NCBI RefSeq assembly: GCF_030553305.1
Contig: NZ_JARRAH010000001.1
Coordinates: 1,426,001 to 1,490,000 of the forward strand
Origin: Halomarina ordinaria
GTDB taxonomy: Archaea > Halobacteriota > Halobacteria > Halobacteriales > Haloarculaceae
Direction of reading: 5' to 3'
Length of the DNA: 64,000 bases
The notes below the pieces were generated by a model, which saw only the letters and a list, made by a program, of their open reading frames with translations, ran no database searches and was not told the DNA's origin. Below are positions 1 to 64,000 of this stretch, in pieces (position 1 is the stretch's first letter; each line of letters starts with the position of its first letter). A program made the translations under genes and the position numbers.

Positions 1-34
1 CGGCGTTTAGCGCTCTCCCCGACCACCTCGAACC

Positions 35-1393
35 GTGCTCGGAATCGTCGTCAGCCGTGCGGACAGCGCGTCGGTCCACATCGGCGAACGGATACTCGAA
101 GCAGCCGACTGGACCGCGACCGAGGACGACTCCCGCCCCGACGCCGACGGCGGCGGGACGGTCCACCGCCTCCCGGACGCCGAACTCCGGACGTTCGAGG
201 AGTGGCACCTCCACCTCGACGACGCCGAGGCGGCGTTCACCGACCCCGACCTGCTCGTCTTCGCCTCGCGTCACGCCGGCGAGACCGGCCCGCTGCTCAC
301 CGCCCACCACACCGGCAACTTCGGGCGCGCCGAACACGGCGGCGCCGACCGGTCGTTCGCCCGGGCCGCCCCGAACGCCCACGAGCGCGTCCTCGCCGCC
401 TTCCGCGAGTACGCCCCCGAGGGCTACGACGTCGGCATGGAGTGCACCCACCACGGGCCGACGGGCGTCGAGACGCCCTCGCTGTTCGTCGAACTGGGGA
501 GCGACGAGGCGCAGTGGACGGACCCGGCAGGTGCGCGGGCCGTCGCCCGTGCCGTCCTCGACCTCCGGGGGACCGCGCCCGACCGCGAACGGACGCTCGT
601 CGGCTTCGGCGGCGGCCACTACGCCCCCCGGTTCGAGCGGGTCGTGCGCGAGACGGACTGGGCGGTCGGTCACCTCGGGGCGGACTGGTCGCTCGCCGAC
701 CTCGGCCCCGCGAAGGCCCACGCGGATGTCGTCGACGCCGTCTTCGAGCGGAGCGGGGCGACGCGGGCGCTCGTCGAGGGCGACCACCCCCACCTCGTCG
801 ACGTGGTGACGGACCTCGGCTACGACCTCGTGAGCGAGACGTGGGCACGGGAAACGACGGGCGTCCCCCTCGACCTCGTGGCGCGACTGGAGCGCGAGGT
901 GGCGACCGTCGAGGAGGGGCTCCGGTTCGGCGAGCGAACGGCCGAGGGGGCGGCCCTCGAGACCGTCGCGCTCCCCGAGGCCCTGCTCGCGGAGGCCAAC
1001 GGCATCGACCGCGAGGGCGTCCTCGCGGCCGTTCGCGACCGAACCGCGGCCGTCACCACCGAGGAGAACGGGACGCGCCTCGCGGAGCGCGTCGTCGTGC
1101 CGGCGGGCGAACGGGAGGCCGTCGTCGAGGTGCTCGTCGGCACACTGCGGGAGAAGTACGACGAGGTGCGCCGGGACGGAGGGGCCGTCGTCGCCAGAGA
1201 GGTAGCGTTCGACCCCGCGCTGGCCCGCGAGGCGGGCGTCCCCGAGGGGCCGGCGTTCGGGCGGTTGGCCGAGGGGCGGAGCGTCGAGGTGGACGGAGAG
1301 ACCGTCGCGCCGGCGGCGGTCAGCCGCGAGCGCGAGCGGCGCTTCCCGTTTCCGGCCGCGTCAGACGGTCGTCAGACAAATGGCGAAAGATAG
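35..1393 (+). CDS. dtdA: D-aminoacyl-tRNA deacylase (archaeal DtdA/GEK1 type)
   Basis: Predicted to hydrolyse D-aminoacyl-tRNAs in the cytoplasm, recycling tRNA charged with the wrong enantiomer. The 452-residue protein begins [17 protein letters not shown] and carries the hallmark blocks of the archaeal/plant DtdA family: [21 protein letters not shown] near residues 75-95, [15 protein letters not shown] near 135, [11 protein letters not shown] near 190, and GHLGADW followed by a lysine in GPAKAH near 215-225. The GTG start is used because the family N-terminus begins at this point. Haloarchaeal members are longer than other archaeal ones, and the C-terminal third here is not motif-rich. The end of the gene overlaps the promoter region of ftsZ1. 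Family assignment is secure; activity is inferred. Confidence 0.93.
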
Positions 1394-1398
1394 TTATC
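1389..1398 (+). promoter_or_regulatory. TATA box of ftsZ1
   Basis: An AT-rich block (GATAGTTATC) lies about 30 bases before the ATG at 1425 and overlaps the stop codon of dtdA. This spacing would give a leaderless ftsZ1 transcript and argues against translation from the upstream in-frame ATG at 1380, which lies before this box. Confidence 0.5.
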
Positions 1399-1424
1399 CC
1401 GCGTCTGTAATTCATCGCGCAGGC

Positions 1425-2615
1425 ATGGACTCGCTGATAGAAGAGGCCATAGACGAGGCCGAAGCGGACAGGGAGGAAGACTCCCCGCGTGGGAACGGGG
1501 CGGGGGCCGGAGGGCCCCAGAACACCGACCCGGTATCGTCCGCCGGGACGATGACGGACGACGAGCTCGCGGAGATCGTCCGCGACCTCGAGACGAAGAT
1601 AACGGTGTTCGGCTGTGGCGGCGGCGGCGGCAACACGGTCACCCGAATGGCACAGGAAGGCATCCACGGCGCGCGGCTGGTCGCCGCGAACACGGACGCC
1701 CAGCACCTCGCCCAGCAGGTCGAGGCGGACACGAAGATACTCATCGGGCGCACCCGCACCGGCGGGCGCGGCGCGGGGTCGGTCCCGCAGATCGGCGAGG
1801 AGGCCGCCCAGGAGAACATCGACGACATCCAGGCGGCCATCGGCGACTCGGACATGGTGTTCATCACGGCGGGCCTCGGCGGCGGGACCGGCACGGGGTC
1901 GGCGCCGGTCGTCGCGCAGGCGGCCCAGGAGGCCGGCGCGCTCACCATCGCCGTCGTCACCATCCCCTTCACCGCGGAGGGCGAGCGACGGCGCGCGAAC
2001 GCCGACGCGGGGCTCGAACGCCTCCGGAGCGTCGCCGACACCGTCATCGTCATCCCGAACGACCGACTGCTCGACTACGCCCCGAACCTCCCGCTGCAGG
2101 ACGCGTTCAAGATCTGTGACCGCGTGCTGATGCGGTCGGTCAAGGGGATGACGGAACTCATCACGAAACCCGGCCTCGTGAACGTCGACTTCGCCGACGT
2201 GAAGACCATCATGGAGAACGGCGGCGTCGCCATGATCGGCCTCGGCGAGTCCGACTCCGAGAACAAGGCGCGCGACTCCATCCGGTCGGCGCTTCGCTCG
2301 CCGCTGCTCGACGTCAACTTCAAGAACGCCAACTCGGCGCTCATCAACGTCGTCGGCGGCCCCGACATGAGCATCGAGGAGGCCGAGGGCGTCGTCGAGG
2401 AGATATACGAGCGCGTCGACACCGACGCGCGCATCATCTGGGGCGCGAGCGTCGACCAGGACTTCGAGAGCAAGATGGAGACGATGGTCGTGGTGACCGG
2501 CGTCGAGTCACCCCAGATATACGGCAAGGGCGACGGCCAGCAACAGGTCGACACCTCGGAACTCGTCGAGGACGAGGGCGAGGACGACGACGGCGGCATC
2601 GACTTCATCGAGTGA
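1425..2615 (+). CDS. ftsZ1: Cell division protein FtsZ, type 1
   Basis: Tubulin-superfamily GTPase that polymerises at midcell and acts in haloarchaeal division together with a second FtsZ paralogue encoded elsewhere. The 396-residue protein shows the nucleotide-binding tubulin signature GGGTGTG at residues 152-158, an N-terminal GCGGGGGN loop, and a T7-loop region [11 protein letters not shown] needed for GTP hydrolysis between subunits. It ends in a very acidic tail closing GGIDFIE. I chose the ATG at 1425 ([13 protein letters not shown]), matching the family start and the TATA position, rather than the in-frame ATG at 1380. FtsZ1 followed by secE and nusG is the conserved haloarchaeal order, which separates it from FtsZ2. 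Confidence 0.96.
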
Positions 2616-2730
2616 CCGTCAGTCACTAGAACGCGTTACTCCGTTCTCGCGACCGAACAGCTACGTCTCCGGGTTTGTCCAGTCGCCGAACGGTAGAAAG
2701 ATAGAAAAAGCCCCACCCGTAACGGGGGGT

Positions 2731-2904
2731 ATGGAAGTACCGAAAGACCTCTCCTCGTACATCCGCGTCCTGAAACTCGCGAGCACCCCCTCGCGCGAGG
2801 AGTTCACACAAGTCTCTCTCATCGCCGGGGCCGGCATCGCGCTCGTCGGCTTCATCGGTTTCATAATCTTCGTAATCATGGCGTTCCTCCCTGGTGGCAT
2901 CTAA
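2731..2904 (+). CDS. secE: Protein translocase subunit SecE (Sec61 gamma)
   Basis: Small subunit of the SecYE(beta) membrane channel for protein export. The 57-residue product starts [20 protein letters not shown], an amphipathic segment followed by the SREEFTQVS motif of archaeal SecE and one C-terminal transmembrane helix (about residues 28-53). Its stop codon shares one base with the start of nusG (TAATG), so the two are translationally linked. An AT-rich block about 27 bases upstream (near 2698-2708) is a plausible TATA box. Position between ftsZ1 and nusG is the usual haloarchaeal arrangement. Confidence 0.92.
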
Positions 2905-3341
2905 TGGCTATCTTCGCCGTCAAGACCACGGCCAGTCAGGAACGCACCGTCGCCGATATGCTCGTCAACCGTGAGGAGGAGTCCATCCACGCCGTCCTCG
3001 CGCCCGACTCGCTCACGAGTTACGTGATGGTCGAGGCTGACGAGGCGAACGTCTTCGACCGCATCCTCGACGAGATACCCCACGCCCGCGGCGTGGTCCC
3101 GGGGAAGTCCTCCATCATGGAGGTCGAGCACTTCCTCTCGCCGAAACCCGACGTCGAGGGCATCGCCGAGGGCGACATCGTCGAACTCATCGCCGGCCCG
3201 TTCAAGGGCGAGAAGGCGCAGGTCCAGCGCATCGACGAGGGGAAAGACCAGGTCACCGTCGAACTGTACGAGGCGACCGTCCCCATTCCCGTCACCGTCC
3301 GCGGCGACCAGATCCGCGTCCTCGACTCCGAGGAGCGCTGA
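2904..3341 (+). CDS. nusG: Transcription elongation factor Spt5 (archaeal NusG)
   Basis: Processivity factor that clamps RNA polymerase, working with Spt4. The 145-residue protein has an N-terminal NGN domain (about residues 1-85, starting [20 protein letters not shown]) and a C-terminal KOW domain (about 88-142, with [18 protein letters not shown]). Length and domain order match archaeal Spt5. It overlaps secE by one base and is presumably co-transcribed with it. A 13-bp inverted repeat lies 37 bases beyond its stop codon. Confidence 0.96.
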
Positions 3342-3378
3342 ACGGGTCACTCGACCCCGGCGTTCGCGGTTTTCGCGG

Positions 3379-3435
3379 CCGTCCACGCGACACCGAGAGC
3401 CGTCGCTCACGGCGGTCGAGCGGTCGCGTGGACGG
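3379..3435 (+). terminator. 13-bp inverted repeat downstream of nusG
   Basis: CCGTCCACGCGAC at 3379-3391 is perfectly complementary to GTCGCGTGGACGG at 3423-3435, with a 31-base loop that can itself pair partly. It lies between nusG and the next plus-strand gene. No T-tract follows, so it does not look like a classical terminator; an RNA-processing, stability or protein-binding role is equally possible. Confidence 0.4.
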
Positions 3436-3485
3436 ACAGTCCGGGAAACGCAATCACTATCCTCCGTCCACGGGAACCCGAGAGC

Positions 3486-4238
3486 GTGAGCGACGAGTTC
3501 CGTGTCGACATGCACGTGAAGGTACTCGACGACCGTGTCGTCGAGCGAGCGAAGGCGCGAGGGGTCGACGCTCTCGTCTACGCGCCACACTTCACGCGTC
3601 TGCCGAACATCGAGCGGAAGGCGGCGGCGTTCTCCGACGACGACCTGCTCGTCGTTCCCGCTCGCGAGGTGTTCACCGGGTCGTGGCGTGACCGCAAGCA
3701 CGTCCTCGCGGTCGGACTCACCGACCCCGTCCCCGACTTCATCACGCTGGAGGGCGCGATGCGCGAGCTAGACCGACAGGGGGCGGCGGCGCTCGCCCCC
3801 CACCCGGAGTTCCTGAACGTGAGCCTCGACGAGGCCGACGTCCGCCGGTTCGACGTCGACGCAGTCGAGGTGTACAACCCGAAACACTGGCCGGTCAACA
3901 ACGAACGCGCCCGCGACATCGCCAGCGCGACCGGCGTGCCGGGGTTCGGGTCGTCGTACGCCCACCTCCGGGGGAGCATCGGCGAGGTGTGGACCGCGTT
4001 CGAGGAGGACGTCGGAGGGGGCGGCGACCTCGCGGCCCTGTTGAGAGACCGGGCGCCGCGGCGGGTGTTCCACCGCGAGGGGTTCGAACACAACCTGCGG
4101 CGGGCGGCCGAGTTCGCCCACCTGGGCTACGAGAACTCCTGGGGGAAGGTCGACCGGGTGTTGCTCTCGGCGACCGAACCAACCCACCCCGGCCACATCG
4201 CCTACCAGGGGCGGTTCGACGACGTCCGCGTCTACTGA
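3486..4238 (+). CDS. PHP-domain-like protein
   Basis: A 250-residue protein resembling the PHP (polymerase and histidinol phosphatase) metal-dependent phosphoesterase fold. The N-terminus VDMHVK (residues 7-12) occupies the place of the PHP motif DxHxH, but the last histidine is lysine. Later possible ligand segments are YAPHFTR (near 36), APHPEF (near 100) and the conserved YNPKHWPVNNERA (about 123-135), with FGSSYAH near 157. The GTG start gives the N-terminal strand expected for the fold; no in-frame ATG fits. Substrate unknown. Whether the altered first motif still supports metal binding cannot be judged here. Confidence 0.72.
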   Translation: MSDEFRVDMHVKVLDDRVVERAKARGVDALVYAPHFTRLPNIERKAAAFSDDDLLVVPAREVFTGSWRDRKHVLAVGLTDPVPDFITLEGAMRELDRQGAAALAPHPEFLNVSLDEADVRRFDVDAVEVYNPKHWPVNNERARDIASATGVPGFGSSYAHLRGSIGEVWTAFEEDVGGGGDLAALLRDRAPRRVFHREGFEHNLRRAAEFAHLGYENSWGKVDRVLLSATEPTHPGHIAYQGRFDDVRVY

Positions 4239-4255
4239 TTCTCGTCTTCGACGGG

Positions 4256-4750
4256 CTACGCGAGGCCGGGGACGGGCGGGAGCGCCGCGCGCGCCGACGC
4301 GACGGCCGGCGGGAGCAGGTGGACGAGCGCGTAGGCGACCGCCAGTTCGACGGCGGTGATAGCGAGCGTGACCGCGTTGGCGTAGCGACTGCTCGTCGCG
4401 ACGCCCGTCGGGAAGTCGTACTCCTTCGGGAGTGGGTAGAACAGCGCGATGCCGCGCTTGCTCCCCACCACGTCGAGGACGTAGTGCGTGAGGATGCCGA
4501 CCCAGACGTAGTGGAGGTTGCCGAAGACGGCGGGGAAGGCGACGAAGAGGCCGAGGACGGGCAGGTTGTGGAGCGTCTTGCGGTGGGTACCGAAGGCGGT
4601 GTCGACGTCCGGGAAGAGCGCGCCGAGGACCACCGGCACCGTCACCGCGACGACGGTGTAGACCGTCTCGGCGTCGCCGCTCGGTTCGAGGACGAACCCG
4701 AGCCCGACGCCGAGCAGGAGGCCGTTCAGCACGTGGCCGTCTTTGTTCAC
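4256..4750 (-). CDS. DUF457/YdjM-family membrane-bound metal-dependent hydrolase
   Basis: A 164-residue integral membrane protein with about four hydrophobic helices. The motif LFPDVDTAFGTHRKTLHN (near residues 42-60) followed by LTHYVLDV and LFYPL is typical of the YdjM/DUF457 family, in which Asp and His residues are thought to bind a metal. The start is taken as GTG (VNKDGHVLNGLL), since the N-terminus of this family begins with NxxGHxxxG just before the first helix; the longer open frame upstream runs over the next gene. Physiological role unknown. Confidence 0.7.
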   Translation of the reverse strand: MNKDGHVLNGLLLGVGLGFVLEPSGDAETVYTVVAVTVPVVLGALFPDVDTAFGTHRKTLHNLPVLGLFVAFPAVFGNLHYVWVGILTHYVLDVVGSKRGIALFYPLPKEYDFPTGVATSSRYANAVTLAITAVELAVAYALVHLLPPAVASARAALPPVPGLA

Positions 4751-4784
4751 GCCCCGACTCTGGTGAGCGCCCGCCAAATAGTTT

Positions 4785-5297
4785 CTATTCGAGACGGTCC
4801 AGGAGGTCGGCGAGCGCCCGCTCGGCGAAGCGGCGCTTGCGCTCGACGCGCGACCCCTCGAAGACGTGGCGCTCGACGGTGGTCTCGGAGGCCCCAGTCC
4901 CCCACGGCGCGGCGTTCGCGACGCCGACGTAGACCGTCCCGACGGGCTTCTCGTCGGTCCCGCCCGACGGCCCGGCGATGCCGGTGGTCGCGAGCCCCCA
5001 CGTCGTGTCGGCGGTGTCTCGCACCCCGCGGGCCATCTCACGGGCGACGGCGGTGCTCACCGCACCGTGCTCGTCGAGCGACTCCCGCGAGACGGCGAGC
5101 AGGTCGCGTTTCGCGCCGTAGGAGTAGGTCACCACCGAGCGGTCGAAGTAGTCGCTGGCGCCGGAGACGTCGGTGAGCAGCGACCCCACCAGTCCCCCGG
5201 TGCAGGACTCCGCGACGGCGAGCGTCGCGTCGGCCCTCCGGAGCGCCTCGCCCACCCGCGTGGCGACGCCGTCGGTGTCGTCGGTGTCGTCGAACAT
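4785..5297 (-). CDS. CinA C-terminal-domain family protein (nicotinamide-nucleotide amidase type)
   Basis: A 170-residue stand-alone CinA C-terminal domain. Recognisable blocks are LAVAESCTGGLVGSLLTDVSGAS (near residues 25-47), VVTYSYGAKRDLL, HGAVSTAVAREMA and LATTGIAGPSGGTDEKPVGTVYVGV (near 100-124). Bacterial relatives (PncC) deamidate nicotinamide mononucleotide in NAD salvage; the archaeal substrate is inferred. Start at the ATG giving MFDDTDDTDG; the ATG nine codons upstream is possible but lies in a Pro/Arg-rich stretch. It is only about 35 bases from the start of the downstream minus-strand membrane protein gene, suggesting a two-gene operon. Confidence 0.82.
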   Translation of the reverse strand: MFDDTDDTDGVATRVGEALRRADATLAVAESCTGGLVGSLLTDVSGASDYFDRSVVTYSYGAKRDLLAVSRESLDEHGAVSTAVAREMARGVRDTADTTWGLATTGIAGPSGGTDEKPVGTVYVGVANAAPWGTGASETTVERHVFEGSRVERKRRFAERALADLLDRLE

Positions 5298-5504
5298 ATC
5301 CGGACCCACGCGGCGGTGGGGCAAGTAGGCGGCGACGCTCTCGACGGGTGCACAGCCGACCGCCCCCGCGGTCGGCTATCCGGACTGGCGGTCCCTCGAC
5401 GACCGTGCGCGGGGCGGCGTCCGGCGGTTCTGGTCCCGTCATCTGCCTTGAACCTTCTTCCGGACACCAACGACTACTCAAGGGGTCGCCGGGTACCTCC
5501 GGCG

Positions 5505-6578
5505 ATGACCGCGAACGCGAACCCGAGCGCGACCCCGGACGCGAGCGCGAGCGACGCAGACGAGTTCGAGGTCCCCGTCGAGGCCGTCGACTCCATCGAC
5601 GTGGGCCCGGAGGGCGTCGACGCGCCGCAGTACGTCCTCTACGGCGGGAAGGGCGGCGTCGGCAAGACGACGATGGCGGCGGCGACGGCGCTCGCGAGCG
5701 CGAGCGACGGGACGCCCACGCTCGTCGTCTCGACGGACCCCGCTCACTCCCTCTCGGACGTCCTGGAGACACGCGTCCCGAGCGAACCCGGCCGGGTCCG
5801 GGACGACGTCCCCCTCTACGCCGTCGAAATCGACCCCGAGGCCGCCGAGTCGAACCCCTTCGAGCAGGGCTTCGGCGGCATGGACGACCTCGTCGGCGGC
5901 GCGGAGGCGAACCCCATGGGTGGCGGGGCGATGCCCGGCGCCGACGAGACGGCGGCGCTCCAGTTGCTCCTCGAGTATCTCGACGACGAACGCTTCGAGC
6001 GCGTCGTCGTCGACACCGCCCCGACGGGCCACACGCTCCGACTCCTCTCGCTGCCGGAGGCGCTCGACTCCATGGTCGGGCGCATCCTCGCCTTCCGCGA
6101 GCAGATGAGTGGGATGCTCGGCGAGATGCCCGGCCCCTTCGGAGACCCCGACGCCGGCGAGGGCCTCGACCAGTTGCGCGACCTCTCCGAGCGCATCCAG
6201 CGCCTCCGGCAGGCTCTCGAGGACCCCTCACGGACCGATTTCCGGGTCGTGATGCTCCCCGAGCGCCTGAGCGTCCTCGAGTCCGAGCGCCTCGTCTCGG
6301 ACCTCGACGAGTTCGGCGTGCCCGCGCAGACGGTGGTCGTCAACCGCGTCACGGAGGACCTCTCGAACGTCATCGGCGAGGAGGCCGACGTCGACTGGTT
6401 CGTCAGGCCCGACACCGAGAACTGTGCGTTCTGCAAGCGGCGCTGGCAGAGCCAGCAGAAGGCGCTCCACCGGGCGCAGGAACTGTTCCGCTCGCGGGAG
6501 GTCAAGCGCGTCCCGATGTTCGCGGACGAGGTGAGCGGCGAGGCGATGTTGCGGGTCGTCGGCGCCTGTCTGGAGTAG
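5505..6578 (+). CDS. ArsA/Get3-family ATPase
   Basis: P-loop ATPase of the ArsA/Get3 (TRC40) family, which in eukaryotes delivers tail-anchored proteins to membranes. The 357-residue single-domain protein has the deviant Walker A GGKGGVGKTT at residues 47-56, switch I region STDPAHSLSDVL near 73, switch II VDTAPTGHTLRLL near 168, and a C-terminal CAFC motif at residues 307-310 like the zinc-binding CxxC of Get3. The N-terminal ~35 residues are a low-complexity Asp/Ser/Ala extension. The ATG at 5505 is chosen because the upstream frame overlaps the minus-strand CinA-like gene. No arsenic genes are nearby, so a Get3-like role is more likely than arsenite export. Confidence 0.9.
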   Translation: MTANANPSATPDASASDADEFEVPVEAVDSIDVGPEGVDAPQYVLYGGKGGVGKTTMAAATALASASDGTPTLVVSTDPAHSLSDVLETRVPSEPGRVRDDVPLYAVEIDPEAAESNPFEQGFGGMDDLVGGAEANPMGGGAMPGADETAALQLLLEYLDDERFERVVVDTAPTGHTLRLLSLPEALDSMVGRILAFREQMSGMLGEMPGPFGDPDAGEGLDQLRDLSERIQRLRQALEDPSRTDFRVVMLPERLSVLESERLVSDLDEFGVPAQTVVVNRVTEDLSNVIGEEADVDWFVRPDTENCAFCKRRWQSQQKALHRAQELFRSREVKRVPMFADEVSGEAMLRVVGACLE

Positions 6579-6608
6579 CCGTCTCCCCTCGTTCTCCCTC
6601 GCGGTCTC

Positions 6609-7874
6609 TCACTCGACCAGCAGCACCCGCAGGTCGTTGACGTTCGTCGTGCTCTCCAGGTCGAGCAGCGCGTCGCGCGCCTCGAGGTAGGGGAAGGCGT
6701 CGTTGTCCGCGAGCGCGTCGCGGGCGGGTTCGGCCTCCTCGACGGTCGCGGCGTCCACGAGGGCACCCGCGACGTCCGTGCCGCCGTCGCGCCCGTCGGT
6801 GTCCACGCTGGCGAGCGTCACGCCCTCGGGGAGTTCGAGCGCCGCCGCGAGCGCGAACTCCTGGTTCGGGCCGCCCCGGCCGTCGCCGCGGACGGTGACG
6901 GTGCACTCCCCGCCGGAGAGGAGCGCTGTCGGCGGGTCGGCGGGGTCGCCAGCCGAGCGGCACTCCTCGGCGATGGCGACGTGTGCGAGCGCGCACTCGC
7001 GGGCCTCACCGCGCATCCCCGAGGCGAGGACGAGCGGGTCGTAGCCCGCGTCGGCGGCCACCGCCGCGGCCGCGTCGATGGCGGTCCGGGCGCCGGCGAG
7101 CAGGTGGGTGTGGACGTGCGAGGTGTCGACCGCCCGGTCCTGTTCCGCTGCTTGCCGCTCGGCGAGCGCCTCGCGGACGTTCTCGGGGACCTCGATGCCG
7201 TAGCGTTCGAGGACGGTCCCGGCGTCGAGGTCCGGGAGGTCCGGGCAGAACGGTCCGCTGGCGATGACCGCGGGGTCGTCGCCGACGACGTCGCTCACCA
7301 GCAGGGCGACGACCGACGCGGGCGCGGCGCGCTCGGCGAGGCCGCCGCCTTTCACCCGCGAGAGGCGTTTCCGGACGGCGTTGATGGCGTCGATAGGCGC
7401 GCCGCTCTCGACCAGCGCGCGCGTCGTCGTCTGCATGTCGGCGAGGGGGACGGTCGGCGCGACCAGCAGGGCGCTCGCGCCGCCGGTGACGGGCGCGAGC
7501 ACGAGCGTCCGCTCGTCCGCGGTCTCGACGAGGTCGATGACGCGCTCGGTCGCCTCGACGCCCCGGTCGCTCGGGACGGGGTGGTCGCCGAGCGCGACCT
7601 CGACGCGCTCGGCCCCGGTGTCGCCGTCGGTGACGATCAGTCCCTCGTCGATGCGGTCCCCGAGGACGGCTTCGAGGCCGCGTGCCACCGCGGCGGCGGC
7701 CTTCCCGCCGCCGGCGACGACGACGCGGTCGTAGTCGGAGAGGTCGAACGTCGCCTCGCCGACGCGGAGCGTCTCGCCGTCCAGGGCGACCTGCTGGCGG
7801 ACGGCCCGTTCGGGGTCGGCGGCGGCGATGCCGGCTTCGATGCAGTCCCGGGCGACGGTGTGTGGGTCGGACAT
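6609..7874 (-). CDS. Glycerate 2-kinase (DUF4147/MOFRL family)
   Basis: Predicted to phosphorylate D-glycerate to 2-phosphoglycerate, feeding lower glycolysis. The 421-residue protein has the N-terminal DUF4147 domain with VVVAGGGKAAAAVARGL (about residues 49-66), DHPVPSDRG, APVTGGASALLVAP and KRLSRVKGGGLAE, and the C-terminal MOFRL domain with LLSGGECTVTVRGDGRGGPNQEF and VDTDGRDGGTD. Length fits the family. It is followed 3' by a 30-base convergent gap to the ArsA/Get3 gene and preceded by the SDR gene in the same orientation with a 3-base gap, so the two are probably co-transcribed. Confidence 0.9.
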   Translation of the reverse strand: MSDPHTVARDCIEAGIAAADPERAVRQQVALDGETLRVGEATFDLSDYDRVVVAGGGKAAAAVARGLEAVLGDRIDEGLIVTDGDTGAERVEVALGDHPVPSDRGVEATERVIDLVETADERTLVLAPVTGGASALLVAPTVPLADMQTTTRALVESGAPIDAINAVRKRLSRVKGGGLAERAAPASVVALLVSDVVGDDPAVIASGPFCPDLPDLDAGTVLERYGIEVPENVREALAERQAAEQDRAVDTSHVHTHLLAGARTAIDAAAAVAADAGYDPLVLASGMRGEARECALAHVAIAEECRSAGDPADPPTALLSGGECTVTVRGDGRGGPNQEFALAAALELPEGVTLASVDTDGRDGGTDVAGALVDAATVEEAEPARDALADNDAFPYLEARDALLDLESTTNVNDLRVLLVE

Positions 7875-7877
7875 GGC

Positions 7878-8699
7878 TCAGACCAGGCGGTTGAGGAGGC
7901 CGAAGGCGGTGTCGCGCGCGCCGTCGGGGAGGTAGCGCGCCTTCAGGCTCAGTTCGGCGAAGCCGCCGACCGGGTAGCGCGCCCGCGGGTCGGGCGTCAC
8001 GGCGGCCTCGAGGACGGTGCGCGCGACCTGTTCGGGCGCGATGGCGACGGGGCTCTGCCCGCCGAAGACCTCGCTGTCGTCGTAGAGGCGGTAGACCGAC
8101 TCGTAGGCGCCCGAGCGTTCGACACCGGCGAGTTCGCCGTTGGCCCGCTCGGCGAACGACGTCTCGACGGGGCCGGGTTCGACCAGCACCGCCTCGACGT
8201 CGTAGGGGGCGATTTCGTTGCGGAGGGCGTCGGTGAGTGCCTCGAGGGCGAACTTCGAGGCGGCGTAGGCGCCCATCCCGGGGGTGACGACGCGCCCGGC
8301 GACGCTGGAGACGTTGACGATGCGGCCCTCCTCGCGCTCGCGCATGTGCGGCAGGGCGGCGCGGACGACCCGGTGGGGGCCGTAGACGTTCACGTCGAAC
8401 TGGCGGTGGAGCGCCGTCGTGGGGACGTCCTCGACGGGGCCGAACTGCCCGTAGCCGGCGTTGTTGACGACGCAGTCGAGGCGGCCCTGTTCCTCGATGA
8501 CGGCGTCGACGGTCGCACGTACCTGCTCCTCGTCCGTGACGTCGAGGGCGGCGGTCTCACAGCCTCGCTCCGCGAGGTCGGCGACGGTCGCCGGGTCGCG
8601 GGCGGTCGCGTAGACGGTCCAGTCGTCGTCGTGGAAGGCGCGTGCGGTCTCCCGCCCGATGCCGGACGAACTGCCCGTGATGAGAACGGTCTTTGCCAT
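7878..8699 (-). CDS. Short-chain dehydrogenase/reductase
   Basis: A 273-residue classical SDR oxidoreductase. The NAD(P)-binding motif TGSSSGIG is at about residues 7-14, the NNAG motif at about 84-87 and the catalytic segment SSVAG...YAASK near 135-155. The arginine after the second glycine-rich turn and TARDP after strand 2 suggest NADP(H) preference. Start at ATG 8699 (MAKTVLITG), where SDR proteins normally begin; the upstream MCVEG extension is not family-like. Substrate unknown. It abuts the glycerate kinase gene. Confidence 0.88.
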   Translation of the reverse strand: MAKTVLITGSSSGIGRETARAFHDDDWTVYATARDPATVADLAERGCETAALDVTDEEQVRATVDAVIEEQGRLDCVVNNAGYGQFGPVEDVPTTALHRQFDVNVYGPHRVVRAALPHMREREEGRIVNVSSVAGRVVTPGMGAYAASKFALEALTDALRNEIAPYDVEAVLVEPGPVETSFAERANGELAGVERSGAYESVYRLYDDSEVFGGQSPVAIAPEQVARTVLEAAVTPDPRARYPVGGFAELSLKARYLPDGARDTAFGLLNRLV

Positions 8700-8789
8700 G
8701 CCTTCGACACACACCCCCGTACCTTAAGAATCGGCGCTTCGCCTCCGCGGGGGAGGCGGTTCCGGGGGGGCGAGACGACCGGAAACGGC

Positions 8790-9536
8790 TCAGGCGTCGA
8801 CGCGGCGCTTCACCTCGTCCGCGTAGGCGTCCGCCAGCCGCGTCGGTTCGGGGAGTTTGTACCCCCCGCGACAGGCGAGGACGACGTCGGCGGCCGTCTC
8901 GGCGCACATGCGGTGGCCGGGCGAGACGTACACCGGGTTGATGCGGTGGGAGGCCTCGAACTGGCGCGTCTGGACGGCGTGACCGATGACCGTCCCGTCG
9001 GGCGCGTCGACCCGGCCGTTCGCCTCGACGGCGACGCGCTCGCCCGCGGCGAGTTCGTCGGTGGGGGCGACGGGTCGCCCGCAGAGCAGGCTCTTCGCGA
9101 CGCCCACCGCGGGGAGGTCGAGCGCGACGCCCATGTGCGTCGCCAGCCCCGCCTGCCGGAAGTGGATGCGGCCGCTCCCGTCGAACAGCGCGAGGTCGGG
9201 CGCGGTCGAGAGCGCCTCGAAGGCGTCGAGGACGGGGCCGCCCTCGCGGAAGGAGAGGAGCCCCGGGATGTAGGGGAAGTCGAGCGGCGAGACGCTGTGG
9301 GCGCGCTCGACCACCTCCTCGCCGCGGAGGACGACGACGACGCTCACGGCGCGGTCGTCGAGGAACGCCTGGTCGACGCCGGCGACGAGCGGGCCCTCCG
9401 GGCGGCCGACCCGGCGGGCGTCGAAGTCGAAATCGTCCTCGAAGCGGGCGCTCGCGGCGATGTCGCGCTGGAGCGCCTCCATCTCCTCGCGGGTGACCGA
9501 GGCGTCGGGACGGAACGCGGGGCGGGCGACCTCCAT
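8790..9536 (-). CDS. nfi: Endonuclease V
   Basis: Repair nuclease that cuts near deaminated bases, especially inosine/hypoxanthine. The 248-residue protein has the three acidic active-site positions in recognisable context: VAGVDQAF (first Asp, about residue 54), YIPGLLSFREG (Glu, near 97) and LALFDGSGRIHFRQAGLATHMG (Asp and flanking His, near 117-135). The C-terminal VSPGHRMC block is also typical. Three bases separate it from the rhomboid gene stop; both are minus strand, with rhomboid first. Confidence 0.92.
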   Translation of the reverse strand: MEVARPAFRPDASVTREEMEALQRDIAASARFEDDFDFDARRVGRPEGPLVAGVDQAFLDDRAVSVVVVLRGEEVVERAHSVSPLDFPYIPGLLSFREGGPVLDAFEALSTAPDLALFDGSGRIHFRQAGLATHMGVALDLPAVGVAKSLLCGRPVAPTDELAAGERVAVEANGRVDAPDGTVIGHAVQTRQFEASHRINPVYVSPGHRMCAETAADVVLACRGGYKLPEPTRLADAYADEVKRRVDA

Positions 9537-9539
9537 CGC

Positions 9540-10442
9540 TCAGAAGGGGCCGCGCCCGCGGCCGGGGCCGCCCATGTTGCCCCCGCCGAGCTGGAACTGG
9601 CCGGTCGCGCGGACGCCCTGTCGGCGGGCGTACTCGCCGTAGGCCAGACCGATGACGAGGCCGATGAGGTGGGCGAAGTGGGCGACGTTACCCATCACGT
9701 TGAACGTCGAGAAGACGCCGAACAGCGAGAGGCCGGCGTAGCCGAAGGTGAGCACCCAGATGGGGATGGGGATGAAGAAGTAGAGGTACACCTTCAGGTC
9801 CGGGTTCAGCACGGTGAGGACGCCGAGGATGGCCATGATGGCGCCGCTCGCGCCGAGGACGGCCGTCGGTTCGCCCATCAGGAGGCCGAGCGTGACCTGC
9901 GCGAGGCCGGCGGCGACGCCGCTGACGAGGAACAGCGCCGTGAACGCTCGCGACCCGACGTAGCGCTCGACGAGCGGGCCGAAGAAGAACAGCACGATGG
10001 CGTTCCCGAAGATGTGGAAGAAGCCCCGCGGGGAGTGCGAGAACACCGCCGTCACCCACGTCCAGACGTACTCGACGTTCTCGGAGGAGAGGACGAACAG
10101 CGTGGTGAACAGTTGTACGCCGCTGAACGCCAGCACCAGTTGCTCGGCGACGAACGTCAGGATGATGACGCCGAGGAAGAGGTACGAGACGTTCCCGCGG
10201 AAGTACGAGAGGGGGCCGCCGGTGCTCGTCACCCGCTCGCGGGCCTTGGCGACCCGGCTCTGCTCCTCGTTCACGCTGTCGTCGAAGCCGCTGTCGAAGA
10301 CGCCGCTCGGGTCGCCCCAGTTCTGGAGGCCGGGGCAGTCGTGGGCTTCGGGGAGCCGATGGTCGCCGCAGAAGGTGCCGCCGCAGTGCCGACAACGGTA
10401 CGGCAGGTTCTCCGGTTTCCCACACACGTCACACGTGGCCAT
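9540..10442 (-). CDS. Rhomboid-family intramembrane protease with AN1-type zinc finger
   Basis: A 300-residue membrane serine protease. The N-terminus (residues 2-36) is an AN1-like zinc finger (CDVC...CRHCGGTFCGDHRLPEAHDC). The rhomboid core starts near residue 85 with about six helices: the HxxxN-like segment FFHIFGNAIV near 141-150, catalytic Ser199 in GASGA, and His258 in HFAHLIG. The C-terminus is a Gly/Arg-rich cytoplasmic tail. Start at ATG 10442, immediately before the zinc finger. A zinc-finger/rhomboid fusion of this kind is known in haloarchaea, where deletion has been linked to altered S-layer glycosylation. Substrates are unknown here. Confidence 0.93.
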   Translation of the reverse strand: MATCDVCGKPENLPYRCRHCGGTFCGDHRLPEAHDCPGLQNWGDPSGVFDSGFDDSVNEEQSRVAKARERVTSTGGPLSYFRGNVSYLFLGVIILTFVAEQLVLAFSGVQLFTTLFVLSSENVEYVWTWVTAVFSHSPRGFFHIFGNAIVLFFFGPLVERYVGSRAFTALFLVSGVAAGLAQVTLGLLMGEPTAVLGASGAIMAILGVLTVLNPDLKVYLYFFIPIPIWVLTFGYAGLSLFGVFSTFNVMGNVAHFAHLIGLVIGLAYGEYARRQGVRATGQFQLGGGNMGGPGRGRGPF

Positions 10443-10503
10443 TAGTCGGGAATACGAATCAGGCGGCAAAGGGGTTTGGGGTCCGCGTCGGCCGAGGACG
10501 CCG

Positions 10504-11472
10504 TCAGAGGGGCGGCTGCGGGTCGTAGTCCGGTCCGACGAGCACGGAGAGCGTCCGGTGACGCACCGACAGCGACAGCGACTCGCGCTCGGAGAGTTCG
10601 CCGTCGAGGCTCACCGCGACCGACCCGTCGAGGAAGGAGACGTCGGCGACCGACGCGTCGAAGCGCGTGACCCCCTCGGTGTCGCGGTCGAGCAGGCGGT
10701 GGACCGCCGCCTCGCGGACCACCTCGAAGGGCGCCAGCGACTCGGCGACCACCACCTCCAGCAGGCCGTCCTCGACGTCGCCCTGCCCGCCCGCGCCGGT
10801 GAAGCGACGGCTGTTGCCGACGAGCAGGCAGAGCGCGTCGCCCGTCCACGTCGCGTCGCCGTCGGGCGTCTCCATCGAGAGCGCGACGGGCTGGGGTTCG
10901 TAGGCGTCGGCGCTCCGGGCGGCGCTGACGAGGAAGGCGAGCGTGCCGAAGCGGCCCTTCAGTTCGGCGTCGGCCGCCCCGCTGACCTCGGCGGGGAACC
11001 CCGCGATGCAGGACATCACGAACGGGGTGCCGTCGGCGACGCCGACGTCGATGCGGCGGCGGCGGCCGGCGTCGACGACCTCGAACCCCGACCCTATCGA
11101 CTCGATGCCGAGGTTCTCCGCGAAGAAGTTGGCCGTCCCCGCCGGGAGGACACCGAGCGTGACGGCGTCCAGCGCGCCGATGGCGTCGAGTTCGCGGACG
11201 ACGGTGTTGACGGTGCCGTCGCCGCCGCAGGGGACGACCACACCGACGCCGTCGGCGACGGCGGCCCGGACTGCCCGGCGGGTGTCGGCCGCCGAGTCCG
11301 TCACGACCACCTCGTAGTCGCGTTCCGCTGCGGCCGCCCTGACTGGTTCGACGTGACCACCACCGCCGCTCGTCGGGTTCACGACGACGCGGACGCGGCT
11401 CCAGTCGAGTGCTGGTGTCGGTGACTCTGCGTCCGTCGGGTTCACGTCCCCGACTACCGGGCGGTCCGTCAA
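10504..11472 (-). CDS. Diacylglycerol/lipid kinase family protein (YegS-like)
   Basis: A 322-residue DAGK-catalytic-domain protein. Diagnostic elements are VVVNPTSGGGG near residue 30, PCGGDGTVNTVVREL near 81-95 (ATP-binding GGDGT), and LGVLPAGTANFFAENLG near 105-121, followed by the beta-sandwich C-terminal domain of the YegS/DgkB fold. It probably phosphorylates an isoprenoid lipid or related alcohol at the membrane; archaeal substrates are not established. The gene starts 45 bases downstream of the MGMT homologue on the same strand. Confidence 0.87.
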   Translation of the reverse strand: MTDRPVVGDVNPTDAESPTPALDWSRVRVVVNPTSGGGGHVEPVRAAAAERDYEVVVTDSAADTRRAVRAAVADGVGVVVPCGGDGTVNTVVRELDAIGALDAVTLGVLPAGTANFFAENLGIESIGSGFEVVDAGRRRRIDVGVADGTPFVMSCIAGFPAEVSGAADAELKGRFGTLAFLVSAARSADAYEPQPVALSMETPDGDATWTGDALCLLVGNSRRFTGAGGQGDVEDGLLEVVVAESLAPFEVVREAAVHRLLDRDTEGVTRFDASVADVSFLDGSVAVSLDGELSERESLSLSVRHRTLSVLVGPDYDPQPPL

Positions 11473-11517
11473 ATCAGTCCCGACTGTCGTCGGGGCGCGA
11501 CGCTCGTCCGAGGGGAT

Positions 11518-11979
11518 TCACAGTCCCTCGAACGACCGGAGGCGCTGTTCGACCGCCGGCGGCGCGGCGCTCGGGCCGTCGCGTACCCGGTGGTCCGGCA
11601 CCAGGATGGGTGTCGGGTTGCCGGCGAGGGCGTCGCGGACGACGGCGTGGTCGTCCTCGTCGTCGGCGTCGAGGCCGGGCGTCGAGCGCGCGAGGCGCTC
11701 GACGCTCACCTGCTCGCCGTAGGGGACGTCGCGCACCGCCTCCAGCACCTCCCTGTGGGCCGTCGGGACGGTCAGCGCGACGGTGACGTCGGCGAAGTCG
11801 TCGTGCGTCCCCTCGAGGTACGCCGCGATGCGGTCGAGGAGCGGGTGGTCCGCGGTGGCGCCGTCCTCGGGCGTTCCGGGGAACGAGACGGAGATGACGC
11901 GGCCGCTCGCGACGCCGAGCTGTACGAAACACTCGAGCGATTCGAACTCCCGCGCGTAGATGCCCGACTCGTCGTCCAT
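11518..11979 (-). CDS. MGMT/alkyltransferase-like protein lacking the acceptor cysteine
   Basis: A 153-residue protein with the methylguanine-DNA methyltransferase fold: the helix-turn-helix region VRDVPYGEQVSVERLAR (near residues 81-98) and the active-site strand ILVPDHRVRDG (near 125-136). In active MGMT this is PCHRV; here the acceptor cysteine is Asp129 (codon GAC at 11593-11595 on the minus strand). It therefore cannot be a classical suicide alkyltransferase. Alkyltransferase-like proteins carry Trp or Ala at this place and only bind damaged DNA, flagging it for nucleotide excision repair; that is the nearest known parallel. Same strand as the lipid kinase downstream. Confidence 0.82.
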   Translation of the reverse strand: MDDESGIYAREFESLECFVQLGVASGRVISVSFPGTPEDGATADHPLLDRIAAYLEGTHDDFADVTVALTVPTAHREVLEAVRDVPYGEQVSVERLARSTPGLDADDEDDHAVVRDALAGNPTPILVPDHRVRDGPSAAPPAVEQRLRSFEGL

Positions 11980-12027
11980 GGTCCTGCGACGGCGGTCGAC
12001 GGTATCAAAGTTCGCCCGACGGGTCGG

Positions 12028-12669
12028 TCAGAGGCGACCGACGTAGCGCTCGAACACCGTCCGGTCGGAGACGAGCGACATGTGGCCCGGGCCCGTCACG
12101 CGGACGTTGTCGACGTTCGAGGTCTCGAACGGGAGCGAGGCGCGCTCCCCGGGGCGGATGAGGCCGTCGTCGTCGCTCCAGACGGCGGTGTAGGAGACGC
12201 CCCGGGGCGGCTTCCGTCCGTTGAGTTCGGTGAGCAGGTCGCTGTCGGGGACCATCGCGCGTCCGCCGGGGGTGAACAGTTGCGTGTACGCGAGCGAGGT
12301 CCCCTGGTGGGGCGTCCCGAGCGTGACGAGGTCGTCGACGTTGCCCGCGCCGCCCTCGTGCTCGACGTACCAGCGCGCGCCGAGGCCGCCCATCGAGTGG
12401 GCGACGACGTCGACGCGACTGTCGAACCGGTCGCGCAGGCGTTCGATTCGTCGACCGATGGTGCGGGCGTACTGCCGGGGCGACCAGAGCGTCGTCCCCG
12501 GGATGGCGCCGAAACTCAGCGTCGAGATTCGCTCGCGGTCGTAGCCGGCCTCGCGGAAGTAGCGCTGGAGGGTCGACCACCACGGCGACCCGCCGGTGTC
12601 GCCGTAGCCGTGAACCAGCAGCACGGGCTCCTCGCCCGGGCTGGGCGTCGACCCGTCGCGTGACGTCAT
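12028..12669 (-). CDS. Lipase/esterase-like alpha/beta hydrolase
   Basis: A 213-residue alpha/beta hydrolase of the triacylglycerol-lipase/PGAP1-like type. It has an oxyanion-hole HGYGD near residues 20-24, nucleophile elbow AHSMGG with Ser92, LGTPHQG typical of lipases near 118, and a terminal GHMSLVSD supplying the catalytic His. No signal peptide is visible, so it appears cytoplasmic. Convergent or regulatory links with neighbours are not evident. Confidence 0.82.
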   Translation of the reverse strand: MTSRDGSTPSPGEEPVLLVHGYGDTGGSPWWSTLQRYFREAGYDRERISTLSFGAIPGTTLWSPRQYARTIGRRIERLRDRFDSRVDVVAHSMGGLGARWYVEHEGGAGNVDDLVTLGTPHQGTSLAYTQLFTPGGRAMVPDSDLLTELNGRKPPRGVSYTAVWSDDDGLIRPGERASLPFETSNVDNVRVTGPGHMSLVSDRTVFERYVGRL

Positions 12670-12719
12670 TGGACGACGTAGGTCACCGGGTGCGAAAAGT
12701 CCGCCGCCCCGTGACGCAA

Positions 12720-12745
12720 GCCTTATACCCAGACTAGTGCATTAG
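12720..12745 (+). promoter_or_regulatory. trpCBA promoter with operator-like palindrome
   Basis: A TATA-like GCCTTATA at 12720-12727 lies about 30 bases before the trpC ATG (12755). Between them, at 12734-12745, CTAGTGCATTAG is a palindrome with one mismatched pair, and TAGTGCA is followed directly by the similar TAGTGTA. The element covers the expected transcription start, the position at which an archaeal repressor would block initiation. Regulator unknown. Confidence 0.5.
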
Positions 12746-12754
12746 TGTACGATA

Positions 12755-13543
12755 ATGGACAACGAACAGCCGCTCGCGCCCGCCGTCGAGTCCATCCTGG
12801 CGGCGGCGCGGGACCGGCCGGTCCCCGAGGGGCGGGTGTCGGTGACGCCGCGCTCGCTCCCCGACGCGCTCGCCGCCGCCGCGGCCGACGGGCGCGCGCC
12901 GGTCATCGCGGAGGTGAAGCCGACGAGTCCGACGACCGACGGCGCGAACGACGACGACCCCGTCGCGCTCGCGCGGGCGATGGTCGAGGGCGGGGCCGCC
13001 GCGCTGTCGGTGCTGACGGAACCGGAGCACTTCGGCGGGTCGGTCGGGACGCTCACCCGCGTCCGCGAGGCGGTCGAGGTGCCCGTCCTGCGCAAGGACT
13101 TCCTGCTCGCGCCCGAGCAGCTAGACGGCGTCGAGGCCGACGTGGTGTTGCTCATCGCGCGCTTCCTCGACGACCTGCCCGGGATGCTCGAGGCCGCCCG
13201 CGAACGCGGGTTCCAGGCGCTCGTCGAGGTCCACACCCGCGCGGAACTGCGCGAGGCGGTCGACGCGGGCGCCGACATCGTCGGCGTGAACAACCGCGAC
13301 CTCGCCCGCCTGGAGGTCGACCTCGACACCTTCGAGAGGGTGGCGGCCGAAGCACCGGACGACGTGACGCTCGTCGCCGAGAGCGGCCTCTCGACGCCCG
13401 ACGACGTCCGCCGGATGCGGGCGGCGGGGGCGGACGGTCTGCTCGTGGGCACCGCCATCATGGCGGGCGGCGTAGAACAGGTGACGGCGAACACGCGACG
13501 GCTGACCGAGGCGGAGACGACGGATACGGAGACCAACGAATGA
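12755..13543 (+). CDS. trpC: Indole-3-glycerol-phosphate synthase
   Basis: Converts carboxyphenylaminodeoxyribulose phosphate to indole-3-glycerol phosphate, step four of tryptophan synthesis. The 262-residue TIM-barrel protein has the expected catalytic segments: [11 protein letters not shown] near residues 50-60, [10 protein letters not shown] near 87, LRKDFL near 109, VNNRDL near 178 and AESGLST near 208. Its stop overlaps the trpB start in ATGA, showing translational coupling. trpCBA as a unit, separate from trpDFEG, is the arrangement known from Haloferax volcanii. Confidence 0.96.
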
Positions 13544-14778
13544 GCACTGGAACGTTCGGACGGTACGGCGGGCAGTACGTCCCCGAGGCGCTGATGCCCG
13601 CGCTGGAAGAGCTGGAGGACGCCTACGAGCGGTACGTCCTCGAGAACGAAGACGGCTTCCTCGACGACTTCGAGGAGCGCATCCGCGACTTCGGCGGGCG
13701 GCCGACGCCGCTGCAGCACGCCGAGCAGTTGAGCGCGCGCTACGGGGCCGACGTCTACCTGAAGCGCGAGGACCTCCTCCACGGCGGGGCGCACAAGCTG
13801 AACAACGCGCTGGGGCAGGTGTTGCTGGCGAAGTACATGGGCAAAGAGCGCATCATCGCGGAGACGGGCGCGGGCCAGCACGGCACCGCGACGGCGATGG
13901 CCGCCGCCCACCTCGACATGCCCTGCGAGGTGTACATGGGGCGGCGCGACACCAACCGCCAGCGGCCGAACGTCTTCCGGATGCGCCTCAACGGCGCGAC
14001 GGTCACCCCCGTCGACACGGGCCGGGGGACGCTGAAGGAGGCCATCAGCGAGACGATGCGCGACTGGGCGACGACGGTCGAGACGACCCACTACGTCATC
14101 GGGAGCGTCGTCGGTCCCCACCCGTTCCCGGCGATGGTCCGGGACTTCCAGTCGGTCATCTCGCGGGAGGCCCGCGCACAGATACAGGAACAGGCGGGCC
14201 GACTCCCCGCGAGCGTCGTCGCCTGCGCCGGCGGCGGGTCGAACACGATGGGCGCGTTCGCCGAGTTCGTCGACGACGAGGAAGTGGCGCTGTTCGCCGT
14301 CGAGGCCGGCGGCTCCTCCCTGCAGGTCGACGAGGCGGCGGGCGTCGCGCCGAACTCCGCGTCGCTCTCGACGGGCAGCGAGGGCGTCCTCCACGGCGCG
14401 CGGACGAAGCTCCTCCAGGACGGCGACGGGCAAATCGTCGAGTCCCACAGCGTCTCCTCGGGGCTTGACTACTCCGGCGTCGGCCCGGAACTCGCGTACC
14501 TCGTCGACGAGGGGCGGGTGACGCCCGTGAACGTCGACGACGACGACGCGCTCGCCGGCTTCCACCGCCTCTCGCAGGAGGAGGGCGTCATCCCGGCGCT
14601 GGAGACGGCCCACGCCGTCGCGTGGCTGGAGGACGCGACGCCCGAGCAACTGGGCGACTGCGTCGTCCTCACGGTCTCCGGGCGCGGCGACAAGGACCTC
14701 GAATCGGTCATCGAGGAGACCGCGAAGCGCGACGTGCCGAACGCGCCCGAGATGGACGTCTTCGGAGGGGGGCTATGA
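13540..14778 (+). CDS. trpB: Tryptophan synthase beta chain
   Basis: PLP enzyme that condenses indole with serine to tryptophan. The 412-residue protein begins [11 protein letters not shown] like classical TrpB1, has the PLP lysine Lys86 in HKLNN, the catalytic glutamate context ETGAGQHG near residue 104, the phosphate loop [10 protein letters not shown] near 228-235, and the C-terminal SGRGDKD near 385. It overlaps both trpC upstream and trpA downstream by four bases (ATGA). Confidence 0.97.
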
Positions 14779-15617
14779 GCCGCATCCCCGAGGCGTTCGC
14801 CGACGGCCCCGCGTTCGTCCCCTACCTCGCGGCGGGCGACCCGTCCTACGAGGCGAGCGTCGAGTACGTCGAGGCGCTCGAACGCGGCGGTGCCGACCTC
14901 GTCGAACTCGGCCTCCCCTTCTCGGAACCCATCGCTGAGGGGCCGACCATCCAGGAGGCCGTCGTCCGCGCGCTCGAAGGTGGCATGACGCCGACGCGCT
15001 TCTTCGAGTTCGTCGAGGACCTCGACGTGTCCGTCCCGCTCGTCTGCATGACGTACTACAACCTCATCTACCAGTTCGGTCGGCGTGAGACTGGCGAACC
15101 GGGCCCGGAGCCGTTCGTCCGCCGGGCCGCCGAGGTGGGCATCGACGGGTTCGTCGTGCCGGACCTCCCCGCCGAGGAGGCGGGCCCCCTCCGGGCGGCG
15201 TGCGACGAACACGACTGCGACCTCGTGTTCATCGTCGCGCCGACGACCCGCGGCGAGCGCCTGGAGCGCATCATGGAACAGGTGTCGGGCTACGTCTACG
15301 TGCAGGCGCGTCTGGGCGTCACCGGCGCGCGTGCCGACGTCTCCGACCAGACCGCGGAGAGCCTCTCGCGGCTCTCGCGGTGGGACGTCCCGAAGGCCGT
15401 CGGGTTCGGCATCTCCTCGGGCGAGAACGCCCGCGACGTGGTCGCCGCCGGCGCCGACGGCGTCATCGTCGGGAGCGCGCTGGTCGACATCGTCGCCGAG
15501 GGCGTCGAGGAGGACGCCGACGCGACGACGGTCGCGGAGCGCCTGGAGGCGACGGCCCGCGAACTGAAGGAGGGTGCGCTGGCGGGCGAAAACGTGACGG
15601 GACCGGAACGGACTTGA
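14775..15617 (+). CDS. trpA: Tryptophan synthase alpha chain
   Basis: Cleaves indole-3-glycerol phosphate to indole and glyceraldehyde 3-phosphate, passing indole to TrpB. The 280-residue barrel has the catalytic Glu (Glu44, equivalent to Glu49 of enterobacterial TrpA) in [10 protein letters not shown], and the loop-6 threonine in GVTGA. The catalytic/indole-contacting aspartate of enterobacterial TrpA (Asp60) is Glu55 here, and the nearby Asp56 is Glu51 ([10 protein letters not shown] instead of FSDPLADGPT). The rest of the family signature ([15 protein letters not shown]) is intact. Last gene of the trpCBA operon. Confidence 0.95.
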
Positions 15618-15644
15618 ACCGACCTGACAGAGAGTGACATACCA

Positions 15645-16439
15645 ATGAACGCAGGAACACGAACGCGACTCGACCGCATCGGGACCGACGGGCGCTACCT
15701 CGTCGTCCCGATGGACCACGGCATAACACTGGGGGCCGTCCGCGGCCTCAAGGACATCGAATCCACCATCGACGCGGTGACGCGCGGCGGTGCAGACAGC
15801 GTCCTCACGCAGAAGGGTATCGCCCCCCGGGTCCACCCGAACAAGAACGGGAAGGGCTACATCGTCCACCTCAACGGCTCGACGGTCATCGGCCCCGACT
15901 CCGACGACAAACGCATGACCAGCACCGTCGAGGAGGCGGTCCGCGCGGGCGCCGACGCCGTCTCCGTCCACCTCAACGTCGGGTCGAACCACGAGCCCCG
16001 CCAGATAGAGGACCTCGCGCGCGTCACCGACGCCGCCTCCCGTCTCGGGATACCGGTGCTGGCGATGACCTACGCCCGCGGCCCGGGCATCGACGGCCAC
16101 GACCCGGAGTCGCTCGGCCACGCCGTCCGCCTCGGCGAGGAACTCGGCGCCGACCTCATCAAGACGGCCTACAGCGGCGACGCCGAGAGCTTCGAGCACG
16201 TCGTCGAGTCCACCCGCCTGCCGGTCGTCATCGCGGGCGGTGCCCCCGAGGGCGACCACGCGACGCTCGCCGCCGTCCGCGGCGCGATGGACGCCGGCGG
16301 CGCCGGGGTATCGATGGGACGCTCCATCTTCCAGCACGACGACCCCGAGGCCATCACGCGCGCCGTCGCCGCCGTCGTCCACGACGACGCGAGCGCCGAC
16401 GAGGCGCTCGACCTGGCCGGGCTGTCGGTCGAAGTCTGA
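15645..16439 (+). CDS. 2-amino-3,7-dideoxy-D-threo-hept-6-ulosonate synthase (archaeal AroA')
   Basis: Class I aldolase-type enzyme that starts the archaeal shikimate route by joining 6-deoxy-5-ketofructose phosphate with aspartate semialdehyde. The 264-residue barrel shows [11 protein letters not shown] near residues 20-30 (Asp-His), VHLNGST near 74, VHLNVGSN near 105, the Schiff-base lysine in [10 protein letters not shown] near 171, and IAGGAPEG near 197. The family overlaps fructose-bisphosphate aldolases, but the partner dehydroquinate synthase II gene 0.85 kb downstream supports this call. It begins 27 bases after trpA and may be read through with the trp operon. Confidence 0.88.
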
Positions 16440-16496
16440 ACTGCGAACCGGCGTCTCTCACACTACTGCCGGCGAGCGCGAGCCGTCGCGCTCGCC

Positions 16497-17162
16497 TCAG
16501 AGCACGTCGTGGAGGTCAGCGAGCGTGTCGAGCGTGTAGTCGGGGGTGGGGTCCGGGTCCCGCGTGTAGTCGGCGGTGGCGGGGAACCAGGCGACGGGCA
16601 TCCCGACGCGGCGCGCGCCGGCGACGTCCGCGCGAAGCGAGTTGCCGACGTAGAGGGCGTCCCCGGGGCTGGTGTCGAGCGCCGACAGCGCGCGCTCGAA
16701 GGGGTAGGCGTTCGGTTTGAGGCCGTACTCGGGCGTGGCGAACACGCTGACGTCGAAGGCGTCGGCGATGTCGAGCGCCGCGAGCTTCCGGGACTGGACC
16801 TCGCGCCCGCCGTTGGTGACGAGGCCGACGTCGTAGCCCGCGAGGCCCGAGAGGGCGGCCGCCGCCCCGGCGCGGAAGCGGACGTCCGTGTGGTCGTGGA
16901 CGGCCTCGTAGGCGCGGGCGACGCGGGTGGCGGTCAGGGAGTCGGCCGCCGTCCCCTCGGCGGCCGCGGCGAAGAGGCTGGCGTAGAACTCCCGGTCCGT
17001 CTCCACGGGGTCGAGGGTCGGCAGCGCCGCCCGGAGGTCGGTCGGCGTGCAGTAGGGGTCGACGCCGGCGCGGTCGAAGGCGGCGGTGAGGCGGGCCTGC
17101 GGGGACCGGCGATACTCACAGAGGGTGTCGTCCAGGTCGAACAGGACGGTGCTGACAGTCAC
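16497..17162 (-). CDS. HAD-superfamily hydrolase (phosphatase)
   Basis: A 221-residue haloacid-dehalogenase-fold phosphatase with motif I DLDDT (nucleophile Asp9, acid/base Asp11), motif II VTNGG near residue 116, a lysine in YGLKPNAYPFE near 145, and motif III GNSLRADVAGARR near 172. The helical cap between motifs I and II is of the C1 type found in phosphoglycolate- or pyrimidine-nucleotidase-like members. Substrate unknown. It lies opposite in strand between the two archaeal shikimate-entry genes. A TATA-like GCTTATTC (minus strand, near 17185-17192) fits a leaderless transcript. Confidence 0.85.
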   Translation of the reverse strand: MTVSTVLFDLDDTLCEYRRSPQARLTAAFDRAGVDPYCTPTDLRAALPTLDPVETDREFYASLFAAAAEGTAADSLTATRVARAYEAVHDHTDVRFRAGAAAALSGLAGYDVGLVTNGGREVQSRKLAALDIADAFDVSVFATPEYGLKPNAYPFERALSALDTSPGDALYVGNSLRADVAGARRVGMPVAWFPATADYTRDPDPTPDYTLDTLADLHDVL

Positions 17163-17293
17163 TTGCCCTCTCTAACTAACGGCGCCGAATAAGCTTTCTC
17201 TGCGGTGTGTGGGCTCGGGGCACGGTCGGAGGAGCGTGTCGGTGACCACGACGTTCCACCACGTTCAATAGCGCCCCCATCTACCGCCCGCTC

Positions 17294-18460
17294 ATGACAC
17301 GCGCCGTCTGGCTGAAAGCGGACGACGAGGTGGGCGACTGGGACGCACGACGACGACGCATCACGGCGGGCCTCGAGGCGGGGGTCGACTGGGTGCTCGT
17401 CGACCGCGAGGACGTCGACCGGGTGCGCGAACTGGGGCAGGTGAACGTCGCGGCCTTCGCGGGCGACGACGTCCACGTCCTCGACGCCGAGCCGACCGTC
17501 GAGGGCGAACCCGACGCCGTCGTCGTCGGGAAGGGCACCGAGGGGGACGGCACCGTCGACCTCCCCAACGACTTCTCGGGGTCGGCGGACCTCACCACCC
17601 TCCGGCGGAACAACGGCGCGGCCGACGGGGCGTACGTCCGCATCCTGGACGAGGGGTACGAGGCGTTCGCCGAGGCGGCGGCCGCCGACGCCGACTACAC
17701 CATCGTCGTCGGCGAGGACTGGACCATCATTCCCCTCGAGAACCTCATCGCACGCATCGGCGACGAGACGACGCTCGTCGCGGGCGTCACCAGCGCGGAG
17801 GAGGCCCGAACGGCCTTCGAGACGCTCGAACACGGCGCCGACGCCGTCCTCCTCGACACCGACGACCCCGACGAGATACGCCGGACGGCGGAGCTCCGCG
17901 ACGCGGGGACGCGCGAGCGCCTCGACCTCCAGTGGGCGACCGTCCGCACCGTCGAACAGACCGGGAGCGCGGACCGCGTCTGCGTCGACACGGGCAGCCT
18001 CTTCGACCACGACGAGGGGATGCTCGTCGGGAGCATGTCCCGCGGGCTGTTCTTCGTCCACGCCGAGACCGCCGACTCGCCGTACGTCGCCTCCCGGCCC
18101 TTCCGCGTCAACGCGGGGGCCGTCCACGCCTACGCCCGGACGCCCGACGGTAAGACGAAGTACCTCGCCGAACTGAAGAGCGGCGACGAGGTGCAGGTGG
18201 TCGACACCGAGGGCAACACCCGCGAGGCCATCGTCGGGCGCTCGAAGATAGAGCGCCGTCCCATGTTCCGCGTGCAGGCCGAACTCGAGGGCGACGTCGT
18301 CGAGACGCTCCTGCAGAACGCGGAGACCATCAAGGTCGCCACCAGCGAGGGCCGGAAGGCCGTCACCGACCTCGAGGAGGGCGACGAGGTGCTCGTCTAC
18401 TACGAGTCGACCGCCCGTCACTTCGGCGAGGAGGTCGAGGAGACCATCATCGAACAGTAG
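17294..18460 (+). CDS. 3-dehydroquinate synthase II (archaeal AroB')
   Basis: Performs NAD-dependent oxidative deamination and cyclisation of the ADH product to 3-dehydroquinate, the second archaeal shikimate step. The 388-residue protein begins TRAVWLKADDEVGDWDARRR, typical of the family, and has the conserved blocks DWTIIPLENLIA near residue 143, DTGSLFDHDEGMLVGSMSRGLFFVHAE near 235-262, and RPFRVNAGAVHAY near 272. Length matches archaeal members. It forms a functional pair with the gene at 15645. Confidence 0.94.
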   Translation: MTRAVWLKADDEVGDWDARRRRITAGLEAGVDWVLVDREDVDRVRELGQVNVAAFAGDDVHVLDAEPTVEGEPDAVVVGKGTEGDGTVDLPNDFSGSADLTTLRRNNGAADGAYVRILDEGYEAFAEAAAADADYTIVVGEDWTIIPLENLIARIGDETTLVAGVTSAEEARTAFETLEHGADAVLLDTDDPDEIRRTAELRDAGTRERLDLQWATVRTVEQTGSADRVCVDTGSLFDHDEGMLVGSMSRGLFFVHAETADSPYVASRPFRVNAGAVHAYARTPDGKTKYLAELKSGDEVQVVDTEGNTREAIVGRSKIERRPMFRVQAELEGDVVETLLQNAETIKVATSEGRKAVTDLEEGDEVLVYYESTARHFGEEVEETIIEQ

Positions 18461-18605
18461 GACGCCGACGGACGTCGGCCGGCGCGAGAGACCGGAAGAC
18501 CGCCCGTTCGGGCGCCTTGAGAGCCATCAGGTCGCAGACGGCGTGGTGCCACGGGCACCGAGTCAACCACAACGTTCATTCACGCTTACCTGATAGGTAC
18601 TGCCG

Positions 18606-19286
18606 ATGACCCTCTCTCGACGGCGGTTTCTCGCCGCGGCCGGCGCGACGGGCGCTGTGGGACTGGCGGGCTGTCTCGGCTCCAGCGAGGAGATGCCCGA
18701 CGGTCCCGTGACGCAGGTGTCGGTCCCCGACTCGCCGGGCGACTACACCTACGCGACGATGGGAACCGGCGAGGAGCCGCTGGTGACCTACATCGGCAAC
18801 TGGAAGTGTCCGTTCTGTGCGGCGTTCAGCGAGAACTACCTCCGCGACATCGTCTCGAACTACGTCGAACCGGGCGACCTGAGCCTCGAGTACCGCGACT
18901 GGCCCGGCCTCATCAGCGAGGACGACGTCAACGCCGTCCACGCCGGCCTCGCGGTGTGGGAGGTCGACCCCGAGACGTACTGGACCTACCACGAGTACGT
19001 GATGGTGAACCAGCCGAGCGAGTCGGAGTCGTGGACGACGGCCGACCGCCTCGCCGGCTTCGCCGAGAGCGCGGGCGTCTCCGACCCCGACGCCGTCAGG
19101 CAGGCCGTCGAGGAGGAGGCCTACCAGGAGGAGGTTCAGGCGAACCAGCAGTACGTCCAGGAGACCGGCGCGGGCGGGACGCCCGCGATGGTCATCGACG
19201 GCTCGTCCTACCAGGCCATCGGCGACCGCGAGGGGAACGCCAACCCCGACGTCGAGGAGGCGCTCACGGCGCTCGTCGAGGAGTGA
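18606..19286 (+). CDS. DsbA-like thioredoxin-fold lipoprotein (TAT exported)
   Basis: Exported thiol oxidoreductase, 226 residues. The N-terminus LSRRRFLAAAGATGAVG is a twin-arginine signal ending in a lipobox LAGC (Cys23), so it is predicted to be lipid-anchored outside the membrane, the main haloarchaeal lipoprotein route. The mature domain carries the active-site motif CPFC (Cys68-Cys71) in NWKCPFCAAF and a cis-proline region GTPAMV near 195. It is followed 4 bases later by dsbB, the expected membrane reoxidase, giving a complete oxidative folding pair. Confidence 0.9.
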   Translation: MTLSRRRFLAAAGATGAVGLAGCLGSSEEMPDGPVTQVSVPDSPGDYTYATMGTGEEPLVTYIGNWKCPFCAAFSENYLRDIVSNYVEPGDLSLEYRDWPGLISEDDVNAVHAGLAVWEVDPETYWTYHEYVMVNQPSESESWTTADRLAGFAESAGVSDPDAVRQAVEEEAYQEEVQANQQYVQETGAGGTPAMVIDGSSYQAIGDREGNANPDVEEALTALVEE

Positions 19287-19290
19287 GGCG

Positions 19291-19728
19291 ATGCGCACGC
19301 GCATCTGGCTGCTCGCGGGGACGCTGTTCGCCCTGACGGCGACGGCCGGGAGCCTCTTCTTCAGCCTCGGTCTCGGCCTCTACCCCTGTGACCTCTGCTG
19401 GTATCAGCGCATCCTCATGTACCCGCTGGTGCCGATACTGGGCGTGGCGGCCTACGAGGAGCGCGTCGGGGTCTACCGGACGGCGCTCCCGCTCGCCGTC
19501 GCCGGCCTCGCGCTCGCCACCTACCACTCCTACATCCAGCGCGCCGGGACCGACGGCTTCTGCTCGGTGGGCGGGTCCTGCGCGACCATCCAGTGGACGT
19601 CGCCGATTCTGGACCTCACCATCCCCAACCTCTCGCTGGTCGGCTTCGCGCTCGTGACGCTAACGCTCGTCGGGATGGTCCGTCAGGCGGCGTCGGCGGG
19701 GTCCTCCACCTCACCCGTCTCCGGGTAG
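19291..19728 (+). CDS. dsbB: Disulfide bond formation protein DsbB
   Basis: Membrane protein that reoxidises DsbA by passing electrons to a quinone. The 145-residue protein has about four transmembrane helices, the first cysteine pair Cys33-Cys36 in YPCDLCWYQR, and a second pair Cys91 and Cys97 in the second external loop (FCSVGGSCAT). The last 46 bases overlap the 3' end of the convergent endonuclease III gene. Co-oriented with the DsbA-like gene, 4 bases apart. Confidence 0.93.
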   Translation: MRTRIWLLAGTLFALTATAGSLFFSLGLGLYPCDLCWYQRILMYPLVPILGVAAYEERVGVYRTALPLAVAGLALATYHSYIQRAGTDGFCSVGGSCATIQWTSPILDLTIPNLSLVGFALVTLTLVGMVRQAASAGSSTSPVSG

Positions 19729-20486
19729 ACGCCCACCTGCTCGCAGTGGTCGGCCATCGGGCACGCCTCGGGGTCCTCCAGACAGGCCGGGTTGCGAGCC
19801 GTGCAGAACTCCCGCCCGAACTGGATGGTCGCGGTGTGGCCGAAGCCGCACTTCTCGGCGGGGACCTGTTCCTCCAGCACCGCCCGCACCTCCTCGTGGT
19901 CGGCGTCGGGCGGCGCGATGCCCATCCGCCGGAAGATTCGGTGGACGTGCGTGTCCACCGGAAAGACGCCGTCGCGCCCGGCGGCGAACAGGAGGACGCA
20001 GTCGGCCGTCTTCGGCCCGACCCCGTTCATGTCGAGCAGCGTCTCGCGGACGGCGTCGTACTCGCCGGTCCGGACGTACTCGTCGAAGCCCTCCCGTCCG
20101 CCGTACGCCTCGACGACGCGTTCGGCGACCCGGGTGATGACCTCAGACTTCTGGTTGTAGAGCCCCGCAGAGGAGATGGTCTCGGCGAGTTCGTCACGGT
20201 CCGCGTCCGCGAGCGCACGGGCGAGGTCCGCGTCCTCGCCGCCGTATTTCGCCATCAGGTCGTCGTGTGCCGGCTGACTCGCCTTGTCGCTCGTGTTCTG
20301 GCTCAGGATGGTGCGGACGAGACACTCGAAGGCGTCCTGTCCGCCGTAGGTCTTCCGCCAGTAGCGCGCACCGAGGCGGTCCACGACGGCCTCCGCGCGC
20401 GCCGTCCCGTCACCCGACTGGAACTCGGAGAACCGGCCGCCGCCCGCCGTCCCGCCGCTGATGTTCTCCGCGGGTTCGTCGTCCAT
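19683..20486 (-). CDS. nth: Endonuclease III-like HhH-GPD DNA glycosylase
   Basis: Base-excision repair glycosylase/AP lyase of 267 residues. It has the helix-hairpin-helix MNGVGPKTADCV near residues 151-162 with the lysine of bifunctional enzymes, the catalytic aspartate in FPVDTHVHRI near 175, and a C-terminal iron-sulfur loop. Cysteine spacing there is C-x6-C-x6-C-x5-C, with four extra residues between the second and third cysteine compared with the C-x6-C-x2-C-x5-C of E. coli endonuclease III. Its 3' end overlaps dsbB antisense by 46 bases. Confidence 0.9.
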   Translation of the reverse strand: MDDEPAENISGGTAGGGRFSEFQSGDGTARAEAVVDRLGARYWRKTYGGQDAFECLVRTILSQNTSDKASQPAHDDLMAKYGGEDADLARALADADRDELAETISSAGLYNQKSEVITRVAERVVEAYGGREGFDEYVRTGEYDAVRETLLDMNGVGPKTADCVLLFAAGRDGVFPVDTHVHRIFRRMGIAPPDADHEEVRAVLEEQVPAEKCGFGHTATIQFGREFCTARNPACLEDPEACPMADHCEQVGVYPETGEVEDPADAA

Positions 20487-20543
20487 ACCCGCGGTAGGTC
20501 CGGTCGGAGGAAAGGTCCGACGGTCGGGGACGAGGTCGGACGC

Positions 20544-20975
20544 TCACGCCACCCGGAGCGTCACCGTCAGGTCCGCCCCCGCCGCCAGCGCGCTCACGAG
20601 GTCCCGGTCCAGGTCGGCAGCGGCGCCCTCGGCGCCGACCACCACCGTCCGGTCGTCGACGTGGTCGCTCGTCCGGACGACCATGCTCCGGTCACCGTCG
20701 AAGGTGAGGTCGGGGTGGCCCCTGCCGCGGACGGTCTGCTCGTGGCCGTCGGCTTCGAGCGTGACCGAGAGGGTCGCCGCCGAATCGCGGCACGCCTCGA
20801 CGAACGCCTCGTCGAAGTCGGCAGGGACGCGGTCGGCCTCGACGCCGACGATGCAGTCGCCGGCGGGCGTCAGCCAGTCGTCGCTGGTCACCTCGAATGT
20901 GCTGGCGTGCTCGGCAGAAACGTGTTCGTGCCCGCGTGCGCGGACGACCTCCTCGGACGCCTCGGACTCGCTCAT
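20544..20975 (-). CDS. DUF371 family protein
   Basis: A 143-residue archaeal protein of unknown function. The N-terminal VVRARGHEHVSAEHASTFEV and the following WLTPAGDCIVGVEADR are the recognisable DUF371 blocks; the C-terminus DLTVTLRVA ends in a predicted beta strand. The protein is almost entirely beta-rich and acidic. It lies 57 bases upstream of the endonuclease III gene in the same orientation; no function can be inferred from that alone. Confidence 0.75.
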   Translation of the reverse strand: MSESEASEEVVRARGHEHVSAEHASTFEVTSDDWLTPAGDCIVGVEADRVPADFDEAFVEACRDSAATLSVTLEADGHEQTVRGRGHPDLTFDGDRSMVVRTSDHVDDRTVVVGAEGAAADLDRDLVSALAAGADLTVTLRVA

Positions 20976-21307
20976 GCCCGTCGGTCGAGTCGGGGGGCAC
21001 TTGAGGGGGTCGTTCCGCGCCCATCGTCGGTTATCGCGCCGTCGATAGTGAAGTAATTTATATGCCCTACGGTGGCGTGTGAAGCCGTAACGAGGGGTGT
21101 CTGGGCCGCTCGCGGACGTTTCGGGGTTCGTGAATTGGGCAAGGCTTAAGTATCGCCTACTGGTAACAACAGATACCAGAACGCCTCCGGCGTTACGGGT
21201 GTACCGAACGGCGACCAGAATGATAGGAGACCCTGATTATCGACCGGTTGCTGACCCCGTGAGAGCCTGTTCCGTCGGAGCCGGTAATGGACAGTAGCGA
21301 ACTAACC
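20976..21307. promoter_or_regulatory. Intergenic region with two AT-rich promoter-like boxes
   Basis: This 332-base gap separates two divergent genes. A strong AT box TAATTTATATG lies at 21054-21064 and could serve either strand; read on the minus strand it would drive DUF371 with a leader of about 55 bases. A second box GCTTAAGTAT at 21144-21153, read on the plus strand, would start transcription near 21175 and give the coiled-coil gene a leader of about 130 bases, unusually long for a haloarchaeon. A small RNA starting near 21085 is possible but not shown. The short plus-strand open frame at 21097-21297 has no coding character. Confidence 0.4.
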
Positions 21308-22198
21308 ATGGCAGAGACTATCGACGAATCCAAGAACGTAGAACTCACCGACGAGGACCTCGAATCCAACTCCAAAGGCCAGCTCATCAAGCGCGCCGGT
21401 CAACTGCGAGACCGACGCAACGAGCTCAACCAGATGGCCTCGGAGCGTGCCTCGAAGCGCGACGAACTCAACGCCAAGACCCGCGAGAAGGTCGACGAGG
21501 CACAGGAGCACCGCGAGCAGCGCGACGAACTCAACGAGCAGGTCCAGGAACACAAACAGAAGCGAAACGAGCTCAACGCGAAGGCCAACGAGCTGTTCTC
21601 GCAGGTCGACGACACCAAGTCCGACCTCGACCTCGACGACGGCAAGAGCCTCGAGGAGCTCAAAGAGGAGATCGAACAGCTCGAGTTCCGCCAGCAGACG
21701 GAGGTCCTGAGCACGGAAGACGAGCGCGAGCTCATCGAGAAGATCGAGCGCAAGCGCGACCAGTACCAGGACCGAAAGGAGAAACTCGACGACAACGGCG
21801 ACCTCGACGACCTGAAGCAGGAGGCCCAGGAGGTCCGCGCCGAGGCGTCGAAGCACCACCAGAAGGTGACGGAACTGGCCGACCAGGCCCAGGAGCACCA
21901 CAACCAGATGATCGAGGCCTACCGCGAGGCCGACGACATCCGCGACGACGCCGACGCCGCCCACGAGCGGTTCGTCGAGGCCCAGGAGGCCGCCGACCGT
22001 CACCACGAGGACTTCGTCCGCGTCCAGAAGCGCCTACGCGAACTCGACAAGGAGGAGGAGCGCGAGCGCAAGGACGAGCGCGCCGCCAAGCGCGAGGAGG
22101 CCAAGGCCGAGGCCGAGGAGATCTACCAGAAGTTCAAGGAAGGCGAGACCCTCGACACCGAGGACCTCATGAAACTCCAGAAGTCCGGCCTGCTCTGA
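21308..22198 (+). CDS. Coiled-coil protein (archaeal COG1340-like)
   Basis: A 296-residue, highly charged protein made almost wholly of heptad-repeat coiled coil (residues about 20-270) with repeated RDELN/RNELN blocks near residues 33-97. It has no membrane segment, cysteine or enzymatic motif. A conserved break DLDLDDGKSLEELKEEIEQLEFRQQTEVLS near 105-135 probably marks the helix turn of a hairpin, and the C-terminus DTEDLMKLQKSGLL is likely conserved. Function unknown; it resembles archaeal coiled-coil proteins grouped as COG1340. The ATG at 21308 (MAETIDESK) is preferred over the one at 21287. Confidence 0.8.
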   Translation: MAETIDESKNVELTDEDLESNSKGQLIKRAGQLRDRRNELNQMASERASKRDELNAKTREKVDEAQEHREQRDELNEQVQEHKQKRNELNAKANELFSQVDDTKSDLDLDDGKSLEELKEEIEQLEFRQQTEVLSTEDERELIEKIERKRDQYQDRKEKLDDNGDLDDLKQEAQEVRAEASKHHQKVTELADQAQEHHNQMIEAYREADDIRDDADAAHERFVEAQEAADRHHEDFVRVQKRLRELDKEEERERKDERAAKREEAKAEAEEIYQKFKEGETLDTEDLMKLQKSGLL

Positions 22199-22368
22199 CC
22201 TAACCGTTCTCGCGGGGTCTTACACCCCTCTACGTTCGTTCGTACGCACGACCAGTGGCGACGACGTCTTCGGTACCTCGAACCGACCCGAGAGCGACGG
22301 GACCGGGAGTACCGGACCACGCCACGTCACACGGACCACACCAGACCACACGACACCGCGACCCACAC

Positions 22369-23643
22369 CTACGGGTGCGAGGCGGCCAGTTCGAGGACGG
22401 CACCGGTCAGGACGTCGACCCCGATGGTGAGGGAGTCCTCGTCCACGTCGAACGTCGCGGTGTGGTGGCCGCCGGGGTGGTCGGTGCCGATGCCGACGTA
22501 CGCGGCCTTCCCACCGCGGTCCTGGACGCGCCGCATGAGGTAGGTGGCGTCCTCGCTCCCCCCGAGGTCGTCGGTCCGGAGGACGGAGTCGACGCCCGAC
22601 ACGTCGTGGGCGAGTGCCTCGACCACGTCGACGAGTTCGTCGTCGCTGACGGCGCTCGGTGCCTCCCCCTCGACGTCGACGGTCACCTCGCAGTCGTGCA
22701 TGGCGGCGGCCGACTCGAGCGTGGCGACGGCGCGCTCGACCATGTAGTCCTTCAGTTCGGTCGTCTCGCCGCGGACCTCGCCCGCGACGCGGGCGGACTC
22801 GGGGACGATGTTCGTCGCACTTCCCCCCTCGACGATGCCCGCGTTGACGCGGGTGACGCCGTCCTGGTGTCGCGGGATGGCGTAGAGGTTCTGGACGGCC
22901 GTCGCGAGCGCCTGCACCGCGTTGCGCCCGTCGCCGGGGTTCGCGCCGGCGTGGGCGGGTTCCCCGGTGAACTCGGCGTCGAAGTGCTGGACGGCGAGGA
23001 AGCCGTCGATACCCGCGACCACCTCGCCGGTCGGGTGGTCGAGGCCGACGTGGACCGAGAGGAAGTAGTCGCAGTCGTCGAGGTGGCCGGACTCGGCAAC
23101 GGCCTTCCCGCCGCCGATGACCTCCTCGGCGGGCTGGAAGACGACCTTCAGCGTCCCCGAGAAGTCGCTCTCCTTCACGCGCTCGATGACGCCGAGTCCG
23201 TAGGTGATGTGGGCGTCGTGGCCGCAGGCGTGCATGGCGCCGGTCTCGGCGCGGAAGCCCGCGTTCGTCGGGTAGTGGTCCTCGCTCCGGGACTCCTCGC
23301 GGGGGAGGGCGTCGATGTCGACCCGGAGGCCGATCGTCGGGCCCTCGCCCCGTTCGAGGACGGCGAGCGCGCCGGTGTAGCCCCCCTCGGTCTTCGCGAG
23401 GACGTCCTCGCGGGCGCCGGCGGCGCGGGCCCGCTCGAACCACGCCTCGATATCGGTGTCGTCGGGGACGCCCATGCGCTCGCCCTCGGCGAGGACCTCC
23501 CGGCCGACGAGGAGGTCGTCGACGCCGATGGCCTCGAGTTCGTCGACGATGCGCGAGGTAGTCCAGAACTCGCGCCAGGCGGGTTCGGGGTGACGATGGA
23601 GGTCGCGGCGCAGCGAGACGAGTCGGTCGCGTGTGACAGACAT
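22369..23643 (-). CDS. M20-family amidohydrolase (AbgA-like)
   Basis: A 424-residue zinc-dependent amidohydrolase/peptidase. Metal-binding signature ACGHDAH near residues 137-143, preceded by LRVDIDALP, followed by FQPAEEVIGGG (general base Glu) near 168-178, and a C-terminal TDHPGGHHTATFDVD near 393-405. The long insertion between LAEGERMG and the catalytic domain resembles AbgA, which with a partner cleaves p-aminobenzoyl-glutamate; no abgB or abgT neighbour is present, so amide substrate is open. Start at ATG 23643 (MSVTRDRLVSLRRDLHRHPE). Confidence 0.85.
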   Translation of the reverse strand: MSVTRDRLVSLRRDLHRHPEPAWREFWTTSRIVDELEAIGVDDLLVGREVLAEGERMGVPDDTDIEAWFERARAAGAREDVLAKTEGGYTGALAVLERGEGPTIGLRVDIDALPREESRSEDHYPTNAGFRAETGAMHACGHDAHITYGLGVIERVKESDFSGTLKVVFQPAEEVIGGGKAVAESGHLDDCDYFLSVHVGLDHPTGEVVAGIDGFLAVQHFDAEFTGEPAHAGANPGDGRNAVQALATAVQNLYAIPRHQDGVTRVNAGIVEGGSATNIVPESARVAGEVRGETTELKDYMVERAVATLESAAAMHDCEVTVDVEGEAPSAVSDDELVDVVEALAHDVSGVDSVLRTDDLGGSEDATYLMRRVQDRGGKAAYVGIGTDHPGGHHTATFDVDEDSLTIGVDVLTGAVLELAASHP

Positions 23644-23696
23644 ACTCGCCCGTGGGTCGGGAGGGGTTAAGTGCGTGCCCCTGCGGGGCGCGAACA

Positions 23697-23721
23697 CGGT
23701 GTACAGCCTTTATGTACACCG
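23697..23721 (+). promoter_or_regulatory. Inverted repeat operator over the TATA box of the NhaC gene
   Basis: CGGTGTACA (23697-23705) and TGTACACCG (23713-23721) are perfect 9-base inverted arms around a 7-base spacer whose sequence GCCTTTA, with the next base, contains the TATA-like CTTTAT. A dimeric regulator bound here would directly block TBP at the promoter of the gene starting at 23749. Confidence 0.6.
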
Positions 23722-23748
23722 GCGATACCATATGGACCGTGAGATAGA

Positions 23749-25320
23749 ATGGCAACAGACCCGGAATCGGCAGACATCGGCGACGAACTGCGCGAGGGGA
23801 GCGAGGCCCGGGAGGGACCCCGAATCCAGTTCTACGGCGGCCCCCTGATGAGCGCGCTCCCCATCGCGTTCTTCATCGTCTGGGCCGTCTTCCAGAGCGG
23901 CCTGCTGGGTATCGGTGACACGACCGGTCTCGTCGTCGGGATGCTCATCGGCCTCATCCTCGGGATGTTCTTCGTCCGGGGGTCGTGGCGAGACTACGCG
24001 AACACCATCTTCGAGGGGATGACCCGCCGGGTCGCGGCGACGGCCATCGTCGCGTGGCTGTGGGCGGGCATGTTCGCGCAGGTACTCCAGGACGGCGGGT
24101 TCGTCGACGGCCTCGTCTGGGCCGCCGACGCAGCGAGTATCGGTGCGGCGCTGTTCCCCGCCGTCACGTTCGTGTTGGCGGCGCTGCTCGCCACCGGCAT
24201 CGGGACGGGGTACGGGACGACGGTGGCCTTCTCGGGGCTGTTCTTCCCGGCGGGCCTCCTCCTCGGCGCGAACCCCGTCCTCCTGTTCGGTGCCATCCTC
24301 TCGGGGGCGGTGTTCGGCGACAACCTCGCACCCGTCAGCGACACCACCATCGTCAGCGCGGTGACGCAGGACTCCGACATCGGCGGGGTCGTCGCATCGC
24401 GGTTCAAGTACGCCATCGCGGCCGCCATCATGGCGTTCGCCGCCTACCTCGTCGCCGGGAGCGTCATGCCCGGTATCGACGTCGGCGGGGACAGCGCACA
24501 GTTGCTGGCGGAGAACAGCAACCCGCTCGGCCTCGTCCACCTGCTGTCCATCGCCGTCGTGCTCGTGACGGCCATCGCCGGCCGGCACATCGTCGAGGCC
24601 ATCTCGTGGGGTATCGTCACGGCCGTCGTCGTCAACCTCCTGCTGGGGCTGGCACCCATCGACTCGGTACTGGTGTTCAACGCCAGCGAGAACGGCGCGC
24701 TCGCCCAGGAACTGGCGTGGCTCCCGTTCGTCGAGGTGATGGCGGCCGACGCCGACACGGTCAACACCGTCGGCGGCAGCCTCTACGACGGTGCGTTCGG
24801 CTTCTTCCCGCTCATCGTGCTCACGCTGCTCATCGTCTCGGGGGCGCAGATAATGATTCGCGGGGGCGGCTTCGAGGCCATCCAGGACTGGCTGCTCAAC
24901 CGCGTGGCCACCTCCGTCCGGCGGACCGAACTGACGATGGTCCTCGGGACGGCGATGGTCAACGCGATGATCACCATCAACACCGCCGCCGAGATCGCCA
25001 TCGCGCCGTACATCGCGCGCCTCGGCGAGCGGTTCAACATCAACGGCTACCGGCGGGCGAACATCCTCGACGCCAACACCTCGGCGCTCGGCTACATCTT
25101 CCCGTGGGCCGGGGGCGTCCTCGTCGGCTACGTCACCATCACGCAACTGCCCGGCGAGTACGACTGGTTCACGCAGGCGATGGTCGTCAACCCCGTCGAG
25201 GTGTGGCCGTTCGTCTTCCACGGCTGGCTGCTCGTCGGCGTGTTCCTCTTCGCGGCCCTCACCGGCTACGGCCGCGAGTACGTCACCGACCGCGAGAGCG
25301 GGGAGGTGGCCCGCGTATGA
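23749..25320 (+). CDS. nhaC: NhaC-family Na+/H+ antiporter
   Basis: A 523-residue membrane protein with 11-12 predicted helices, predicted to exchange Na+ for H+ across the membrane. The conserved NhaC block FGDNLAPVSDTTIVSAV near residues 184-200 is present, as are paired half-membrane repeats (TGIGTGYGTT and later NAMITINTAAEIAIAP). The N-terminal 25 residues are hydrophilic and acidic. The TATA box is embedded in a palindromic operator, so expression is likely regulated. The stop overlaps the start of the following small gene (ATGA). Confidence 0.88.
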   Translation: MATDPESADIGDELREGSEAREGPRIQFYGGPLMSALPIAFFIVWAVFQSGLLGIGDTTGLVVGMLIGLILGMFFVRGSWRDYANTIFEGMTRRVAATAIVAWLWAGMFAQVLQDGGFVDGLVWAADAASIGAALFPAVTFVLAALLATGIGTGYGTTVAFSGLFFPAGLLLGANPVLLFGAILSGAVFGDNLAPVSDTTIVSAVTQDSDIGGVVASRFKYAIAAAIMAFAAYLVAGSVMPGIDVGGDSAQLLAENSNPLGLVHLLSIAVVLVTAIAGRHIVEAISWGIVTAVVVNLLLGLAPIDSVLVFNASENGALAQELAWLPFVEVMAADADTVNTVGGSLYDGAFGFFPLIVLTLLIVSGAQIMIRGGGFEAIQDWLLNRVATSVRRTELTMVLGTAMVNAMITINTAAEIAIAPYIARLGERFNINGYRRANILDANTSALGYIFPWAGGVLVGYVTITQLPGEYDWFTQAMVVNPVEVWPFVFHGWLLVGVFLFAALTGYGREYVTDRESGEVARV

Positions 25321-25577
25321 GCGTCGGTTCGTACCTCCGGGGGCTCTTCCGGACGTCGACGCCGGCGTTCGAGGAGGGACAGGAGCTGTCGGTGTTCGTC
25401 ACCGGCTACCGGGACGGGACGGCCGTCGCCCGCATCGGCGACACCGTCATCCGCGTGCCGGACGCGCCGAACGGGGCGCTCGACAAACGCGTCCTCGTCC
25501 GGGTCACCGAGTTCGACGCCGGGGACTCGACCGGGCGGGCGGAGTATCTCGAGACGGTCGGCGAGAGCGCGTTCTGA
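25317..25577 (+). CDS. Small TRAM/OB-fold-like protein
   Basis: An 86-residue acidic protein whose middle (about residues 18-75: EGQELSVFVTGYRDGTAVARIGDTVIRVPDAP...KRVLVRVTEFDAG) reads like a five-stranded TRAM-type beta barrel. Haloarchaea have many stand-alone TRAM proteins thought to bind RNA or act in cold response. It overlaps the antiporter gene by four bases (ATGA), so it is translated with it; why an antiporter would be coupled with such a protein is unclear. Confidence 0.6.
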   Translation: MSVGSYLRGLFRTSTPAFEEGQELSVFVTGYRDGTAVARIGDTVIRVPDAPNGALDKRVLVRVTEFDAGDSTGRAEYLETVGESAF

Positions 25578-25606
25578 CCGGACGAGCGCGCTCGCTCACG
25601 TCTTCT

Positions 25607-25930
25607 TCAGCGCCCGGCGTTGGTGACCTGTTCGACCTCGACTTCGACGTGGACGTCGTCGGGGAACTCGCGCTGGGAGGCCTGGCGGGCGAAGCCGTCG
25701 TGGCCGACGATGCGGACGGTCCGCTTGTAGACGGTGTACTCCCAGGGGTCGAAGGAGTCGCCGTCGTCGAGGCGTTTCGACAGCGGGACGCGATAGTCCG
25801 CCGGCGGTGCGGGGTGTGGCCCCTTCAACTCGGCGCCCTTTCGCTCGGCGGTGGTCTTGATGTCGCCGACGACGTCCTCGAGGACGTGACGGTTCCCGCT
25901 GGTGAGGGTGAGGGTGGTGACGAACGTCAT
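25607..25930 (-). CDS. uS10-like protein (ribosomal protein S10 paralogue)
   Basis: A 107-residue protein with the S10 fold pattern: an N-terminal strand MTFVTTLTLTSGN, helix HVLEDVVGDIKTTAERKGAELKGPHPAPP with the conserved GP-x-P loop, LSKRLDDGDSFDPWEYTVYKRTVRIVGHD with the YxxxxxRTV-like block, then a C-terminal strand VHVEVEVEQV. The canonical haloarchaeal S10 gene sits in the elongation-factor operon, not here, so this is probably a divergent paralogue. Start at ATG 25930; the upstream extension is not family-like. Confidence 0.75.
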   Translation of the reverse strand: MTFVTTLTLTSGNRHVLEDVVGDIKTTAERKGAELKGPHPAPPADYRVPLSKRLDDGDSFDPWEYTVYKRTVRIVGHDGFARQASQREFPDDVHVEVEVEQVTNAGR

Positions 25931-26014
25931 ACCCGCTCGGTGGCACGCGAGCGGCAAAAACGCACCCATCCGGATGGCGATATTCTCTTAAGCGACGACA
26001 CAGTAGTGAGCGCC

Positions 26015-26443
26015 ATGATAGAGGCCACGAGTTCAGGAGCGATCCTGTTCCGCGATACGCGTGGCCGTCGCGAGTACCTCCTCCTCAAGAGCCGCACGGG
26101 GGACTGGGAGTTCCCCAAGGGCGGCGTGGAGGGGAAAGAGGAGCTTCAGCAGACGGCCATCCGGGAGATAGCAGAGGAGGCCGGTATCGAGGACATCCGA
26201 CTCATCGACGGCTTCAGAGAGGACTACGACTACATCTTCGAGGCGAACGGGAACACCATCCACAAGACGGTCCACCTGTTCATCGCGAAGTCCTTCGAGG
26301 CGAGCGCCGAGCTCTCGACGGAACACCGCGACCTGCAGTGGCGCGACTACGAACAGGCGGTCAACACCATCACGCAGGACGGCCCCCGTGACATCCTGAA
26401 GGAGGCCCACGAGTTCCTCGACAACGGCGGCCTCGACGGCTGA
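26015..26443 (+). CDS. Nudix hydrolase (diadenosine tetraphosphatase-like)
   Basis: A 142-residue Nudix hydrolase. The Nudix box GGVEGKEELQQTAIREIAEEAGI spans about residues 37-59 and fits Gx5Ex7REUxEExGU with all catalytic glutamates. The N-terminus SSGAILFRDTRGRREYLLLKS and the short length resemble bis(5'-nucleosyl)-tetraphosphatases. A CTTAAG box at 25987-25992, about 25 bases before the ATG, suggests a leaderless transcript. The following gene begins 3 bases after the stop codon, so the two probably form an operon. Confidence 0.87.
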   Translation: MIEATSSGAILFRDTRGRREYLLLKSRTGDWEFPKGGVEGKEELQQTAIREIAEEAGIEDIRLIDGFREDYDYIFEANGNTIHKTVHLFIAKSFEASAELSTEHRDLQWRDYEQAVNTITQDGPRDILKEAHEFLDNGGLDG

Positions 26444-26445
26444 CC

Positions 26446-27480
26446 GTGTCGGCTCGGGAGTTCACGTTCGAACTCCGGGTCTGCCAGTGGGCCGAGCGCA
26501 ACTGGCCCCCCGGGGACGACCCCGGAGCGGGCACCACCAGCCTCGTCGCCCGGCAACTCGGCACCCGGGGGCGTCGCTGGGACACGCTCGTCCTTGAGTG
26601 CGACCGCGACGCCCTCGCCGCCAGAGGCGTCTTCGGTCCCGAGCGCCTGAGCAGCGACCTCCTGCACGTCGTCCGTCACGCGCCCCGCGAGTGGGCGTAC
26701 TACCGCGAGGCGCTCCCCGACCCCGGTTACCCCTGGCGCTACGTCCGCGAGGCGGTCCACGAGGCCGACAGTCGGGGTATCGTCGAGACGCGCCGGCGCG
26801 GCGGGCGCATCGAGTGTCGCCGCAGGTGGTTCTACCCCGACTGGTGCGAGCGCATCGTCGCCATCGAGAACAAACCCGACCTGGACGCCAGCGCCGCGCG
26901 GGCGCTCGCCGACCAGCTGGAGCGGGACGTGGCGCTCGGCCTGGCCGACGAGGTGTGGGTGGCGACGCGCGCGACCGGCGAAGGGGTGGAACCGGCGCTG
27001 CTCGAACGCCTCCCGGTCGAGGCGGGTATCCTCACCGTCGGTGAGGAGGGCGTCTCGGTAGCGTGGCACCCCCGTACCCTCGCCGTCTCGGAACCGGGGA
27101 CGCGCATCCTCGACCGGCCGTCCGGGGGGCCGGGCGACCGCTCGGCCGCCCGCTTCGAGTACGTCGACCCGGCGTGGAAGCGCGCGAAGCGCCGCGAGAT
27201 AGCCGAGCGCGCCTACGAGCGCGGGTGGCGCTCGTACGTCGATACCATGCGTCCGGACTGTCGGTACTTCGAGTTGCGCCGCGACGGGGGGGACGTCCTC
27301 CCGTGGTGCGCGGCGAAGGGGCGCAGTCAGACCGCCCGGGAGTGTTCGGGGCGGTGTCCCGAGTTCGAACCCGAACCGCCCGCCTGGCGGACCCGCGGGT
27401 GGCCGATAACGGGCGGCCCGGGGAAGGGGTTCAGACGCCTGCTGGACCGCCAGCGCGCGCGCGAGCGGCGCGTCGACTAG
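26446..27480 (+). CDS. DUF5787-like haloarchaeal protein with PD-(D/E)XK-like core and four-cysteine tail
   Basis: A 344-residue protein of unestablished function. The segment WFYPDWCERIVAIENKPDLD (residues 128-147) resembles the PD...(D/E)xK core of restriction-endonuclease-fold nucleases, with Asp132, Glu141 and Lys143 as the candidate catalytic triad, followed by a helix and the strand DEVWVATR. The C-terminal part carries Cys272, Cys288, Cys300 and Cys304 (C-x15-C-x11-C-x3-C), which could hold zinc or an iron-sulfur cluster. The GTG start follows the Nudix stop by two bases. Convergent with the DUF5797-like gene, with no bases between stop codons. Confidence 0.65.
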   Translation: MSAREFTFELRVCQWAERNWPPGDDPGAGTTSLVARQLGTRGRRWDTLVLECDRDALAARGVFGPERLSSDLLHVVRHAPREWAYYREALPDPGYPWRYVREAVHEADSRGIVETRRRGGRIECRRRWFYPDWCERIVAIENKPDLDASAARALADQLERDVALGLADEVWVATRATGEGVEPALLERLPVEAGILTVGEEGVSVAWHPRTLAVSEPGTRILDRPSGGPGDRSAARFEYVDPAWKRAKRREIAERAYERGWRSYVDTMRPDCRYFELRRDGGDVLPWCAAKGRSQTARECSGRCPEFEPEPPAWRTRGWPITGGPGKGFRRLLDRQRARERRVD

Positions 27481-27960
27481 TCACGAGTCGTCGATGGATT
27501 CGACGGCGAGTTCCGACCGGGGGACCGCGAGCCGGAAGGTCGGGACGGTCTGTCGGACCATCTCGACGACGCCCTTGTCCTGGAGGCTCCGCAGGCCGGA
27601 GCGCACGTCGTCGACGTCCGCCGCCTCGACGCCCGCGTCGCGGACCTTGTGGAGGACGGAGACGACGCTCTCGGGGTCGTCGTCGGGACCGGCGAGGACC
27701 TCGGTGATGCGCACCTGAAGGTCGGGAACGCGGATGGCCTCGTCGCTCGGGTCGAGGCCGAGCAGTTCGGAGGCCTCCGCCGTCGCGCGGATGAGGCTGT
27801 TCTCGTCGCGGAAGTAGTACTCCTTCAGTTCCGATTCGAGGTATCGGTGGACCTCGCTGCCGCTCTCCATCTCCCAGCGGTCCTGTAGCTCGCCGTTCTT
27901 CGTCGGCTGGAGGTCGACGACGTCGCGTAGCCTCTCTTTCGCCTGCTCAGAGAGTGTCAC
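27481..27960 (-). CDS. DUF5797-like haloarchaeal protein
   Basis: A 159-residue acidic protein, mainly helical. The N-terminal part (LSEQAKERLRDVVDLQPTKNGELQDRW) and the C-terminal part (GLRSLQDKGVVEMVRQTVPTFRLAV) both look like winged-helix elements, suggesting a DNA-binding or regulatory role; the central ENSLIRATAEASELLG is conserved-looking. It starts with GTG at 27960, consistent with an N-terminus MTLSEQ. Function unknown. Confidence 0.6.
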   Translation of the reverse strand: MTLSEQAKERLRDVVDLQPTKNGELQDRWEMESGSEVHRYLESELKEYYFRDENSLIRATAEASELLGLDPSDEAIRVPDLQVRITEVLAGPDDDPESVVSVLHKVRDAGVEAADVDDVRSGLRSLQDKGVVEMVRQTVPTFRLAVPRSELAVESIDDS

Positions 27961-28267
27961 TGCGCGACCGTACGGACAGGGGGTACATCGTCGTTGCGAC
28001 TTTCGGACACTCGGCACGGAGGGGGAACGAGGTCGGACGCGTCCGACGAAGGCGGATGCGACCGGCGCACCGAATCGGGCGTGGCCGCCCCGCCGAAAGC
28101 CATCGGTCGATTGCACGTCTCGGGAGTCGTTCCGTGCTACGAACTGGACCGCGAGCGACCGGCGGGAGCGAGCGGACCGACGAACCCCCGAAGGGGGTGA
28201 GGAGGGTTTTCGTCCAGGTTTTGCCAGGGAGCGGCCGGAGGCCGCTCCCGCAGCAACACGTGGGGGT
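27961..28267. other. 307-base intergenic region
   Basis: Lies between two minus-strand genes. The right part (28166-28267) is the composite palindromic element described separately. The rest (27961-28165) contains no convincing reading frame or RNA gene; the promoter of the DUF5797-like gene should lie just to the right of 27960, but no clear TATA box was found. Confidence 0.5.
28166..28267 (-). repeat. Composite palindromic 3' element, copy A
   Basis: Read on the minus strand it follows the geranylgeranyl reductase stop. It consists of CCACGTGTTGC, then a perfect 10-bp hairpin (28227-28236 with 28240-28249, loop of three), then the constant segment AAAACCTGGACGAAAA, then a 6-bp hairpin (ACCCCC/GGGGGT at 28184-28189 and 28193-28198), then GTCGGTCCGCTCGCTC (28166-28181). 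The outer arms pair with each other imperfectly. The constant parts recur at 33482-33597 and, without the last segment, at 42059-42158, while the hairpins differ completely. Confidence 0.75.
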
Positions 28268-29683
28268 TCAGTACTTCGCCTCGGCGTCGATGGTCGCGTA
28301 GATGTCGTCCATGATGCGGTCGCGCTTGACCCGCCAGAGAGGGAAGCCCTCGGGGCTGTCTGGGTAGCGCTCGTAGTGGCGCAGGAGGCGGTCGGCGAGG
28401 CGCTTCGTCCGGTAGAGGTCGACGAGGGTGTCCCAGTGGCCGCGGGACTTCCAGAGCGTCCGGACGGCGAGGCCGGGACCGACGCCGGCGGTGCCGGAGT
28501 AGAGCGCCTCGGAGAGTTCCTCGCCCGGGAGCGCCGCGAGCAGGCCCATCAGGTCGTCGAGGTCGTACGCCGTCGAGAAGATGTTGTAGACGTCGAGGGC
28601 GGCGTAGCGCCCGCCGTAGTGGTCCATGACGCGGCTGTTGTACCGCCAGAGCGTCTCCTCGCTCGGGTCGCCGGTCTCGAGCGCCTCGATGACCTGCTCG
28701 CCGGCGTACTTCCCGGCGTAGGCGGCCCCCGCGATGCCCCCGCCGGTGGTGGGGTTGACGTGGGCGGCGGCGTCACCGACGGCGACGAACCCCGGCGCGA
28801 CCGCCGAGTCGTACGTGCGACGGGTGGGCAGCGCCGCCCCGAGTTTGTCGAGGACGCGCGCGTTCTCGAACTCCGGGCGGTTCTGCAGGTCCTCGCGGAG
28901 GTCCTGGACCAGTTTCATCGGCTGTTCGTTCATCTGGAAGCCGAGGCCGACGTTGATCTCCGTGGGCGTCCGCGGGAAGTACCAGAGGTAGCCGGCGGCG
29001 CGTTTCGTGGGCTTGAACACGAGGGCGTCGTGCCACTCGACGGGCTCGTCGACCTCGACGATTTCGCGGTAGGCCGAGGCGAACTGCGAGTAGCGGACGT
29101 TCGTGTCGAACGTCGCGTGGCCGAAGTCGGCCTTGTCCTGGAGGAGCGAGAGCGCGCCCGCCCCGTCGACGACGACGTCGCCCTCGTAGGTGACGGGGTC
29201 GCCCTTCCGGATGGCGGAGACGCCGGTCACCCGGCCGTCGCCGCGCTGGTGGACGTCCTTCACGACCGTGTCGTAGTGGAACTCGACGCCGGTACGCTCG
29301 GCACCCTCGATGATGCGTCGCCCGTACTCGTAGCGGTCGATGACGGCGAGTTCGCCGGGGACGGGGATGTCGAGGACGGCGTTCTCGGCCGGTATCTCGA
29401 AGCGCCCGTGGTCGACCACCGTGTTGGTGAACGCCGACTCTATCTGCGACTTCGGGATGACGTCGGGGAAGTTCGCCGCCCCCTTGAGCGCGTCGCCGCA
29501 GGCGATGTGGCCGGCCTCCTCCGCGGTCTTGCGTTCGAGGACGACGACGTCGTACCCGGCCCTGGCGACGGTCGCCGCGGCGTAGCACCCCCCGGTCCCC
29601 GCGCCGACGACGACGACGTCGTGCGTCCGCGTCCGACCGCCGGACGCACCCGACGCGTCGTCGTCGCGCTCGTGTGTGCTCAT
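28268..29683 (-). CDS. Geranylgeranyl reductase family flavoprotein
   Basis: FAD-dependent reductase, 471 residues, predicted to saturate isoprenoid chains of archaeal membrane lipids or of menaquinone. It has an N-terminal dinucleotide fold VVVGAGTGGCYAAATVARAG (about residues 24-43), the substrate-site block GHIACGDALKG near 58-68, the family motif GYLWYFP near 232-238, and the FAD motif VAVGDAAAHVNPTTGGGI near 310. Haloarchaea carry several paralogues, one more being at 38537. A TATA-like GGTTTTCAC about 26 bases upstream indicates a leaderless transcript. A composite palindromic element directly follows its stop. Confidence 0.87.
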   Translation of the reverse strand: MSTHERDDDASGASGGRTRTHDVVVVGAGTGGCYAAATVARAGYDVVVLERKTAEEAGHIACGDALKGAANFPDVIPKSQIESAFTNTVVDHGRFEIPAENAVLDIPVPGELAVIDRYEYGRRIIEGAERTGVEFHYDTVVKDVHQRGDGRVTGVSAIRKGDPVTYEGDVVVDGAGALSLLQDKADFGHATFDTNVRYSQFASAYREIVEVDEPVEWHDALVFKPTKRAAGYLWYFPRTPTEINVGLGFQMNEQPMKLVQDLREDLQNRPEFENARVLDKLGAALPTRRTYDSAVAPGFVAVGDAAAHVNPTTGGGIAGAAYAGKYAGEQVIEALETGDPSEETLWRYNSRVMDHYGGRYAALDVYNIFSTAYDLDDLMGLLAALPGEELSEALYSGTAGVGPGLAVRTLWKSRGHWDTLVDLYRTKRLADRLLRHYERYPDSPEGFPLWRVKRDRIMDDIYATIDAEAKY

Positions 29684-29792
29684 GCCTGTTGCTCCAATCG
29701 CCGCGTGAAAACCTTTGTCGAATTATCCGTTGTCGCAGTGAGGACACGTTCCACCAAGAAGAGTTTAGTCCCGCATCGTCCAATCGCCGTCC

Positions 29793-30119
29793 ATGACCGA
29801 GTACACCGTCGAGTTCGTGGGGACCGGCGAGAGCATCACCGTCTCGGACAAGCAGACCATCCTCAGTCGCTGTATCGAGGAGGGCATCGCCCAGGAGTAC
29901 TCCTGTCGCGTCGGGATGTGTCTGGCCTGCTCGGCGGAGATACTCGAGGGGGAGGTCGAACAGCCCGTCGCGGTGGCCCGCGGCCTCACCGAGGAGGAGG
30001 CGGAACGCTACGCGCTGACGTGCATGGCCCGGCCCGCCTCCGACCTCCGCCTCGACCGCGGGAAGTACCCGCCGAGCATCGAGGACGAGACGGCGGACGC
30101 CGCGAGCGCGGACGACTGA
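29793..30119 (+). CDS. [2Fe-2S] ferredoxin
   Basis: Plant-type 2Fe-2S ferredoxin, 108 residues. The cluster ligands are Cys38, Cys43, Cys46 and Cys77 (C-x4-C-x2-C...C) in SCRVGMCLACSAEIL and LTCMARP. Lacks the long halophilic insertion of the major haloarchaeal ferredoxin, so it is one of the smaller paralogues; its acidic tail is only about ten residues. Likely electron donor for a neighbouring or distant reductase. A GTTTAG box about 28 bases before the ATG suggests a leaderless transcript. Confidence 0.92.
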   Translation: MTEYTVEFVGTGESITVSDKQTILSRCIEEGIAQEYSCRVGMCLACSAEILEGEVEQPVAVARGLTEEEAERYALTCMARPASDLRLDRGKYPPSIEDETADAASADD

Positions 30120-30158
30120 GGGGAACCCGTCGAGGCGACGCCGTTCGACGACGCCGAC

Positions 30159-31196
30159 TCAGTCGTCGGCCGCCGTCGGTGCGTCGACGGCGCCCTCGTG
30201 GTGCTTGCGGGCGTGTTCGCGCAGGCGCTCGGAGACGCCGGGGACCTCCTCGGCCGAGACGGGGCCCGCGTCGCGAATCTCGTCGAGCGAGCGGGGGAAC
30301 TGTCGCAGCGAGTAGTGGAGCGCGATGCCGGCTTTCGCCCCCTCGCCCATGGCGACGGGAATCTGGTTGTGGCCGGGCGTGAGGTCGCCGACGGCGAAGA
30401 CGCCGTCGACGCTGGTGCGGCCGTGGTCGTCGACGGCGACGGTACCGTCGTCGTTCAGGTCACAGCCGAGCGACTCGGCGAGGCCGTTGTTGTAGTCCGA
30501 GCCGTACATCGGGAAGCCGCCCTTGTACTCCCGGCGGGTGCCGTCCTCGAACTCGAAGGCTTCGAGCCAGCCGTCCTCGCCCTTCTCCATGCCCGTGACG
30601 TCTTCCTCGACGACGTCGACGGGGTGGGCGCGCAGGCGCTCGTCGGTCTCGTCGCTCCACTCCGGTTCCGCCCCGCGGGTGAGGAGGTCCACCTCGGGCG
30701 TGAAGTTGAGCATGATCATGGCGACCTGGGCGGCGCTCTCGCCGGTACCCATCACGAAGACGGGTTCGTCGACGAACATGTAGGCGTCGCAGTGGAGACA
30801 CCAGTGCAGGCCGCGGCCCGTCCGGGGGAGCGGCGGGTCCGGACGCACGTCCGAGAAGCCCGTGGCGAGGACGACGTGGTCGGCGACGAGTTCGACGTCG
30901 GTGCCGACGACGAGGAAGCGGCCGTCGTCCGTGCGCTCGACGTCGGTGACGAGGTCGCGGTGCAGGTCGGCGCCGTAGGACCGGACCTGCTCGGTCGCCG
31001 TCTGGAGGAACTCGTTGCCGGAGACGGACTCGGGGACGCCGATGACGTTGTGCGTGTCGAGCATCATCGCGGCGCGGCCGCCGCCGCGGTTGACGACGAC
31101 GGTGTCGTGACCGAGTCGGGTCGCGTACAGCGCGGCGGTGAGGCCGGCGGGGCCCCCGCCGACGACTGCCACCTGGTACTCCGGGATGTCTGACAT
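30159..31196 (-). CDS. Thioredoxin-reductase-like FAD/NAD(P) oxidoreductase
   Basis: A 345-residue flavoprotein of the thioredoxin reductase superfamily. The FAD motif VVGGGPAGLTAALYATRLG is at residues 11-29; the redox dithiol is Cys133-Cys136 in HWCLHCDAYMF, so the usual CATC is CLHC; the NAD(P) site VMGTGESAAQVAM follows; and the C-terminal FAD block VFAVGDLTPGHNQIPVAMGEGAKAG is intact. Start at ATG 31196 (MSDIPEYQV). Electron acceptor could be thioredoxin, the monothiol glutaredoxin next door or ferredoxin; undetermined. Convergent with the ferredoxin gene and divergent from glutaredoxin. Confidence 0.87.
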   Translation of the reverse strand: MSDIPEYQVAVVGGGPAGLTAALYATRLGHDTVVVNRGGGRAAMMLDTHNVIGVPESVSGNEFLQTATEQVRSYGADLHRDLVTDVERTDDGRFLVVGTDVELVADHVVLATGFSDVRPDPPLPRTGRGLHWCLHCDAYMFVDEPVFVMGTGESAAQVAMIMLNFTPEVDLLTRGAEPEWSDETDERLRAHPVDVVEEDVTGMEKGEDGWLEAFEFEDGTRREYKGGFPMYGSDYNNGLAESLGCDLNDDGTVAVDDHGRTSVDGVFAVGDLTPGHNQIPVAMGEGAKAGIALHYSLRQFPRSLDEIRDAGPVSAEEVPGVSERLREHARKHHEGAVDAPTAADD

Positions 31197-31324
31197 GGAC
31201 GTCGCTTGGAAGGGTACGCACATAATCGTCCGGTCGCGTGTGCGCTGCGTCCGCCCGGTCGGGAAGGGAACCGAGACGACCGCTCGACGAAACACGTTTG
31301 CCCGGCGACCCGACTAGAGAGTGT

Positions 31325-31669
31325 ATGACGTTCGACCCCAACCCCGAACTGAGCGAGGCGGAAGTGAGCGAGCGCGTCGACACGGCCATCGCCGAGAACG
31401 ACGTCGTCCTGTTCATGAAGGGGACGCCGCTGATGCCCCAGTGTGGCTACTCGCGGCGGGCCGTCGGCCTCATCCGCCAGCACCGTGAGGACGTCGCCAC
31501 CGTGGACGTGCTGGAGGCGCTCGACGCCTACCGCGCCGCGCTGAAGGAGCACAGCGGCTGGGAGACCATCCCCCAGACGTACGTCGAGGGGGAGTTCGTC
31601 GGCGGGAGCGACGTCCTCGCGGAACTCGACGAACGGGGGGAACTCGAGGCGACGCTGTCCGGGAAATAG
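31325..31669 (+). CDS. Monothiol glutaredoxin
   Basis: A 114-residue glutaredoxin of the monothiol class. Active site PQCGYS with Cys40, preceded by VVLFMKGTPLMP and followed by the cis-Pro segment WETIPQTYVEGEFVGGSDV that binds glutathione in other organisms. Since haloarchaea use gamma-glutamylcysteine rather than glutathione, its thiol partner, if any, is probably different; monothiol glutaredoxins typically carry or transfer 2Fe-2S clusters, which would fit the nearby ferredoxin. Confidence 0.9.
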   Translation: MTFDPNPELSEAEVSERVDTAIAENDVVLFMKGTPLMPQCGYSRRAVGLIRQHREDVATVDVLEALDAYRAALKEHSGWETIPQTYVEGEFVGGSDVLAELDERGELEATLSGK

Positions 31670-31701
31670 CCACACGTGTGAGCGAGTGACAAAAAGGGCA
31701 G

Positions 31702-31710
31702 AAAATATAA
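31702..31710 (+). promoter_or_regulatory. TATA box upstream of gene at 31787
   Basis: AAATATAAG in an otherwise G+C-rich region is a strong archaeal TATA box. Transcription would start near 31735, leaving a leader of about 50 bases that contains a GGAGGTGA ribosome-binding-like sequence (near 31728-31735) and a CAGCAGCCCCAG tract; an unusually structured leader for a haloarchaeal gene. Confidence 0.5.
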
Positions 31711-31786
31711 GCTACAAGTCCCTAGAGGGAGGTGACCAGTTCCGGTCGCGGGGACGCAGCAGCCCCAGTTAGCGCATGCTAAGCCC

Positions 31787-32392
31787 ATGACCAGCCACGT
31801 ATACACTCTTCACTCGACCCTCGAACTGCCACTCGAAGACGTCTATGATTACTTCGAGGATGCCACCCTCCCCGTCGAAATCGCGGACGTAGAGATAACG
31901 CGCCGAAACAACACGCTCATCGTGAGTGCCGTCTCGGCCGAGAACAACATCAGCAAGTACACCCCGACGGCGCAGTTGAAAGCGAGCGTCACCGAGAACC
32001 GTGTCTACCTCGACGAGGAGGAAGACGAGGAGAGCGGTCCGTTCGGCGGCGGCCCGTCGGGAGCACCACAGTGGGCCGCCTTCGGCCAGCAGCAGGAAGA
32101 GGAGATGGAACGACCCTCGGAGCTCGTGGAGTACGCCTGCTTCAAGGGGGACCGAGAGACCGTCCTGCAGAACACCGCCCTCCAGTACCCGATGTTCGAG
32201 GTCCTCTGTGACCTCGCCACCGAGTGCGAGAAGGGAACGCTCACCGCCATCACCGCCCGCGACGGCGAACTGCGCGCGACGCGCATCGTCGACGGGGAAG
32301 AGCGCGCCGCGACGCTGAAGGTCGTCGAGGACCCGCGCGAGGCCCCCAACGGGAACGGTATCAACTGGCGCGACAACAAGTTCATCAGCTAA
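31787..32392 (+). CDS. Uncharacterised haloarchaeal protein
   Basis: A 201-residue acidic protein I do not recognise beyond its being of haloarchaeal type. It starts MTSHVYTLHSTLELPLEDVYDYFED and has an alternating strand-helix pattern to residue ~70, a Gly/Gln/Glu-rich acidic linker (EEEDEESGPFGGGPSGAP...QQQEEEME) at about 76-105, and a second domain with TVLQNTALQYPMFEVLCDLATECEKGTLTAITARDGELRATRIV. No membrane segment, catalytic motif or metal site is evident. Strong TATA box about 80 bases upstream. Confidence 0.6.
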   Translation: MTSHVYTLHSTLELPLEDVYDYFEDATLPVEIADVEITRRNNTLIVSAVSAENNISKYTPTAQLKASVTENRVYLDEEEDEESGPFGGGPSGAPQWAAFGQQQEEEMERPSELVEYACFKGDRETVLQNTALQYPMFEVLCDLATECEKGTLTAITARDGELRATRIVDGEERAATLKVVEDPREAPNGNGINWRDNKFIS

Positions 32393-32515
32393 CGCGTCCG
32401 CTGTCCTCCCCTAACGCTTCGACCGTGAGCCGCGGCCACACGCCTCGTACACACCAGCGAGCCCTTCCGAGGCCACAAGCGGTAAGTGGCTGGTAATAAT
32501 ATCTAATTAGCACAC

Positions 32516-33481
32516 ATGGCAGACTTCCCGGAGTACCTCGACGTGGACTACGCGGACGGCGAGGGCGAGTCCCCCGAGGACTACCCCGAACTGGAAGACA
32601 AGATAGAGAAGGCCATCGAGGTCACGAAGGTCGGCCTCGAGGAGTACGAGAACCCCGCCATCATGTGGACCGGTGGGAAGGACTCGACGCTCACGCTCTA
32701 CTTCGTGAAGGAGGTCGCGGAGCAGTACGACATCGAACTGCCGCCGACCATCTTCATCGACCACTTCCAGCACTTCGACGAACTCATCGACTTCGTCGAG
32801 CACTGGGCCGACGAGTGGGACCTGGAGGTCGTCTTCGCGCGCAACGAGGACGTCGGCGAGTACGTCGACGAGAACGGCCTCACCCCGGGCGACGACATCC
32901 CCGTCGACGAACTCAACGACCAGAACCAGCACCACGTGCGGAACATGCTCGAGTACGACGAGGAGACGTTCCCGTTCCTGCTCGACACCTACGTGGGGAA
33001 CCACCTCCTCAAGACCGTCGCGCTGAACAACGCGCTCGAGGAGTACGACGTCGACGGCATCTTCTCGGGCATCCGCTGGGACGAGCAGGACGCCCGCGCC
33101 GAAGAGACGTTCTTCAGCCCGCGTCACGACCCCGAGATCTACCCGCCCCACGACCGCATCCAGCCCATCCTCCAGTTCGAGGAGCGCGCCGTCTGGGACG
33201 CCTTCTGGAACTTCGTCGTCCCCGAGTCGGTCGAGGACTACCCCGCCGGGTACGTCCCCGAGAGCTACGACGACCTGCCGAACGACCTCAGCCACGAGGA
33301 CATCCCGGTCTCGCCGAAGTACTTCGCCGGCTTCCGTTCGCTGGGCAGCGAGGTCTCGACGGACAAGAGCGCCGAGGAACCCGCCTGGCTGCAGGACCTC
33401 GAAGGCACGACCGAGCGCGCGGGCCGCGCCCAGGACAAGGAGGACCTGATGGCGCGCCTGCGCGACCTCGGTTACATGTAG
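32516..33481 (+). CDS. Cysteine-free CysD/PAPS-reductase-superfamily PP-loop protein, paralogue 1
   Basis: A 321-residue ATP-pyrophosphatase-fold protein. The PP-loop TGGKDST is at residues 52-58, followed by IFIDHFQHFDELIDF, and R187-W-D-E-Q-D-A-R194-A matches the RRDEEKSRA motif of ATP sulfurylase small subunit CysD rather than PAPS reductase. The protein contains no cysteine at all, whereas PAPS reductase needs a catalytic C-terminal cysteine, so an automatic PAPS reductase label would be wrong in function. Probable chemistry is adenylation of an unknown acceptor. A close paralogue lies at 34764. AT-rich TAATAATATCTAA precedes the ATG. Confidence 0.8.
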   Translation: MADFPEYLDVDYADGEGESPEDYPELEDKIEKAIEVTKVGLEEYENPAIMWTGGKDSTLTLYFVKEVAEQYDIELPPTIFIDHFQHFDELIDFVEHWADEWDLEVVFARNEDVGEYVDENGLTPGDDIPVDELNDQNQHHVRNMLEYDEETFPFLLDTYVGNHLLKTVALNNALEEYDVDGIFSGIRWDEQDARAEETFFSPRHDPEIYPPHDRIQPILQFEERAVWDAFWNFVVPESVEDYPAGYVPESYDDLPNDLSHEDIPVSPKYFAGFRSLGSEVSTDKSAEEPAWLQDLEGTTERAGRAQDKEDLMARLRDLGYM

Positions 33482-33597
33482 ACCCACGTTTTACCGCGCT
33501 CGCTCGTTGCACTCGCTCGCTGGTAAAACCTGGACGAAAACCCTCCCTCACCCGTGAGAGCCGCCGGCTCTCACGGGTGAGGTCGGTCCGCTCGCTC
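33482..33597 (+). repeat. Composite palindromic 3' element, copy B
   Basis: Begins one base after the stop of the preceding gene. CCACGTTTTACC (33484-33495) pairs with GGTAAAACCTGG (33522-33533) except at one position, enclosing a G+C-rich loop of 26 bases; ACGAAAACCCTCC follows; then a perfect 16-bp hairpin (33547-33562 with 33566-33581, loop GCC); then GTCGGTCCGCTCGCTC (33582-33597). Constant parts match copy A on the opposite strand, but the internal hairpin sequences are unrelated. Confidence 0.75.
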
Positions 33598-33694
33598 GCG
33601 TGCGCACGCGGCACGCTCGCTCACGGGACAGAAAGGAGGGACGGCCTTCTCGAAACACGGAACGTCCGTCAGCGATAGCGCCGACCTCCGCCAA

Positions 33695-34642
33695 CTACGG
33701 CGAGTCGAACGCGTCGCGCAGGTCGTCCGCGATGTGCGCGACCGCCTCGTGGGCGCGGTCGATACCGTCGGCGCCGAGGTTCGTCGCGAAGCCGTGAATC
33801 ATGTCCTCGTAGTTCTCGTAGCGGACCGCGACGCCGTCGGCGACCAGTCGCTCGGCGTACGCCTTCCCGCCGTCACGTAACGGGTCGAACCCCGCCGTGA
33901 CGACCGTCGCGGGAGCCACCCCGCCGAGGTCCCCCGCGTTGATGGGGTCGGCGTAGGGGTTGCGCAGGTGGACGTCGCTGCCGTAGTAGCACTCGCGGAA
34001 CCACTCGAGGTCCTCCTCGTGGAGGACGATACCCGTGTGCGCCTGCGCCGACGGGTGGTCCTCGTCGAGGCCGACGCCGGGGTAGACGAGCACCTGATAG
34101 TCGACGGCGGGGCCGTCACGCTCCGCGGCCATCAGCGAGACGACGGCCGCGAGCGCGCCGCCCGCGCTGTCGCCGACGACCGCCAACTGGCCGGTCGAGT
34201 CGAGGGCGCCGGGGTGCGCGGCGGCCCACTCGGTCGCCGCGTAGGCGTCCTCGACGGCCGCCGGGAAGGGGTGCTCGGGCGCGAGGCGGTAGTCGACCGC
34301 CACGACGACGCAGCCGCTCTCGCGAACGAGGTGTCGACAGAGCAGGTCGTGGCTCTCGAGGCCACCGAAGACGAACCCGCCGCCGTGGAAGAAGACGACC
34401 GTCGGAAACGGTCCCGTCCCGTCGGGGCGGTAGATCCGCACCGGGAGGGACCCCGCGGGACCGGGAACCGTCCGGTCCTCTGTCGCCCCGACGGCCGGGG
34501 GGTTCCGGTTCTGAAACCAGTCGGTCACGCGCATCAGCAGTCGGAGACGTCGGACGCCGTGCTTTCGGAGGGGGTACAACCGGAGCCGTTCCTGTCGGTC
34601 GAGGACGGCTCTCGCCTGCGGGTGAATCTCGGGGGCTTCCAC
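33695..34642 (-). CDS. Hormone-sensitive-lipase family esterase
   Basis: A 315-residue alpha/beta hydrolase. Oxyanion motif HGGG at residues 86-89, nucleophile Ser159 in GDSAGG, acid in GFDPLRDGG and catalytic His in MIHGFA near 290 place it in the HSL/bacterial family IV esterases. The start is the GTG at 34642: a TATA box (GTTTATATCTC on the minus strand, near 34662-34672) lies about 26 bases upstream, so the transcript would be leaderless and the upstream open frame untranslated. It sits between the two PP-loop paralogues, convergent with the first. Confidence 0.87.
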   Translation of the reverse strand: MEAPEIHPQARAVLDRQERLRLYPLRKHGVRRLRLLMRVTDWFQNRNPPAVGATEDRTVPGPAGSLPVRIYRPDGTGPFPTVVFFHGGGFVFGGLESHDLLCRHLVRESGCVVVAVDYRLAPEHPFPAAVEDAYAATEWAAAHPGALDSTGQLAVVGDSAGGALAAVVSLMAAERDGPAVDYQVLVYPGVGLDEDHPSAQAHTGIVLHEEDLEWFRECYYGSDVHLRNPYADPINAGDLGGVAPATVVTAGFDPLRDGGKAYAERLVADGVAVRYENYEDMIHGFATNLGADGIDRAHEAVAHIADDLRDAFDSP

Positions 34643-34661
34643 GCAGGACTGTTCCGTTCGT

Positions 34662-34672
34662 CGAGATATAAA
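34662..34672 (-). promoter_or_regulatory. TATA box of the esterase gene
   Basis: On the minus strand GTTTATATCTC, centred about 26 bases upstream of the GTG at 34642. The spacing sets the start codon of the esterase and indicates a leaderless mRNA. The box also contains a TATA sequence on the plus strand that could act toward 34764. Confidence 0.55.
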
Positions 34673-34763
34673 CCCCCCACGGTCGGCGAGCGACGAGGGT
34701 TTGTGCCGCGTGTTCACACCTCCGCCGCAAGGTAGATAGCCGCGAACGGTGATATCGTCCTCG

Positions 34764-35714
34764 ATGACCACCTTCCCCGACTACCTCTCGCTCGACTACG
34801 ACGACGGCCGCGAGCAGACCGCGGCCGATTACCCCACGCTGGAGGACAAACTCGGCAAGGCCGTCGAGGTCACCCGCACGGCCCTGGAGCAGTATCGCCG
34901 GCCTGCAGTGATGTGGACCGGCGGGAAGGACTCGACGCTCGTCCTCTACGTCGTCCTGCAGGCCGCAGAGGAGTACGGGTTCGACCTCCCACCGGTCGTC
35001 TTCATCGACCACTACCAGCACTTCGACGACGTCGTCGCGTTCGTCGAACGCTGGGCAGACGAGTGGGACCTGGACCTCGTCGTCGCGCGCAACGACGACC
35101 CCGCGTTCTCCGAGCACACGCCCGGCGAGGACGTGCCGGTCGAGGTCCTCACGGAGGAGAACCGCCGGGAACTCGCCCGCGCGGACCACGACGGCGAGAC
35201 GTTCCGCTTCGAGGCCGACAGCCTCGGCGGCAACCACCTCCTCAAGACCGTCGCGCTCAACCACGTCGTCGAGGAACACGGCTTCGACGGCATCTTCTCG
35301 GGCGTCCGGTGGGACGAACAGGACGCCCGTGCCGACGAGACGTTCTTCAGCCCGCGCCACGACTCGGAGAAGTACCCGCCGCACGACCGCGTCCACTCCA
35401 TCCTCCAGTTCGACGAACGGGCGGTCTGGGACGCCTTCTGGAGGTTCATCGTCCCCGACACCGTCGAGGGCTGGCCCGAGGGACACGTCCCCCAGGACTA
35501 CGACGACATGCCCGAGGGGTTCACCGCCGAGGACATCCCCGTCTCCCCGAAGTACTTCGAGGGCTTCCGCTCGCTCGGGACCGAGAAGGGCTCCGCGAAG
35601 TCGGCCGACGCCCCGGCGTGGCTCCAGGACCTCGAAGGCACCACCGAACGCGAGGGGCGCGCACAGGACAAGGAGGACCTGATGGCGCGCCTGCGTGACC
35701 TCGGTTACATGTAG
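34764..35714 (+). CDS. Cysteine-free CysD/PAPS-reductase-superfamily PP-loop protein, paralogue 2
   Basis: A 316-residue paralogue of the product of the gene at 32516. It shares the PP-loop WTGGKDST, the FIDHYQHFDD strand, GNHLLKTVALN, FSGVRWDEQDARADETFFSPRHD and the terminal LEGTTEREGRAQDKEDLMARLRDLGYM almost unchanged, while the region around residues 105-150 differs. It too lacks any cysteine. The ATG at 34764 aligns with the paralogue's start and is preferred over the upstream GTG at 34749. The duplicated pair with an esterase between them, each followed by a palindromic element, suggests a segmental duplication followed by divergence. Confidence 0.8.
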   Translation: MTTFPDYLSLDYDDGREQTAADYPTLEDKLGKAVEVTRTALEQYRRPAVMWTGGKDSTLVLYVVLQAAEEYGFDLPPVVFIDHYQHFDDVVAFVERWADEWDLDLVVARNDDPAFSEHTPGEDVPVEVLTEENRRELARADHDGETFRFEADSLGGNHLLKTVALNHVVEEHGFDGIFSGVRWDEQDARADETFFSPRHDSEKYPPHDRVHSILQFDERAVWDAFWRFIVPDTVEGWPEGHVPQDYDDMPEGFTAEDIPVSPKYFEGFRSLGTEKGSAKSADAPAWLQDLEGTTEREGRAQDKEDLMARLRDLGYM

Positions 35715-35768
35715 CGACCTTTTATCCACGAATGGGGCGGCTTCGCCGCCCCACAGGGTAAAAGATCG
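35715..35768 (+). repeat. Palindromic 3' element, divergent copy D
   Basis: Starts at the base after the stop codon. CGACCTTTTATCC (35715-35727) pairs with GGGTAAAAGATCG (35756-35768), 11 of 13 positions plus wobble, and encloses a perfect 9-bp hairpin TGGGGCGGC/GCCGCCCCA (35733-35741 and 35745-35753, loop TTC). The plan is the same as in copies A-C (AT-containing outer arms, unrelated inner hairpin), but the arm sequence differs. It is followed by a stretch rich in GCTCGCT motifs. Confidence 0.65.
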
Positions 35769-35906
35769 ACCAAAAGCATTCGTCGCTCACTCCGACGCTT
35801 CGCGCCGTCGCTCGCTCCTCAGCCCGCTCGTTCGCTTCGCTCACTCGCGGTACAGGACAGTAGCCCGCAACGCACGTTCATCACCTGCCGAGACGTATCG
35901 GCGTGC

Positions 35907-36356
35907 ATGGTCAGCTACTTCGAGGAGACACAACGGTTCCGCCAGCCGTGGCTCCTCGCCGTACTGGTCGTCGTCGCGGCGGTCTCGCTCGCCGGTATCG
36001 TCCGTCGGGAGGAGGGATGGTGGGCGGCACTCCTCGGTCCGGCCGTCGTCGCGTTCGTCTGGTCGATTCGGTTCCGCACCGAGGTCCGCGACGACGGCGT
36101 CTACCTCCGGTTCGCCCCGTTCCACCGCCGCGAACGGGTCGTCCCGTTCGCGGCCCTCGACAGCGTCACGCGCGTCACCTACCGGCCGCTCCGCGACTTC
36201 GGCGGGTGGGGTATCCGCAGGGGACGGGAGGGCTGGGCGTACACCACGGACGGGCGAGAGGGCGTTCGCCTGGAGTACGGCGGGGAGACGCTGCTGGTCG
36301 GGAGTCGGCGGCCGGAAGAACTGATGCGAGCCATCGAGCGCGCTCGCGGCGCGTGA
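35907..36356 (+). CDS. Small membrane protein with PH-like domain (DUF6141-like)
   Basis: A 149-residue protein with two N-terminal transmembrane helices (about residues 15-32 and 41-55) followed by a cytoplasmic beta-rich domain (FRTEVRDDGVYLRFAPFHRRERVVPFAALDSVTRVTYRPL...GVRLEYGGETLLVGSRRPEELMRAIERA), which reads as a bacterial PH-like fold. The pattern agrees with the DUF6141 group as far as I can recall. Function unknown. Convergent with the tiny membrane protein gene, 8 bases apart. Confidence 0.65.
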   Translation: MVSYFEETQRFRQPWLLAVLVVVAAVSLAGIVRREEGWWAALLGPAVVAFVWSIRFRTEVRDDGVYLRFAPFHRRERVVPFAALDSVTRVTYRPLRDFGGWGIRRGREGWAYTTDGREGVRLEYGGETLLVGSRRPEELMRAIERARGA

Positions 36357-36364
36357 GCGCGACG

Positions 36365-36556
36365 TCAGCGGATGGCGCGGTACTCGCCGTGTTTGACGCC
36401 GAGGAACATGAACAGGAGGCCGAAGACGACCAGCGCCGGCAGCACCATCATGAGGACCGTCCCGGTCTCCATGACGCCCATCCCGAGCAGGCCGAGCACG
36501 CCGATAGCGACGATGAGGACGAAGATACCGATAGTCGATTTCGCGTCGAACTTCAT
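36365..36556 (-). CDS. Small two-helix membrane protein
   Basis: A 63-residue protein (start MKFDAKSTIGIFVLIVAIG) with two hydrophobic helices at about residues 8-28 and 32-53 and a basic end VKHGEYRAIR. The ATG at 36556 is preceded by a G+C-rich spacer and an AT-containing stretch GCTTAATCC about 30 bases upstream (minus strand), suitable as a TATA box. Such small proteins are common and uncharacterised in haloarchaea. The longer open frame in the same register upstream is antisense to the next gene and looks spurious. Confidence 0.65.
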   Translation of the reverse strand: MKFDAKSTIGIFVLIVAIGVLGLLGMGVMETGTVLMMVLPALVVFGLLFMFLGVKHGEYRAIR

Positions 36557-36618
36557 GTGAGTTCGTAGGAGCGCCGCCGGATTAAGCCTTGTTCGGATAG
36601 ATAAGCGTTGCTCGTCGC

Positions 36619-37356
36619 TCAGCGAGCGGGCCGGACCGCGTCGGCGAGCGTGACGACGCACCCGAGGAACCAGCCGACGGGGACGGCGAGCGCGAACCAC
36701 ATGGCGACGTGGCCGGCACCCCGCAGGTCGAACGCGTCGCGGAGCACGGCGTTCAGGTCGCCGACGACGAGGACGGTGTCGAGGAGCCAGCGCGCGAGCG
36801 TCGTGCTCTCGGGAAGGACGACGCTCGCCAGCGTCGGCGAGGAGAGCGCGGCGACGACCGGCGGGAGGAACAACGCGTTCGTCGCCGCCGGGTACGCGAG
36901 CGCGACGGTCGTCGCTCGTCCGCCGACGCGAGTGAAGACGCCCGCCAGCGCGACGCTCACCACGGCGACGACGCTCGCGCTGGCGACGGCGAGGAAGCCG
37001 CTCGCGGGGAACTGCACGCGCGCGAGGAGCGTCAGGAGCCCCCAGACGACGGCGGCGAGGACCACCGCACCGCCGATGCCGAGTCGGGTCGTGGTCCCGT
37101 CGAGCCGTCGACTCACGGCCCGCGTCCCGAACCCGAGGACGAGCAGGGGGTAGCCGACGAGCAGGGCGACCGACCCGAGCAGGCTCCACGCGCGAAAGAG
37201 CGTCCGTCCGCCGGTCGAGCGGGGTCGCCAGTGTCCCATCACCGCGTGGGTCCGCCGGAGTTTCGGGAAGGCTGCCGCCATCCAGAGTCCGTGCAGGCGG
37301 GTGGCGTCCGAGCGGACGCCGTCGACGATACCGTGCCGGTCGCGCTCCACAGCCAT
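36619..37356 (-). CDS. Uncharacterised polytopic membrane protein
   Basis: A 245-residue protein with a hydrophilic N-terminus of about 50 residues and five to six predicted transmembrane helices (near 57-77, 91-112, 119-142, 152-172, 178-195 and 212-235). No catalytic or transport motif recognised. The start is uncertain: ATG at 37356 is used, but internal starts at MAAAFPKLRRTHAVMGHW (about residues 26 and 40) are possible and would remove the hydrophilic segment. Confidence 0.6.
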   Translation of the reverse strand: MAVERDRHGIVDGVRSDATRLHGLWMAAAFPKLRRTHAVMGHWRPRSTGGRTLFRAWSLLGSVALLVGYPLLVLGFGTRAVSRRLDGTTTRLGIGGAVVLAAVVWGLLTLLARVQFPASGFLAVASASVVAVVSVALAGVFTRVGGRATTVALAYPAATNALFLPPVVAALSSPTLASVVLPESTTLARWLLDTVLVVGDLNAVLRDAFDLRGAGHVAMWFALAVPVGWFLGCVVTLADAVRPAR

Positions 37357-37441
37357 ACTCCGGGCGTTGCACTACGCGACCGTGAGTTTTTCCCCTAACA
37401 GTATGTTCCAGAAGTCGATACGAACCGCGCCGAGCGGGTCG

Positions 37442-38281
37442 TTACCAGCTGTCGGGGCTGAACGGCGGGTTGACCTGCCGGTCCTCGCGCTCGATGTCGT
37501 CGATGCGCCGGATGTCCTCGTCGTCGAGTTCGAGGGCGAGCGACGCCCAGTTGTCGCTGATGTGGTCCTCGCTCGTCGCCTTGGGGATGGCGGTGACGTC
37601 CTTCTCGCGGAGCCACGCGAGGCTCACCTGGGCGGCACTCGCGTCGTGCTTCTCCGCGATGTCCGTGAGCGCGGGGTCGTCGAAGACGGTGCCGCGCGCG
37701 AGCGGCGAGTACGCGACCAGTTCGATGCCCTCCTCGTCGCAGTACTCGCGGAGTTCGTCCTGCTGGAGGTTCGGATGCATCTCCACCTGATTGGCGAAGA
37801 TGGGCGCCTCACAGACCTCCTGAGCGGTTTCGAGGTGCTCGGGCTCGAAGTTGCTCACGCCGATGCGCTCGATGGCCCCCTCGTCCTGGAGGTGCGTGAG
37901 CGCGCCGAGCGTGTCGGCCGGGTCGTACTCGCCGGCCGGCCAGTGGACGTACAGCAGGTCGAGGTAGTCGACGCCGAGTTTGTCCATGCTCTCGCGGGTG
38001 GACTCGAGGACGTCCTCGGCGGCGAGGTTCTCTATCCACACCTTGGTGGCGAGGAAGACGTCGTCGCGGGCGACGTCGGCGCGCTTGATGCCGTCGCCGA
38101 CGGCCTTCTCGTTGCCGTAGGCCTGTGCGGTGTCGATGTGGCGGTAGCCCATCTCGAGCGCCGTCGCGACGCTCTCGGTACACTGCTCGGGGTCCTCGTT
38201 CTCCCAGGTTCCGAGGCCGAGCATCGGCATGCCGCTCGCGTCGGGCACGTCGGACGGCGTAAGCTGGTGCTGTTGAGCCAT
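37442..38281 (-). CDS. Aldo/keto reductase
   Basis: A 279-residue NADP-dependent aldo/keto reductase. The catalytic tetrad is visible: Asp and Tyr in HIDTAQAYGNE near residues 48-58, Lys in ATKVW near 80, and His in LLYVHWP near 112. Cofactor-binding blocks VAYSPLARG near 192 and IPKATSEDHISDN near 241 are intact. The protein is close to the 2,5-diketogluconate-reductase-like AKR5 type; the natural substrate is unknown. Start at ATG 38281, with a CTTTTGAG box about 26 bases upstream. Confidence 0.9.
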   Translation of the reverse strand: MAQQHQLTPSDVPDASGMPMLGLGTWENEDPEQCTESVATALEMGYRHIDTAQAYGNEKAVGDGIKRADVARDDVFLATKVWIENLAAEDVLESTRESMDKLGVDYLDLLYVHWPAGEYDPADTLGALTHLQDEGAIERIGVSNFEPEHLETAQEVCEAPIFANQVEMHPNLQQDELREYCDEEGIELVAYSPLARGTVFDDPALTDIAEKHDASAAQVSLAWLREKDVTAIPKATSEDHISDNWASLALELDDEDIRRIDDIEREDRQVNPPFSPDSW

Positions 38282-38536
38282 ACGCGGGACGAGGGGCGAG
38301 AGCTCAAAAGTGGTTACGAACCCGGATGCTAGAACCTCGCACGCTGCCGGACGCACGTCGGGGCGAACAGGCGACGCGGGCGGCCCGCGGGGAGTCGCGT
38401 CGCGCGACCGCACTCCTCCCCACGGCGGCTGTCAGGACACGACGGGACTGGCCGCGTGTTCGTATGTAAACCTCCGGAGTCGGGTCGGCGTCCGCGTACC
38501 GCCCGCCGTGACGGTCGATGGGCGCTCGCCGGGCGA

Positions 38537-39811
38537 CTAGGAGAGCGGGTTCCAGCGGTGGTACGGGTCCGTGAGGCGGTTGCGCGCTATCTTCGCGAGA
38601 TACCGGAGGTCGCCGAGTTCGAGCAGGCGGGCGATGGAGCGGAACCGTCCGCCGCTCGCGCTCGTCAGCGTCTCGGGCGCGAGTCGGTTGAGGTCGCGGA
38701 TGAAACCGTCGTAGCGCTCGTTCGGGACGAGGTAGAGCAACTCCGTCATGAGCAGCCGTCGCTGCATGTCCGGCGCGACGCGCTCGTGCCAGAGGTCGTC
38801 GTACACCGACATCCGGTCGGCGGAGGTGTCGGGCGTGTCGAGCGTCAGGCAGTGGTCGGCGGTGATGGCCGCGGCGCGTCCGGACTCCATCCCCTGGTGG
38901 ATGCCCTCCCCCCAGAGCGGGTCGATGGTCGGGACGGTGTCGCCGACGGCCATGAAGTTGTCAGTGCTCAGACGGCCGGGCATCTGGATGTGCGCCGACC
39001 CGCGGAGGATGTGGGCGCCCTCCACGGGTTCGGCGTCCGCGAAGCGCGGGTCGGTCTCCCGCCAGTAGTCGAGGTAGTCGTCGATGCGCATCCCGTCGCG
39101 GGCGAGTTCCTCGTGGCGCTCGTTCTGGATGTAACAGACGCCGACCTTCGCGGTGTCGCCGCCCGTGTGGAAGATCCACGAGTAGCCGCCGGGCGCGATG
39201 TCGTGGTCGAGACGGAGCATCATCGCGCCGTGGAGGTCGGCGTAGTCCTCGTGGTCGAGGTCTAGCCCCTCGAGTTTGTAGTCGATGCCGATGGCCTGGT
39301 TCGCGCGGTGGAGGTCACTCACGTCCAGTGCCTTCGCCAGCGGGGCACTCGGGCCGGTCGCGTCGACGACGACGTCGCCGTACACCTCCTCCCCCCCGGC
39401 GTACTTCACGCCGACGACCTCGCCGTCCTCCGTGATGGGCGCGGAGACGCGCGACTCGAAGCGCACCTCCGCACCGTGGTCGCGCGCGTCCTCGACGAGC
39501 CACTGCTTGAACGCGACGAAGTCGAGGACCGCGCCGGGCTGCGGTTGCTTGTAGTGTCCGTTGGGCGATTCGACGACGACGCTGTCGGTGAACTTCTCGA
39601 CGAGGCGGTCGGGGACGCCGAAGGCCGTCATCATCGACGGGAACGTGCCCGCGGTCGACTTGTTGCTCTGACGCGGGAACTCCTCCTCGGCCTCGGTTTC
39701 GAGGAGGACGACGTCGTAGCCGCGCGCAGCGAGGTCGCGGGCACACTGCCCGCCAGCGGGGCCCGCTCCGGCGATGACGACATCGAAGTGGTCTTTCTCG
39801 TCTCCGTTCAT
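38537..39811 (-). CDS. Geranylgeranyl-reductase-family FAD oxidoreductase
   Basis: A 424-residue flavoprotein homologous to digeranylgeranylglycerophospholipid reductases. FAD fold VVIAGAGPAGGQCARDLAARGYDVVLLE at about residues 10-37, the family motif GGYSWIFH near 205 (compared with YxWxFP), and GDTVPTIDPLWGEGIHQGMESG near 285-306 as the second FAD block. The motif RQSNKSTAGTFPSM replaces the GxxCGD loop of the protein at 28268, so the two paralogues are probably functionally distinct, this one perhaps in halocyanin/carotenoid or quinone side-chain reduction. Start at ATG 39811; an in-frame ATG at 39841 is an alternative. Confidence 0.82.
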   Translation of the reverse strand: MNGDEKDHFDVVIAGAGPAGGQCARDLAARGYDVVLLETEAEEEFPRQSNKSTAGTFPSMMTAFGVPDRLVEKFTDSVVVESPNGHYKQPQPGAVLDFVAFKQWLVEDARDHGAEVRFESRVSAPITEDGEVVGVKYAGGEEVYGDVVVDATGPSAPLAKALDVSDLHRANQAIGIDYKLEGLDLDHEDYADLHGAMMLRLDHDIAPGGYSWIFHTGGDTAKVGVCYIQNERHEELARDGMRIDDYLDYWRETDPRFADAEPVEGAHILRGSAHIQMPGRLSTDNFMAVGDTVPTIDPLWGEGIHQGMESGRAAAITADHCLTLDTPDTSADRMSVYDDLWHERVAPDMQRRLLMTELLYLVPNERYDGFIRDLNRLAPETLTSASGGRFRSIARLLELGDLRYLAKIARNRLTDPYHRWNPLS

Positions 39812-39942
39812 ACTATGAGAGTCCGTTACCGCCCCTGTCATGCGTTTCGGTTAGCGTCAGCGACCGATGTCAGTCGTCCCTTCCAGTACAGCGCCTCGGA
39901 GAGACGGTCCGTCTCGGATGGACATTGTCAGGGTGGAATGGG

Positions 39943-39964
39943 AGACCCGTGGCGCGAGTGTATC
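39943..39964 (+). repeat. 22-bp direct repeat, left copy
   Basis: AGACCCGTGGCGCGAGTGTATC is repeated with one mismatch exactly 800 bases downstream (40743-40764). The two copies bracket the VOC gene and the left part of the lower-G+C patch. No inverted terminal repeats or recombinase gene adjoin. Confidence 0.7.
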
Positions 39965-40056
39965 ACGATACTCCGCTGGAAGGTAGCGCACTGGTCCTGG
40001 TCCCCCAGAATCCTCCGGCTCAAAACGGTGGCCGGAAAGTGCGTGAGGGTGACCCA

Positions 40057-40503
40057 CTAGGCTCCGTCGAGTTCCTTGGCCAACCCGACGATGATGCCTT
40101 CGGGACCGCGCACATAACAGAGGCGGTAGACGTCTTCGTACTGGGCGACTTCGCCCACGAGTTCGGCTTCGTGGGAGCGGAGGCGGTCGAGGAGGTCGTC
40201 GATGTCGTCGACGGTGAACATGATGCGGCGGATTCCCCGAGTGTTCGCTGCTGGTTCCTCGAATCCGTCGCGGGGGGCCGTGGGCGTGATGAACTTCGAG
40301 AGCTCGACGCGGCTGTGGCCGTCGGGGGTCCGCATCATGGCGATGTCGCTCTGGACATTTTCGAGGCCCACGACGCGGCCTGCCCACTCTCCCTCGACGC
40401 GCATTTCGCCCTCCAATTGCATACCGAGCTCCGAGAAGAACGCCTTCGCAGCTTCGAGGTCCTCGACCACGATGAGGACGTTGTCCATCCGCTTGATCGC
40501 CAT
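40057..40503 (-). CDS. VOC-superfamily (glyoxalase/dioxygenase-fold) protein
   Basis: A 148-residue single-chain vicinal-oxygen-chelate protein with two beta-alpha-beta-beta-beta modules: MDNVLIVVEDLEAAKAFFSELGMQL and GIRRIMFTVDDIDDLLDRLRSHEAEL. Potential metal or active-site residues occur in GHSRVELSKF and the C-terminal GPEGIIVGLAKEL. Substrate cannot be deduced; glyoxalase, fosfomycin-resistance and dioxygenase functions are all possible for this fold. It lies between two copies of a 22-bp direct repeat and was probably acquired as a unit. Confidence 0.8.
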   Translation of the reverse strand: MAIKRMDNVLIVVEDLEAAKAFFSELGMQLEGEMRVEGEWAGRVVGLENVQSDIAMMRTPDGHSRVELSKFITPTAPRDGFEEPAANTRGIRRIMFTVDDIDDLLDRLRSHEAELVGEVAQYEDVYRLCYVRGPEGIIVGLAKELDGA

Positions 40504-41044
40504 AGTTCGAGCAAGCTAGGTGAGAGGTGCGCAAATAGACGTCGCTGGCGGGGGAAGCGTGGCGGGACGTTTCGTCGCGACTGTCGACCGGTCCCGTTCG
40601 ATCGGGCAGTGCTGGTCCCAGGCGTTCCTCACGGCTACTCACAGGTCCGGGCACAGTTGATACACTCACGCGCTCTGTCTCGCAAATCCGGCAATCGATG
40701 TGATCGGTTCCTTTCACACCGATTCGGAGTGACTCAGCTGGTAGACCCGTGCCGCGAGTGTATCGATGACGTCACTATCGATAGTTCATAGCTCCGGAAA
40801 GATGGCTCTCGCCGACTCTTTCGCCCCAATCTCGACTCAATTCTACCAGTCTGATGGGCTTTCGGGGTCAGTTGGCGATAATACACTCTGTAGACGAACG
40901 AGACTGGTGCCGACCTAACCTCCCCACACACCCGTCGGCAGTGAAACCTGCGCTCAATCCACCTCTGTCGGTTGGTTCGTGAAACAGTCGCAGGAGAACG
41001 TTTGGTCATCGGTGTTAACACGATAGAGAGCTATCCTTCGGCTC
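40504..41044. other. 541-base region without a recognisable gene
   Basis: Lower in G+C than the surroundings, with the right copy of the 22-bp direct repeat at 40743-40764. Open frames across it (for example minus strand 40734-41021) have no coding signature or family resemblance. It may hold decayed remains of a transferred segment. No tRNA, terminator hairpin or IS end was identified. Confidence 0.5.
40743..40764 (+). repeat. 22-bp direct repeat, right copy
   Basis: AGACCCGTGCCGCGAGTGTATC, differing from the copy at 39943-39964 only at the tenth base (C for G). Similarity stops abruptly on both sides, as for a duplicated target or attachment core. Confidence 0.7.
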
Positions 41045-41872
41045 ATGTCGGAAACTGATGGAGAAGTAGACTGGGGAAACGCGTCGATTCTCGATAGAGG
41101 GGGCTCTTTGCTCCATTACTGGACGGTTGGCCCCGAGGACGCGCCAGTAGTCGTGCTGACACATGGGGCCACGATGGACCACCATCTGTTTGATGAACAA
41201 CTCGAACCGTTGCTTAAGGCCGGTTACCGGGTACTGGGCTGGGATATGCGAGGACACGGAGTATCGAAGCCCATCGGTGTGGGGTTCAGTCTCTCTACTG
41301 TTGTCGACGATCTAGTAGCGATTCTCGACGAAATCGACGTGAGGACGGTAACAGCCGTCGGGCAGTCACTCGGTGGCTACGTCGCGCAAGAGCTGTTGTT
41401 CCGGTATCCGGAACGAGTCGACGCGCTTGTGATAATCGGAGCGACAGATGTCACACGAATCCCACCGCGTTTGGAGAATCTTGCGCTCAAACTCTCACCA
41501 TACCTGTTCACAGTCTGGCCGTACCGGCATTTGAAAAAGACTATCGCTGAAAACACGGCGGAGACCGAACGTGCAAAACGCTATGCCTACCGTGCAGCGA
41601 GCCAGCTTTCGAAGAAAGAGTTCGTGACCGTCTGGAAGGCGGTCTCTGGGGCCCTCCATTCAGAGCCCGGATACACCATCCAGAGACCGTTCTTGTTGAC
41701 ACATGGAGACAACGACCGGACCGGGACGGTTGCTCGCGACGCACCCTTATGGGCCGAGAAAGAACCGAACTGCCGATACGAAGTGATACCTGACGCCGGA
41801 CACAATGCAAACGACGACAATCCACAGTATTTCAACGAGGAGATGCTAGACTTCCTCGGAACGGTTCAGTGA
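41045..41872 (+). CDS. Alpha/beta hydrolase
   Basis: A 275-residue alpha/beta hydrolase of the type that includes haloalkane dehalogenases, C-C hydrolases and lactonases. It has the oxyanion HGATMDHHLFD near residues 40-50, WDMRGHGVS near 66-74, nucleophile elbow GQSLGG with Ser108, acid in THGDNDRTG near 226 and catalytic His in DAGHNANDD near 254. Codon usage is richer in A/T at third positions than in every neighbouring core gene, indicating recent acquisition. Substrate unknown. Confidence 0.85.
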   Translation: MSETDGEVDWGNASILDRGGSLLHYWTVGPEDAPVVVLTHGATMDHHLFDEQLEPLLKAGYRVLGWDMRGHGVSKPIGVGFSLSTVVDDLVAILDEIDVRTVTAVGQSLGGYVAQELLFRYPERVDALVIIGATDVTRIPPRLENLALKLSPYLFTVWPYRHLKKTIAENTAETERAKRYAYRAASQLSKKEFVTVWKAVSGALHSEPGYTIQRPFLLTHGDNDRTGTVARDAPLWAEKEPNCRYEVIPDAGHNANDDNPQYFNEEMLDFLGTVQ

Positions 41873-42058
41873 GCCCACGTGTGGTGAACGCCCGGTTTAC
41901 TCTGCCTCCAAACACGAATTCGTGACACCGGTCCGTATGCACTCTTTGTTCTGATAGACTCACGCTCTCCATCTAACAGCTGAATCACGAGGAGAGACTG
42001 GAAAGACCGATTCGGCAAAACAGACTGGCGTCCGCGCGAGCGACGCGAGCGCGGTTCC

Positions 42059-42158
42059 CCGAGTTCGAGCGCGGCGCGCTCGAACTCGGCCCTTTTTCGT
42101 CCAGGTTTTTGCAAGCGGGGGTCGCGCTTCGCGCCCCCCCCCGCAGTAAAAACGTGGG
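42059..42158 (-). repeat. Composite palindromic 3' element, copy C
   Basis: Read on the minus strand it follows the korB stop by 3 bases: CCACGTTTTTACTGC (42157-42143), a G/C-rich hairpin of irregular arms, GCAAAAACCTGG (42112-42101), ACGAAAAAGG, then a perfect 14-bp hairpin (42059-42072 with 42076-42089, loop of three). Same constant segments as copies A and B but with five-base A/T runs. On the plus strand it supplies two T5 tracts facing the convergent hydrolase gene, suitable for archaeal termination. Confidence 0.75.
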
Positions 42159-42161
42159 TGG

Positions 42162-43028
42162 CTAGTAGAACTCCCGCACCAGGTCCATCGCGTCGTCGGG
42201 CGCGCCCGAGGGGATGTCCGAGAGGTCCTCGGTCAGGCCCATGCGCTCGTTGTAGGGCACCGACTCGTCGTCGCGGTAGATGACGCCCTGGTACTCCTTC
42301 TCGGAGTCGAGGATGACCTCGGTGGCCTGGTCGTAGTCCGTCTCGTCGTAGTCCTCGTCCTCACCGAGGTCCACGAGCGAGTCGCGGAAGTAGTCGTAGG
42401 TGTCGACGTCGTTGAACGTGACACACGGCGAGTAGACGTTGACGAAGCCGAAGCCGGGGTGTTCGATGGCCTCCTGGACGATCTGTGCGTGGCGCTGGGC
42501 GTCCGAGGAGAACGACTGGGCGATGAACGACCCGCCGGCGGCGAGCGCCAGCGCGAGCGGGTTGACCGGCGACTGGTGGGTGCCGTCGGGACTCGTGGAG
42601 GTCTCGAAGTCCTCGCGGCTGGTGGGCGAGAACTGCCCCTTCGTCAGCCCGTAGATGCGGTTGTCCATGACGACGTACGTCATGTCCATGTTGCGCCGGA
42701 CGGCGTGGACGAAGTGGCCGGCCCCGATGGAGTAGCCGTCGCCGTCGCCGCCGGCGACCATCACTTCGAGGTTGGGGTTGGCCGCCTTCACGCCGATGCC
42801 GACGGGGAGGGCGCGACCGTGGACGCCGTGCAGCGCGTAGCTGTGCATGTACGTCCCGATCTTGCCCGAACAGCCGATACCCGCGACGACGAACGTGTTG
42901 TCGGGGTCGTTGCCCGTGTTGGCGAGGGCTTTCATCATGCCGTTCATCGTCCCGAAGTCGCCGCAGCCGGGACACCACGTGGGTTGCTTGTCGGATTTGA
43001 AGTCTGTGAACCTGACTTGGGAACTCAT
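42162..43028 (-). CDS. korB: 2-oxoacid:ferredoxin oxidoreductase beta subunit (KorB)
   Basis: Thiamine-diphosphate-binding subunit, 288 residues, of the ferredoxin-dependent 2-oxoacid (probably 2-oxoglutarate) dehydrogenase used in the haloarchaeal TCA cycle. The N-terminal WCPGCGDFG (Cys19, Cys22) provides cluster ligands, and the ThDP site GDGDGYSIGAGH...VVMDNRIYGLTKGQFSPTS near residues 92-130 is typical. It overlaps the korA gene by four bases (ATGA) and is the second gene of the operon. A palindromic element follows the stop. Confidence 0.92.
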   Translation of the reverse strand: MSSQVRFTDFKSDKQPTWCPGCGDFGTMNGMMKALANTGNDPDNTFVVAGIGCSGKIGTYMHSYALHGVHGRALPVGIGVKAANPNLEVMVAGGDGDGYSIGAGHFVHAVRRNMDMTYVVMDNRIYGLTKGQFSPTSREDFETSTSPDGTHQSPVNPLALALAAGGSFIAQSFSSDAQRHAQIVQEAIEHPGFGFVNVYSPCVTFNDVDTYDYFRDSLVDLGEDEDYDETDYDQATEVILDSEKEYQGVIYRDDESVPYNERMGLTEDLSDIPSGAPDDAMDLVREFY

Positions 43029-44788
43029 GCCGTCACCTCCGCGCTCTCGCCGAGCGCGCGTTTCACGTCGTCGGCCAGTTCGTCCGCCTTGAACCGGACG
43101 CCGTTGTACTTGTTGATGCGCTTGACGCGGGTAAGTGCGTCGTGCTCGATGACGTCCGCGAGCTGACCCGTCGCGTTACACTCGACGACGATGACCTCCT
43201 CGGCGGCCTCGATGTCCGCGCTCAGGTCCGCGCGGGGGAACAGGTAGGGTATCGAGAGGAAGCGGACGGAGACGTCCTCCTCCTCCAGGAAGCCCATCGC
43301 CTCGCGCATCGCACCCTCGTTCGACCCCCACGAGACGACGAGCGTGTCCGCGTCCTCGTCGCCGAACTCGCGGGGCGACCAGTCCTCGCGTTCGCGCGCG
43401 GTCTCGACCTTCCGGGTGCGCTTCTCGACCTGCTCTATACGGACGTCGGTGTCCTCCGTACGGCGGCCGAGCGCGTCGTGTTCGAGGCCCGTCGTCATGT
43501 GCGCGCCGCCGGCCATCCCGGGGAACGCGCGCGGGCTGACGCCGTCCTCGGTGGCGAGGTGGGGCTGGAACTGGCCCTTCTCGTTCGACCACTCGTCGAT
43601 GGCGTCCTCGGAGACGACGTTGCCGCGGTCGATCTCGACCGCGTCCATGTCGAACTCCTCGGGCGGGAACGTCTGTTCCGTGACCGCGAGCGCGAGGTCC
43701 GAGGCGAGGTAGACGGGCGTCTGGTACTTCTCGGCGAGGTTGAACGCCTCGACCGCCTTGTGGAAGCACTCGCTGACGGTGGTCGGGGCGAGGACGAACC
43801 GCGGTATCTCGCCGTGCCCGCCGTACAGGAGCATGTTGAGGTCGCCCTGCTCCTGTTTGGTCGGCATCCCGGTGGAGGGGCCGGAGCGCATCACGTCGAC
43901 GATGACCAGGGGCGTCTCGGTCGTCGCGACGAGTCCGAACGTCTCGGTCATCAGGTCGATGCCCGGCCCGGAGGTGGCGGTCATCGCGCGCGCGCCGGCG
44001 CGGGCGGCGCCGAGCGCCATGTTGATGGCCGACAGTTCGTCCTCGGCCTGGATGACGGTCCCGCCGTAGCGCTCGATACGCCCGGTGAGGTACTCCATCA
44101 CGTTCGTCGCGGGGGTGATGGGGTAGCCCGAGTAGAACCGACAGCCGGCGGCCAGCGCGCCCATCCCGATGGCCTCGTCGCCGTTGAGCAGGACGTAGTC
44201 GTTGTCGGTCGTCTCGAGGTCGTAGTCGAACTCGTGGTCGTAGTGCTCCTGGACGTACTCCTGCCCGAGTTCCGCGGCCCGCTTGTTGTTCTCGACGATG
44301 GCCTCGCCCTTGCCGCCGAAGCGCTTCTCCAGCGACTCGGCGAGGTTGTCGATGGGGAAGGCGGCGACCTCGCAGGCGGCGCCCAGCGCGACGACGTTGC
44401 GCATGATGGCGCCGCCGGCGTCCTCGGCGAGGCTCTTCAGGGGGACGTCGAGGCCGATCATCCCCTCGGGAATCTCGAGGTCCTGCATCGTCGTCCGCTC
44501 GCCGTCGTAGATGATGACGGACCCCTCGTGGAGTTCGTCCATGTTCTCGTCGACGGTCCGCTGGGTCAGCGCGATGAGCACGTCGAGGCGGTCGACGACG
44601 CTCTCGACGCGGTCGACGGACGTCCGGACCTTGTAGGCGGTGTATCCCCCTCGGATTCGGGAGGCGAAGTCCTTCGAGGTGAAGACGTGTCGACCCGCTC
44701 GGGAGAGCGCCTGGGCGAAAATCTTCCCAGTTGAGTCGATACCATCGCCGGCTTCGCCGCCGATGGCCCAGTTGAGGTCGTCGGGCAT
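43025..44788 (-). CDS. korA: 2-oxoacid:ferredoxin oxidoreductase alpha subunit (KorA, gamma-alpha fusion)
   Basis: A 587-residue subunit combining an N-terminal gamma domain (WAIGGEAGDGIDSTGKIFAQALSRAG, residues about 6-190) with the pyrimidine-binding alpha domain (from about 200, with GAARAGARAMTATSGPGIDLMTE near 280-305 and VDVMRSGPSTGMPTKQEQGDL near 320) and the C-terminal transketolase-like domain. This is the two-subunit arrangement of halobacterial KorAB. Start at ATG 44788 (MPDDLNWAIGG). Oxidises 2-oxoglutarate or pyruvate and reduces the major ferredoxin; which substrate is inferred, not seen. Confidence 0.92.
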   Translation of the reverse strand: MPDDLNWAIGGEAGDGIDSTGKIFAQALSRAGRHVFTSKDFASRIRGGYTAYKVRTSVDRVESVVDRLDVLIALTQRTVDENMDELHEGSVIIYDGERTTMQDLEIPEGMIGLDVPLKSLAEDAGGAIMRNVVALGAACEVAAFPIDNLAESLEKRFGGKGEAIVENNKRAAELGQEYVQEHYDHEFDYDLETTDNDYVLLNGDEAIGMGALAAGCRFYSGYPITPATNVMEYLTGRIERYGGTVIQAEDELSAINMALGAARAGARAMTATSGPGIDLMTETFGLVATTETPLVIVDVMRSGPSTGMPTKQEQGDLNMLLYGGHGEIPRFVLAPTTVSECFHKAVEAFNLAEKYQTPVYLASDLALAVTEQTFPPEEFDMDAVEIDRGNVVSEDAIDEWSNEKGQFQPHLATEDGVSPRAFPGMAGGAHMTTGLEHDALGRRTEDTDVRIEQVEKRTRKVETAREREDWSPREFGDEDADTLVVSWGSNEGAMREAMGFLEEEDVSVRFLSIPYLFPRADLSADIEAAEEVIVVECNATGQLADVIEHDALTRVKRINKYNGVRFKADELADDVKRALGESAEVTA

Positions 44789-44895
44789 GCTACGCAGGGC
44801 TACCCTTCCACACCGCAAAAGGCTTCTGAATAGCGTATGCTCGTCCAGTCGCCGGGACCGAAAGTGCCTTCGAACCGGACGAACGCACACTCCCT

Positions 44896-45546
44896 ATGGA
44901 CCAGACAGACGTGACCGTCGCTGCCGTCCGCGAGGTGGGCACGAACGCCCTCGCAATCGACTTCGAGACCCCCACGGGCTTCGACGCCCAGCCCGGCCAG
45001 TTCGTGCGCCTCAGCGCCCTCGTCGGTGAGGAGGAGGTCTCGCGGTTCTACACCGTCTCCTCGCCGGAGGTGGGCGAGACCTTCGAGGTGACGCTCACCG
45101 TCGACCCCGAGGGGGAGTTCGGGACCTACCTCGCCTCGCTCGCGCCGGGCGACGCGGTCAGCCTCGCCGGCCCCTTCGGCGACGCCCACTACGAGGGCGA
45201 GGAACGCACGTTCGTCCTCGCGGGCGGACCGGGCGTCGGCCCCGCCGTCGCCATCGCCGAACGGACCCTCGACGACGGCGGCGACGCAACCGTCGTCTAC
45301 CGCGACGACGACCCCATCCACGGCGAGCGTCTCGCGGCGCTGGCCGAGCGCGGCGTCCCCGTCGCTATCCTCGAGGGGGAGGAGTCGCTCGACGCGTCGC
45401 TGGAGGAGGCCGACGACGACGGACAGGTGTTCGTCTACGGCTTCGCCCCGTTCATCGACGACGCGCGCGACGCGCTCGACCGGGCGGGCTACGACGTCGA
45501 GGCGGCGAAACTGGAGAGCTTCGGCCCCGAACCCGGCGCGGAGTAG
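44896..45546 (+). CDS. FAD-binding ferredoxin-reductase-like oxidoreductase
   Basis: A 216-residue member of the ferredoxin-NADP+ reductase superfamily. FAD-binding RFYTVSSP near residues 50-57 (RxYS/T type), VDPEGEFGTYLASLAPGD near 74, and the NAD(P) domain start FVLAGGPGVGPAVAIAERTL near 106-125. It lacks an iron-sulfur domain, unlike dihydroorotate dehydrogenase PyrK. Divergent from korA at 107 bases, so it could recycle the ferredoxin reduced by KorAB; this is an inference from position. Confidence 0.83.
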   Translation: MDQTDVTVAAVREVGTNALAIDFETPTGFDAQPGQFVRLSALVGEEEVSRFYTVSSPEVGETFEVTLTVDPEGEFGTYLASLAPGDAVSLAGPFGDAHYEGEERTFVLAGGPGVGPAVAIAERTLDDGGDATVVYRDDDPIHGERLAALAERGVPVAILEGEESLDASLEEADDDGQVFVYGFAPFIDDARDALDRAGYDVEAAKLESFGPEPGAE

Positions 45547-45797
45547 TCGGCGGTTCGAACGCGTCGAGTCGAGTCGCCGACCGGCGACGGTCCGATTCCA
45601 CGCCGGTCGATATCGACGAGGAGGCGGTCGAACCACGACGGACGTGCCTGCGCACCGACGAGCGATTCCGACACCGACGGACGACCCCGACGCTCGAGTC
45701 CGTGCCCCGGGTGAGGCGAACGCGACCGCGAGAGGACGGCGAGAGCAGGCGCACCGGTCCGGCCGCACGCGCCGCCGGCACGCGCGGTTCCGAGGGT

Positions 45798-46181
45798 CTA
45801 GTGTTGGACGAACTCGACCAGGATACCCCCGGTCGACTTCGGGTGGAGGAACGCCACGTCGTGGCCCCAGGCACCCGGACGAGGCTCCTCGTCGATGCAC
45901 TCGACGTCCATCGTCTTCGCGCGCGCGAGCGCCGCCTCGATGTCGGACGTGGTCAGCGCGAGGTGGTGGATGCCCGGGCCGTTGCGGTCGAGGTAGCGCG
46001 CGATGGTCCCCTCGCCGGTCGGTTCGAGCAACTCGAAGTAGCTGTCGCCGAACTCGAGGAAGAGGACGTGGAGGTCGCCGAACTGCTCCTCGTGGGCGAC
46101 GCGCGTCCGGAACAGCTCGCAGTAGGTCTCGGCGAGGCCGGCGGCGTCGTCGGTCGCGATGCCGGCGTGGTCGAAGTGCAT
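45798..46181 (-). CDS. mce: Methylmalonyl-CoA epimerase
   Basis: A 127-residue VOC-fold protein that interconverts (R)- and (S)-methylmalonyl-CoA. The blocks HFDHAGIATDDAAGLAETYCELF, FLEFGDSYFELLEPTGEGT, NGPGIHHLALTTSDIEAAL and FLHPKSTGGILVEFVQ contain the expected metal ligands (His near 5, Glu near 51, His near 74-75, Glu near 124). The mutase gene 1.7 kb away supports the assignment. Convergent/divergent neighbours: SSS transporter on the opposite strand upstream. Confidence 0.92.
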   Translation of the reverse strand: MHFDHAGIATDDAAGLAETYCELFRTRVAHEEQFGDLHVLFLEFGDSYFELLEPTGEGTIARYLDRNGPGIHHLALTTSDIEAALARAKTMDVECIDEEPRPGAWGHDVAFLHPKSTGGILVEFVQH

Positions 46182-46355
46182 ACGCGGGCGTCGACCGGCG
46201 GGGACGAAACAGTCCCGGTTCGTGTCGTCGCACCGTGCATTCACAGGCAAGCAGTCGTTCTTTGACGCACGCACGAGCACGCATTCGGGAATGACTCCTA
46301 CGGCAGTCATATCGGGGGTATCGGGGCGACGAACGGGGGCGCGAGGCGGGGACGG

Positions 46356-47831
46356 ATGGTCTCGCTGACCGACCCGCTGATACTGACGATGGCGGGGTAC
46401 GCCGTCGCGACCCTCCTCATCGCGTGGTGGGGCGGGCGCGGCGCGGGGTCGGGCTACCTCGAGTTCACGCTCGCGGGCCGGAACCTCGGTCTGCCGGTGT
46501 ACATGATGACGTACTTCGCGACGTTCGCCGGCGGGGGCCTCACGATGGGGATCGCTCAGCAGGCGTTCACCGACGGCGTCAGCGCCCAGTGGTACGCGAT
46601 GGCCCAGGGGCTGGCGTGGATGACCATCACCGTCCTCATCGGCTTCCTCTACTCCTTCGACGTGGTGAGCGTCCCCGAACTCCTCGGGCGCGTCTTCGGC
46701 GACTACACGAAGTACTTCGCGGCTATCTTCACCGTCGTCGGACAGGTGGCGCTGACGACGGGCCAGACCATCGGGATGGCCTCCATCATCGCCACCGTCA
46801 CGGACATCCCCCTGAGCGTCGCGTTCTGGGCCAGCGTCGTCGTCTTCATCGCCATCACGCTCTACGGGGGGATGGGGTCGGTCGCGTGGGCCGACACGCT
46901 CCACGGCGTGCTCATCATCGTCGGGATGTTCGTCGCCATCCCCGTCGCCGTGCTGAACGTCGGCGGCGTCGACGCCATCGCCGCGAACGTGCCCGCCGGC
47001 CACACCAACTGGTTCGGCGTCGGACTGGTGCAGATCGGCTCGTGGTACCTGATGTACCTCACCGTCGCCGGCGCCCAGCAGCAGATGCTCCAGCGGACCT
47101 GGTCGGCGCGCAGCAAGCGGGTGGCGATGTTCGGGACGTTCCTGGCGGGGGTGGTCATCACGGGGTACGGTGTCCTCACTGCGGCCGCGGGGATGATCGC
47201 GAACGCCCAGGGCGCGCAGATAGAGTCGTCGATGGCGTTCGCGTGGACGCTGACGAACACGCTCCCGCCGGTCGTCGCCGGCCTCCTGCTGGCGGCCGCC
47301 GTCGGGTCGGTGATGAGCGGGGCCGACTCGTTCCTGCTCGCCGGCGCGACCACGTTCGTCAACGACCTCTACATCCCGCTTCGCGGCGGGCGGGCGGGCC
47401 TCTCCGACGCCCACCTCGTGGCCGTGACGCGCGCGACAATCCTCGCGTTCGGCCTGACGGCGGCCGTCATCGCGTTCAGCGGCATCGAGATAATCACCAT
47501 CAACACCCTCGGCATGGGCATCATGTCGGTGCTGTTCGCCGGCATCCTCAGCATGCTCTGGGACGGGACGACCCGCGAGGCGGGTCTTCCCGGCTTCGTC
47601 GTCGGCGGGGTCGTGTTCGTCGTCTGGGCGTTCGTCCTCGGCGAACCGGCACTGTTCGGGGAGGGGCCGCTCGAATCGGCCGTCCCCGCGACGGCCGCCG
47701 CGCTGGTGACCATCCTCGGGTTGAGCGCCCTGGGCTACGGCGAGACGTTCGACCTCGGGACCGTCCGCGACCGGGCGCGCGCCGACAAGGAGGCGGCCCG
47801 GGAACAGCGCGTCAGCTACAGCAACGACTGA
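46356..47831 (+). CDS. Sodium:solute symporter (SSS family)
   Basis: A 491-residue polytopic protein of the SSS family, predicted to import an organic solute with Na+. About 13 helices; features such as FTLAGRNLGLPVYMMTYFATFAGGGLTMG near residues 36-64, QTIGMASIIATVTDIP near 140 and the Na2-site region MSGADSFLLAGAT near 317-330 are typical. In context between methylmalonyl-CoA epimerase and mutase a carboxylate such as acetate, propionate or pyruvate is the likely cargo, but this is only inference. Confidence 0.87.
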   Translation: MVSLTDPLILTMAGYAVATLLIAWWGGRGAGSGYLEFTLAGRNLGLPVYMMTYFATFAGGGLTMGIAQQAFTDGVSAQWYAMAQGLAWMTITVLIGFLYSFDVVSVPELLGRVFGDYTKYFAAIFTVVGQVALTTGQTIGMASIIATVTDIPLSVAFWASVVVFIAITLYGGMGSVAWADTLHGVLIIVGMFVAIPVAVLNVGGVDAIAANVPAGHTNWFGVGLVQIGSWYLMYLTVAGAQQQMLQRTWSARSKRVAMFGTFLAGVVITGYGVLTAAAGMIANAQGAQIESSMAFAWTLTNTLPPVVAGLLLAAAVGSVMSGADSFLLAGATTFVNDLYIPLRGGRAGLSDAHLVAVTRATILAFGLTAAVIAFSGIEIITINTLGMGIMSVLFAGILSMLWDGTTREAGLPGFVVGGVVFVVWAFVLGEPALFGEGPLESAVPATAAALVTILGLSALGYGETFDLGTVRDRARADKEAAREQRVSYSND

Positions 47832-47884
47832 GCGGGCGGGCGGTGGGAGAACCGGCACGGGGGTAGTCGCTGGGGGCGGGACCG

Positions 47885-49561
47885 TCAGAGGCCGGGGTTG
47901 TACTCGCCGAAGACGTCGCGCATCGCGTCGCAGACCTCGCCCGTCGTCGCGTAGGCCTTCACCGCGTCGACGATGTAGGGCATGACGTTCTCGCCGTCGT
48001 CCGCGGCGGTCCGGAGGGCGTCGAGGGCCGCCTCGACCTCCTCCTCGTCGCGCCGGTCCTTGACGGAGGCGAGGCGCTCGCGCTGGCGGCGCTGGTTCTC
48101 CTCGCTCACCTCCTCGATGTCCTCCTCGGGTTCCTCGTCGGTCTCGAAGGCGTTGACGCCGACGATGAGACGCTCCTCCTCGTCGATCTCGCGCTGGCGC
48201 TCGAAGGCGACGTCCTGAATCTGGCGCTGGACCCACTGCTCCTCGATGGACCGGCGCATCCCGCCGCGCTCGTCGACCTCCTCGATGAGGTCGAACGCCT
48301 CCGCTTCGAGGTCGTCCGTGAGCGACTCGATGTAGTAACTCCCCGCCAGCGGGTCGGCGGTGTCGGCCGCGCCGGACTCGTGGGCGAGTATCTGCTGGGT
48401 CCGGAGCGCCGTCCGGACCGACTTCTCCGTGGGGAGGCTGAGCGCCTCGTCCTTCCCGTTGGTGTGGAGGCTCTGGGTGCCGCCGAGGACCGCCGCGAGC
48501 GCCTGGTAGGCGACCCGGACGACGTTGTTCTCGACCTGCTGGGCGGTGAGCGTCGACCCGGCGGTCTGGGTGTGGAACTTCAACTGCTTCGACTTGGGGT
48601 CCTCGGCACCGAAGCGCTCCTCCATTATCGTGTACCACATCCGCCGGGCGGCGCGGAACTTCGCCACCTCCTCCAAGATGTTGTTGTGGGCGTTGAAGAA
48701 GAACGAGAGCTGGGGGGCGAAGTCGTCGACGTCGAGGCCCGCCTCGACGGCCGCCTCGACGTACTCGATACCGTCGGCGAGCGTGAAGGCGAGTTCCTGG
48801 GCCGCGGAGGAGCCGGCCTCGCGGATGTGGTAGCCGGAGATGGAGATGGTGTTGAAACTGGGTACCTCCTCGGCGCAGAACTCGAAGATGTCGGTGATGA
48901 TACGCATCGACGGCTCCGGCGGGAAGATGTAGGTGTTGCGCGCGATGTACTCCTTGAGTACGTCGTTCTGGATGGTCCCCCGCAACTCCTCGCGGTCGAC
49001 GCCCTGGCGGTCGCCGACGGCGATGTACATCGCCAGCAGGACCGACGCGGGCGCGTTGATGGTCATGCTCGTCGAGACCTCGTCGAGCGGGATGCCGTCG
49101 AAGACCGTCTCCATGTCGTACAGCGAGTCGATGGCGACGCCCGACTTCCCCACCTCGCCGGCGGCCATGCCGTCGTCGGAGTCGTAGCCCATCTGCGTCG
49201 GCAGGTCGAACGCCATCGAGAGGCCGGTCTGGCCCTGGTCGAGCAGGTAGTGGAAGCGCTCGTTGGTCTCCTCGGACGTGCCGAAGCCGGCGTACTGGCG
49301 CATCGTCCACAGCCGACCGCGGTACATCGTCGGGTAGACCCCCCGGGTGAACGGCTCCTCGCCGGGGAAGCCGAGGTCGGACTCGTAGTCCTGCTCGGCC
49401 ACGTCGTCGGGCGTGTAGAGGGGCTCGACGGTGGTCCCCTCCGTGTCGGTGGTGAACTCCTCCTTTCGCTCCCCGAAGCGCTCTACGGTGGGTGCACGCG
49501 TCTCCGCCTCCCACTCCTCCCGGCGCTCGCGTATCCGCCGGAGGTCGTCCTCGTCGAACAT
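47885..49561 (-). CDS. Methylmalonyl-CoA mutase, large-subunit catalytic domain
   Basis: A 558-residue TIM-barrel catalytic domain of adenosylcobalamin-dependent methylmalonyl-CoA mutase, interconverting methylmalonyl-CoA and succinyl-CoA. It begins with the conserved [30 protein letters not shown] (near residues 80-110), followed by [13 protein letters not shown] and a [21 protein letters not shown] block. The cobalamin-binding domain (DxHxxG) is absent, so it must be encoded elsewhere, as in other archaea. Its size matches haloarchaeal McmA1. A long frame on the same strand but different register (45798-49514) is a shadow. Confidence 0.94.
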
Positions 49562-49667
49562 GCCTCGACCGTGGCGACGTGCGGGCTTAATACTTAGCGG
49601 GACGCCAGCGCGTCACACCCGCGTCGCGTCCGGGACGCCGCCGGCTCGCGCCCACCCCGGCCCGCGC

Positions 49668-50285
49668 TCAGCGGCCGGTGTCGTACTTGTAGGTGGCCGA
49701 CTCGGGGTCGATGCCGAAGTCCTCGGCGTCCTCCTCGGGGGTCGTCTCGCCCCGCTCGGCCGCCGTCTTGAACCGCTCGCGCAGGCGCTCGGGCATCCGG
49801 AAGCGGTCGACGTCGAGGTGGAGCGCGACGACCGGGTCCTCGCGCGCGTCGCGCTTCTCCGCGTGGCGTTCCCGCAGCGAGTCCGGGAGGGTGTCGGCCT
49901 CGACGGCGCGGAAGCCGAACTGCGTGAAGTAGTTCGGCTGGTCCGTGAGGACGTACACCGACTCGAAGTCGCGGTCGGCGGCCGTCGAGACGAGGCGCTC
50001 GACGACGTGGGCGGCGACGCCCTGCCCGCGCCAGCCGTCGAGGACCCCGATGCTCGTCACCTCGCAGTAGTCGCCCGCCGCCGACCGACGGCCGCTGGCG
50101 CTCCGGGGGGCGTCGCCGTCCTCGTTGTGTATCCGGATGCGGCCGAACCCCGCGCGTGCGTTCGACTCCTCGTCGATGGCGATGACGTAGTCGCGCGAGC
50201 GAAACGCCCGGTCGTCGAGGTCCATCGCTTCGATGTGGTCCAGCAGCCAGACCTCCTCTCGGTTTTTGGCGTCCCGGACGTACAT
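49668..50285 (-). CDS. GNAT-family N-acetyltransferase
   Basis: A 205-residue acyl-CoA-dependent N-acetyltransferase. Motif A is CEVTSIGVLDGWRGQGVAAHVVERL near residues 83-107 with the acetyl-CoA loop RGQGVA; the second half includes VYVLTDQPNYFTQFGFRAVEADTLP. The C-terminal tail PEEDAEDFGIDPESATYKYDTGR is acidic. The ATG at 50285 (MYVRDAKNREEV) is preferred over one nine codons upstream because it begins the first strand. Acceptor unknown; similar proteins are annotated as amino-acid or protein acetyltransferases. Confidence 0.85.
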   Translation of the reverse strand: MYVRDAKNREEVWLLDHIEAMDLDDRAFRSRDYVIAIDEESNARAGFGRIRIHNEDGDAPRSASGRRSAAGDYCEVTSIGVLDGWRGQGVAAHVVERLVSTAADRDFESVYVLTDQPNYFTQFGFRAVEADTLPDSLRERHAEKRDAREDPVVALHLDVDRFRMPERLRERFKTAAERGETTPEEDAEDFGIDPESATYKYDTGR

Positions 50286-50434
50286 GCGTACTCGTTGCTC
50301 GCCCGGCGGCAAAAGGGTTTACCGAAGCGGGGTGCGCGAACCATCGGCCGCCCGCGGCCGACGCGCCGACCGGCGCGAACGAGAGCGCCCGGCCCGCAGT
50401 AACCTACTTGCCCCCGGCGGTAACACACACGCCC

Positions 50435-52402
50435 ATGAGCGGCCTGCCCGACCTCGACGAGGTGGTCTACGAACCGTCGGCGGAGACGGTCGAATCGACG
50501 AACGTCGCCGCGTTCATGCGCGAGTTCGACATCGACACCCACGACGACCTCGTCGAGCGGTGTCGCGACGTCGAGTGGTTCTGGGACGTCCTGCCCGACT
50601 ACCTCGGTATCGACTGGTACGAGGCGTACGACGCCGTGCGCGACGACAGCGAGGGGCCGCAGTTCACGGAGTGGTACGTCGGCGGGCGACTGAACGCCGC
50701 GCACAACACCGTCGACCGCCACGCCGCCGTCGACAGCGCGACGCGAAACACGGTCGCCACCATCTGGGAGGGCGAGGGCGGCGAGGTGCGCGAGGTGACC
50801 TACCACGAACTCGCTCGTCGGTCGAACCAGGTGGCGAACTACCTCGTCGAGCGCGGCGTCGAGAAGGGCGACACGGTGGGCCTCTACATGCCGATGGTCC
50901 CCGAGGTGGTGAGCATCCTCTACGGCTGTTTCAAGGTAGGTGCGGTCGCCGTCCCCATCTTCTCGGGGTTCGGCGTCGACGCCACCGCGACGCGCATCGC
51001 CGACTCGGAGTGCTCGGTGCTGTTCACCGGCGACGGCTTCCTCCGCCGGGGCAAGGAGGTGCTGCTGAAGGGTACCGCCGACGAGGCCATCGCGGAGGCC
51101 GGCTTCGTCGAGCACACCGTCGTCTACGACCGCCTCGGCGCGGACGTCCCGTGGGACGACGGGCGCGACGAACGCTGGGACGAGGTAATCGAGACGCGGG
51201 ACGACGCCTTCGACACCGTCGAACTCGACGCGAGCGACGAGTCATTGCTGCTCTACTCCTCGGGGACGACCGGCAAACCGAAGGGCATCGTCCACACCCA
51301 CGCGGGGGTCCTCCTCCAGACGGCCAAGGAGGTCCACTTCGGCTTCGACCGGAAGCCGGGCGACCGCTTCTTCTGGGTGAGCGACATCGGCTGGATGATG
51401 GGCCCGTGGACGCTCATCGGGAACCACACCTTCGGGGGGACGGTGTTCATGTACGAGGGCGCGCCCGACCACCCACGGCCGGACCGGTTCTGGGAGATGA
51501 TCGACCGACACAGGCTCACCCAGTTCGGCATCTCGCCGACCGCCATCCGCGCGCTGCGGAAGCACGGCGACGAGTGGGTCGAGGGGTACGACCTCTCCTC
51601 GCTCCGCCTGCTCGGGAGCACGGGCGAACCGTGGGACCCCGAGTCGTGGCTGTGGTTCTACGAGCACGTCGGGAACGGGGAGATTCCCATCATCAACATC
51701 TCCGGCGGGACCGAGATATGCGGCTGCTTCCTCATGCCCCTGCCGGGGATGCCCCTGAAGCCCTGTACGCTCGGCAAGCCCGGCCTCGGCATGGACGTCG
51801 ACATCGTGAACGCGGCCGGCGAGTCGGTCGCCGACGACCACGAGCGGGGCTTCCTCGTCGCGCGCGACTCCTGTCCGAGCATGACCAAGTCACTGTGGTC
51901 GGGCGACGAGCGCTACCTGGACACCTACTGGTCGACGTTCGAGGACCCGCCGATGTGGGACCACGGCGACTGGGCCCAGCAGGACGAGGACGGGTTCTGG
52001 TTCCTCCACGGCCGCGCGGACGACGCGCTCAACGTCGCCGGCCGGAAGGTCGGCCCCGCCGAGGTCGAGGGGGCGCTCATCGACCACCCGAGCGTCAACC
52101 AGGCGGCCGCCATCGGCGCGCCCGACGACACCACCGGCACCGCCGTCGTCGCCTACGTCATCCTGGAGGAGGGGGTCGAGGAGACCGCCGACCTCCGCGA
52201 CGCCCTGCGCGCGCAGGTGGGCGAGGAACTGGGCAAGCCGTTCCGCCCGCGCGAGGTGCTGTTCGTCGACGAGTTCCCCAAGACCCAGTCGGGGAAGATA
52301 ATCAGGCGGGCCATCCAGGCGACCTACACCGGCGAGGACCTCGGGGACATGAGCAGCATCGAGAACCCCGAGGCCCTGGAGGAAGTCGAGGACGCCCGCT
52401 AG
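50435..52402 (+). CDS. Acetate/short-chain acyl-CoA synthetase (AMP-forming)
   Basis: A 655-residue ANL-superfamily enzyme related to acetyl-CoA synthetase. The ATP-binding loop SSGTTGKPKG spans residues 275-284, the A5 motif is TGEPWDPESW and NISGGTEI, the hinge GRADDALNVAGRKVGPAEVEG and the C-terminal PKTQSGKIIRR lysine are intact. Predicted to activate acetate or propionate; propionate would feed into the neighbouring methylmalonyl-CoA enzymes. Start at ATG 50435. The stop codon abuts the convergent MFS gene with no spacer. Confidence 0.9.
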   Translation: MSGLPDLDEVVYEPSAETVESTNVAAFMREFDIDTHDDLVERCRDVEWFWDVLPDYLGIDWYEAYDAVRDDSEGPQFTEWYVGGRLNAAHNTVDRHAAVDSATRNTVATIWEGEGGEVREVTYHELARRSNQVANYLVERGVEKGDTVGLYMPMVPEVVSILYGCFKVGAVAVPIFSGFGVDATATRIADSECSVLFTGDGFLRRGKEVLLKGTADEAIAEAGFVEHTVVYDRLGADVPWDDGRDERWDEVIETRDDAFDTVELDASDESLLLYSSGTTGKPKGIVHTHAGVLLQTAKEVHFGFDRKPGDRFFWVSDIGWMMGPWTLIGNHTFGGTVFMYEGAPDHPRPDRFWEMIDRHRLTQFGISPTAIRALRKHGDEWVEGYDLSSLRLLGSTGEPWDPESWLWFYEHVGNGEIPIINISGGTEICGCFLMPLPGMPLKPCTLGKPGLGMDVDIVNAAGESVADDHERGFLVARDSCPSMTKSLWSGDERYLDTYWSTFEDPPMWDHGDWAQQDEDGFWFLHGRADDALNVAGRKVGPAEVEGALIDHPSVNQAAAIGAPDDTTGTAVVAYVILEEGVEETADLRDALRAQVGEELGKPFRPREVLFVDEFPKTQSGKIIRRAIQATYTGEDLGDMSSIENPEALEEVEDAR

Positions 52403-53665
52403 TCAGAGGACGCCCCGGAGCCGACCGGCCCCCTCGATACAGGCCGCACCGGCCAGGCCGACGGCGCCGACGACGAGGAAGACGGGGAGGTAGCTCCCGA
52501 ACGTCTCGTAGCCGACGCTGGCGAGCGGCGAGGCGAACAGCCCGGCGACCCCGAAGGCGAGCGAGACGATGCCGTAGAGCGCGCCGAGTTGCTCGGCGCC
52601 GAAGAGGTCGGCCACGAGCGGCGAGAGCAGCGCGCCGTTACCCCCGTAACCGATGCCGAAGCAGGTGGCGACGGCGAGGAGTCCGACCGGGCCGCCCGCG
52701 AACGGGAGCGCGAGCAACGAGACGCCCATCAGCGACGACGACACGACGAACACCCGGACGCGGCCGACCCGGTCGGCGCCGAAGCCGATGCCGAGGCGGG
52801 CGGCGCTCGTGGTGAAGCCGATGACGCTGAGCGCGAGGACCCCCGCCCACCGCGCGCCGAGGTCGCCGGCGAAGGGGACGGCGTGATTGACGAGGACGAA
52901 CAGCGGCGCGTAGATGAGCGTCCAGCCGAGGACGACCAGCGCGAACGGGAGCGACCGGACCGTCTCGCGGACGCCCCCGATGGGTTCCACGCCGCCGTCG
53001 AGGGCGGGGCGGCCTGCGCGCTCCGCCGACGCCGACTCCCCGGGGAACTCGTGGCTCCGGTCGGCGCCGACCGACCCCGGCGAGTCGGCGAGGAACAGGA
53101 CCGCGAGGAGGAGGAGCGCGGTGAGCACGACCGCGAGCGTCCGGAACGCCCCGCGCCAGCCGTAGCGGGCGATGAGTTCGGCGGAGCCGGGCGCGATGAG
53201 CAGCATCCCGACGCCGAGGCCGGCGCTCGCGAACCCGGTCGCCGTCCCCCGGCGTCGGCGGAACCAGTGGGGGACGACGGCGTAGGCGACGAGGTAGAGA
53301 CAGCCCATCCCGACGCCGGTGACGAGGCCGTAGGTCGCCACGAGCACCGGGTACGAGGCACTCAGCCCGGTGCCGTAGAGGCCGCCGCCGAGCAGGAGGG
53401 TGCCGAGCAGGAGGATTCGGCGGGGGCCGAAGCGGTCGAGCGCCCCGCCGAGGAGGGCGGCGCCGGCGTAGATGGCGAACGTCTGGACGCCGAAGACGAG
53501 CGAGATGCGCGCCGGCGAGGCGTCGAACGCGCCGAGCAGGGCGTCGAAGAACACGCTGAAGGAGTAGGTCATCCCGAACATGATGCCCGAGGAGACGAAG
53601 CAGCACGCCGCGACGACCCACCCGTAGTAGACGCGCTTCGCGAGACGGGAACGCACGCCGTACAC
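52403..53665 (-). CDS. MFS transporter (monocarboxylate/oxalate-formate-like)
   Basis: A 420-residue major facilitator with 12 predicted helices. The signature between helices 2 and 3 is GGALDRFGPRRILLLG near residues 76-91; PHWFRRRRGTATGFASAGLGVG near 131-152 is typical of the oxalate:formate antiporter/monocarboxylate group. The central acidic loop (SPGSVGADRSHEFPGESASAE) separates two six-helix halves. Substrate is likely an organic anion; consistent with the neighbouring carboxylate genes. Confidence 0.87.
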   Translation of the reverse strand: MYGVRSRLAKRVYYGWVVAACCFVSSGIMFGMTYSFSVFFDALLGAFDASPARISLVFGVQTFAIYAGAALLGGALDRFGPRRILLLGTLLLGGGLYGTGLSASYPVLVATYGLVTGVGMGCLYLVAYAVVPHWFRRRRGTATGFASAGLGVGMLLIAPGSAELIARYGWRGAFRTLAVVLTALLLLAVLFLADSPGSVGADRSHEFPGESASAERAGRPALDGGVEPIGGVRETVRSLPFALVVLGWTLIYAPLFVLVNHAVPFAGDLGARWAGVLALSVIGFTTSAARLGIGFGADRVGRVRVFVVSSSLMGVSLLALPFAGGPVGLLAVATCFGIGYGGNGALLSPLVADLFGAEQLGALYGIVSLAFGVAGLFASPLASVGYETFGSYLPVFLVVGAVGLAGAACIEGAGRLRGVL

Positions 53666-53806
53666 CAGCGCGGGGGGAGCACGAAAAGGTTTGGGCCACC
53701 GACACGCGCTGCCTCGAATCGCCCGACGGAGGCGGCCAACACCCTACGTCGTGTCGGAAGTTCTTTTACGTGGTAGCAAGACTCGTGGCCCAGGGTACGA
53801 TTAACC

Positions 53807-55267
53807 ATGGCAATTACGAGCCCGATACGGCGGATGGGGGAGAAGTTCGCTGACTGGTCGATGAAGTACATGCCGGACCCGTACGTGTTCGTCATCGTCC
53901 TCACCGTCCTCGCGTTCCTCGGGGCGCTGCCGTTCCAGATGCAGGAGTCGGAGACGGCGCTGGGCGCCGTAGGGGGTGTCTTCGACGCCTGGTACGGCGG
54001 CGTCTGGACGTTCCTGACGTTCATGGCGCAGTTCGCCGTCATCCTGATGACCGGCGACGCCATCGCGAAGTCGCCGGCGGTCACCCGACTGCTCGAACGC
54101 ATCGCCGGCCTGCCCACCTCTCGGAAGACGGCCGTCGCGTTCACCTCCTTCACGGCGATGGCGGCGGCGCTCATCTCGTGGGGGCTGGGGCTCATCGTCG
54201 GCGCGGTGATGGCCCGGCAGGTGACCTACCAGGGCCAGAAGAACGGGTTGGACCTCCACTACCCGCTGGTGGCCGCCGCGGGCTACACGGGGCTGATGAT
54301 ATGGCACTCCGGCATCACGAGTTCCTCGGGGCTGTTCATGGCCTCGCTGACCGAGGACGACGAGGCGTTCCTCCAGTACACGCCCGAGGGCATCCCCGTC
54401 ACGGAGACCATCGGGAGCATGGCGAACCTCTCGACGGTTGCGCTGCTCCTGATATTCGTCCCGCTGGTGATGGCCGCGCTCCACCCGCGCGACGGCGACA
54501 CGATTCGCGGCCTGCCCGACTCCGTGATGGAGGAGATGGCACCCTCCTCGGGCGTCGCGCCGGACGGCGGCGAGACGGCCGTCGGCGACCCCGTCGAACC
54601 GTCGGTCACCGAGCGCCTGACGCCCGCCGACCGCCTGAACACCTCCGTGCTGCTGACGGTGCTCATCGCCGTCTTCCCCGCGTACTACTTCATCAACTCG
54701 TGGTTCCTCAGCGGGGAGGGCCTCGCCGGCCTCTCGCTCAACAGCATCAACGCCTTCTTCCTGTTCAGCGCCATCGTCCTCTGGAAGACGCCGATGGGCG
54801 TCGTCGAGCAGATGGAGGACTCCGTGAAGAACGTCTCCGGCATCATCTTCCAGTTCCCGTTCTACGCCGGCATCTCCGGAATCGTCACCGGGACGGCGCT
54901 GGGACTCGCCATCGCGAACTTCTTCGCCAGCATCTCGACGCCGCTGACGTGGCCCGTCCTCGGCCTCATCAGCACCGGCCTCGTCAACATCTTCGTCCCC
55001 TCGGGCGGCGGGCAGTGGGCCGCGCAGGGACCCATCCTCCTCGAGACCACCCAACAGCTCGGTATGCCGCTGTCGACGGCGGTCATCCTCGAGATGATGG
55101 GCGACCAGTTGACGAACATGGTACAGCCGTTCTGGGCACTGCCGCTGCTCGCGCTCGCCGACCTCCGCGCCCGCGACATCATCGGCTACTCGACGGTGGC
55201 GATGCTCGTTGGCTTCGTCATCATGGCCGTCACGCTGACCGTCTTCCTCGGGCTCCCGTACGCCTGA
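53807..55267 (+). CDS. Short-chain fatty acid transporter (AtoE family)
   Basis: A 486-residue membrane protein of the AtoE/short-chain fatty acid uptake family, related to the C4-dicarboxylate/arsenite-type IT superfamily. Characteristic blocks are MGEKFADWSMKYMPDPYVFVIVLT (near residues 10-33), SWGLGLIVGAVMARQV (near 125), AGYTGLMIWHSGITSSS (near 160) and FVPSGGGQWAAQGP (near 390). About 11 helices are predicted. Fits uptake of acetate, propionate or butyrate for the adjacent CoA ligase. Strong TATA-like GTTCTTTTACG precedes it near 53760. Confidence 0.9.
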   Translation: MAITSPIRRMGEKFADWSMKYMPDPYVFVIVLTVLAFLGALPFQMQESETALGAVGGVFDAWYGGVWTFLTFMAQFAVILMTGDAIAKSPAVTRLLERIAGLPTSRKTAVAFTSFTAMAAALISWGLGLIVGAVMARQVTYQGQKNGLDLHYPLVAAAGYTGLMIWHSGITSSSGLFMASLTEDDEAFLQYTPEGIPVTETIGSMANLSTVALLLIFVPLVMAALHPRDGDTIRGLPDSVMEEMAPSSGVAPDGGETAVGDPVEPSVTERLTPADRLNTSVLLTVLIAVFPAYYFINSWFLSGEGLAGLSLNSINAFFLFSAIVLWKTPMGVVEQMEDSVKNVSGIIFQFPFYAGISGIVTGTALGLAIANFFASISTPLTWPVLGLISTGLVNIFVPSGGGQWAAQGPILLETTQQLGMPLSTAVILEMMGDQLTNMVQPFWALPLLALADLRARDIIGYSTVAMLVGFVIMAVTLTVFLGLPYA

Positions 55268-55306
55268 GGTCGGTCGCGCCCCGCCTTCTCGTGCCTCGCT
55301 CTCCGC

Positions 55307-56047
55307 TCACGCCGACCCGTCGAGGACGTCCTCCGGCGAGCAGCACATCGCCTCCGGCGCGTCGTCCGTCGCCACGGCGAGCGTCCCCCGCGCCTCGTCG
55401 TCGGGGAAGAGCGTCGCCGCGCCGGCGAGGAGCGGCGCGACGAGCCCGACGACGACCGTCCCCGGGTCGGAGAGCGACGCGCGGACGGCGACGCGGCTCG
55501 TAGCGTCCAGCGACCACTCCTCGACGACCGACCGGGCGGCCGCGAGGACCTGTCGATGGGTGTACTCCTCGTCCCCGTCGGTCAGAAGGGGAGTTTCGGG
55601 AGCGACCACGTCCGGCGGTTCCGTCGGGTTCTCGCTCCAGACGTCGCGCTCGAAGTACGAGACGCTCGGGTCGTCCGGGGGGGCGCCGTAGACGACGCAC
55701 TGCGTCGCCGCGTCGGGGTCGGACGCCGCCAGTCGGTCGGCGGGCGCGACGAGCGCGCGGGCCTCCGGCGCTCGTTCCCCGGGCGGGAGAACGCGGACGG
55801 TCGCGCCCAGCAGTGCCGCGCCGTGGACCGAGAGGACCGCCTCCGGAACGGGGTCGGCCACGACGGCGACCACGGTTCCCTCGCGGACGCCGAGGTGGCG
55901 CAGGAAGTTGCCCGTCTTCCAGGCGTTCGTCAGCAGGCGGTGGTAGTCGTACGCCCGGTCGAGCGCGGGGGCGAGCAGCGCGGGCGCGTCGCTCCGGCGC
56001 TCGCGCGCGAGCAGGTCACCGAGCACCCGCGGTGCCTGGTCGTCCAT
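55307..56047 (-). CDS. Degenerate adenylate-forming (ANL-like) protein
   Basis: A 246-residue protein that aligns with the N-terminal domain of acyl-CoA synthetases (LLTNAWKTGNFLRHLGVREGTVVAVVADPVPEAVLSVHGAALLGATVRVL near residues 40-88), and then with the region around the ATP loop (PETPLLTDGDEEYTHRQVLAAA, near 155). The P-loop SSGTTGxPK is absent and the C-terminal catalytic domain is lacking. Even spacing of the remaining hydrophobic blocks and a clean stop argue for a conserved short protein, not a fresh pseudogene. It may be a regulatory subunit or pseudoenzyme. Confidence 0.6.
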   Translation of the reverse strand: MDDQAPRVLGDLLARERRSDAPALLAPALDRAYDYHRLLTNAWKTGNFLRHLGVREGTVVAVVADPVPEAVLSVHGAALLGATVRVLPPGERAPEARALVAPADRLAASDPDAATQCVVYGAPPDDPSVSYFERDVWSENPTEPPDVVAPETPLLTDGDEEYTHRQVLAAARSVVEEWSLDATSRVAVRASLSDPGTVVVGLVAPLLAGAATLFPDDEARGTLAVATDDAPEAMCCSPEDVLDGSA

Positions 56048-56217
56048 GCCCGTCGTTCGCGTCGGGCGGACAAAACCGGGTCGATGAACACCCGGGACGC
56101 GATGGTGTGGTGCCCCGGTCGAACGGGAGCGCGTCGCCGGTCGCTGTCGAGTGCGACCGTTACGCCCCGTCGGCACACGCTCGGCGACTGCTGTTGGGTG
56201 TGACCGGGGAGCGGCCC

Positions 56218-57357
56218 TCAGAAGGAGTTCTTCAGTTTCTCGAAGAACCCTTCCTTCACGTCCACCTCCTCGCCGCCGGCCTCGGCGAAGGCGGCGAGCG
56301 CCTCGCGCTGTGCCTCGTTGAGTTGGTCGGGCGTGACGACCTGGACCTGCACGAAGAGGTCGCCGTGGCCCCGGCGCTGGAGGCGCGGCATCCCCTTCCC
56401 CTGCAGGCGGAAGGTCTCGCCGCTCTGGGTCCCCGAGGGGACGTCCATCGACACCGTGCCGCCGAGCGTCTCGACGTCGACTTCGTCGCCGAAGACGGCC
56501 TGCGGGAACGACAGCGGGAGGCGATGGAGCAGGTCGTCGCCGTCGCGTTCGAAGTCGGGGTGGGGTTCGACGGTTATCTCGACGAGCAGGTCGCCCTTCG
56601 GGCCGCCCCCCTCGCCGGGCGCGCCCTCGCCGCTCATCCGGAGGGTCTGGCCGTCGCGGATGCCGGCGGGGACGTCGACGGTGAGCGTCGCGTCCTCGAG
56701 CACCTGCCCGTCGCCGGCGCAGGTGGTGCAGGTCTCCGAGTAGAGCGTCCCGTCGCCGGCGCACTGTTGACACGTCTGTGACTGCTGGACGCGGCCGAAC
56801 GGCGTCTGCTGGACGCGCGTCTGCTGGCCCTGTCCGTTACACGCGGGACAGGTCTGGGCGTCGGCCTCGGGGGGATGCCCACGTCCGTCGCAGTCCGGAC
56901 AGCGCTCGGGCCGGGTGACGGTCATCTGCGTCGAGAGTCCCTCGTAGGCGTCCCGGAGGTCGACGGTGAGGCCCGTCCGGAGGTCGCGGCCCTGTCGGGG
57001 ACCGCTCCGGCCGCCGCCACCGCCGCCGAAGAACTGCTCGAAGATGTCGTCGAAGGGACTGCCGCCCGCGCCGCCGCCCATGCCGCCGAAGGGGTCGCCC
57101 CCGGCGCCGGCGTCGAAGCCCCCGCGTTTCTCGGCCTGTTCGAAGCGGTCGTGGCCCATCCGGTCGTAGGCCGCGCGCTTCTCCTCGTCCATGAGCACCT
57201 CCTTCGCCTTCTTCGCGCGCTTGAACTTCTCCTCGGCGTCGGGGTCGTCGCTCACGTCGGGGTGGTACTCCGCGGCCTGTTTCCGGAAGGCGGACCGTAT
57301 CTCGTCCTCGTCGGCGTCGCGCGAGACGCCGAGCACCTCGTAGAAGTCCTCGCTCAT
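56218..57357 (-). CDS. dnaJ: Chaperone protein DnaJ (type I Hsp40)
   Basis: Co-chaperone of DnaK, 379 residues. Domains in order: J domain (residues 1-70) with HPD in EYHPDVSDD, a Gly/Phe/Met-rich linker (about 75-115, GGMGGGAGGSPFDDIFEQFFGGGGG), zinc-finger domain with four CxxCxGxG repeats (CPDCDGRG, CPACNGQG, CQQCAGDG, CTTCAGDG; about 150-215), and the C-terminal substrate-binding domain. Start at ATG 57357 (MSEDFYEVLGVS). The dnaK and grpE genes lie 3.5 kb away on the same strand, separated by three genes. A CTTTTGAAG box lies about 30 bases upstream. Confidence 0.96.
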   Translation of the reverse strand: MSEDFYEVLGVSRDADEDEIRSAFRKQAAEYHPDVSDDPDAEEKFKRAKKAKEVLMDEEKRAAYDRMGHDRFEQAEKRGGFDAGAGGDPFGGMGGGAGGSPFDDIFEQFFGGGGGGRSGPRQGRDLRTGLTVDLRDAYEGLSTQMTVTRPERCPDCDGRGHPPEADAQTCPACNGQGQQTRVQQTPFGRVQQSQTCQQCAGDGTLYSETCTTCAGDGQVLEDATLTVDVPAGIRDGQTLRMSGEGAPGEGGGPKGDLLVEITVEPHPDFERDGDDLLHRLPLSFPQAVFGDEVDVETLGGTVSMDVPSGTQSGETFRLQGKGMPRLQRRGHGDLFVQVQVVTPDQLNEAQREALAAFAEAGGEEVDVKEGFFEKLKNSF

Positions 57358-57473
57358 TCGTTGTCGGTCGTACACCGTTGTGACACTTCAAAAGCCCGCT
57401 CCGGCTGCTATCACTCTCCTTACAAAAACGCCGTTCAGGGAACCGTTTTGGTCCGTGCCGGTCGACGTGGGGT

Positions 57474-59252
57474 ATGGCAACTGACTCCACGACCGACGCG
57501 ACGTTCGTCGAGGTCGCCGACCGGGCGTCGCTCGCGGACGGCCCGACCGTCGTCAGCGAGGACGGCCAGGCCATCGCCCTCTTCGACCACGACGGCGAGG
57601 TGTACGCCGTCGACAACCGCTGTCCGCACATGGGCTTCCCGCTCACGCGCGGCACCGTCGAGGACGGCATCCTCACCTGCCACTGGCACCACGCGCGCTT
57701 CGAACTGGAGGAGGGCGACACCTTCGACATCTGGGCCGACGACCTCCGGACGTTCCCCGTCGAGGTCCGAGATGGGAACGTGTACGTCGACCCGAGTCCC
57801 GACCCGGACGTGCCGCCGGCCGTCCACTGGCGCAACCGACTGGCCGACGGCCTCAACGAGAACCTCCGCCTCGTGATGGCGAAGGCGGTAGTGGGACTGG
57901 ACGAGGAGGGCGAGGGCTTCCACACGCCCATCGAGACGGCGGTCACCTTCGGGACGCGCTACCGCGCGATGGGGTGGGGGCGGGGGCTGACCACCCTGGG
58001 ATGTATGGCGAACCTCCACGCCGACGTCGGCGGGCGCGACAAGCGCCGCGCGATGTTCCTCGGGGTACGTGAGGTGGCGGGAGAGAGCGCCGGCGAACCC
58101 CCGCGCTTCCAGCAGTACGCCTTCGACAACCGGGACGTCTCGAAGGCCCGACTGAAGCGGTGGTTCCGCGACTGCGTCGAGGTGCGCGACGCCGACGGCG
58201 CCGAGCGCGTCCTGCTGACCGCGCTCGCGAACCTCCCCGAGGAGGCGGTGGCGGACATCGTGTTCACCGCCGCCACCGACCACCGCTACCTGAACGCCGG
58301 CCACTCGCTCGACTTCGTCAACAAGGCGTTCGAGACGCTCGACCACATCGGCTGGGGCGGGGCGACGGACGACGGTGCTGGGGAGGGACACGCCGACGCC
58401 GTCCTCGCCTCGACCGTCCGGCAGTTGACCGACGCGACCCGCTCCGAGGAACTCTCCTCGTGGCGCCAGCCCGTCGACATCGCGGCGCTCTGTGCCGACG
58501 CGAACGAGCGACTGGACGACCTCGTTCGGGCGGGCGACGGGAAGACGTGGGCGCGCCCCGAGGGGTTCGTCGACGCGCTCCTCGCGGACGACCCCGAGGG
58601 AATCGTCGACGCGCTGACCGACGCCATCGCCGACGGCGCGACGACGACGCAACTGGCGGACGCCGTCGCCCGCGCGGCCACCTGGCGGGTCGCCCGCTTC
58701 GCGACGAACAACGAGTTCAGCGACTGGAACACGGTCCACCACACGTTCACCTACGCGAACGCCGTCCACCGCGCCACCCGACGGACCGACGCGACGGAAC
58801 TCTACCGCGGCTGTCTCGACGCCGCGATGAGCGTCTACCTCGACCGCTTCCTCAACATGCCGAGCGCGCCGCTCCCCTCGCCCGGGGAGTCCGACCGCGA
58901 CCCCGCCGCCATCCGCGAGGAGTTGCTCGAATGCTTCGACGAGCAGGGGCAGGTGAACCGCGCGGCGGCGCTCGTGAGCGAGCACTTCGACGCCGGCGGC
59001 GACCCCGACGACCTGAAGCGGACGCTCGGACGCGGCCTCCTCCGCGAGGACGCCGGTTTCCACACCCTCCAGAACGTCGAGGCCGGCTTCCGCCGGTTCG
59101 AGACCGTCGGGGAGGCGGAGGCGAAGCGCGCCGCGCTGATGGCCCCGGCGCGCTACATGGCCGCCCACTTCCCTACCCGCCGGGAGGCCGAACAGACGTT
59201 CTCCATCGCGACGCGCCTGCACCGCGGCGAGCGCCTCCACGAGGCGGAGTGA
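57474..59252 (+). CDS. Rieske 2Fe-2S domain fused to large helical oxidoreductase-like domain
   Basis: A 592-residue protein. Residues 10-110 are a Rieske domain with cluster ligands Cys50, His52, Cys69 and His72 (CPHMG and CHWH). The remaining ~450 residues are helical and unknown: conserved-looking GTRYRAMGWGRGLTTLGCMANL near 155-175, D269-H-R-Y-L-N-A-G-H277 followed by H291, and H422-H423 with H432 in NTVHHTFTYANAVHR, a set of histidines that could bind iron or another metal. The C-terminal part is reminiscent of questin-oxidase-like helical proteins, but I cannot confirm this. No NAD(P)/FAD site is present, so an external reductase is needed. Confidence 0.8.
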   Translation: MATDSTTDATFVEVADRASLADGPTVVSEDGQAIALFDHDGEVYAVDNRCPHMGFPLTRGTVEDGILTCHWHHARFELEEGDTFDIWADDLRTFPVEVRDGNVYVDPSPDPDVPPAVHWRNRLADGLNENLRLVMAKAVVGLDEEGEGFHTPIETAVTFGTRYRAMGWGRGLTTLGCMANLHADVGGRDKRRAMFLGVREVAGESAGEPPRFQQYAFDNRDVSKARLKRWFRDCVEVRDADGAERVLLTALANLPEEAVADIVFTAATDHRYLNAGHSLDFVNKAFETLDHIGWGGATDDGAGEGHADAVLASTVRQLTDATRSEELSSWRQPVDIAALCADANERLDDLVRAGDGKTWARPEGFVDALLADDPEGIVDALTDAIADGATTTQLADAVARAATWRVARFATNNEFSDWNTVHHTFTYANAVHRATRRTDATELYRGCLDAAMSVYLDRFLNMPSAPLPSPGESDRDPAAIREELLECFDEQGQVNRAAALVSEHFDAGGDPDDLKRTLGRGLLREDAGFHTLQNVEAGFRRFETVGEAEAKRAALMAPARYMAAHFPTRREAEQTFSIATRLHRGERLHEAE

Positions 59253-59253
59253 G

Positions 59254-59841
59254 TCAGCGGGGTTCGTAGACGTACATCTCGTCGACGCTCACGTCGTAGA
59301 AGACGGTCCCCGGCGGGAGGCGAAGCGCGCGCCACGCGACGTAGACGTCGCCGACGGCGCCGGCGGTGTTCATCACGAACCCGACGAGCGCGGCGCCCAG
59401 CAGCCACCCCTCCGCGAACAGGAGGAGCGGGGCCAGGAGTGTCGTCAGGACGACGAGCGGCGCGAGGGCGACGAGCACCTGGTCGCGCCGCGGTATCGCC
59501 TGCTCCAGGGCGGCGACGTACGCGCCGGGGAGACGCAGGTCGAGGCCCGCGGTGATGCGGTACCCTCGGAGGCGGGCGACGGCGGCGTGGACGCCTTCGT
59601 GGGCGAGGACCGTGGCGACGAGGGCGAGGCCGAGACCGACGAACGCGGTCGGTCCGACGCTCACCGAGACGCTCCCGCCGCGCGGAATCGCCGTGAGCGC
59701 CATCCCGGCGACGGCCGCGAGGAGCGTCGCGACCAGACCGGCGGCCTGCAGGCGGAGTCGGGGGTAGGTGAACGCCGTCGGGTCGCGGTAGCCGTCGAGA
59801 CGAGGGGCGGAGGGGGGAACGGACTCCGTCCGGGGGACCAT
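59254..59841 (-). CDS. DUF3267-type membrane metalloprotease-like protein
   Basis: A 195-residue polytopic protein with about five helices and a zinc-protease motif HEGVH at residues 81-85 (HExxH, His81, Glu82, His85), followed by AAVARLRGYRITAGLDL. This pattern fits the DUF3267 family of putative membrane-embedded zinc metalloproteases related to site-2 proteases; a third ligand would be expected in a later helix, possibly Asn/Asp in VMNTAGAVGDVYVA near residue 168-181. Stop codon lies one base from the convergent Rieske gene. Confidence 0.78.
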   Translation of the reverse strand: MVPRTESVPPSAPRLDGYRDPTAFTYPRLRLQAAGLVATLLAAVAGMALTAIPRGGSVSVSVGPTAFVGLGLALVATVLAHEGVHAAVARLRGYRITAGLDLRLPGAYVAALEQAIPRRDQVLVALAPLVVLTTLLAPLLLFAEGWLLGAALVGFVMNTAGAVGDVYVAWRALRLPPGTVFYDVSVDEMYVYEPR

Positions 59842-59921
59842 ACCCCCCGAACCCCGTCGGACGCGATAGGGTTTCGGGTCTATTCCAGTTGTTTTATTCC
59901 AGCCGTGGTTGTACGACGGGC

Positions 59922-60716
59922 ATGGCCACGACCGACTACGAGAACCTGCGCGTCGAGCGAGACGCACCCCTCGGGCGAATCGAACTCGCGAGCACGAGCG
60001 ACTTCAACTCGCTCAACCCGACGATGGGCGAGGAACTGGTCCACGCCGTCACGGAACTGAGCGAGGACGAATCGATACGCTGTCTCGTCCTCACGGGGAC
60101 CGACGGCGTCTTCTGCGCCGGTGCCGACCTCGCCGGTCTCGCGGGCGACGAGCGCGACGCGCCCGAACTCCGCCGTCTCGCCTCGTCGCTCCACGACGCC
60201 ATCCTCCAGCTCCACCAGGCGGAGACGCCGCTCGTCGTCGGTATCAACGGGGTCGCCGCCGGCGCGGGGTTCAGCATGGCGCTCGCGGGCGACGTGGTCG
60301 TGATGAGCGACGAGGCGCGCCTGGAGTACGCCTACGGCCGCATCGGGTTGACCGGCGACGGCGGGTCGACCTTCTGGCTGCCGCGCCTCGTCGGCCTGCG
60401 CCGGGCGAAGGAGATAGCGCTCCTCGACGAACCCATCGACCCCGACTACGCCGTCGGCCTGGGACTGGTCACCGAGAGCGTCCCCGCCGCCGAGTTCGAC
60501 GCGCGTGTCACCGACTACGCCGAGCGCCTCGCGAGCGGTCCCACCGCCGCCTTCGGCGCGACCAAGCGCCTGCTCACCGAGAGCTTCGACCGCGGGCTGG
60601 CGGGCCAGATGGCCGCCGAGACCGACGCCATCGCACGCGCCACCCACACCGAGGACTACGAGCGCGGACACGACGCGTTCTTCGAGAAGGGCGACCCCGA
60701 GTTCGTCGGGCAGTGA
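59922..60716 (+). CDS. Enoyl-CoA hydratase/isomerase family protein
   Basis: A 264-residue crotonase-fold enzyme. The oxyanion-hole segments are FCAGADLAGL near residues 63-72 and GVAAGAGFSMALAGDVVVMS near 107-126. At the catalytic loop the sequence is YGRIGLTGDGGSTFWLPRLVG near 133-153; an Asp rather than the second hydratase Glu is present, as in PaaG-type isomerases, so double-bond isomerisation or retained single-acid chemistry is possible. Start at ATG 59922, with a TTTTATTCC box about 25 bases before it (leaderless). Fatty-acid, phenylacetate or amino-acid degradation are all plausible. Confidence 0.87.
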   Translation: MATTDYENLRVERDAPLGRIELASTSDFNSLNPTMGEELVHAVTELSEDESIRCLVLTGTDGVFCAGADLAGLAGDERDAPELRRLASSLHDAILQLHQAETPLVVGINGVAAGAGFSMALAGDVVVMSDEARLEYAYGRIGLTGDGGSTFWLPRLVGLRRAKEIALLDEPIDPDYAVGLGLVTESVPAAEFDARVTDYAERLASGPTAAFGATKRLLTESFDRGLAGQMAAETDAIARATHTEDYERGHDAFFEKGDPEFVGQ

Positions 60717-60817
60717 GAACCGAACGAGGGTGAGGGCGGTCGCGTCGACCGCGTTCGCCCGCACCGTTCCTCGTCGTCGTCCGCGACGTCACCGGAACGC
60801 TCCGAGTTCTGGGTGGC

Positions 60818-62737
60818 TCAGGAGGACTCTTCGTCCTCGTCGTCGTCCGCGACGTCCTCGAAGTCGGCGTCGACGTACTCCGACTCCTGGCTCGCGCCGG
60901 GACCGGCGCCCGCACCGCCCGGACCGGCACCCGCCGCGCCGGGACCGGCGCCACCCGCGCCGCCTGTACCGCCCGCGGCGCCCTGTGCGGCCTGCTGTTG
61001 CTGGTACATCTGCTTGCCGATCTCCTGGAGTTCCTTCGAGAGCGCCTCGGTGCTCTCGCGGAGCTCCTCGGTGCTCGCGTCCTCGTCCTCCAGGGTCGCC
61101 TCGACGTCCTCGATGGCGGCCTCGATGTCGGCCTGGAGGTCGTCGGAGACGTTCTCCTCGTTCTCCTCGAGGAGGGTGCGCGCGCGCTGGACCGACCCCT
61201 CGGCGTCGTTGCGCGCCTCGATACGCTCGCGGCGTTCCTTGTCCTCCTCGGCGTGCTCCTCGGCCTCCTGCTGCATCCGGTCGATCTCCTCGTCGGAGAG
61301 GCCCGCGCCGCCCTCGATGGTGATGGACTCGGCGTTGCCCGACCCCTTGTCCTCGGCCTCGACGTTGACGATGCCGTTCTCGTCGATGTTGAACGTCACC
61401 TCGATCTGGGGCGTGCCGGCGGGCGCGGGCGGGATGCCGGCGAGCTGGAACTCGCCCAGCAGCTCGTTCTGGTTCGCCATCTCGCGCTCGCCCTGGAAGA
61501 CGCGCACCTGCACGTTCGTCTGGTTGTCCGCCGCAGTGGTGAACACCTTCGACTCCTCGGTCGGGATGGTCGTGTTCTTCTCGATGAGGCGCTCGAACAG
61601 CCCGCCCTTCACCTCGATACCGAGCGAGAGGGGGGTCACGTCGAGCAGGACGATGTCGTCCACCTCGCCGCCGAGGACGCCGCCCTGGATGGCCGCGCCG
61701 AGCGCGACGACCTCGTCGGGATTGACGTTCTTCTTCGGCTCCTGGCCGGTCAGCTCCTCGACTTTCTCCTGGACCATCGGCATCCGGGTCGACCCGCCGA
61801 CGAGGATGACGTCGTCGATGTCGTCCTGGGAGTAGCCGGCGTCGGCGAGCGCCTGTTCCGTGGGGTCGACCGTCCGCTCGACCAGGTCGCGGGTGAGCGA
61901 CTCGAACTTCGCACGGGAGAGCTTCGTCTCCAGGTTGAGCGGCCCGGCGTCGCCCGCCGCGATGAACGGGAGGTTGATGCTCGTCTCCTTGCGGCTGGAG
62001 AGCTCTATCTTGGCCTCCTCGGCGGCGTCCTTCAGGCGCTGGAGGGCCTGGCGGTCCTGGCGGAGGTCGACGCCGTGTTCGGCCTCGAACTCGTCGGCCA
62101 GCCAGTCGATGACGGCCTGGTCCCAGTCGTCGCCCCCGAGGCTGTTGTCCCCGTTGGTGGCGACGACCTCGTAGACGCCCCCGCCGAGGTCGAGCAGGGA
62201 GACGTCGAAGGTCCCCCCACCGAGGTCGTAGACGAGGACCGTCTTGTCGGCGTCGTCGTCGAGGCCGTAGGCCATCGAGGCGGCCGTCGGCTCGTTGACG
62301 ATGCGTTCGACCTCGAAGCCGGCGATCTCGCCGGCGTCCTTCGTCGCCTGGCGCTGCTTGTCGTTGAAGTACGCCGGGACCGTGATGACGGCCTTCTCGA
62401 CCTCGTCGCCGAGGTACTCCTCGGCGTCGCGCTTGATCTTCTGGAGGATCATCGCCGAGATCTGCTCGGGCGTGTACTCCTCGCCGTCGACCTCGACGGA
62501 GTAGCCCTCCTCGCCCATGTGGCGCTTGATAGAGGAGATGGTGCGCTCGGGGTTCTGGATGGCCTGGTTCTTCGCGGGGCGACCGACGAGTCGTTCGTCG
62601 TCGGTGAACGCGACGACCGAAGGCGTGGTCCGGTCACCCTCGCCGTTGACGATGATCTCGGGGTCGCCGCCCTCCATCACCGCGAACGCGCTGTTGGTGG
62701 TACCGAGGTCGATACCGAGAATCTTGTTACTCGCCAT
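60818..62737 (-). CDS. dnaK: Molecular chaperone DnaK (Hsp70)
   Basis: ATP-dependent chaperone, 639 residues. It starts [23 protein letters not shown], has the actin-like ATPase domain (to about residue 360, with [19 protein letters not shown] and [13 protein letters not shown]), the interdomain linker, the substrate-binding domain (about 385-500, [21 protein letters not shown]) and a helical lid. The tail is a Gly/Ala-rich stretch followed by a very acidic end ([15 protein letters not shown]), longer than in bacteria and typical of haloarchaea. grpE lies 135 bases upstream, same strand. Confidence 0.97.
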
Positions 62738-62761
62738 GTTGCTTCCACCTACTGGCGTCTG

Positions 62762-62866
62762 ACCGTTAAACCTTGCTGAATCTCGTCCGGGACGGCCGCG
62801 GGGCGTCGGGCCGCAGTCGTGCGGTTTTGCCGAATCGACGGCGGGGGCAACCGCGAGATATAAACA
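62762..62866 (-). promoter_or_regulatory. Two candidate TATA boxes upstream of dnaK
   Basis: Read on the minus strand, a proximal box GGTTTAACG (about 62764-62772) lies some 28 bases before the dnaK ATG and a distal box GTTTATATC (62857-62865) lies about 120 bases before it, right after the grpE stop. The distal box would give a leader of about 100 bases. This suggests dnaK can be transcribed independently of grpE, possibly from separate basal and stress promoters. Confidence 0.45.
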
Positions 62867-62872
62867 GAAGTG

Positions 62873-63571
62873 CTAGTCCGACCCGTCGGTCCCCTCGCTC
62901 ACCGTCACCTGCGCGGGCTTGATGACCTTCTCGGCCATCTCGTAGCCCGGCTGGTAGAGGTCCTCGACGGTCCCCTCGGGGTGGTCGCTCTCGACGCGCA
63001 TCAGCACCTCGTGGCGCTGGGGGTCGACCGCCTCGCCCGCTTCCGGCGCTATCTCGGTCACGTTCTCCGCCTCGAGGACGTCGTCGAACAGGCGCAGCGT
63101 GGACTCGACGCCCTCGCGGATGTCGCCGTCCTGTTCGAGACCGCGCCGGAGGTTGTCCCGGACGTCGACGAGGCGTACGACGAGGTCCTCGGTCGCGCGC
63201 CGTCGCTCCTGCTCGCGGCGGCGCTCCTGGCGCTTCTTGTAGTTCTGGAACTCCGCCTGCTTGCGCTTCAGTCGCTCCTCCAGTTCCTCGACGCGCTCCT
63301 CCGCCTCGGCGGCCGCCGCCTCGGCGTCGGCGGCACGCGAGCGCAGGGCGGCTATCTCGGTGGCCAACGTCTCCGGGTCCGCCTCCTCGACGCGGGAGAC
63401 GAGGTCCTCGTCGGCGTCGGCGCCGGCGCCGGAGTCCGACTCGGCGACACCCGACTCGGCCGCGTCGGTGGGGGCCGCGGCCGCCGACCCGTTCGACGCC
63501 TCGGCGGCCGCATCCTCGGGGTCACCCGTCGGCGCTCGCTCCGAGTTCGTGAAATCGTCGTCGTCACTCAT
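62873..63571 (-). CDS. grpE: Nucleotide exchange factor GrpE
   Basis: Exchange factor for DnaK, 232 residues. An acidic Ala/Asp-rich N-terminus (residues 1-65), a long coiled coil (about 70-130, SRVEEADPETLATEIAALRSRAADAEAAAAEAEERVEELEERLKRKQAEFQNYKKRQ), and the C-terminal four-helix/beta domain with VDVRDNLRRGLEQDGDIREGVESTLRLFDDVLEAENV and the typical HEVLMRVESDHPEGTVEDLYQPGYEMAEKVIKPAQVTVSEG. Start at ATG 63571 (MSDDDDFTNS). Confidence 0.94.
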   Translation of the reverse strand: MSDDDDFTNSERAPTGDPEDAAAEASNGSAAAAPTDAAESGVAESDSGAGADADEDLVSRVEEADPETLATEIAALRSRAADAEAAAAEAEERVEELEERLKRKQAEFQNYKKRQERRREQERRRATEDLVVRLVDVRDNLRRGLEQDGDIREGVESTLRLFDDVLEAENVTEIAPEAGEAVDPQRHEVLMRVESDHPEGTVEDLYQPGYEMAEKVIKPAQVTVSEGTDGSD

Positions 63572-63672
63572 TGCTCGAATCGTCGGGCGGCGGCCGAGTA
63601 AACCCACCGAAATCGCGTCGCGTCGCACCGAAGAAGAGCCGCGGACTGCGGGCCGAGCGGCCCGTCAGTCGG

Positions 63673-64000
63673 TCAGTAGTCGCTTCCCGGGAGGTCGACC
63701 GTCAGCGTGTGGGTGCCGGCGCCGACCGTCTCGGTCGAGGCGTCGGTCAGTTCCTGCTGACTCGCGCTCGCGCGGTCCCAGCCGGGACCGGGCTTCTCGT
63801 AGCTGACGAGCGACATCGCCTCCTCGCAGCCGTCGGCCACGGTGAACGTCACCGTCGCCTGTCCGTCCTCGACCTGCATGGACACGTCCGAGAGGCAGGC
63901 GGCGTAGGCCGAATCGAGCGTCGAGGGGGCGCCCTGTCGCGTCACCGCGTCGTCGGAACTCCCGTGGAGGAAGTGGACGAGACGGGACTGGTCGCTGTAG
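63673..64000 (-). CDS. Unknown protein, partial (5' end outside window)
   Basis: The open frame runs without interruption to the window edge; the GTG-start alternative at 63945 would give 90 residues, but the frame continues upstream (YSDQSRLVHFLHGSSDDAV), so this is the C-terminal part of a longer protein. The visible 108 residues are acidic with two cysteines (near CLSDVS and GCEEA) and end in a beta-rich domain (VEDGQATVTFTVADG...SYEKPGPGWDRASASQQELTDASTETVGAGTHTLTVDLPGSDY). The pattern resembles a small extracellular beta-sandwich, but no family can be named. Confidence 0.6.
   Translation of the reverse strand, partial: YSDQSRLVHFLHGSSDDAVTRQGAPSTLDSAYAACLSDVSMQVEDGQATVTFTVADGCEEAMSLVSYEKPGPGWDRASASQQELTDASTETVGAGTHTLTVDLPGSDY

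Follow-up and report, generated by a model that had tools for sequence, protein, structure and literature searches.

T-stretches end transcripts in haloarchaea, and in Haloferax volcanii a T5C tract stopped 95% of transcripts (PMC7237163). The composite palindromes described here likewise place a T tract soon past the gene end, as do the H. volcanii terminators, in which the tract is often followed by C and sometimes accompanied by hairpins (PMC7237163). Unlike the elements here, however, archaeal T-stretch terminators have not been described with a palindromic framework that puts tracts on both strands, with family-wide covariation or with an insertion history. Intrinsic terminators of Bacillus cereus also show compensatory stem change, but these are resident sites with G–U as the main intermediate (PMC5381666). 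Among mobile or repetitive DNA, the bacterial REP, REPIN and BIME repeats, which are associated with RAYT transposases, are similarly short interspersed palindromes near gene ends that sometimes supply stop codons; they are marked by a conserved tag and accompanied by a Y1/RAYT enzyme, whereas the present elements have arms that change freely and long gene-end duplications and show no Y1 dependence. Miniature inverted-repeat transposable elements (MITEs), haloarchaeal ones included, are likewise small, non-coding, inserted and present in many copies per genome, but their terminal repeats are fixed and their target duplications are short and uniform in length. In the present family, no fixed terminal letters were found (the arms change freely and the right end is variable), the repeats range from 20 to 160 nt and no autonomous version was seen. 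Integron attC sites also keep structure while their sequence varies and also lie directly after stop codons. Their conserved ends are RYYYAAC/GTTRRRY; by inspection, the arms here (CCA/TGG, CGA/TCG, GCA/TGC, GTA/TAC and others) lack these letters, and the elements have neither cassette genes nor a link to an integrase.

The elements are, in broad kind, small palindromic interspersed repeats with unusual target duplications and an unusual pairwise mode of evolution. Searches of the literature by sequence strings and topics, of partial coverage and thus capable of missing a description, returned no account of the family, and no Rfam 15 model matched any element between positions 27000 and 43000 of the window (the whole 64,000-nt stretch of DNA that was analysed), even at E values up to 5. 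We consider it probable that these are haloarchaeal composite palindromes that insert at gene 3′ ends and act there as two-way T-stretch terminators.

Copies in the window and across the order

The original prediction was made on three copies (A, B and C), each said to follow a gene in sense orientation. The copies, their coordinates and their hairpins proved real—all three lie directly 3′ of stop codons, with copy B beginning 3 nt after its TAG—whereas the description of the arms as near-constant and of the position as always behind a gene in sense did not hold across the family. A further copy, D, had been missed. The features are as follows.

28166..28267, minus strand: copy A, after the gene at 28268-29683; T-tract degenerate (TGTT)
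28268-29683: gene upstream of copy A; product FAD-dependent oxidoreductase/geranylgeranyl-reductase-like
33479..33481, plus strand: TAG stop codon of the gene preceding copy B (gene 32516-33481, PAPS-reductase-domain protein, Pfam PF01507)
33484..33492, plus strand: left arm of copy B, CCA-CG, with the T4 tract; this forward-strand T-stretch lies 7 nt past the stop
33493..33524, plus strand: hairpin 1 of copy B, the variable tip of a long stem; fold z −2.4 with the arms
33525..33540, plus strand: core of copy B, AAAA-CC-TGG-ACG-AAAA (A-tract, partner arm TGG, second A-tract)
33546..33582, plus strand: hairpin 2 of copy B, a perfect 17-bp stem with a 3-nt loop; fold z −5.9
33583..33620, plus strand: right tail of copy B with GTCCGCTCGCTC, common to many own-genome copies of the same subtype
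33695..34771, minus strand: convergent neighbour of copy B, an alpha/beta hydrolase, whose stop faces the element
35715..35790, plus strand: copy D, CGA-CC-T4-hairpin-A4-GA-TCG-ACC-A4; fold z −5.1
42059..42158, minus strand: copy C, after the gene at 42162-43028; tracts T5/A5
42162-43028: gene upstream of copy C; product pyruvate:ferredoxin oxidoreductase beta-like

The two arms, not recognized as partners in the original description, form one long stem in which CCA.GTTTTACC pairs with GGTAAAAC.TGG around a small mismatch bubble and hairpin 1 is the tip; the two A-tracts in the core of copy B are two T-tracts on the minus strand. Hairpin 1 folds with z −3.9 in copy A and −3.6 in copy C. Copies A, B and C share a 16-mer, AAAACCTGGACGAAAA, without any mismatch, compared with 0.07 matches at up to 3 mismatches in the shuffled window, and the tail reported as common to copies A and B is indeed the same in the two. 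Copy D lies directly 3′ of the stop of a PAPS-reductase paralogue (34749-35714) and, unlike copies A–C, has the arms CGA/TCG. The two paralogous PAPS-reductase-domain genes (32516-33481 and 34749-35714) flank the convergent hydrolase; an element stands at the end of each, and the two elements differ in arms and hairpins.

Genome-wide counts rest on pattern searches. In the own genome (3.61 Mb), the 16-mer is matched 16 times when 2 mismatches are allowed, and the looser pattern T4-hairpin-A4-n-A4 adds others, copy D among them; the genome has about 20 copies. Across 182 catalogued copies, the plan runs from the gene end through a 3-nt arm, two loosely matched bases, T4–6, hairpin 1, A4–6, two bases, the partner arm, three bases and A4–6 to hairpin 2, giving an element of about 60–130 nt. 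At least two subtypes can be told apart by the framework letters around the hairpins: the GCTGCG..CTGGC type, found in the own genome, and the CTTCGTCGGG..CTCCTCGAA type. Of 146 genomes examined in the order, 83 contain the core motif AAAANCTGGACNAAAA (reversed control, 2 matches), the number of copies per genome ranging from 0 to 44, and named hosts of the full element include Haloferax, Halorientalis, Natrinema, Natrialba, Natronococcus, Haloarcula, Halococcus, Haladaptatus, Halogeometricum and Halarchaeum. Copies are also carried by two Halorussus plasmid records (0.4–0.5 Mb). None of 2.9 million viral contigs had the two-arm pattern, and the phages searched contained no copy with both arms; a viral or phage origin gained no support from these records, the few 16-mer matches in GC-rich viral contigs lacking the arm and being attributable to chance.

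Copies start 1–9 nt past a stop codon or the 3′ end of a tRNA, or else abut a repeated end of the convergent gene. Sixty-eight of the 182 start within 25 nt of a CDS stop (50 of these at 1–6 nt) and ten directly after a tRNA; 40 directly follow a repeat of the convergent gene's end, in antisense, 36 are near the start of an antisense gene and 28 lie elsewhere. The claim that the element always follows a gene in sense is therefore not general. Neighbours could be classed for 175 copies (convergent, 64; tandem in sense, 50; tandem in antisense, 42; divergent, 19), with some error in the classes, as genes were called by a custom codon-usage script; 156 of the 175 touch at least one facing gene 3′ end, and 19 lie in divergent gaps. 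The family is thus neither confined to the three copies nor scattered without regard to gene ends, the two outcomes against which the original prediction had been staked; it is widespread near gene ends, with compensatory change that keeps its structure.

Paired change in arms and hairpins

For copy B and for copy C, the corresponding gene end was inspected in about 30 relatives, which gave 22 copies with the plan after the stop. The arms at these orthologous ends comprise CCA/TGG, CGA/TCG, GCA/TGC, GGA/TCC, GAA/TTC, GAC/GTC and GTA/TAC, so that CCA/TGG, previously taken as constant, is merely the commonest of seven variants. The variants still pair: arm pairing is complete in 18 of the 22 copies, against a mean of 4.6 in permutations (0 of 5,000 reached 18), and in 10 of the 14 that remain when CCA/TGG is excluded (0 of 5,000 permutations). 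In a wider set of 43 general matches without CCA/TGG, 16 were fully paired, compared with 3.8 expected. The T-tract equals the A-tract in length in 19 of the 22 copies. Because the arm letters change in pairs, the proposal that the arms form a constant recognition site is not supported and was dropped; only the T- and A-tracts and their spacing are constant.

Hairpins show the same behaviour. Over all copies, the median fold z was −3.5 for hairpin 1 and −2.2 for hairpin 2, compared with −0.1 for the coding control. In one genome (G102), 15 paralogues of the CTTCGTCGGG..CTCCTCGAA type could be aligned over 46 pairs, 15 of which had changed on both sides (86 such cells); 98.4% of cells were paired, against 86% in shuffles (0 of 500 reached this value) and 37–50% in slid controls. 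At orthologous ends, hairpins are mostly unrelated between genera, and within one genus they can be the same (L049/L406 and L396/L403) or wholly different (the copy B locus in its own genus). The part of the original interpretation that held structure to be kept while sequence changes is strongly supported by the covariation of the paralogues and by the paired arms at orthologous gene ends; with the spread of the family near gene ends it stands, whereas the recognition role given to the arms is not supported.

None of the G102 pairs changed on both sides took a G–U form, G–U being confined to a few other pairs, which hints that the stems are rewritten as DNA palindromes and not only selected as RNA. 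The hint is weak because the G–U share of all hairpin pairs (4–5%) is only slightly below that in 22 tRNAs (6%), a comparison that also weakens G–U rarity as proof of a DNA-level process. At four loci (L033, L036, L362 and L397), hairpin 1 contains extra hairpins with their own linker letters relative to close relatives, and stems there seem to grow by hairpin addition.

Gene-end repeats and empty sites

In the 40 repeat-bearing copies, 20–160 nt from the 3′ end of the gene across the element recur as a direct repeat. The repeat abuts the T-tract side, usually at a distance of 0–7 nt, and often ends at the gene's stop codon, the letters of which may differ between the two repeat copies. Polarity is fixed—in 35 of 38 repeat-bearing copies with callable neighbours, the repeated gene lies beyond hairpin 2, its end directed towards the element. 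Own-genome copies have no clear gene-end repeat.

At three loci, comparison with sister species indicates that the elements insert, because sister species have empty sites with one repeat copy where filled sites carry the element and a 45–128-nt direct repeat. At L378, three sister species (G092, G146 and G148) have a single 55-nt copy, no element and a few nucleotides between the two genes, and two other genomes (G084 and G147) have the element and the repeat; at L394 a single 128-nt copy in G075 corresponds to a filled site in G143, and at L382 a single 45-nt copy in G148 to a filled site in G084. Recombination between the direct repeats could also empty a site by deletion. Even then, the arrangement with flanking repeats must at some time have originated by insertion or duplication, and L378 lacks the second element that tandem duplication would leave.

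This last point bears on the view that the elements are old, vertically inherited, non-mobile terminators whose repeats arose by local tandem duplication of element and gene end. The same gene end is occupied in different families (L013, L032, L049, L373 and L406, copy C with L377 and copy A with L363), which favours this view, and arrays of gene end plus element occur (L115, L126, L172 and L175), those at L115, L172 and L175 being in tandem; G119 shows the order gene–element–repeat–element–gene. Set against these are the filled L378 genomes, with a single element and none beyond the repeat, opposite three sister species without any, and the range of copy number from 0 to 44 within the order; we regard vertical inheritance without movement as unlikely.

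The repeats, which run between the T-tract end of the element and the stop codon of the gene, could also be read as short gene-end cassettes moved through an attC-like recombination site, that is, a folded single strand recognized by its structure. Such a site would fit a framework that has a mismatch bubble and variable tips to its stems and lies directly after stop codons, but arms that change freely and lack the attC letters, the absence of a linked integrase and the nature of the host genes checked (housekeeping genes and tRNAs, not cassettes) leave this explanation with very little probability. Lower still is our estimate for mobilization by a Y1 transposase, as in miniature elements of the REP or IS200/IS605 type. 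These too are short palindromes at gene ends, and GTAG REPs also provide stop codons (PMC3733652); in G084, similarly, the final codon and the stop at L378 seem to be completed by the end of the element. Among 20 copy-rich and 20 copy-poor genomes, however, Y1 transposase (PF01797) was not associated with copies: it was present in 12 of the former and 10 of the latter, and absent from eight copy-rich genomes, the own genome included (G000, G143, G005, G034, G114, G090, G088 and G026). Mobilization of this kind is disfavoured by that distribution, and no mobilizing enzyme was identified. Target duplications are not known from IS200/605 insertions.

Fixed polarity, variable repeat length and a sharp T-tract junction suit copying primed inside the convergent gene. 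Movement may proceed, on this tentative reading, by a copy event of fixed polarity: the T-tract end would join a position within the 3′ region of the convergent gene, and the end of that gene would then be copied a second time, in the manner of template switching when a fork stalls or of target-primed copying; the features fit either. Taken further, the elements might be terminators that spread themselves without a transposase, moving at gene 3′ ends by template switching or primed copying, with the same process rewriting the stems as perfect palindromes. Within a genus, paired changes in arms, tract lengths and hairpins would then arise without loss of the terminator plan. We hold this fuller account to be possible but doubtful.

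Several loci show further rearrangement. In the tandem units at L115, the 86-nt gene-end repeats and the left arm are identical and the hairpins wholly different. At L394 and L399, in two species of one genus, two gene-end alleles seem to occupy swapped places, one's repeat resembling the other's gene, suggesting exchange or independent insertion. Left ends are doubled at L005, L023, L024, L028 and L117 (for example, CCACCTTTTCGCTACCACCTTTTT), as if an older copy had received a newer one at its T-tract end.

Proposed termination on both strands

With T-tracts on both strands placed behind gene ends, we infer that a two-way T-stretch terminator would be the best reading of the element's function. 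The forward T-tract would end the transcript of the upstream gene; for the opposite strand, T4-n8-T4 behind hairpin 2 would end the convergent transcript. An insertion would be harmless or even useful where it landed, since it would end transcripts on both strands. At the two orthologous gene ends, T4–6 starts 4–9 nt past the stop in 20 of the 22 copies. In the window, a tract of T4 or longer occurs within 60 nt of only 5 of 59 gene ends, three of which are copies B, C and D; the tract is broken in copy A. Divergent genes flank about 11% of copies, and a terminator there has no obvious use, although missed small genes inflate this figure.

Strong folding and covariation would also be expected of an RNA 3′-end stabilizer, in which transcribed hairpins shield mRNA ends from 3′ exonucleases, and hairpin 2, being upstream of the T-tract for the convergent gene, would be transcribed from that side. 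The upstream gene, by contrast, meets a T-tract before both hairpins, so that hairpin 1 would be absent from its mRNA if transcription stops at the first tract. Copies also follow tRNAs, whose 3′ ends come from processing, and the pairs changed on both sides include no G–U, which is the commonest intermediate in Bacillus terminators (PMC5381666). Stabilization is, in our judgement, improbable. Of the functions originally proposed, terminator and non-autonomous inserting element both fit, and both may be true; mRNA stabilizer and nucleoid-protein site gained no specific support.

In the GC-rich own genome, T-tracts after genes are rare and how transcripts end is not obvious. If the elements are two-way terminators, the family would supply ready-made stop signals spread by insertion, linking mobile DNA to 3′-end formation. 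Orthologous sites at which structure is kept and letters are free offer a natural experiment on palindrome maintenance, and movement can be tested directly in culturable genera such as Haloferax, Natrinema and Haloarcula, through sister species whose sites are filled in some and empty in others.

A second palindrome family was seen at four tRNA 3′ ends (L048, L179, L181 and L184), with AGGGAACG, a variable hairpin and GAGTGACCG in a spacer; the order there is tRNA, palindrome spacer, copy of the tRNA 3′ end and terminator-like element, and the outer arms of the palindrome resemble the tRNA T-arm.
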